From: a virus
Length of the DNA stretch: 24,087 nt
Reading direction: 5' to 3' (one strand)
Virus record (IMG/VR): IMGVR_UViG_3300042401_000693
Span: 1-24,087 of that record
Shown: positions 1 to 24,087 of the stretch, piece by piece
How the letters are laid out: the number at the start of each line of letters is the position of its first letter
How positions within the stretch are numbered: the first letter of the stretch is position 1
The notes under the pieces: model-generated
What the model was told of the DNA's origin: nothing
Seen by the model: the letters and a program-made list of their open reading frames with translations, nothing else
Databases searched by the model: none
Translations under genes and position numbers: made by a program

Positions 1-1
1 T

Positions 2-118
2 GATAGAGTTTGTCAGATATTCTTTGATATAGTGCTAGATGTAGAAATTGAAGAAGCTGATGAACTATCTGACACTGATAGAGGTGAAGGTGGTTTTGGT
101 AGTACAGGAATCAAATGA
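2..118 (+). CDS. dut: dUTPase, C-terminal end (5' partial)
   Basis: The frame is open from the window edge to TGA at 116-118 and gives 38 residues. They end in RGEGGFGSTG, the glycine-rich motif V of trimeric dUTPases, which closes over the active site. The first residues, DRVCQIFFD, fit motif IV (usually GxRxAQ). The enzyme hydrolyses dUTP to dUMP and pyrophosphate, keeping uracil out of DNA and feeding dTMP synthesis. Phages with AT-rich genomes commonly carry one. The stop overlaps the ATG of the next gene (115-117) in an ATGA arrangement, so the two are probably translationally coupled. The rest of the protein lies upstream of the window. The family call is secure from motif V; the fold class cannot be checked further here. 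Confidence 0.88.
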   Translation, partial: DRVCQIFFDIVLDVEIEEADELSDTDRGEGGFGSTGIK

Positions 119-516
119 TGTTCGCAAATAAACTTTGTAAGGAAATTGGCTGCAAGATGAGAGCTTGGTCTGGGGGTGTGTGTAAAAATCACATTCCCAA
201 AAAAGCTATTCCATCTATGCCAAAGCCTGCAAACAATAATGATAGGATACTAAAGATGCAAGAATTCTTTCTTTCTATATGGAAGAAAAGACCTCATAAG
301 TCTGAGATAAGTGGATATTCATTAGGTAGCGAAGCATTGTCTGTTTATTTTCATCATATACTAGCTAAAGAAAAATATCCTCAAGCTTGTTTCGATGAAG
401 AAAATATTATACTTTTGACACTCCTTGAACATGCTGATGTTGAAAGTGATATGTATAAATTTGAGGAAGTTAACAAAAGGCGATCTCTCTTATTAGTTAA
501 ATATGGAAAAATATAA
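115..516 (+). CDS. Zinc-finger / HNH-like small protein
   Basis: This 133-residue protein has two visible parts. The N-terminus has a possible zinc site, C8-x4-C13-x9-C23-x2-H26. The C-terminal half has an HNH-like pattern: H80-H81 followed by Asn97 and His106, with the nine-residue N-to-H spacing seen in many HNH nucleases (FHHILAKEKYPQ, then ENIILLTLLEH). This suggests a small nuclease or DNA-binding protein related to phage NinG/HNH-type recombination proteins, but the second cysteine pair of classical HNH domains is absent, so activity is uncertain. It overlaps the dUTPase stop by 4 bases and the next gene by 14, consistent with one early or DNA-metabolism operon. The family is inferred from motif spacing only. 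Confidence 0.6.
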   Translation: MMFANKLCKEIGCKMRAWSGGVCKNHIPKKAIPSMPKPANNNDRILKMQEFFLSIWKKRPHKSEISGYSLGSEALSVYFHHILAKEKYPQACFDEENIILLTLLEHADVESDMYKFEEVNKRRSLLLVKYGKI

Positions 517-712
517 AGAACTGTTATATGATTGGATATTTCACTTCAATCCATATAAAGATGCATGGGCTGCTATTCCTAGAAATCTATACACTCAATA
601 TTGTAATGATCATAGTATAAAAGGAGTGATATATAGTAGTAAACTAGAAACACTAATGCATATACTGTTTCAAATTAAAGGAAATAAAAACAATTTAAAT
701 CAATTAAAATAA
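503..712 (+). CDS. Small protein of unknown function
   Basis: This 69-residue protein starts inside the end of the preceding gene (14-base overlap) and ends directly against the next ATG at 713. The N-terminal half is aromatic-rich (YDWIFHFNPYKDAWAAIPR) and the C-terminus is basic and Asn-rich. There is no signal peptide, membrane segment or recognisable catalytic motif. The tight overlap on both sides argues that it is a real gene in the same transcript. I do not recognise a functional family. A DNA-metabolism or host-takeover accessory role would fit the neighbours, but nothing in the protein shows it. Confidence 0.6.
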   Translation: MEKYKELLYDWIFHFNPYKDAWAAIPRNLYTQYCNDHSIKGVIYSSKLETLMHILFQIKGNKNNLNQLK

Positions 713-1000
713 ATGAAAAACCAATTTGTTTACACAAGAATGCTAGAGAATGAATCTAGCGAAGCTATCTATGTAAAAGATAGTTTTAATATTGAGAAGG
801 TTGTACGTACAATTACAATGGATGATGCACGTACACTAGTGTTACTTGATGACTTACATGAAAGAGCACAAGAAGTTCCAGACATTAATCCTAAGACAGG
901 AAAGATGGTAGGAATGAAGAGAGAACGTAATACATTCCAAAGTGAAATCTATCTTAGTAAAGAAGATGGTGAAAGATTTTTATTAATTACAGAAGTATAA
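713..1000 (+). CDS. Small acidic phage protein, unknown function
   Basis: This 95-residue soluble protein begins immediately after the TAA of the upstream gene and its last base is the A of the next ATG (TAATG arrangement at 998-1002). It has a central charged helix-like stretch (DDARTLVLLDDLHERAQEV) and a C-terminal segment ending FLLITEV. No membrane segments, cysteine clusters or known catalytic motifs are visible. Its position between a nuclease-like gene and a GroES-like gene gives no firm hint of function. The gene call is strong because of the gap-free arrangement; the function is unknown. Confidence 0.65.
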   Translation: MKNQFVYTRMLENESSEAIYVKDSFNIEKVVRTITMDDARTLVLLDDLHERAQEVPDINPKTGKMVGMKRERNTFQSEIYLSKEDGERFLLITEV

Positions 1001-1290
1001 TGGAAAAAGGATTTAAAAAATTAAATGGTGTAAGGGTGATATTATCCTTACCACCTAGAGATACTAAAGGTATTGAATTGAGCCCAGAACTAAAAGAAGA
1101 ACTGGATAGAGAATATGCTGCTCAACTAGATAAGTTAGAAGTGTATGCTGTTGGAGATGCTGTAGAAGGAATCAAAATAGGAGATGTAGTTTATGTTCCT
1201 ACAGAAGAATTAAAGCGTGGTACATTTGTAACTATAAATGAAGAATCAAAACTCATAGTTAATTCTATGGCTATAGCATTAGTTTGGTAA
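1000..1290 (+). CDS. GroES-like co-chaperonin candidate
   Basis: This 96-residue protein is the normal size for a Cpn10/GroES subunit. The second half, AVGDAVEGIKIGDVVYVPTE (residues 50-69), matches the GroES pattern in which an AVG turn precedes a KVGDxV strand. It is followed by a beta-hairpin-like TFVTINEESKLIVNSMAIALV, in the place of the usual EYLILxExDILAVV end. Near the N-terminus, TKGIEL (22-27) looks like the mobile loop whose hydrophobic I-x-L tripeptide contacts the chaperonin. Phage co-chaperonins such as T4 gp31 replace host GroES to fold the major capsid protein. The N-terminal strand is diverged, so a structure-based comparison would be needed. Its stop overlaps the ATG of the glycosyltransferase by one base. 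Confidence 0.6.
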   Translation: MEKGFKKLNGVRVILSLPPRDTKGIELSPELKEELDREYAAQLDKLEVYAVGDAVEGIKIGDVVYVPTEELKRGTFVTINEESKLIVNSMAIALVW

Positions 1291-2045
1291 TGAAACTTCC
1301 ATTTATTAGTGCAAAATGCATCACTTATGGAAGAGTGTCTACGTTGGAGGAATCTATTTATAGTTTTCTCCAACAAGACTATCCTGGTGAAAAGGAATTA
1401 ATCATTGTGAATGACTATCCTAAGCAAAAATTAATATTTGATCATCCAGATGTTAAAATAATCAATCTTGATTATACGTTTTCAACAATAGGTGCTAAAG
1501 AGAATTATGCTATTGAGTTATGTAAAGGAGAATTAATTGCTGTATGGGATGATGATGATATAGCTTTACCAAATCATTTAAGCAATGTAGCTAAGTTCTG
1601 GAAACCTAATACTAATATATTACATTGGGATAGAGGAGTGTATTACAATGCTCCAAATATAACAGCCATTGTAGGAATTGGTAATTCAGGAATAGTATAC
1701 AATAAGAAATCTTGGGAAGCTATTGGTAAGAGTCCTATAGAGAATGCTGGTGGAGATATGACACTTGTTCATAAGATACATGCATTAGATAGAGAAGCTG
1801 TAGTGATGGCATCTCCTCCAGATGAAGAAGTGAGTTGGTTCTATAGATGGGGAGGGATAGATGTGTATCATCAATCAGGACAAGGACATGATGTTCCAGG
1901 AAAAGCTAATGCTATTCAGAGACATTCTTTGTTTATAGAACAAAAACGTCAGAGAGGACAAATACCAACAGGAGATGTTATACTAAATCCTAATTGGAAA
2001 TATGATTATATACAAATGTTAAAAGATCATGTAAGCATGTTGTAA
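1290..2045 (+). CDS. GT2-like (GT-A fold) glycosyltransferase
   Basis: This 251-residue protein begins ISAKCITYGRVSTLEESIYS, followed by QDYPGEKELIIVND, the classic opening of family 2 glycosyltransferases. The nucleotide-sugar and metal binding motif is at WDDDD (residues 86-90). It would transfer a sugar from an NDP-sugar to an unknown acceptor in the cytoplasm. I place the start at the ATG at 1290, which overlaps the previous TAA by one base; an in-frame TTG six bases earlier is less likely. It is the last plus-strand gene of this block, and its end overlaps the convergent gene by 19 bases. The presence of more glycosyltransferases just across the junction suggests a shared glycan pathway despite the opposite strand. 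Confidence 0.85.
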   Translation: MKLPFISAKCITYGRVSTLEESIYSFLQQDYPGEKELIIVNDYPKQKLIFDHPDVKIINLDYTFSTIGAKENYAIELCKGELIAVWDDDDIALPNHLSNVAKFWKPNTNILHWDRGVYYNAPNITAIVGIGNSGIVYNKKSWEAIGKSPIENAGGDMTLVHKIHALDREAVVMASPPDEEVSWFYRWGGIDVYHQSGQGHDVPGKANAIQRHSLFIEQKRQRGQIPTGDVILNPNWKYDYIQMLKDHVSML

Positions 2046-2584
2046 GTGGATATTACATCCTCTGTCATTTTTGATTCCCTGAAAAAGGAATGTGCCTTTT
2101 CCCAAAGACTGTAATCAGGAGCAAGCATTTTATTCTTATCAGGATTAGTAAGAATATAATCAATTGCTGAGTGGTGGCAAAGTACATTACCAGCATCTAT
2201 ATAACAATATACAGGATGGGGTATTTCTTTGAGTCTGATTTTATTGTTCTTCTCCTCCTGTTTACCAATAACCATTCCTTTGTAATTAAGTTTTTCCACC
2301 TCCTTATATAGCTTATACATATTTGGATGGAATAATGTATCATCATCTAATAGATGAAAATAGCCTTCTGTCACTTTAGATAAAGCAAAGTTTCTTTTTG
2401 TTACAGGATCATCATCTGCACAGTTTACATCATATACATTTATTCGATCATCTTGATGAGGAAATGTATAGTCTTTATGTTTACTCTTTCCCATATGCCA
2501 TTTTACATCTGGGTATTGAGAAAAAGATCTATACACCTTCTCAACATTTTGAAATCTATATAGAGGAGTTACTAAGTGTAGCAT
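2027..2584 (-). CDS. Small GT-A glycosyltransferase
   Basis: This 185-residue protein has the opening MLHLVTPLYRFQNVEKVYRS of a GT-A glycosyltransferase, a conserved DDDPVTKRNFAL segment (57-68), and a DxD-type motif HLLDDDTLFHPN (77-88). The fold is short (typical GT2 domains have about 220-250 residues) but appears complete through the metal site. The sugar donor and acceptor are unknown. It starts with the TAATG overlap at the stop of the upstream gene at 2584 and is the last gene of the long minus-strand block, ending inside the 3' end of the convergent plus-strand glycosyltransferase. No clear intrinsic terminator is seen at this junction. Confidence 0.8.
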   Translation of the reverse strand: MLHLVTPLYRFQNVEKVYRSFSQYPDVKWHMGKSKHKDYTFPHQDDRINVYDVNCADDDPVTKRNFALSKVTEGYFHLLDDDTLFHPNMYKLYKEVEKLNYKGMVIGKQEEKNNKIRLKEIPHPVYCYIDAGNVLCHHSAIDYILTNPDKNKMLAPDYSLWEKAHSFFRESKMTEDVISTYNMLT

Positions 2585-3327
2585 TAGAAAGGATTTGCAT
2601 GTTTTAAATCACTAGGAATAACAGTTGATTGGTCCATTATTTTATTATAAATCTCTCTTTCAATATTCAGTATGTTAGTTTCTTTATATCTCCACATCAC
2701 CTTTTTATATATCTCTGAGCTAATTATATTGTTTTCTATCATAAAGTCTTTACACACTTTTCCCAAATCTATCATATAAACATTAACATCTATAGTGTGA
2801 GCATTAGGTTTATTATGTCTTCCATGATTCCATTTAAAATCTTTCTTTAGAATACAAACTTTAGAATACCAGAATGTATCTAAGACACATGTATTTCTTT
2901 GTTCTATAATATTTCTTGTAAAATCAAGAGGAGCTTCTCCTTTTTCATGTACAATTTGCATTCCTTGAGGAATTATAAAATCTAACTCAGATTTTTGAAT
3001 ATATTCTCTTAAGTTTGGATGGTATATTCTTTCATCCATATCTGCATATATTACAATATAACCATCATTTAAAAAATCAGTTTTTATTCGATTTTGATTT
3101 ATAATATTGTGACCTTCTCCAAAGGTTTTTATAGTATATTTTTCAATATTATTTTCTCCAAATCCTTTTGAAAATAAATAAAGTATTACAGAATCATAGT
3201 TTTTTTCATGCACCATGAAATAAAACTCTTCAACTAGAAACCACTTCTTATAATAATCTATAAAGTTATCTGAGAAATAATTGATTCTATCAATAGCTGT
3301 AATTAATTTAAACTTCTTCTCCTCCAT
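2584..3327 (-). CDS. Glycosyltransferase, GT2/GT92-like
   Basis: This 247-residue protein contains YADMDERIYHPN (94-105), a DxD metal and nucleotide-sugar site. A later FKWNHGRHNKPNAH segment is followed by DVNVYMIDLGK, the pattern seen near the C-terminal end of GT2/GT92-like enzymes (a GxH-type loop followed by a strand). The N-terminus, FKLITAIDRINYFSDNFIDYYKKWF, resembles GT-A proteins that process displaced substrates. It starts with a 20-base overlap over the aminotransferase end and shares one base with the next gene, so it lies firmly in the sugar operon. Donor and acceptor cannot be deduced. There is no signal peptide or membrane segment, so it is cytoplasmic. Confidence 0.72.
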   Translation of the reverse strand: MEEKKFKLITAIDRINYFSDNFIDYYKKWFLVEEFYFMVHEKNYDSVILYLFSKGFGENNIEKYTIKTFGEGHNIINQNRIKTDFLNDGYIVIYADMDERIYHPNLREYIQKSELDFIIPQGMQIVHEKGEAPLDFTRNIIEQRNTCVLDTFWYSKVCILKKDFKWNHGRHNKPNAHTIDVNVYMIDLGKVCKDFMIENNIISSEIYKKVMWRYKETNILNIEREIYNKIMDQSTVIPSDLKHANPF

Positions 3328-3946
3328 ATATTTTAAACTTGGAGAGATTAGGATAGGGTAGTTCTAAATCTTCATTGTGTTTAGCTGTACCATCTATATT
3401 GTAAAATTGATTAATTAAAAGCAATCCTCTAGTGGCTATTTCAGGCATCATATAAAAGTTCCAGCCAAGCATATCAAACTCATCCTTATGATAAGAACAT
3501 TCATTTCTTCCAGAGAATCGAGCACGCTTGAACCATTTGTAAGCTTTTTCATCATCTGTAAGAATAGCACCTCCTTTAGATAACTTTAGATGTTTATATG
3601 GTCCTGTGAAACTAACACACATATGTGTTCCAGGAATATACATTTCAGCTGTAAATCTTAGAGCTGAGTCCCACACTCTTGTAGGAGATAGTTGATATGC
3701 TCCTTTAATTGTTTCTCCTTCTACAGGAATCCATTTTACTTTTGCTCCTGCATGTATTATTTCACATGGAACAGATGGATATGTTCTACAGGGAATAGCT
3801 ATTTCTAAATCTTTGACATTCTCATACATGAGTGCCATAAACAAAGCATTACTTTGATTATCTACAGTTACAGCATATTTAGCTCCTGTATAATCACACA
3901 AAGCTTGTTCGAACTGTTCTGTTATTTTGTATATACCTTCAGCCAT
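3308..3946 (-). CDS. Short DegT/DnrJ-like sugar aminotransferase
   Basis: This is a 212-residue PLP enzyme of the DegT/DnrJ/EryC1/StrS family. Visible hallmarks are ITEQFEQALCDYTGAKYAVT (residues 8-27), VWDSALRF with Asp93 in the place of the pyridine-nitrogen ligand, and SFTGPYKHLKLSKGGAILTD (112-131). In that last segment Lys118 is the likely Schiff-base lysine. Family members transfer an amino group from glutamate to a keto-sugar nucleotide. Most are 370-400 residues; this one lacks most of the C-terminal small domain, so it is a naturally short form or a degraded one. Its overlaps with the acyltransferase (8 bases) and a glycosyltransferase (20 bases) support a role in making an amino sugar for attachment. 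Confidence 0.8.
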   Translation of the reverse strand: MAEGIYKITEQFEQALCDYTGAKYAVTVDNQSNALFMALMYENVKDLEIAIPCRTYPSVPCEIIHAGAKVKWIPVEGETIKGAYQLSPTRVWDSALRFTAEMYIPGTHMCVSFTGPYKHLKLSKGGAILTDDEKAYKWFKRARFSGRNECSYHKDEFDMLGWNFYMMPEIATRGLLLINQFYNIDGTAKHNEDLELPYPNLSKFKIYGGEEV

Positions 3947-4574
3947 TTTTTCTCATTGGTTTACATGGATTACCATAAGCTATTACATTATCAGGAATAT
4001 CTCTTACAACAACTGATCCAGCTCCTATAATTGAGTTCTTTCCAATAGTGATTCCATTACTTACAGTGGCTCCTATTCCTATTAATGTTCCTCTACCTAT
4101 ATGAACATGTCCTGCAACATTTGCTCCAGGATTGATGCTAACGAAATCTTCAATCACTGTGTGATGATTTATCATGGCTCTATTACCAATGTTTACAAAA
4201 TCTCCCACTTTAGCATGAGGTCCTACAAAAGCTAAATTATTAATTAATAATCCTTTACCAAGAATAGATGTACTAGATAAAATAGCTGTAGAATGTATAA
4301 CATTTACAAATTCTAATCCATCAATATCAAATCCCTCTACCACCTTTAGTTTTGTATAAGCATTAGATACACCAAGTGCAAATAATCCAGATCTATCTTT
4401 AATTTCATCTACCATCTCCCATTTAAACTTTTGATTATCAAATGTATACTCTATAGGAATATGTAAGTTATTTACAATTTCTAGAGATGGATAAACATCA
4501 CAACTTTCTAGATTGTCCATTATCATAGGAATGGTGGCATCACTTTTCCCTAGAAGAATTAATTTTGTTAGCAT
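3939..4574 (-). CDS. NeuD/PglD-like sugar O/N-acyltransferase
   Basis: This 211-residue protein has an N-terminal Rossmann-like PglD_N part (LTKLILLGKSDATIPMIMDN) and a left-handed beta-helix of hexapeptide repeats from about residue 90 to 190. It ends DIPDNVIAYGNPCKPMR, the standard C-terminus of this family. His137/His138 (INHHTVIEDF) sit where PglD keeps its catalytic base. Relatives acetylate the amino group of UDP-4-amino sugars or sialic acid hydroxyls using acyl-CoA. I choose the ATG at 4574; an in-frame TTG at 4589 would add five residues. The gene lies between the aminotransferase and the BKACE, overlapping both, so it may N-acylate the aminotransferase product. Confidence 0.85.
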   Translation of the reverse strand: MLTKLILLGKSDATIPMIMDNLESCDVYPSLEIVNNLHIPIEYTFDNQKFKWEMVDEIKDRSGLFALGVSNAYTKLKVVEGFDIDGLEFVNVIHSTAILSSTSILGKGLLINNLAFVGPHAKVGDFVNIGNRAMINHHTVIEDFVSINPGANVAGHVHIGRGTLIGIGATVSNGITIGKNSIIGAGSVVVRDIPDNVIAYGNPCKPMRKNG

Positions 4575-5376
4575 ATCCCAAAGATACAAATTCTTTTGAA
4601 CTCATCACTTCTAAATCTAGATCATACATAATCCTTTTAATACGTTGTAGGAGTTTAGCATTTGTAGCAAGAGTTTTATCTTTATAATACAAATTATCCT
4701 CCAGTCCTATTCTTATACCATCTGCATATAATAAGCCAAGCATGTTTGCTTTTATTTGATCTTTACCAATACCACCAAAGCACATAATACTATCTTTTGG
4801 TTTATTAACAAGAATACTGGCTACAGTGGATAGGTCAGATTGCCCATTATATAGGTTCCCTAGAATAACATTAATGTAATAGGGACCTTTCAGAATGTTT
4901 TTTTTAATTAAGTGATTGGTATAATTGAGCATTCCACTATCAAAACATTCTATTTCTGGAACTACACCATACTCATCCATCTTTTCAATAAGCTTAATAA
5001 TTACATCAGGCTCATTAATAGATGCACTATTTGGAAAGTTAAGAGAACTCATTGTAAGAGATGCCATATCTGGCATTAACTCAATTACAGCTGAACGTTT
5101 CTCAAACTCTGGAAAATGTCTACCAGTTAGAGAAACACATATAGGAAGTCCTGGACAGTGTTTTCTAACACCATCAATTATATCTTTATATACATCCACT
5201 CTCCATGTATTCAGAAAATTTTCATCTCTAGCGTGCAAATGCACTAATGTAATGCCTAGCTCAAAAGCAAAATGCACCTCCTCCACAATTTTAGTTGGGG
5301 AAAAAGGTGCATTTGAATTTTGTTTTGTAGGCTGTGTACCTGTAGGAGTGAAGTTGATTATTTTCTTCCCATTCAT
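4540..5376 (-). CDS. BKACE / Kce-like beta-keto acid cleavage enzyme (DUF849)
   Basis: This 278-residue TIM-barrel-type protein has full family length. The zinc ligands are in VHLHARDE (His46, His48) and GIRIGLEDN (Glu226). Ser82 (CVSLTG), Arg222 and Asp227 also fit the active-site pattern known from Kce. BKACE enzymes condense a beta-keto acid with acetyl-CoA to give acetoacetate and a new acyl-CoA. Residue 14, a Glu in lysine-fermentation Kce, is Thr here, which suggests a different substrate. It overlaps the acyltransferase by 35 bases and the upstream small gene by 4 (ATGA). In a phage sugar operon it may supply an unusual acyl-CoA for sugar acylation; that role is inference. The family assignment is strong. 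Confidence 0.88.
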   Translation of the reverse strand: MNGKKIINFTPTGTQPTKQNSNAPFSPTKIVEEVHFAFELGITLVHLHARDENFLNTWRVDVYKDIIDGVRKHCPGLPICVSLTGRHFPEFEKRSAVIELMPDMASLTMSSLNFPNSASINEPDVIIKLIEKMDEYGVVPEIECFDSGMLNYTNHLIKKNILKGPYYINVILGNLYNGQSDLSTVASILVNKPKDSIMCFGGIGKDQIKANMLGLLYADGIRIGLEDNLYYKDKTLATNAKLLQRIKRIMYDLDLEVMSSKEFVSLGYANKINSSREK

Positions 5377-5546
5377 TTAGAAAGTCTCTTTTGTTTCATT
5401 GGCCATTGAGGACTTTTTAGTCTCAATTTAGTATCAGCCTCCTTCATATAATTACCATTGATTGGATTAGGAGGTGCCACTTTAGGAGCTTTTCTTGGCT
5501 TACCAGATTTCTTAGCTTTGCCAGCTGTCATATTACTTGCAGCCAT
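5373..5546 (-). CDS. Small basic protein, Lys/Pro-rich
   Basis: This 57-residue, very basic protein (MAASNMTAGKAKKSGKPRKA at the start, KQKRLSK at the end) has a Pro-rich middle. I choose the ATG at 5546; an earlier in-frame ATG at 5570 would lengthen the overlap with the upstream gene. The stop overlaps the BKACE ATG by 4 bases, so it links the small-basic-protein cluster to the sugar operon. There are no membrane segments or cysteines. It resembles the other short cationic proteins in this stretch in composition only. Function is unknown; nucleic-acid binding or packaging inside the capsid is a guess. Confidence 0.6.
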   Translation of the reverse strand: MAASNMTAGKAKKSGKPRKAPKVAPPNPINGNYMKEADTKLRLKSPQWPMKQKRLSK

Positions 5547-6138
5547 ATTTGCATTTTGCCATTTTACCACCAGATTTCATAGGAGGAACCATAGAAGCAG
5601 CTTTACCACCATATTGCATTTTCTTTTTAGCAGCCACCTTTCCACCTTTTTTCATTGGAGCAGATACAGCTGGAGCAGCAGGAGCTGACATTGATGCTGC
5701 AGGAGCTGTTGCAGGAGCCATTCCTGGAGCTGCTGCTTCTTTCTTCTTACCACCAAATAGTTTATTAGCAGCCATTCCAGCTAAACCAAAACCACCCACC
5801 TTTGCCACTTTACCTAATACATCTCCAAAATTAGCTTTCTTAACAGAAGCACCTTTCTTAGCTATAACACCACGTCCTTTAAGAATGTCAGCTTTAGTAA
5901 TCTTTCCATCTTTATTAAGATCAGGAAATGATCCACCAGATTTAGCTCTCTTAGGCATTAATTTATCTAGATTTTTTGTAACAAAATCCTGTCCTCGTTC
6001 TTTACGAGTATCTCGTTCTACCATACGTTTAGCTACATTTGTAGCTCTATCTGGATTTTTAGCTTCAAGTCTTCCAATACGTTTTAATTGACCAGATCTT
6101 AATGAAACTCCTGTTTTTGCTTTTTTAATTGTTGCCAT
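5533..6138 (-). CDS. Basic protein with EF-hand-like loop and KMxxGG motifs
   Basis: This 201-residue protein has several distinct zones. Residues 1-65 are strongly basic and helical. Residues 73-84, DLNKDGKITKAD, form an EF-hand or dockerin-type calcium loop, with D73, N75, D77, K79 and D84 in the coordinating positions. A Gly-rich hydrophobic stretch (104-130) follows, then an Ala/Pro/Met-rich linker (134-162). The tail holds repeats of the type MKKGG, KKMQYGGK, MKSGGK and finally KCKYGCK. The motif recurs in a nearby gene (7740-8168). The protein looks like a structural or virion-associated protein rather than an enzyme. I recognise no named family. Confidence that it is a real gene is high; function is unknown. 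Confidence 0.72.
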   Translation of the reverse strand: MATIKKAKTGVSLRSGQLKRIGRLEAKNPDRATNVAKRMVERDTRKERGQDFVTKNLDKLMPKRAKSGGSFPDLNKDGKITKADILKGRGVIAKKGASVKKANFGDVLGKVAKVGGFGLAGMAANKLFGGKKKEAAAPGMAPATAPAASMSAPAAPAVSAPMKKGGKVAAKKKMQYGGKAASMVPPMKSGGKMAKCKYGCK

Positions 6139-6152
6139 TATATTAATTTTTT

Positions 6153-6290
6153 TTATTTAGATTTAGATTTTTTAACAGAATTATTAATTGCTTTGTTATT
6201 TTTAGGAGCATATTTACCTACACCATCTTGTCTATCTAAAAGATCAGCCATACGAATGTCTCCTTTAGTTTGAGGTTTACTCTTTGCCAT
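6153..6290 (-). CDS. Small basic protein (45 aa)
   Basis: The start is an ATG at 6288-6290 and the stop is TAA at 6153-6155. The product begins MAKSKPQTKGDIRMADLLDR and ends KKSKSK. It is rich in Lys and Asn and has no cysteine or membrane segment. It fills the gap between two clear genes of the same type on the same strand and begins MAK-, like several neighbours (6312-6593 starts MTK, 8352-8498 starts MAK). These points make it a likely real gene of the small basic cluster. Function is unknown. Confidence 0.6.
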   Translation of the reverse strand: MAKSKPQTKGDIRMADLLDRQDGVGKYAPKNNKAINNSVKKSKSK

Positions 6291-6311
6291 TATATTAATG
6301 TTTTAAATTAG

Positions 6312-6593
6312 TTAACAATTCCATTTACGTAAAGATTTATTTATTCTGCTATTTGGATCACTCGCTGTTTTAGCAGATGTTAATTTCTTTTTCATCCCTG
6401 ACATTCTACTACAAAATGACTTACGTCTACCTGCAGCTTTACTTCCAGGCTTAAGTTTAGAAGGTTTAGTAGTGACAGCTGTTTTAAGTTTACTTCCAGG
6501 ATTAGCTCTTCTATATGAAGCTACGCCTTTAGCATTTAATCCACCAGAAGGATTTTTACCTTCTTTTCTTTGCCATGCTGGACTTTTTGTCAT
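6312..6593 (-). CDS. DUF6321-like phage protein
   Basis: This 93-residue basic protein opens SPAWQRKEGKNPSGGLNAKG and closes SDPNSRINKSLRKWNC. Both ends match a conserved small phage protein family that I recall as DUF6321. Central positions include FCSRMSGMKKKLT with one cysteine, and the last residue is also Cys. Members are widespread in T4-like and other large phages, but no function is established to my knowledge. It overlaps the next upstream gene by 38 bases, which is long for this genome and suggests tight coupling. The extreme positive charge suggests binding to nucleic acid or to an acidic partner. Confidence 0.75.
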   Translation of the reverse strand: MTKSPAWQRKEGKNPSGGLNAKGVASYRRANPGSKLKTAVTTKPSKLKPGSKAAGRRKSFCSRMSGMKKKLTSAKTASDPNSRINKSLRKWNC

Positions 6594-6993
6594 AATAGTC
6601 AGGATTATCTTTGTGCCATTTCCTTACAGAAGCAACACCTTGTTTAACAGTTTTAGCTTTTGATTTCTTAGTGAGGTTAATCTTATCCCACTTTCCTGCA
6701 GAAGGACCAGCTGTGTGATCAACAACTATATCACCTTTATTACCAATTCCTTTATCTACTTTCTTTTTAAACACTTTATGTGTTTGTCCCCCTACCTTTA
6801 CAACACTTCCACCATTCTTTAATGTGCTTCCTTTAAAAGGTCCTTTCTTTTTAATAAGAGGACCATTAGGAACAGGAGTGATTGCTCCCTTAATAGCAGG
6901 AATAGTGTCACCACCATTTCTAAGAACACCTTTCCCTACATAAGCTGTTGCTTTTTGTGGATTGTATGGACCTGGTTTTCTAATACTTCCCAT
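6556..6993 (-). CDS. Basic Gly/Lys-rich phage protein, unknown
   Basis: This 145-residue protein starts MGSIRKPGPYNPQKATAYVG. It contains LKNGGSVVKVGGQTHKVFKK (59-78), then KGDIVVDHTAGPSAGKWD and a basic helix KAKTVKQGVASVRKWHKDNP. The second half looks like a compact conserved domain. The NGG and VGG elements resemble the GG motifs in neighbouring proteins. Its start codon shares one base with the stop of the tiny upstream CxxC gene. No enzymatic motif is visible. Recurrent co-occurrence with small basic genes in related phages is my recollection, not something shown here. A structural or packaging role is plausible but unproven. Confidence 0.7.
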   Translation of the reverse strand: MGSIRKPGPYNPQKATAYVGKGVLRNGGDTIPAIKGAITPVPNGPLIKKKGPFKGSTLKNGGSVVKVGGQTHKVFKKKVDKGIGNKGDIVVDHTAGPSAGKWDKINLTKKSKAKTVKQGVASVRKWHKDNPDYYDKKSSMAKKRR

Positions 6994-7076
6994 TATTTAT
7001 TATTACTTATTATACACTCAATACATTGTCCTGTAATATCTAAAAGAACTAAATGTATAGGACATAAGTTATTCAT
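6993..7076 (-). CDS. Tiny zinc-ribbon-like peptide (27 aa)
   Basis: The ATG at 7074-7076 opens a 27-residue frame, MNNLCPIHLVLLDITGQCIE and so on, ending at TAA 6993-6995. That stop overlaps the ATG of the next gene by one base. The Cys5-x2-His8 pair and the Cys18-x2-Cys21 pair could bind one zinc ion. The TAATG coupling and the paired metal ligands argue for a translated product despite the size. Without homology evidence it could also be a chance frame. Confidence 0.4.
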   Translation of the reverse strand: MNNLCPIHLVLLDITGQCIECIISNNK

Positions 7077-7088
7077 TATTATTTAGCT

Positions 7089-7577
7089 TTAAATGTCTGT
7101 ATGTTTATTTAAATATTCTAATAGTCTTTTTGCTGTATCTATATTGTCATCAATTTGCCCAAGAAATCTATTACAATTTCCACATAACAAACCTCTTACT
7201 TTACCTGTTTTGTGACAATGATCAACAGCTAACGATCTATCTAATTTATCTTCATGTGTGTGACAAATACAACATTTGTAATCTTGTTCAGATAACATTC
7301 TGTCATATTTCTCAGGAGTAATACCATATTTCTTTTTAAGAAGATATGTTCTTTGTCTTTCTAAATTATATCTATTTCTTGTTCTTTCTGAACAACACTC
7401 TTTACAATATGTTTTAGCTTTTCCAAATATCTTCCATTCTTTACAAGAGTTACAAAGAGTATAGCCATTATCTATTTTTTCTTGTTGCTCTTTTTCAATA
7501 ATTAATAATTCATCTATAGTAATACCTTGTCTTTTGGCACGTCTACTTGAATTACGAGGATCTATAGAATATGACAT
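7089..7577 (-). CDS. Endonuclease VII family HNH nuclease
   Basis: This 162-residue protein has two parts. A zinc-ribbon-like N-terminus contains LCNSCKEW and YCKECC (C42, C45, C58, C61). The C-terminal recombination endonuclease VII domain has KKYGITPEKYDRML, CCICH, the catalytic core LAVDHCHKTGKVRGLLCGNC (117-136) and RFLGQIDDN. Asp119, His120 and His122 are the expected catalytic and metal residues. Relatives either resolve DNA junctions during packaging (T4 gp49) or act as free-standing homing endonucleases. Because it lies between tiny basic protein genes rather than with DNA-metabolism genes, a homing role is attractive. It lies 12 bases from the upstream peptide gene and is separated by one base from the 51-aa gene. 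Confidence 0.88.
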   Translation of the reverse strand: MSYSIDPRNSSRRAKRQGITIDELLIIEKEQQEKIDNGYTLCNSCKEWKIFGKAKTYCKECCSERTRNRYNLERQRTYLLKKKYGITPEKYDRMLSEQDYKCCICHTHEDKLDRSLAVDHCHKTGKVRGLLCGNCNRFLGQIDDNIDTAKRLLEYLNKHTDI

Positions 7578-7578
7578 A

Positions 7579-7734
7579 TTACTTGCCTTTTCTTGCTTTT
7601 CCCATCTTTTTTAGAGTAACAGCTAATGCTTTTCTTTTAGGAGTGCATGTAGCTTTAGTCATAGGAGTGCAAAATCCTTTATGTTTTGGATTTACAGCTT
7701 TCTGTATCCAGTTTTTATCTTTAGCTGCAGCCAT
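7579..7734 (-). CDS. Small conserved basic phage protein (51 aa)
   Basis: The frame runs from ATG at 7732-7734 to TAA at 7579-7581. The sequence contains NWIQKAVNPKHKGFCTPMTK followed by ATCTPKRKALAVTLKKMGKA. Two Cys-Thr-Pro triplets sit in a highly basic background. I recall close relatives among small proteins of large phages, always of unknown function. It fits the neighbouring small basic genes in size, charge and strand. Metal binding by only two cysteines is unlikely unless it forms a dimer. Confidence 0.72.
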   Translation of the reverse strand: MAAAKDKNWIQKAVNPKHKGFCTPMTKATCTPKRKALAVTLKKMGKARKGK

Positions 7735-7739
7735 GATGA

Positions 7740-8168
7740 TTATTTCTTTTTAGAAACTTTACCACCCATTTTCATCTTACCACCACCAGCTTGTTTTCTT
7801 TCAATTCTAGAAGCATCAAGTTCTTTATCTTTCTTTAATACAGCTTTGCCTCTAGCACCAGCTATTGTACGTTCTTGAACTTTAGTCCAAGCACCATTAG
7901 GATCTACAGGACCAACTCTTTTGGTAGATGCTTTAAGTCCAGATAGACTTCCACCATTTTGCATTTTCTTTTTACCTTTTTCCATTTTAGTTTTAGCTAT
8001 TTGAAATTTAGATTTTAAAATATTTTGTTTTTCTTCAGATTTTTTTTTAAAATCTGATTGAGCTTTATTAAGAGAATCTCTTTTTAGTTGTATAGATTTG
8101 TAAAGAGAATCTGGACTACTCATACTAAGTTTTCCCCCACCTTGCATTTTTTTAACTACCTTTACCAT
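7740..8168 (-). CDS. Coiled, basic protein with KMxxGG motifs
   Basis: This 142-residue protein has a repeated motif at three places: VKKMQGGGKL near the N-terminus, KKKMQNGGSL in the middle and KMKMGGKVSKKK at the C-terminus. Between the first two lies a charged, probably helical stretch (SLYKSIQLKRDSLNKAQSDF onward). A conserved-looking block follows the middle motif (LKASTKRVGPVDPNGAWTKV then ERTIAGARGKAVLKKDKEL). The arrangement resembles the 201-aa neighbour at 5533-6138. It overlaps the upstream gene by 17 bases. No enzyme motif is seen. I suspect a virion-internal or scaffold-like protein, without proof. Confidence 0.7.
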   Translation of the reverse strand: MVKVVKKMQGGGKLSMSSPDSLYKSIQLKRDSLNKAQSDFKKKSEEKQNILKSKFQIAKTKMEKGKKKMQNGGSLSGLKASTKRVGPVDPNGAWTKVQERTIAGARGKAVLKKDKELDASRIERKQAGGGKMKMGGKVSKKK

Positions 8169-8355
8169 TTCTTCTGAATGTTATATTAGGTTTAACAATT
8201 ATATCTTTATGGGCATATTGCCACAGTTCTCCTGTAGCATTAATGATAATCGTATAGATTGTATCAGTTTCATGACCATAATCTATTAAATACCATACTA
8301 CACCATCTCCTTTAGGCGTAGAAACCTCAAGCCTATTAGTAGGCTCGAAGATCAT
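8152..8355 (-). CDS. Small beta-rich protein, unknown
   Basis: This 67-residue protein reads RLEVSTPKGDGVVWYLIDYG near its start and then alternates short hydrophobic strands (TIYTIIINATGELWQYAHKD, IIVKPNITF), suggesting a small SH3- or OB-like barrel. It ends with a basic RRNGKGS tail. It overlaps the flanking genes on both sides: 4 bases with the 48-aa gene (ATGA) and 17 bases with the KMxxGG gene. The coupling indicates a real gene. No function can be assigned from sequence. Confidence 0.68.
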   Translation of the reverse strand: MIFEPTNRLEVSTPKGDGVVWYLIDYGHETDTIYTIIINATGELWQYAHKDIIVKPNITFRRNGKGS

Positions 8356-8498
8356 TTTCCTTTAGCTTTTATTTTCTTTTCTTGCTTAAGCATAGCAGCT
8401 GTAGGTTTCTTTCCAGATCCTTTATTAGCTCTGATGTTATCCCAAAGTCCTCTTTGAGAAACAGAACCATCAGCACGTTTTATCATTTGTTTTGCCAT
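8352..8498 (-). CDS. Small basic protein (48 aa)
   Basis: The frame runs from ATG at 8496-8498 to TGA at 8352-8354, with an ATGA overlap to the next gene. The product begins MAKQMIKRADGSVSQRGLWD, continues NIRANKGSGKKPTAAMLKQE and ends KKIKAKGK. It is strongly basic with a single Trp and no Cys. The sequence looks like a conserved small phage protein, and I recall similar ones in large phages of Bacteroidetes-rich habitats. Function is unknown. The perfect stop-start overlap and the match to the cluster's composition support the call. Confidence 0.68.
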   Translation of the reverse strand: MAKQMIKRADGSVSQRGLWDNIRANKGSGKKPTAAMLKQEKKIKAKGK

Positions 8499-8510
8499 CT
8501 TTTTATAATT

Positions 8511-8738
8511 TTATTCTTCTACCACTTCAATAGCAACACCATCGTTAACAGCTCTTTCTACCATCTTCTCAATGATTTCATTAGCTTGATGAGCTAACAT
8601 AATTCTACTTGCTTCTGGTGTTCCTAATACAGCTCTAAGGCTATTTAAAATAAGACCAAATTCATCACCTTTAAGACTGAATTGATCCTCTGGACCCCAT
8701 GTGTACTTTTTGCTTGGGTTGTAAATGTTGTTTGACAT
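8511..8738 (-). CDS. Small soluble phage protein, unknown
   Basis: This 75-residue acidic protein begins MSNNIYNPSKKYTWGPEDQF. It continues with helical segments (GDEFGLILNSLRAVLGTPEA and then ASRIMLAHQANEIIEKMVER). It marks a switch from the basic cluster to neutral or acidic proteins. No transmembrane segment or motif is seen. Its composition suggests a helical protein that may act as an oligomer. It lies 12 bases upstream of the 48-aa gene in the direction of transcription. Function is unknown. Confidence 0.65.
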   Translation of the reverse strand: MSNNIYNPSKKYTWGPEDQFSLKGDEFGLILNSLRAVLGTPEASRIMLAHQANEIIEKMVERAVNDGVAIEVVEE

Positions 8739-8770
8739 AATTATAGTTTTTGGTTTAAGTTGTAAATATA

Positions 8771-9058
8771 CTAATTGTCAAGACTTATTTGAAAAGAGAT
8801 GGTAGCTGATGCTTTAATGCTTTTTGATAAATCTAATTTAATTTTAAACATGTTGTGAAACTTTAATATTTCTTCCAATAACATTGGGTTATACTTAGGT
8901 AGACTAGGTGCTAGTCTAAATATATAAGCATTGGGCCCTTTAGTTATTTCTAATATAGATAGTTCATCTACTGAATCTATTATTCCTTCTAAATGAGAAA
9001 AATACATTTCTTCATTATCTGGAAGTATTTCTGGAAAAAACTTTTTATTTATTTGCAC
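8771..9058 (-). CDS. Small soluble protein, unknown
   Basis: This 95-residue protein begins MQINKKFFPEILPDNEEMYF. It has an amphipathic middle (LLEEILKFHNMFKIKLDLSK) and ends in a strand-like ATISFQISLDN. The stop is TAG, rare among the genes here, which mostly end in TAA or TGA. It lies 4 bases after the Dps-like gene in the same transcript. No catalytic residues, membrane segments or cysteines stand out. I do not recognise a family. Confidence 0.6.
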   Translation of the reverse strand: MQINKKFFPEILPDNEEMYFSHLEGIIDSVDELSILEITKGPNAYIFRLAPSLPKYNPMLLEEILKFHNMFKIKLDLSKSIKASATISFQISLDN

Positions 9059-9062
9059 AATT

Positions 9063-9476
9063 CTAAGAAAGTGTTAATAGATATTTAGTTTTAGCTGCTT
9101 CTCCAGATAGTGCATCTGCTAAGTTACATATGTCATGAAAGCGATTAGCTTCACCATATGCTTTTAAATCAGAAGCAAACACACCTAAATCTTTTACAAC
9201 ATCCATAGAGGATGCATTAGATAGAGGATCAATCTTAAATATACCAGGACGTTTACCTAAATATCCCATAAGTTTCTCTACTACATCATCTTTAAAATCT
9301 TGTACATATTCATACAATTTTCCTAAAGCTTTATGTGTAGCATACGAAGTTGTTTGCCAATGCAATAGATGTAATTGCTCATGAAAATATGTAAGCTTTC
9401 CAGCTATAGTTTCTAATGTCAATTCTTCAGAGGATGATGCTTTCATCATCTCTTCTGGAAAGAATGATTTTGCCAT
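9063..9476 (-). CDS. Dps/ferritin-like protein (DUF5856-like)
   Basis: This 137-residue helical protein contains KLTYFHEQLHLLHWQTTSYA, then THKALGKLYEYVQDFKDDVV. The His-Trp pair followed by a second His is typical of Dps proteins. His48-x14-Asp63-x3-Glu67 keeps the exact Dps ferroxidase spacing, and His39 with Trp40 fits the other subunit's ligand with a shortened loop. I recall a phage family, DUF5856, of this kind. Dps proteins bind iron and DNA, but activity here is unproven. It could equally be a four-helix structural protein. The upstream gene's terminal codons create AGGAGG nine bases before this ATG, one of the few good ribosome-binding sites in the window. Confidence 0.65.
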   Translation of the reverse strand: MAKSFFPEEMMKASSSEELTLETIAGKLTYFHEQLHLLHWQTTSYATHKALGKLYEYVQDFKDDVVEKLMGYLGKRPGIFKIDPLSNASSMDVVKDLGVFASDLKAYGEANRFHDICNLADALSGEAAKTKYLLTLS

Positions 9477-9481
9477 AGTTT

Positions 9482-9724
9482 TTATCCTCCTATAGTGGTG
9501 GTGGTAGTAGTTGTAGGAGCTACAGTTGTAGTGGTTGTAGTAGTTGTAGGAGCCACTGTAGTAGTTGTGGTGGTGGTATAATTACAACATTCATATGCTG
9601 TAATTTCTTGCCAATTACCCACTTTAGGTTTATTTTTTCTAAGAATAAGAGACCCTGCTACCACTCTACCAGTTCCATCAAATCTTACATACGCTTTTAA
9701 GCGTTGATTGTTACCATTTGCCAT
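9482..9724 (-). CDS. Small virion-type protein with poly-Thr tail
   Basis: This 80-residue protein has a folded-looking head (RLKAYVRFDGTGRVVAGSLI and KPKVGNWQEITAYECCN, residues 8-48). The tail is made of runs of seven, eight and seven threonines separated by VAP, ending IGG. The head resembles small appendage or decoration proteins of this kind of phage. A tail of about 22 threonines is mucin-like and an obvious O-glycosylation target. The gene lies next to the glycosyltransferase gene at 9810-10835, and its poly-Thr coding DNA shares a 20-base identity with the 10865-11002 gene. The final GGA GGA codons double as the ribosome-binding site of the next gene. Function is inferred. Confidence 0.75.
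   Translation of the reverse strand: MANGNNQRLKAYVRFDGTGRVVAGSLILRKNKPKVGNWQEITAYECCNYTTTTTTTVAPTTTTTTTTVAPTTTTTTTIGG
9549..9568 (-). repeat. Poly-Thr tail repeat, copy in the 80-aa gene
   Basis: These 20 bases are identical to 10869-10888 and encode the end of a Thr run plus VAP. In this gene more Thr-VAP units follow, whereas in the other gene the stop codon comes directly after VAP. Confidence 0.8.
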
Positions 9725-9809
9725 TTTTAATTTTTTTAATTTGTGAATAAAAATTTTCTTTATTTATATAAATTAAGCAAGACTTCTAGCAACCAGGGCT
9801 ACAAAATCT

Positions 9810-10835
9810 TTATTCATATTTAAGGTTGTATTTCTTCTTTAATTCAAGAAGTTGTTGTAGATAATAATGATTGCAACGTTTTTTAGTTTCTTCATTATTA
9901 TTAACTATTTCTAAATGAGGATCATCAAATGGATCTTTACCAGTGTGATATGTTCCTTTATAAAAAGCTGGATAACTTCCTCCCATAAATGGATCAGTTA
10001 TCCCTGCATTATGTAATATAGTTGTTCTTTCAAGTTTCTCAATAGGATCAGAGCTCCAAGCAAATTCCATATCTGGAGTGTTTATTGTTTGTCCTCCTCT
10101 TTTCCAGATGTTCCAAAGGACAGCCCACATATCAGCACACCAACTTTGAAATCCTTTATTCTCATCTTGAAAGAACTCCTGATTGATATTTCTTAAGTGT
10201 GTACGAATAACTAAACAACTTGTCATTACATCACTCCAGAATTGTTCATCTATGTTCTTTAATAGATATTGAGCTCCTCCTGAATGTAAGTTATTAGCTT
10301 CTGCTATTTCTCTTGATATACCATTTAAAGATGTAATCTCTTGTAGTATGTCTCTTTCTTTATAAGCTTCTAGCTTTTCAGGAAGGACATCTTTTATTTT
10401 ACTATCAAAATATGAAGCATTGATATAACTGTTTGTATCTGATAGATAACTTATGTCATCATCTATATACTTATCAACATTGAACTTCTCTGTAAAAACT
10501 ATATCACTATCGCAGTAGAATACAGCTTTATCCTTCATTTCAGGATGGTCTCTAAAATATCTCATTAGAACATAAGGCCTAATGATTGGTATATAGATAC
10601 CTAGAAGTTTACTCACTTTATCTACATCTTTATAGAAAACAAATTCTGTTTCTGGATATAGATTAATTATCTTTTCCCATCTAGTATTCTTTTCTCTAAA
10701 GTCAGGGATGTATATTAATACAGTGGCTTTATCTGAGTGTCCAAGTTTTTTTAAACTTTCAAGCCATAGATGTACCTGCCATGTGTAATAGGTGTCATCA
10801 GGCTGAGAGCAAAGAAATCTAAGTTCTTTCTTCAT
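9810..10835 (-). CDS. GT-A glycosyltransferase, protein O-glycosyltransferase-like
   Basis: This 341-residue enzyme shows a GT-A fold. The DxD motif is in VFYCDSDIVF (Asp109, Asp111), preceded by IPIIRPYVLMRYFRDHPEMK. A LHSGGAQYLLKNID segment follows, then WCADMWAVLWNIWKRGGQT, EFAWSSDP, and a C-terminal ILHNAG that supplies the second metal-binding His in GT8-like folds. The pattern resembles peptidyl serine/hydroxyproline glycosyltransferases more than polysaccharide GT2 enzymes, though I cannot place it in a CAZy family with certainty. It stands between two genes encoding poly-Thr tails (9482-9724 and 10865-11002), so those tails are its most likely acceptors. That link is positional inference. 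Confidence 0.78.
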   Translation of the reverse strand: MKKELRFLCSQPDDTYYTWQVHLWLESLKKLGHSDKATVLIYIPDFREKNTRWEKIINLYPETEFVFYKDVDKVSKLLGIYIPIIRPYVLMRYFRDHPEMKDKAVFYCDSDIVFTEKFNVDKYIDDDISYLSDTNSYINASYFDSKIKDVLPEKLEAYKERDILQEITSLNGISREIAEANNLHSGGAQYLLKNIDEQFWSDVMTSCLVIRTHLRNINQEFFQDENKGFQSWCADMWAVLWNIWKRGGQTINTPDMEFAWSSDPIEKLERTTILHNAGITDPFMGGSYPAFYKGTYHTGKDPFDDPHLEIVNNNEETKKRCNHYYLQQLLELKKKYNLKYE

Positions 10836-10864
10836 ATATGTAGTTGGTTGGTTTTTTATTTGTA

Positions 10865-11002
10865 TTAAGGAGCCACTGTAGTAGTTGTAGTGGTAGTAGT
10901 AAGATTAGCTGTCACTTTAATAAGATATTCTAATTGCTTACTGATTTGCCATAACAAATTACTTTCTTGACTCCAACCTATTTGCCTGTTTGGAATTTTC
11001 AT
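10865..11002 (-). CDS. Short protein: virion anchor motif plus poly-Thr tail
   Basis: A 45-residue product runs from ATG at 11000-11002 to TAA at 10865-10867. Residues 2-19, KIPNRQIGWSQESNLLWQ, closely match the N-terminus of the collagen/C1q-like protein encoded just upstream (11024-11653). Residues 35-42 are eight threonines, followed by VAP and stop. It therefore looks like an adaptor or anchor domain joined to the same Thr-rich tail as in 9482-9724. The anchor probably binds the virion and displays the tail. Given its clear relationship to two neighbours on two different sides, I consider it a real gene. The glycosylation idea is inference. Confidence 0.72.
   Translation of the reverse strand: MKIPNRQIGWSQESNLLWQISKQLEYLIKVTANLTTTTTTTTVAP
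10869..10888 (-). repeat. Poly-Thr tail repeat, copy in the 45-aa gene
   Basis: Identical to 9549-9568. The two copies lie on either side of the glycosyltransferase gene 9810-10835 and in the same direction, so recombination between them would delete that gene. Confidence 0.8.
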
Positions 11003-11023
11003 TTTATTTATATTTTATATTTA

Positions 11024-11653
11024 TTATCCTACTTGGTTTACTGTTACAATTAATCCAGGAATAGCAGGAATATTTCCTGTAGCTAGAGCTGATGTCATCA
11101 CTATTGCATTATCTGCATTACTATTTATTTCCCATTTAAGTTGTACATATTCATTAGCAGTGGTTGTTTTAAAAAAGAAGTTCCATGCTGGTACAACATA
11201 CACAGAGTTGGAAGGAAAACCTATTTGTGAACCACTAATAGGTACAGTTGTACCATTTTGTGCTAACCAAATATGTATATGTGTAGCAGTGTTACCACTA
11301 TTTTTTACCATCTGTGCACTAAATGCTATGTTATATACACCAGGATTAGCTATTGTTATTTGAGAACCAGAAACTATAGATACTCCATTGTTCCATGGAT
11401 CTGAATTATTAAGACCCATTGTAAGAACACTTCCTGCAACTCCTGTTTGATTTGTAGTGTCATAGAAAGATCCTAAATAACCACTAGCAGCTCCATTCAC
11501 TCCACTTGTTCCTGAGCTTCCTGATGTACCACTTGTTCCACTAGTACCCATAATATTACATGTAACACATGTAAGCTCCTCTAATTGAGAAGCTACTTGC
11601 CACAGCAGATTGGATTCTTGACTCCAGCCTATTTGTTTATTAGGTATACTCAT
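11024..11653 (-). CDS. Appendage protein: anchor, collagen-like repeat, C1q-like head
   Basis: This 209-residue protein has three parts. Residues 1-26, with IPNKQIGWSQESNLLWQ, form the anchor shared with the 45-aa gene. Residues 36-54 are GTS/GSS triplets of collagen type without proline, preceded by two close cysteines (CVTC, 29-32). Residues 60-209 are a beta-rich head with PGVYNIAFSAQMVKNSGNTA and HIHIWLAQNGTTVPISGSQI, resembling the C1q/TNF jelly-roll trimer found in phage fibres and adhesins. It is probably a trimeric virion appendage that contacts the host surface. The shared anchor shows that ends are swapped between short genes. Confidence 0.78.
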   Translation of the reverse strand: MSIPNKQIGWSQESNLLWQVASQLEELTCVTCNIMGTSGTSGTSGSSGTSGVNGAASGYLGSFYDTTNQTGVAGSVLTMGLNNSDPWNNGVSIVSGSQITIANPGVYNIAFSAQMVKNSGNTATHIHIWLAQNGTTVPISGSQIGFPSNSVYVVPAWNFFFKTTTANEYVQLKWEINSNADNAIVMTSALATGNIPAIPGLIVTVNQVG

Positions 11654-11705
11654 TATACAAAAATATGATGTTTATTGTAACAATTAATGCTTTACAATAA
11701 TTTAG

Positions 11706-11724
11706 TATAACTAAACTAGTTATA
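11706..11724. other. Perfect 8-bp inverted repeat (hairpin)
   Basis: The arms tataacta and tagttata are separated by three bases, in the 89-base gap between the 43-aa gene and the collagen/C1q-like gene. The stem is entirely A/T-rich and no T-run follows on either strand, so it is not a convincing intrinsic terminator. It could be an operator, an RNA processing site or chance. Confidence 0.35.
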
Positions 11725-11742
11725 AAATAATAATCAAATTAG

Positions 11743-11874
11743 TTATCTTCCTTGACCTCTATATTTAGAAGCAGGAGATGAATGTTTATTGGTAGTTTTA
11801 GAATGTTTTCCTATACGTCTTTTGCCAAAACTCACTTTACCTTTATCCTTTATTATATTTGCTTTCTTTGCCAT
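11743..11874 (-). CDS. Small basic phage protein ending KYRGQGR (43 aa)
   Basis: The frame runs from ATG at 11872-11874 to TAA at 11743-11745. The product starts MAKKANIIKDKGKVSFGKRR and ends ASKYRGQGR. It is strongly basic, with no cysteines or membrane segments. The C-terminal YRGQGR is one I recall from many short proteins of uncultured phages, which supports a genuine gene. It lies 8 bases downstream of the endolysin gene in transcription order. Function is unknown, and it belongs in composition with the small basic cluster at 5.4-8.5 kb. Confidence 0.65.
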   Translation of the reverse strand: MAKKANIIKDKGKVSFGKRRIGKHSKTTNKHSSPASKYRGQGR

Positions 11875-11882
11875 TGGTTGGT

Positions 11883-12347
11883 TTATTTATAAGGAATATA
11901 TTTTGTATCACCATTCTTTTTAATGGCTTTTAAGATTTGCTTACGCTGTTTACCATTAGCCTTATAACTAACATGTACCCATGAAGGATTAGTATCATCA
12001 CCAAATTCCCAAATAAGCTGATCAAAATTTAAATTATCTTTTATGTATTTAAAGATTTCACTATTCTTAATTGCTGTTCCATCCATGTCAATATCAAAAG
12101 CTTCACCTAAACAATGTTGACTAGTTAATGATGTACCAGGAACAAGTCTATTTAACTTCTCACTTCTATATCCTGAACTTATATGTATTGGAACTTTAAA
12201 ATGTTCTCTAATTGGTTGAAAGATATTAGTTGCTAGTATTTTTAAGCTTTCTAAATGTTTTTCTGTTGGCATATTATCTATACCACTTCTTTTAGCAGAT
12301 TCACTTCTAGTCACTTCTGACAAATCTAAATTCTCTGATAGTTTCAT
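11883..12347 (-). CDS. Peptidase M15 endolysin
   Basis: This 154-residue zinc peptidase of the M15A type (D,D- or L,D-carboxypeptidase-like) is complete. It has PIHISSGYRSEKLN (53-66) and the zinc ligands in SQHCLGEAFDID (His78, Asp85) and WVHVSY (His125), with Glu114 in DQLIWEF near the catalytic position. It cuts the peptide stems of peptidoglycan during lysis. There is no signal peptide, so it needs a holin for export. It overlaps the adjacent membrane protein gene by 4 bases (12344-12347), which puts it in a standard lysis operon. The cut site within the peptide cannot be told from sequence. Confidence 0.88.
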   Translation of the reverse strand: MKLSENLDLSEVTRSESAKRSGIDNMPTEKHLESLKILATNIFQPIREHFKVPIHISSGYRSEKLNRLVPGTSLTSQHCLGEAFDIDMDGTAIKNSEIFKYIKDNLNFDQLIWEFGDDTNPSWVHVSYKANGKQRKQILKAIKKNGDTKYIPYK

Positions 12348-12553
12348 TTCTTAAATATCTTTTCAGCTGAGGTTAATCCTAAACATCCAAAAGCCAATAA
12401 GGCTACTGATTCTACTAATATTGTTGATGGTGCAGTGTGTTCTTCACTAAACGAATTATGGTACATTGTAACACATAAAGCTATTACACATAACAATCCA
12501 CATAAACGCTTCATGCTTAGACTTCCACTTTCATCACAAAAAAACTGTTTCAT
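12344..12553 (-). CDS. Small two-TM membrane protein, putative holin
   Basis: This 69-residue protein begins MKQFFCDESGSLSMKRLCGL. It has two hydrophobic segments, about residues 16-31 and 45-62, joined by a short polar loop (HNSFSEEHTAPS), and a basic end, EKIFKK. It overlaps the endolysin gene by 4 bases. Small hairpin membrane proteins in this position usually act as holins or antiholins. A second candidate holin is encoded at 13639-13977, so this one may be an antiholin or a regulator. There is no homology evidence beyond topology and position. Confidence 0.6.
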   Translation of the reverse strand: MKQFFCDESGSLSMKRLCGLLCVIALCVTMYHNSFSEEHTAPSTILVESVALLAFGCLGLTSAEKIFKK

Positions 12554-12554
12554 A

Positions 12555-12989
12555 TTATTTAATTTTAAAGTCCTTATTAATACCTATAGAGTATGATGCA
12601 AATGTATCTCCAAAAGCACTCTGAGCACCATAACTTAAAACAAATGAATATTCTTTTTTTAATGGTATTGTATAATTGAAATCATACTCCATCGTAATAT
12701 CTTTATGGTAATAAAAATATCCAATTGCTGCACTTACGCTAAACCTTTCATAAATAGGAAAGGTGGCCATAGCTTCTTGATAAAAATCCTTTCTGTCAAA
12801 TGTCCACCAACCACTATTAATTCCCACTGCTGTATTCCCAAAATACTTTCCCACTTCAATAGTTCCACCTAATAAGTTTTTAGTGTCCTGAAGCTTAGTA
12901 TCAAACGCTACATTAGGAGCAGCCATTATATAATACTGAGCCTTTGATTCTAAAGCAATAAAAAATAATAAAATAAATATTAATCTCAT
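12555..12989 (-). CDS. Exported beta-barrel-like outer membrane protein
   Basis: This 144-residue protein has a clear signal peptide: MRLIFILLFFIALESKAQ, with a likely cut after SKA. The mature part alternates aromatic and polar residues in strand-length stretches (LLGGTIEVGKYFGNTAVGIN, SVSAAIGYFYY, YSFVLSYGAQSAF, YSIGINKDFKIK), resembling a small eight-strand outer membrane barrel. It overlaps the sensor-like gene upstream by 4 bases. An outer membrane protein within a lysis block could help breach the outer membrane or alter the host surface against superinfection. The barrel is inferred from pattern only. Confidence 0.62.
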   Translation of the reverse strand: MRLIFILLFFIALESKAQYYIMAAPNVAFDTKLQDTKNLLGGTIEVGKYFGNTAVGINSGWWTFDRKDFYQEAMATFPIYERFSVSAAIGYFYYHKDITMEYDFNYTIPLKKEYSFVLSYGAQSAFGDTFASYSIGINKDFKIK

Positions 12990-13642
12990 TTCTGTTTAAC
13001 TGCCACTTTTCTTACTGCCACCTTTTTAACTGCCACTTTTCTTAGTGGTTTCTTTGGTAAAGCAGGTTTCTTAAACATATCATAAACAATAGAACCTAAC
13101 AGAGTAATAGCAAGTGCAATTGCTCCTATTATAAAACTAGAAAACTTATCAAGAAGAGAAATCATTTCTTTGGTTTCTCTTGCTCCAATTTTAGTTTGTA
13201 TATCTATTAATTCATTTACATATTTTAATACAGGATAGATTTTTGCATCCATTTCTTTAGCTTCATCATCTGTAATAATTTCATCTAAAGTAATTTTTAC
13301 AAAGAATTCATCTGCTATCTCAATATACATTTCAGCTTTTTGGCTTATTTCTTTTTCTTCTGGAGTTTGATATGTATTTAAATAAGCAGCCCACATTGTA
13401 TCTGTTATTTCTTTTTCTTTTTGAATAGAAATTAAATCAATCTTACCACCCTTTATTACTTTAATTTGATCTTGTATAGTTGATCCATAATAATCAAACT
13501 TCCTACTTAGGTAAGGTTGTGGAACTAATCTATCTTCATAAATACTTGTAGCACTTTGCTTTATAGTATGTTCTACATATTTACCAAATCCTGCAATAGC
13601 TAAAATTATAGCAGTTAATATAATGAGTAATATATTTTTCAT
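12986..13642 (-). CDS. Two-TM protein with four-helix-bundle (MCP-like) sensory domain
   Basis: This 218-residue protein has an N-terminal membrane segment (about 4-20) and a second at 168-188. The roughly 145-residue periplasmic region between them is helical. That region has YEDRLVPQPYLSR, WAAYLNTYQTPEEKEI and YPVLKYVNELIDIQTKIGAR, features of the 4HB_MCP ligand-binding bundle. No kinase or methyl-accepting domain follows. The cytoplasmic tail is instead Lys/Arg-rich with three KVAV units (200-215). Such a truncated sensor could monitor the periplasm and act on lysis timing. It overlaps both flanking genes by 4 bases. The functional link is inference. Confidence 0.65.
   Translation of the reverse strand: MKNILLIILTAIILAIAGFGKYVEHTIKQSATSIYEDRLVPQPYLSRKFDYYGSTIQDQIKVIKGGKIDLISIQKEKEITDTMWAAYLNTYQTPEEKEISQKAEMYIEIADEFFVKITLDEIITDDEAKEMDAKIYPVLKYVNELIDIQTKIGARETKEMISLLDKFSSFIIGAIALAITLLGSIVYDMFKKPALPKKPLRKVAVKKVAVRKVAVKQK
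12998..13042 (-). repeat. Three tandem 15-bp units in the sensor-like gene
   Basis: Three near-identical 15-base units encode R/K-K-V-A-V at the basic C-terminus of the two-TM protein. They look like slippage or recombination-generated copies, and the copy number could vary. Confidence 0.7.
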
Positions 13643-13977
13643 TTCCTTCTTCTTGTTGGTTTAGGTTGCTCTTTTTTTATAAAAGACATTGGGTCAGCAG
13701 CAAACTGTCCACTTAGTTTTAGCACTCCATTTATAATCTCAGGACTGTTTAACCCAACCAGTCCATAAGTAATAGCTTTATACATTGAACTAATCTCAAA
13801 TTGCTCCATCACAAACCATGCAATCAAAGATGCTATCATTGCACTTATCATCTTTTTTGTTACATCTATTCCTGATTGATTCTCACTTGTTGTAACAAGT
13901 CGAGCAACCATTCCAGCTGCACCAATGAGTAAAACTACCCACCCCCCCTCTAAAAAATTTTTTATAAAATTTTCCAA
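13639..13977 (-). CDS. LydA-like holin candidate
   Basis: This 112-residue membrane protein has hydrophobic segments at about 12-28 (GWVVLLIGAAGMVARLV), 43-59 and 67-85, followed by a basic tail, KPTRRRK. The pattern of GxxG-containing segments and the ITYGLVGLNSPEIINGVLK stretch resembles LydA/holin-family-3 proteins. It sits four bases into the next gene and near the endolysin. It would open the inner membrane so that the endolysin can leave the cytoplasm. A run of seven G (13942-13948) lies in codons 10-12. The family call is moderate. Confidence 0.68.
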   Translation of the reverse strand: MENFIKNFLEGGWVVLLIGAAGMVARLVTTSENQSGIDVTKKMISAMIASLIAWFVMEQFEISSMYKAITYGLVGLNSPEIINGVLKLSGQFAADPMSFIKKEQPKPTRRRK

Positions 13978-13995
13978 TGTTATCTTGCTTAAACT

Positions 13996-14538
13996 TTATA
14001 ATTTCAATGAATACCCTATTGAATATCCTGACATTCCATATCCAATATTAAATAAGCCTTTCTTACGTGTCTTTAAACTTATAATGAAGTTATGATTCAC
14101 TTGTGCGTAATCTGTGCTTATATCGCTTCTTATTCCTAAATACAAAGCAGCTTTAGGTTTGGCTTCTATATTATTAGTGATTGTTATCGTTTTTTCTTGT
14201 ACTTGTGCTTTAAATGATCTCCCAATGATTTTATTTTGGCTGATGGTATCTTTGATAACGTAAAGGTTATTTTCTTGCTTAATAGAGTCTGTATATTCTT
14301 TAACTTGGTTATAATCTTTAACAATATAGGCTGTATCATGTTTTTCTTTATAAATATTAGTGAAAATGGTATCTAAAACTTTAAAAGGTATGTTGTCTCC
14401 TTTAGTATATTTAGTTAAAGTTTTAGTAGTGACTATTGTATCTATTTTAGTTTTAGTGACAGTGGTTGTTGGAATTCTAAATTCAAACAAAAACAAAGAC
14501 AATAAAATTAAAATAAATATTATTCCATTCTTAATCAT
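13996..14538 (-). CDS. Envelope-spanning protein, spanin-like candidate
   Basis: This 180-residue protein has an N-terminal signal-anchor (IIFILILLSLFLFEF, about 6-20). A charged, likely elongated periplasmic region (30-125) follows, with repeated TKTKIDTIVTTKT-type segments. The C-terminal part is beta-strand-rich (ALYLGIRSDI, NFIISLKTRK, GLFNIGYGMSGYSIGYSLKL). Together these suggest a protein reaching from inner to outer membrane. In a lysis operon this fits a spanin-type fusion factor, but no lipobox is seen and the C-terminus looks like strands rather than a membrane helix. It could instead be a structural envelope protein. It overlaps the 55-aa gene upstream by 4 bases (ATGA). Confidence 0.55.
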   Translation of the reverse strand: MIKNGIIFILILLSLFLFEFRIPTTTVTKTKIDTIVTTKTLTKYTKGDNIPFKVLDTIFTNIYKEKHDTAYIVKDYNQVKEYTDSIKQENNLYVIKDTISQNKIIGRSFKAQVQEKTITITNNIEAKPKAALYLGIRSDISTDYAQVNHNFIISLKTRKKGLFNIGYGMSGYSIGYSLKL

Positions 14539-14702
14539 TTTATTTTATTAGTTGCTTTAATGTAATACCTAATGGCAAAAAATCCACTTATTATAGCTAC
14601 CAGAGAAGCTATTAAAGTTACCATTGGTTGTATATCAGCAATACTTAGCATTGCACCTGATACACTTATTGCAGTCGCAAAATCAGCGTTAGTATTTGTC
14701 AT
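14535..14702 (-). CDS. Small single-TM protein (55 aa)
   Basis: The frame runs from ATG at 14700-14702 to TGA at 14535-14537, which overlaps the ATG of the next gene. The sequence starts MTNTNADFATAISVSGAMLS and then has one hydrophobic helix (about residues 27-44, VTLIASLVAIISGFFAI) and a basic tail. It is the first gene of the leftward lysis and envelope transcript, about 50 bases from the likely start point, with a leader hairpin in between. A pinholin-like or antiholin role is possible. The protein itself has no recognised family. Confidence 0.62.
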   Translation of the reverse strand: MTNTNADFATAISVSGAMLSIADIQPMVTLIASLVAIISGFFAIRYYIKATNKIK

Positions 14703-14729
14703 CTTTTAATTTGGGGAATTTAATTTTAT

Positions 14730-14750
14730 GTGTAGAAAGGCAATCTACAC
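14730..14750 (-). promoter_or_regulatory. Leader hairpin of the leftward lysis transcript
   Basis: A perfect 7-bp inverted repeat (gtgtaga/tctacac) with a seven-base loop lies between the leftward promoter-like site and the first gene at 14702. If transcription starts near 14753, this stem-loop forms the very 5' end of the messenger and could affect its stability or translation. There is no T-run on either side, so it is not an intrinsic terminator. Confidence 0.5.
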
Positions 14751-14759
14751 TATGAGTAA

Positions 14760-14791
14760 CAAAGCTAAGTATTAGTTTTGAGAATTGCAAA
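14760..14791 (-). promoter_or_regulatory. Bacteroidetes-type promoter, leftward
   Basis: On the minus strand TTTG (14791-14788) is followed after 20 bases by TAGCTTTG (14767-14760). This fits the Bacteroidetes consensus of a -33 TTTG/TTG and a -7 TAnnTTTG. It would drive the lysis and envelope genes starting at 14702, with a leader of about 50 bases. No transcript data are available. Confidence 0.55.
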
Positions 14792-14807
14792 TGTTTTTTT
14801 ACATTTG
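14777..14807 (+). promoter_or_regulatory. Bacteroidetes-type promoter, rightward
   Basis: TTTG at 14777-14780, 19 bases, then TACATTTG at 14800-14807 matches the Bacteroidetes vegetative promoter consensus exactly. The expected start is only a few bases before the ATG at 14821, so the messenger for the large glycosyltransferase would be almost leaderless. Confidence 0.6.
14788..14807. promoter_or_regulatory. Inverted repeat shared by the divergent promoters
   Basis: The arms caaatgt (14788-14794) and acatttg (14801-14807) flank six T. The left arm contains the -33 of the leftward promoter and the right arm contains the -7 of the rightward promoter. A protein bound here would touch both promoters, so it is a candidate operator. 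Confidence 0.5.
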
Positions 14808-14820
14808 ATGAATAAAACCA

Positions 14821-17800
14821 ATGATTATGCCTTACAGTTTTACGTATTTCAAACCAGAAGTTAAAGAATGGTTTATTTCTAATGTACCCATCTCATACAG
14901 AGTGTTAGATGTAGGCCCTGGAATAGGTACATACTCAGATATTTTACGTTCATCAGGATATAAATTAGATGCTATTGAAATCTTTGAGCCTTATATTGAG
15001 AAATACAATCTTAAAGAAAAATATGACAATGTTTATATTGGTGATATTACATTATTCAATATTGATGATTATGATTTTATTATACTTGGAGATGTATTAG
15101 AACATCTAAAGGTGGATGATGCTGTAAACTTGATCAATTCAATTATTAATAGTGGTAAGGAATGTTTAGTAGCTGTACCATATAAAATGGAACAAGGAGA
15201 ACATGAGGGTAATATATACGAAACTCATCATCAACCAGATCTAACAATAGATGTGATGAAAGAGAGATATAGTAAATTAGAATGTATATATAACAATGAA
15301 TATTATGGATATTATACGTATATAAATATAAAATTTGAAAAAGCATATGTATTATATGCAAATGCATCTTATTTTGACACAGTGCTATCTTGTGTAAAAT
15401 CTATAAAGACATTTAGTGATGTTCCTGTTATAGTATATATGCTTAATTCTAAGCTAAAGATTGATGGAGCTCTTACAATAAATTGGGAATGTGACGTAGA
15501 TATCATTCATAAACAGAAATATATAGATAGAAAGGATGATAAAGTGTACAAACTGTTGATACAACGTCCACTTATTGTTAAAGATGCTCTAATGAACTAT
15601 GCCAAATCTGTTGCTTATATAGATGCAGATAGTGTAGCTACAAAATATGTAGACAATATATTTACAATGTTTGATAATAAATCTGTTCATCCATATTTTG
15701 TAGAAGGTATGTATGAATATTTATTAATTAATGGTAAAGGAGGAGCAGCTAGTAGAAAAGATCTATCTACAACACTAGAACATCCAGCATGTGAGTTATT
15801 TAATGTTAACCAATATGTAAGACAGAAATATAGACAAACTGGTTATTTTGTATCTGGACAGAATTGTATAGAGTTTTTAGATGAGTGGTATAACATGTGC
15901 ATTCATCCAGAAGTGTTAGCCCACCATACGCATTATGCTCCCTATCATGAAGAAACTATTGTTAATGTTTTATTGTGGAAGAAGAACATACATACAGGTC
16001 TTCCTTACATATATATGAATGGATCATATGATACTATTAATGAAGTGTATGACACTATTGGGTTTAATGGTAAAGATAATACTGTTAGAGAATGGGTGAA
16101 GATTCCTAAGACTAAATCAAATTTATTATTCTTTCATGGAGAAAAAGATTCTGTAATAATGAATAAAATGATAGCTAAACTAAATAGTAAATTAAAAATA
16201 TTGTTTTTAGCACCCCATTTATCTACAGGAGGAATGCCAGCATTCTTATTAAAAAGAATAGAGGCTTTGAAAAGCAATAATGATGTAGAAATATTTGTTG
16301 TAGAGTATCAATGCTATAGTATTGATTATGTTGTACAAAGAAATCAAATAATGAACATTGTTAATCCAAACTTTCGTACACTATGGGAGAATAAAATGGA
16401 ACTGTTTGATGTTATAAATGATTGGAAACCTGATGTTATTCATATAGATGAAATGTCTGAGAGATTAGATAGGGAAATGATCGTATCATTATACAATCAT
16501 AACAGATCATATCGTATCATTGAAACTTGTCATGATGTATCATTCACTCCAAATGATAAAATGTTTCATCCAGATGCATATGCTTTCTGTACACCTCATC
16601 ACTTAAAGACATTCAATAACACCATTTCTTATAAACAAGTGATTGAGTTTCCAATAGAGGATTTGAAGAATAAAAAATGTATATGGGATGAAGCTATGAT
16701 GGATCTAGATTTTGATTTCTCAAAAGAACATGTTGTAAATGTTGGACTATGGACTTCAGGAAAGAATCAAAAAGAAGCTGTTGAACTAGCAAGACAAATG
16801 CCTGATGTACAGTTTCATTTTATAGGAAACATGGCTCCTAACTTTAGAGACTATTGGCATCCAATAATATTAGATCTTCCAGATAATTGTAAAATATGGG
16901 GAGAACGTGATGATGTTTATAAATTCTTAATGGCCTCAGATGTATTTATGTTTAATAGCACTTGGGAATGTAATCCTTTAGTTATTAGAGAAGCTATTGG
17001 TCATGAGTGTAAAATATTAGCTAGAGATTTGCCACAATATTGTGGAATGTTTGATGGATACATTACACCAATAGGTGATAATTTAAAAGAACAATTAGAA
17101 CAAGCATTAGAAGAACCTGTTACATACACTATTCCTACTAATCAGTTTATTAATTTTAGAGACAATCATATTGCTTTATATAAACAAGTGGTTAGTAGTG
17201 CTACCCAGATGAGTAATGTAAGTATTAATCAACATTTTGTCAACAATCCATTTCTTGAAATAAAAGGAACTTCTGATAGTGTATTTAAAATATGTTTTTA
17301 TGATGAACATAATATTTTACAATATGAAAATACTATAAAAGCTAATCATTGGGTGAAGCTCAATAGACAATGGTATACTAAATGGTCAACTAAAGTGTGG
17401 GAGAACAATGAGGTGATATATAATAATGTATTAAGTCTAGAAAACAAAAGAGTTTATATTGCTTTTGATAGCTCTTCTCTTGGAGATACTATAGCCTGGA
17501 TACCTTATTGTTTAGAGTTTAAGAATAAACATAATTGCGATGTTATTGTAAGTACATTCCATAACTATTTGTTTGAGAGTGTGTATCCAGAACTTGAGTT
17601 TATAAAGCCAGGACTGCCTGTTAATAACATCTATGCTCAATACACTCTTGGATGGTTTTATAATCTAGATAAAGAACCAGCTTTACCAAATACAATACCA
17701 CTACAACAAACAGCTACAAACATCTTAGGACTAGACTATAAAGAAATCAAGCCTCGTATTGCTGTAAAGACTCATGAGAAGCCAGTGGAGAAATACGTAA

Positions 17801-18276
17801 CTATAGCTACCAATTCTACAGCAGGATGTAAGTTCTGGACTAAAGAAGGATGGCAAGAAGTGATTAATTTTCTAGTTGATAAGGGATATAAAGTGATTAA
17901 TGTTTCCAAGGAAAAGAATCCTTTTGATAACTGTACACAACTAGAAGACTATTCTATGGATAATACTATAAACACTATATATTATAGTGAGTTCTTTATA
18001 GGATTATCTAGTGGTTTAAGTTGGATGGCTTGGGGAATGGGTAAACAAGTGGTGATGATCTCAAACTTCACAGAAGAAGATCATGAGTTTAAATGTATCA
18101 GGATAACAAATGATACATTGTGTCATGGATGTTGGAACAGTGCTGATTATAAATTTGATCGTGGGGATTGGGACTGGTGCCCTAGACACAAAAATACCCC
18201 TAGACATTTTGAATGTCATAGGGGTATATCTGCAAAACAAGTGATTGATAGTTTAGTCTTTCTGAAACACTTGTAA
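14821..18276 (+). CDS. Four-domain glycosylation enzyme: methyltransferase, GT-A, GT4, TibC-like heptosyltransferase
   Basis: This 1151-residue fusion has four domains. Residues 25-125 are a SAM methyltransferase (VLDVGPGIGTY, DVLEHL). Residues 175-430 are a GT-A domain with AYIDADS (DxD at 268-270). Residues 458-790 are a GT4-type GT-B domain (LAPHLSTGGMPAFL, and an EX7E motif at Glu716/Glu724). From about 805 there is a beta-rich segment and then a GT9-like domain (SSLGDTIAWIPY, FIGLSSGLSWMAW). That last domain ends with four cysteines (C1101, C1104, C1120, C1132), the metal-site pattern of bacterial autotransporter O-heptosyltransferases such as TibC and AAH. Those enzymes glycosylate Ser/Thr on surface proteins. 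The gene is monocistronic and faces away from the lysis genes. Acceptors are unknown; the phage's Thr/Ser-rich virion proteins are candidates. A second ATG at 14827 is possible. Confidence 0.85.
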   Translation: MIMPYSFTYFKPEVKEWFISNVPISYRVLDVGPGIGTYSDILRSSGYKLDAIEIFEPYIEKYNLKEKYDNVYIGDITLFNIDDYDFIILGDVLEHLKVDDAVNLINSIINSGKECLVAVPYKMEQGEHEGNIYETHHQPDLTIDVMKERYSKLECIYNNEYYGYYTYINIKFEKAYVLYANASYFDTVLSCVKSIKTFSDVPVIVYMLNSKLKIDGALTINWECDVDIIHKQKYIDRKDDKVYKLLIQRPLIVKDALMNYAKSVAYIDADSVATKYVDNIFTMFDNKSVHPYFVEGMYEYLLINGKGGAASRKDLSTTLEHPACELFNVNQYVRQKYRQTGYFVSGQNCIEFLDEWYNMCIHPEVLAHHTHYAPYHEETIVNVLLWKKNIHTGLPYIYMNGSYDTINEVYDTIGFNGKDNTVREWVKIPKTKSNLLFFHGEKDSVIMNKMIAKLNSKLKILFLAPHLSTGGMPAFLLKRIEALKSNNDVEIFVVEYQCYSIDYVVQRNQIMNIVNPNFRTLWENKMELFDVINDWKPDVIHIDEMSERLDREMIVSLYNHNRSYRIIETCHDVSFTPNDKMFHPDAYAFCTPHHLKTFNNTISYKQVIEFPIEDLKNKKCIWDEAMMDLDFDFSKEHVVNVGLWTSGKNQKEAVELARQMPDVQFHFIGNMAPNFRDYWHPIILDLPDNCKIWGERDDVYKFLMASDVFMFNSTWECNPLVIREAIGHECKILARDLPQYCGMFDGYITPIGDNLKEQLEQALEEPVTYTIPTNQFINFRDNHIALYKQVVSSATQMSNVSINQHFVNNPFLEIKGTSDSVFKICFYDEHNILQYENTIKANHWVKLNRQWYTKWSTKVWENNEVIYNNVLSLENKRVYIAFDSSSLGDTIAWIPYCLEFKNKHNCDVIVSTFHNYLFESVYPELEFIKPGLPVNNIYAQYTLGWFYNLDKEPALPNTIPLQQTATNILGLDYKEIKPRIAVKTHEKPVEKYVTIATNSTAGCKFWTKEGWQEVINFLVDKGYKVINVSKEKNPFDNCTQLEDYSMDNTINTIYYSEFFIGLSSGLSWMAWGMGKQVVMISNFTEEDHEFKCIRITNDTLCHGCWNSADYKFDRGDWDWCPRHKNTPRHFECHRGISAKQVIDSLVFLKHL
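18189..18227 (-). terminator. Intrinsic terminator of the tail-fibre transcript, inside the convergent gene
   Basis: On the minus strand a stem of about 15 base pairs (nine plus six, one bulged base at 18218, loop of three at 18209-18211) is followed by TTTTT at 18194-18190. It lies about 26 bases past the stop of the 18253-18522 gene. On the plus strand there is no T-run, so it should work in the minus direction only. The same bases encode the last cysteines of the large glycosyltransferase. Confidence 0.75.
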
Positions 18277-18522
18277 CATTTGTCCTTTAGCTAATATAGT
18301 GAGAGATTCATTTTCTTTAATAAAGGTTTTAAGAAGCTGTTGATCAGACGTATCTAGATCAATAGTTTCTCCTTTATTTAAATTCAATGCCATTTCCCAA
18401 AACTTCATAGCATCTCCTTTTGGTTGTTGTACTAAAGATGCTGCTAATAATTTTCCTGTATTAGCATTCTCAATCTCTTGACCATCTAGATCAACAAGAT
18501 TAAAATTAAAATTTAATTTCAT
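18253..18522 (-). CDS. Small soluble phage protein, unknown
   Basis: This 89-residue protein begins MKLNFNFNLVDLDGQEIENA. It continues with a helical middle (GKLLAASLVQQPKGDAMKFW) and an end, SLTILAKGQMLQVFQKD. The composition is balanced, with no Cys or membrane segment. It has its own promoter-like site at 18549-18579 and is the last gene before the strong terminator. Its 3' end overlaps the convergent glycosyltransferase gene by 24 bases. Function is unknown; a tail-assembly helper is possible from its place beside fibre genes, but nothing in the sequence proves it. Confidence 0.65.
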   Translation of the reverse strand: MKLNFNFNLVDLDGQEIENANTGKLLAASLVQQPKGDAMKFWEMALNLNKGETIDLDTSDQQLLKTFIKENESLTILAKGQMLQVFQKD

Positions 18523-18548
18523 AATGATTTTTTGTTAGTTTTTATTTA

Positions 18549-18579
18549 CAAATGTAAATAATAATTTATTCAATTACAA
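18549..18579 (-). promoter_or_regulatory. Bacteroidetes-type promoter, palindromic
   Basis: On the minus strand TTG (18579-18577), 20 bases, then TACATTTG (18556-18549) matches the Bacteroidetes pattern, with the same -7 box as the rightward promoter at 14800. The -7 lies in an atttac/gtaaat inverted repeat (18544-18559). It would give the 18253-18522 gene a 20-base leader and independent expression from the fibre genes. Confidence 0.48.
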
Positions 18580-18916
18580 CATTTTCTGTTGTTGTAGATG
18601 TTGTTGTGGTAGGCTCTAACGTAGTTGTTGTACTTGTTGTAGGAGGAACGTAATCACCTGTAATAGTTAAATTAAGTTGTTCTGCTACCCAATCCCAAGC
18701 ATATTCATCTATTGTCCATTCAGCATAAGCCTCACCTGACATAGTCAAATTGCCTTGTGATAGCTGATTTGCTATATTACCATCAACTGTGCTAAACAAT
18801 CCCCACCAAAAGGTAGCTGAATTATTTAGTTGAACATTAATAGCATAAGTATTTAATACTGATGCTTCTTGGACTGTGCCGTTATCCCATATAGAGATAG
18901 GTTGGATATTTTTCAT
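18566..18916 (-). CDS. Virion-type protein with Thr/Ser-rich tail
   Basis: This 116-residue protein has a globular N-terminal part (residues 1-88) that is aromatic-rich: TYAINVQLNNSATFWWGLFS, EAYAEWTIDEYAWDWVAEQL and LNLTITGDY. The tail follows as PPTTSTTTTLEPTTTTSTTT and ends in ENVVIE. The head resembles small structural proteins in related phages, by recollection. The tail is the third mucin-like stretch in the window. It lies 2 bases from the upstream S74 fibre gene, so it is cotranscribed with it, and close to the large TibC-like enzyme on the other strand. It is probably a minor fibre or decoration protein; glycosylation is inference. Confidence 0.75.
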   Translation of the reverse strand: MKNIQPISIWDNGTVQEASVLNTYAINVQLNNSATFWWGLFSTVDGNIANQLSQGNLTMSGEAYAEWTIDEYAWDWVAEQLNLTITGDYVPPTTSTTTTLEPTTTTSTTTENVVIE

Positions 18917-18918
18917 AA

Positions 18919-21108
18919 TTATTTATTTTCTAGTGTTTTGATTTTTTCTGATAATTCTTGAATGGCTTTGAATGCTAAAGCAATCATATTTGGATATGAC
19001 AATGAGTTTGGAAGTCCTTCTTCATTATAATTTACAAATTCAGTTAATCCTAAATCATGAATTTCTTCAGCTATTAATCCAACGAATTGTTTATCTCCAT
19101 CTACTTCAGATATACCTTTATAATATACAGGTCTTAGTTGATTAACAATATCAATACCTTTGTCGTAATTAGATATGTCTTTTTTATATCTAAGAGAAGA
19201 AGTATTTATATAAATTCCATAACTTGAAGCAGGATTAATCCATGTGTTTGGTGAGTTACCTGTTGTAAAGTTGTTTATCTGAGGAAATGAAACTAAGGCA
19301 TCACCTCTTACTCTAAATAATGAAGCAAAACTTGAAGATTCTATACTTACAGGAAAATGTGAGCTTGTTGAACCTGCAGCAATATATAAACCATATCCAG
19401 CATCAATTATTTGAGTTTGATAACCATTATCTGTAGTAGTATTAATTAGTACGTTACCAACTGATGTTATACGCATACGTTCAGCACCACTACCTCCGTC
19501 TGCTTTAGTAACAAATGCTAAATAACCTCCACCTGTATTTGTTGCACCAGCATTAGTTGTAAAGCCTCTAATAGATGCTATACCATATCTACCAGAACCA
19601 CCAGTACCTGCATTTGAAGTATTGATAAAATCTAAAGAACCAATAAATGCGTCAGTTGCAGTTGAACTTGCAGCTAATTCGTGAGAAGTACCACCTGCTC
19701 CATATTGAGTTAAATAACGTATAGCACCATATCCTGCCCCATCATATCCTGGACTTTGAGTTCCAATCCCTACGTTACCACCTGTTGTTATTGTTAATCT
19801 TTCTGAACCACCAACCTCAAATGCTAAAGGAACATAAGAACCAGCTCCAACATACGAAGTTGCTATATAACTCTTTGTGCTACCTGCACTTAAATAAACT
19901 GTATTAGTACCAGCACTAGTAATTGATGCTACATTCCCATTTACTAAAAGTGCATAACTAGCGTTATTTGTTGCACCATTTACATTAACCGATGAACTAA
20001 ACGTAGCTGCTCCTGCATATAAACCTGCATACCCATTGGCATCAGTTAATAAAGTAAATGAAGTTGCTGCATCTGAACCATATTGAATTCTTCGTGTTGA
20101 AGCAACACTCCCTATTGTGAATCCATATGTATCTGAACTTTTAATAGTTGAACTAAACGTAGCTGCTCCTGTGGTCTTTGTTATAGTTACTCTTGTAGCT
20201 ACTCCTGTTTCATCTATGTTTAAATCACCATTACCATTTATATTTATACCAAAATTAGCAGTTGGACTAATAGACCTAAATAAATTAATATGTGAATTAT
20301 TATTATTAGTTATAATTACACCACCTGTTGCTGCACTTGTTAATGATAAATTTCCTGTTAATGTCTTAGCACCTGCAAAGGTTTGTGTTCCCGTAGTTAC
20401 TACACCTCTATTAGTTGCACTTGCATCAGGTACGTTTAACGTAATTACAGGCGTTGTAGTGCCATTTGCTACTGTAGATGATAAGTCAGTACCGCTTGTA
20501 CCTAAAGTTAAAGCAGCAACGCTTGTAACAGTTCCTACACCTGCTCCACCTACTAAAGCTAGAGTTCCTGTAGCATCAGGTAGGGTATAGGTTCTATTAG
20601 TGTTATTTGTTAAGCTGTCAAACCTAAATGAAAAATTCTTATAAGTAGATACTCCTGTGTAACCATAGAAATCAAATAAAACTCCTGAAGAAGCAATACT
20701 AGAATAGCCGTTACCCTTTGGTAGATAAGCTGCATCTTGCCTCATACTTATAACACCACCTAATGCTGGTGCTCCAGCTGCAACTAAATATCTAGACGTT
20801 AAATCAAATGTACCTAAATCAACACTTTGAGTAGCTCCTGTGTATGGAACATATCCTGAAACACTTGGAATGTCACTTGTTAAGGCTATTGTACCTGTAG
20901 CACTTGGTAAAGTATAAGAGTAAGTACCATTAGACAAAGTAGAGCCAAAGGTGGTCACTCCTGATACCAACAATGTACTACTAATCTTAGCTGTACCTGT
21001 TGTTTCAAATTTATAACTACCACTAGGTGCTGCTCCTATTCCTATATTAAGTGAGGAATCTGAAAATACGCCTTGAGCTAGTGTACCTAAATTGTGTGTA
21101 AATCCCAT
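18919..21108 (-). CDS. Tail fibre with S74 intramolecular chaperone
   Basis: This 729-residue protein is dominated by Gly/Ser/Thr-rich beta repeats such as SYTLPSATGTIALTSDIPSV and GVVTTGTQTFAGAKTLTG, typical of trimeric fibre shafts. The last 93 residues are an S74 chaperone domain. The cleavage dyad is Ser637-Lys642 (SSLRYK), followed by KDISNYDKGIDIVNQLRP, GLIAEEIHDLG and a coiled C-terminus, QELSEKIKTLENK. The chaperone guides trimer assembly and then cuts itself off. The shared blocks with the next fibre gene (20354-20407 with 22820-22873) suggest recombination between them. The receptor-binding region cannot be located with confidence. Confidence 0.9.
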   Translation of the reverse strand: MGFTHNLGTLAQGVFSDSSLNIGIGAAPSGSYKFETTGTAKISSTLLVSGVTTFGSTLSNGTYSYTLPSATGTIALTSDIPSVSGYVPYTGATQSVDLGTFDLTSRYLVAAGAPALGGVISMRQDAAYLPKGNGYSSIASSGVLFDFYGYTGVSTYKNFSFRFDSLTNNTNRTYTLPDATGTLALVGGAGVGTVTSVAALTLGTSGTDLSSTVANGTTTPVITLNVPDASATNRGVVTTGTQTFAGAKTLTGNLSLTSAATGGVIITNNNNSHINLFRSISPTANFGININGNGDLNIDETGVATRVTITKTTGAATFSSTIKSSDTYGFTIGSVASTRRIQYGSDAATSFTLLTDANGYAGLYAGAATFSSSVNVNGATNNASYALLVNGNVASITSAGTNTVYLSAGSTKSYIATSYVGAGSYVPLAFEVGGSERLTITTGGNVGIGTQSPGYDGAGYGAIRYLTQYGAGGTSHELAASSTATDAFIGSLDFINTSNAGTGGSGRYGIASIRGFTTNAGATNTGGGYLAFVTKADGGSGAERMRITSVGNVLINTTTDNGYQTQIIDAGYGLYIAAGSTSSHFPVSIESSSFASLFRVRGDALVSFPQINNFTTGNSPNTWINPASSYGIYINTSSLRYKKDISNYDKGIDIVNQLRPVYYKGISEVDGDKQFVGLIAEEIHDLGLTEFVNYNEEGLPNSLSYPNMIALAFKAIQELSEKIKTLENK
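20354..20407 (-). repeat. 54-bp block shared by the two fibre genes (copy 1)
   Basis: It encodes GVVTTGTQTFAGAKTLTG. The same 18 residues are encoded at 22820-22873 with several silent differences at the DNA level. A second short shared element of 21 bases occurs at 19995-20015, 20151-20171 and 22206-22226. Confidence 0.8.
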
Positions 21109-21137
21109 GTTATTTTATTTTGTATCTACTTGTTTTA

Positions 21138-21275
21138 TTATAACTTTTTATCAGTTGGTACTATTGGCTCAGATTCAGGCTCTATTTGAGTCGTAACTTC
21201 TTGTACTATTGGCTCAATAGGTGCTATTCCTATTAGATTACCATTGTGAGTTGTTAAATTTATTGTAAGTTTCAT
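21138..21275 (-). CDS. Short Glu/Pro/Ile-rich peptide between fibre genes (45 aa)
   Basis: The frame runs from ATG at 21273-21275 to TAA at 21138-21140. It begins MKLTINLTTHNGNLIGIAPI and continues EPIVQEVTTQIEPESEPIVP, where E-P-I-V occurs twice. It is acidic, with a disordered-looking second half. It lies one base after the stop of the large fibre gene and 29 bases before the next. The first residues are strand-like, so a small assembly cofactor or connector is imaginable. The gene is supported by position and uninterrupted frame only. Confidence 0.5.
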   Translation of the reverse strand: MKLTINLTTHNGNLIGIAPIEPIVQEVTTQIEPESEPIVPTDKKL

Positions 21276-21276
21276 A

Positions 21277-24087
21277 TTATTTAATTAATAGTTTTAGTTC
21301 TTCTATTTCTAATGAAAGTTCTTGTACTGCTTTTACTAATACAGGTATTAAATCTTGATAATTTAAAGCTAAACTTTCTTCTTCACTTTCATTTTTAATT
21401 TTAAATACTGCTTCAGGATATACTTTTTCTATGTCTTGTGCAATTAAAAATAATCTTCTTTTATCTTCATCATCAGTTTTGTATTTACCAATAATTGTCC
21501 TAATTTGAGATAAATTATCACAAGCATTTACTATTGGCTCAATTATATCTTTTGAATTTTCATCAGATAATGAACCCCATGAAGTACCTCCATTTGATAA
21601 AACAACTCCATTCGTATTACTTATAATTCTTATTTCAGCACCACCTCCTCCATTTGCAGTAATATAATTTGCAGAATTTCTGCTAAAAAATATTTCAGCT
21701 CCCGAACTTCCAAGAGTTAAATCTGCAAGTGAACCTTTTACTATAACATCACCACCTGATGTGATACGCATACGTTCGGTAGCACTTGTAGTAAAAATCA
21801 ATGGTCCATAACTACCACTCCAATAACTTGCTGCTAAAGTAACTCCATTACTTCCCGTTGCATTAGGAAAAATATCTAAAGTAGCTCCTGAAACTCCCCA
21901 ACCATTACCAACTGAAAAACTACCATTTACTACAAGTTTTGAAGATAAATTACTTGTTGTTCCTATACCTACGTTACCATCCCTTGATATTGCTAATCTT
22001 ACATTTCCTGAATTAGCATCACCACCTGCAGCCGTAGAACATTTAATTGCAAAGTCACCTTCAACTTGGTCTTCAGTAAAAAACCCCCAATTTCTTCTAA
22101 GCGTTGGATTTGTAGTTAATGTAGTATTTAAGGATATTCCTGCTCCTGAACTATTACCACCATTTGCAATAAATTGAGATTTTGCACCTGTCGCAGTAAC
22201 CGATGAACTAAACGTAGCTGCTCCTGTGGATGCTATGGTAAGTCTTGTAGTTGGTGCAGTATCGGTTGTAACATCTCTTGTACCAAATATTAGACTTCCT
22301 TTAGTTTCACCTGTATTTGATGTTTCAATATATCCAATATAGGCAGGTTGATTTGTATTTGCAGTAATTGAATAACCAAAACCAATTAATCTTGTACCAT
22401 TAAGACCATTCTCACCTGCGCCTAATTGTATATAATTACTTGCAGTACCAAAACCAGTTGTTTGTGGATTTTTACTAAATGTAGATAAAGCAAGTACGGA
22501 ATTTGTTGAATTTCCAACATTTAAAGCAGTTGTTGCTGAATTAATATTCAATTTAAACCCTGCATCTGTTGTAGTGTTTATTAATACGTTACCACCTGAT
22601 TGACTTTGTAAAATTAATTTAGTAGCATCTATATATCCATCTGCAAAACCATTTGAATCATTATAAAATACAACAGGTGCGCCTGATAATGAATTTGAAT
22701 TAGCAACCCCAACACGTTTATTTGTAGCTGCTCTCACGTCTAAAGAATAACCACTAACTGCTGATGTTGTGTTAAATGCACCATTCCCACTAAACGTAGC
22801 ACTTGTACCACTTAATGCTCCTGTAAGCGTCTTAGCTCCTGCAAAGGTTTGCGTTCCTGTAGTAACCACACCTCCAAAACTTGCATCAGCAGGTTGTAGA
22901 TTTAAAAGACTTCCAACAAGACTTGCTGCATTTGCGTTTGGAGTTATGCCTATTGCAGTTAATGATATAGATAACCCTGAAGTACCAGAGGTACCTGTAG
23001 TACCAGAAGTTCCATCAATTCCTGTAGTACCACTTGTACCTGTTGTACCACTAGATCCACTAGTTCCTGTTGTACCACTTGTACCTGTGGTTCCTGATGT
23101 TCCATCAATTCCTGATGTACCACTTGTTCCTGTAGTTCCACTGGTACCAGATGTACCTGTAGTGCCACTAGTTCCTGTTACACCTGTTACATATGCCACT
23201 ACATCCACTATATCACCCAATAAACAAGGAGTGGCTAATGTTATACTTGTACCAGTGGTTGCTGTAAATTCTGAAGGAGCAAGTTTAGAACCATTATAAT
23301 AAACATCTACTTGTCCTACATTATATGTTACAGTGAATACTGTTTGTCCTGCTGTTGCTGTAAATGTGGTTTCATTTCTTGCATTAGGATCAGGAGTGAG
23401 TCCACTAGTTCCACTAGTTCCACTGCTTCCTGTAGATCCACTAGATCCAGTTCCTCCACTACTTCCACTAGAACCTGATGTTCCATCTATTCCAGAAGTT
23501 CCACTGGTACCTGTGGTTCCTGATGTTCCATCAATTCCTGTAGTACCACTTGTACCTGTTGTACCACTAGATCCACTTGTGCCAGAAGATCCACTTGTAC
23601 CATCTATTCCAGACGTGCCTGAAGAACCACTTGTGCCTGAAGTACCAGATGTTCCACTAGTTCCATCTATTCCAGTGGTGCCTGAAGTTCCACTAGTTCC
23701 AGAAGATCCTGTTGTACCAGAGGTGCCAGATGTACCATCTATTCCAGAAGATCCACTTGTTCCTGTAGTGCCAGAGGTACCTGATGTACCTGATGTACCT
23801 GTAGTACCAGATGTTCCAGTGGTACCAGATGTACCATTTGTACCATCTCCACCAGAAGCACCATCAAGATTTACATACCATATAGGGAAACTTCCTGATC
23901 CAACAGTTCTTGTAGGAGCACCAAATATTAATATTCCTGTTAAAGGATCATAAGATATCACTTCACATTCTTGGAAGTTATTAGCATCTCCTGCTATAAT
24001 TATAGATTGTGCTACTGAGTAAGACAAATCTAAATCCACTGTTAATGTTCCTGCGTTACCTAAAACAAAACTTGTTACAGAAGTGGT
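21277..24087 (-). CDS. Large tail fibre with Gly-Thr-Ser triplet repeats and S74 chaperone (5' partial)
   Basis: The frame is open through the window edge, so the first residues seen (TTSVTSFVLGNAGTLTVDLD) continue from outside; 936 codons are visible. A short N-terminal domain is followed by about 150 residues of Gly-X-Y triplets (GTS, GTT, GSS, GID). Next come a roughly 70-residue beta domain (FTATAGQTVFTVTYNVGQVD), about 70 more triplet residues and a long beta-shaft. The end is an S74 chaperone whose SDENSK gives the Ser/Lys pair about 96 residues from the C-terminus, then LFLIAQDIEKVYPEAV and a coiled tail. The triplets contain no proline and would present over 100 Thr/Ser hydroxyls, again plausible glycan acceptors. 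Confidence 0.9.
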   Translation of the reverse strand, partial: TTSVTSFVLGNAGTLTVDLDLSYSVAQSIIIAGDANNFQECEVISYDPLTGILIFGAPTRTVGSGSFPIWYVNLDGASGGDGTNGTSGTTGTSGTTGTSGTSGTSGTTGTSGSSGIDGTSGTSGTTGSSGTSGTSGTTGIDGTSGTSGTSGTSGSSGTSGIDGTSGSSGTSGSSGTTGTSGTTGIDGTSGTTGTSGTSGIDGTSGSSGSSGGTGSSGSTGSSGTSGTSGLTPDPNARNETTFTATAGQTVFTVTYNVGQVDVYYNGSKLAPSEFTATTGTSITLATPCLLGDIVDVVAYVTGVTGTSGTTGTSGTSGTTGTSGTSGIDGTSGTTGTSGTTGTSGSSGTTGTSGTTGIDGTSGTTGTSGTSGLSISLTAIGITPNANAASLVGSLLNLQPADASFGGVVTTGTQTFAGAKTLTGALSGTSATFSGNGAFNTTSAVSGYSLDVRAATNKRVGVANSNSLSGAPVVFYNDSNGFADGYIDATKLILQSQSGGNVLINTTTDAGFKLNINSATTALNVGNSTNSVLALSTFSKNPQTTGFGTASNYIQLGAGENGLNGTRLIGFGYSITANTNQPAYIGYIETSNTGETKGSLIFGTRDVTTDTAPTTRLTIASTGAATFSSSVTATGAKSQFIANGGNSSGAGISLNTTLTTNPTLRRNWGFFTEDQVEGDFAIKCSTAAGGDANSGNVRLAISRDGNVGIGTTSNLSSKLVVNGSFSVGNGWGVSGATLDIFPNATGSNGVTLAASYWSGSYGPLIFTTSATERMRITSGGDVIVKGSLADLTLGSSGAEIFFSRNSANYITANGGGGAEIRIISNTNGVVLSNGGTSWGSLSDENSKDIIEPIVNACDNLSQIRTIIGKYKTDDEDKRRLFLIAQDIEKVYPEAVFKIKNESEEESLALNYQDLIPVLVKAVQELSLEIEELKLLIK
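22820..22873 (-). repeat. 54-bp block shared by the two fibre genes (copy 2)
   Basis: Second copy of the block at 20354-20407. Identical protein with diverged third codon positions implies an old duplication kept by selection, or module exchange. Confidence 0.8.
22975..23184 (-). repeat. Gly-Thr-Ser triplet repeat, second block
   Basis: About 70 residues of collagen-type GTS/GTT/GSS triplets, interrupted by GID at intervals, in the partial fibre gene. The DNA period is 9 bases with many degenerate 18-base copies, so it is prone to recombination. Confidence 0.85.
23401..23862 (-). repeat. Gly-Thr-Ser triplet repeat, first block
   Basis: About 154 residues of the same triplet type with GID interruptions at irregular spacing. 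There is no spacer structure, so this is a protein repeat and not a CRISPR array. Copy number probably varies between strains. Confidence 0.85.

Follow-up and report, generated by a model that had tools for sequence, protein, structure and literature searches.

The pR/pRM pair of phage lambda is an operator-controlled divergent phage switch, and the pR'-tR' late leader of lambda precedes its lysis genes. Promoters of Bacteroidota usually have a spacer of 19-21 nucleotides between their two boxes. Bidirectional promoters have so far been studied mainly in cases where the starts flank a shared -10 element. The E. coli promoters described by Warman, Grainger and colleagues comprise pseudo-symmetric DNA that yields divergent mRNAs, with opposed polymerases excluding each other; they share a -10 element, and their starts lie mostly 10-23 bp apart (commonly 10, 18 or 23) (PMC12825309). 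In E. coli, competition makes a difference once one direction is strongly activated; at the basal level it was too weak to matter at five tested promoters (PMC12825309). The published Bacteroidota sigma-ABfr-type consensus combines TTTG at -33 with TAnnTTTG at -7 (PMC7366714).

Here we describe a phage locus that would resemble the E. coli type in its pseudo-symmetric DNA, mutually exclusive polymerases and divergent mRNAs, but in which the -33/spacer region is shared. No -10 element is shared, the -7 boxes at 14760-14767 and 14800-14807 being separate. Compared with the sigma-ABfr-type promoter, the boxes match, and the difference is that two promoters are interleaved on opposite strands. We consider it fairly probable (about 0.6) that the 48 bp at 14760-14807 form a bidirectional promoter read by the host's housekeeping sigma factor, of Bacteroidota type, with the two directions coupled by polymerase competition.

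Genomic context of the divergent junction

The window is the entire stretch analyzed, 24,087 bases of AT-rich phage DNA (IMG/VR record IMGVR_UViG_3300042401_000693, positions 1-24,087). It contains a single divergent gene junction, a 118-bp gap at 14703-14820. A leftward gene series runs from 14702 to about 2027 and opens with a lysis cassette, while a large gene departs rightward. Gene functions were assigned from family matches, except that the role of the first leftward ORF is putative. The flanking genes are as follows.

14535-14702, minus strand: first leftward gene, a small membrane (holin-like) protein of 55 aa
11883-14538, minus strand: remainder of the lysis cassette, with ORFs of 180, 112, 218, 144 and 69 aa and the M15 endolysin
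11883-12347, minus strand: M15 endolysin, 154 aa (phrog_894, 8e-35; Pfam Peptidase_M15_3, 8e-18)
14821-18276, plus strand: methyltransferase and glycosyltransferase (GT) gene, 1151 aa (Pfam Methyltransf_23, Glyco_trans_1_4)

Homologues of the 55-aa protein occupy the same location in L001-L016, with 87-100% identity. The GT gene probably starts at the second ATG (14827) rather than at the annotated ATG (14821), because its relatives open with MPxS at the second ATG. At the DNA level, positions 12000-18300 of the window matched nothing in an annotated phage collection, and an Rfam search of the window locus and eight relatives returned nothing meaningful, with one sub-threshold chance match at the locus.

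Elsewhere in the window, positions 9063-9476 (minus strand) encode a protein of the Dps-like/starvation-inducible family (phrog_858, 4e-14), and 21277-24039 (minus strand) encode a protein of 920 aa that contains long collagen-like GTSGTSG repeats. Its neighbour, a 729-aa protein, has a minor-head/chaperone-like match at the C terminus.

Two interleaved predicted promoters facing outward

The gap holds two promoter-like sites, which correspond exactly, box by box, to those proposed by the sequence-only reading.

14777-14807, plus strand: rightward promoter, TTTG-N19-TACATTTG, with the -33 box TTTG at 14777-14780 and the -7 box at 14800-14807
14760-14791, minus strand: leftward promoter, TTTG-N20-TAGCTTTG, with the -33 box at 14788-14791 (CAAA on the plus strand) and the -7 box at 14760-14767 (CAAAGCTA on the plus strand)
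14777-14791, unstranded: core TTTG-N7-CAAA, with the -33 boxes back to back across a 7-nt gap (14781-14787), 11 bp centre to centre

Both sites match the Bacteroidota housekeeping-sigma pattern (TTTG near -33, TAnnTTTG near -7, spacer 19-21) with zero mismatches. They overlap physically, each -33 box sitting within the spacer of the opposite promoter. From the box positions, starts are predicted at about 14811-14813 rightward and about 14754-14756 leftward, about 55-59 bp apart. The distances from -7 box to gene start (14-20 nt on the right, 57 nt on the left) are compatible with these predicted starts.

Across the whole 24-kb window, TTTG-N17-23-TAnnTTTG matches only twice on both strands, and both matches fall in the divergent gap. 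The count by itself is meaningless, since 1.93 matches are expected by chance in the shuffled window. Another explanation would be that only one site is functional and its counterpart arose by chance in AT-rich sequence, and lone matches are indeed near chance level in these phage genomes: a 117-kb relative yields 11 single-motif matches against 7 in its reversed control, and in the longer records of four relatives the reversed control yields about half as many matches or more. The arrangement argues otherwise, as dinucleotide shuffling of the gap yields one site per direction in only 0.025% of cases. Both sets of boxes are also kept in relatives whose leaders cannot be aligned (L018, for example), and we consider a single functional site very unlikely.

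Conservation of the promoter pair in related phages

The comparison set consisted of the fetched relatives of the glycosyltransferase and the relatives of a lysis gene. Upstream of the GT start, 14 of the 19 distinct sequences carry the overlapping pair, and the 7-nt gap is constant in every one of these pairs. Leftward and rightward promoters are both kept in L007, L013, L018, L023 and others; between the window and L018, the boxes are preserved and the leader is not alignable. The left-side lysis genes of L013, L018, L101, L105 and L134 include other families and enzymes (M15, GH19, Amidase_3). Because the boxes are kept while the flanking lysis genes differ, the layout outlasts a change of neighbours.

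As judged from sequence, the junction contains two complete outward-facing promoters with -33 boxes 7 nt apart, kept in relatives. This bears out the earlier proposal that promoters of Bacteroidetes type diverge and overlap where the lysis transcript and the large glycosyltransferase gene part, here the M15 cassette and the 1151-aa GT gene.

The overlap is not universal. Four GT relatives (L012, L041, L059, L083) lack the overlapping pair. Upstream of a coiled-coil holin-like gene, 63 distinct regions were compared: the overlapping pair occurs in 8, each of which has a divergent gene; a further 26 have a divergent gene but no such pair. With only 8/34 overlapping and four GT relatives lacking the pair, overlap is not needed to pair lysis and GT genes. 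It is one lineage's solution, since other clades have non-overlapping promoters here.

A model of polymerase competition

A holoenzyme bound in one direction would cover the -33 box and spacer of the opposing promoter, so that both directions would not be occupied together. The leftward lysis cassette and the rightward methyltransferase/glycosyltransferase gene would thereby be coupled through polymerase competition, and strengthening either direction would lower the other. Mutually exclusive use is likely because the promoters are kept with a fixed geometry in relatives. Several observations count against this model: basal competition was too weak to matter at the five E. coli promoters, single motifs occur near chance level, only 8 of the 34 holin-gene regions with a divergent gene overlap in this way, four GT relatives do without the overlap, and host genomes have no general preference for a 7-nt gap.

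Such a mechanism would make a dedicated repressor at the inverted repeat unnecessary. The sequence-only reading had noted that the two promoters share this repeat and had suggested that one regulator could switch between the lysis transcript and the large glycosyltransferase.

14788-14807, unstranded: 7-bp inverted repeat CAAATGT-N6-ACATTTG, arms at 14788-14794 and 14801-14807, judged incidental

The repeat exists as described, its arms covering the leftward -33 box and most of the rightward -7 box, and a regulator bound there might toggle the two promoters like the operator of a divergent phage switch. Geometrically, one protein could affect both promoters, and operator-like cores TTTGGTAGTTTCAAA recur in some relatives. 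However, the repeat is not significant, because 35% of gap shuffles contain a perfect inverted repeat of 7 bp with a loop of 3-25 nt. Of its seven base pairs, four are nothing but the promoter boxes facing each other, CAAA of the leftward -33 and TTTG of the rightward -7. The comparison shows that the promoter consensus can produce, as a by-product, an inverted repeat spanning facing promoters.

Comparative evidence points the same way. The repeat reaches at least 3 bp past the boxes at 7% of comparable phage sites (88 distinct), and across these sites the 7-bp core is no more dyad-symmetric than chance would give. In L023 the repeat shrinks to the 4-bp boxes only, and in L007 one pair has turned into A/C. 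The core itself varies: AGAATTG in the window, ATAATAA in L007 and AAACTAC in distant relatives. The sequence-only reading had named a repeat not kept in related phages as one thing that would refute it; this outcome is seen for the repeat but not for the promoters, which are conserved. Given the absence of core dyad symmetry, the 7% extension and the reduced repeats of L023 and L007, the idea of a common regulator binding the repeat is unsupported, and we regard it as improbable. Like lambda pR/pRM, the window has divergent back-to-back promoters, but it differs in having no conserved operator, and inspection short of a systematic search identified no adjoining repressor gene.

Recurrence of the 7-nt geometry in phages and bacteria

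When IMG/VR was scanned for the complete layout, 115 stretches matched at a 7-nt gap, against 12 at 4 nt and 12 at 10 nt; these control patterns had identical spacers and as many fixed bases. The 115 stretches include near-copies and reduce to 86 distinct site sequences, about 20 of which lie at the lysis/GT pair. Other distinct sites belong to unrelated divergent gene pairs, one of them beside a terminase-like protein. In L168, a divergent IS200/IS605-like tnpA/tnpB pair, identified from sequence without a family search, has the same back-to-back layout at 2714-2761.

At loci not chosen for the motif, an opposite -7 box accompanies 10 of the 11 promoters that carry CAAA at offset 7. The possibility that CAAA at this offset is a general trait of single promoters was rejected, since the opposite -7 box is almost always present in these unselected loci.

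The fixed gap could also reflect a phage or host regulator that binds the TTTG-N7-CAAA core, with half-sites one helical turn apart, and silences both promoters early in infection. Constancy of the gap at 7 nt would fit this, as would two further observations: in noncoding phage DNA, TTTGGTAGTTTCAAA mostly comes with a one-sided -7 box, suggesting recognition beyond sigma there, and many TTTGCATATATGCAAA palindromes separate promoters in a Paludibacteraceae genome. Conversely, symmetry is no higher than under random half-site pairing, the window core is unlike the recurrent cores, and no regulator gene was identified, the search being non-systematic. We consider this explanation unlikely for the window. 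From the recurrence of TTTGGTAGTTTCAAA with a one-sided -7 box, some phages may nevertheless have a regulator of that core, from which the window core differs. In phage noncoding DNA generally, TTTGGTAGTTTCAAA (L341-L452) usually constitutes the -33 box and spacer of a single Bacteroidota promoter.

In a scan of bacterial genomes, 79 of 80 among the matches listed bear Bacteroidota names, as expected from the Bacteroidota promoter type. No general preference for a 7-nt gap was found in hosts, in about 150 Flavobacteriaceae genomes and 158 genomes from the phylum. In certain Paludibacteraceae relatives (G004, G173, G202), each genome contains 11-15 promoter pairs arranged back to back across a 7-nt gap; G004 has 14 further pairs at 8-nt gaps, and the palindrome TTTGCATATATGCAAA lies in many of the Paludibacteraceae pairs. 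These look like a genome-wide regulon or a clade-specific bidirectional promoter.

Searches of the open-access literature found no papers on such an overlapping layout in Bacteroidota, which does not in itself prove novelty. Sharing of the -33 region, as a layout that recurs in phages of Bacteroidota, would represent a second way of building bidirectional promoters.

Leader hairpins and terminators upstream of the lysis genes

The predicted 57-nt leftward leader of the window contains one hairpin.

14730-14750, minus strand: hairpin GTGTAGA-TTGCCTT-TCTACAC, with which the predicted lysis leader begins (-9.0 kcal/mol, z -4.7)

Its stem is a perfect 7 bp, a better inverted repeat than the one at 14788-14807. 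L009 loses one pair of this hairpin, and distant relatives have different hairpins in the same place. The leaders of relatives align only loosely with MAFFT.

The window hairpin is not followed by a U-run, so the leader has no terminator. By comparison, L091, L094, L101, L104, L127, L185 and L023 have, downstream of the promoter and ahead of the first lysis gene, a strong hairpin with a U-run, by its form an intrinsic terminator; weaker candidates occur in L018, L105, L118, L134 and L177. A terminator ahead of the lysis genes would thus be a trait of many overlapping relatives and not of the window. Several relatives resemble lambda pR'-tR' in this respect, since such a terminator separates their lysis promoter from the first lysis gene. 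The window differs from lambda in having no terminator, and no antiterminator is known here. In the relatives, the leftward RNA would be further controlled by the leader terminator, and the analogy suggests lysis attenuation in terminator-bearing phages. The seven terminator-bearing leaders could possibly act as an attenuator or yield a short RNA.

Taken at its broadest, the layout may define a class of bidirectional promoter, specific to Bacteroidota, that has a common -33 region with a fixed 7-nt gap (one helical turn) and couples lysis to a sugar-transferase gene in a large phage group. In most overlapping relatives it would feed a short structured RNA ended by a terminator before the lysis genes, amounting to lambda-like lysis attenuation on a competing promoter pair. 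We put this forward as a speculative proposal, rather unlikely to hold in full. The layout yields a testable model of how uncultured phages might tie lysis timing to another function.

A separate element, ATGCTATATTATG/C, is absent from the window, where the best match has 3 mismatches. It occurs in 1-4 copies (at most 1 mismatch) in the records of ten relatives, 95-119 kb in length. Carriers include L471, L493, L503, L021, L101 and others, as well as L557-L564. Lysis leaders contain it, it also lies about 105 nt ahead of a gene whose product starts MADNL, and it is possibly a phage-specific control element.
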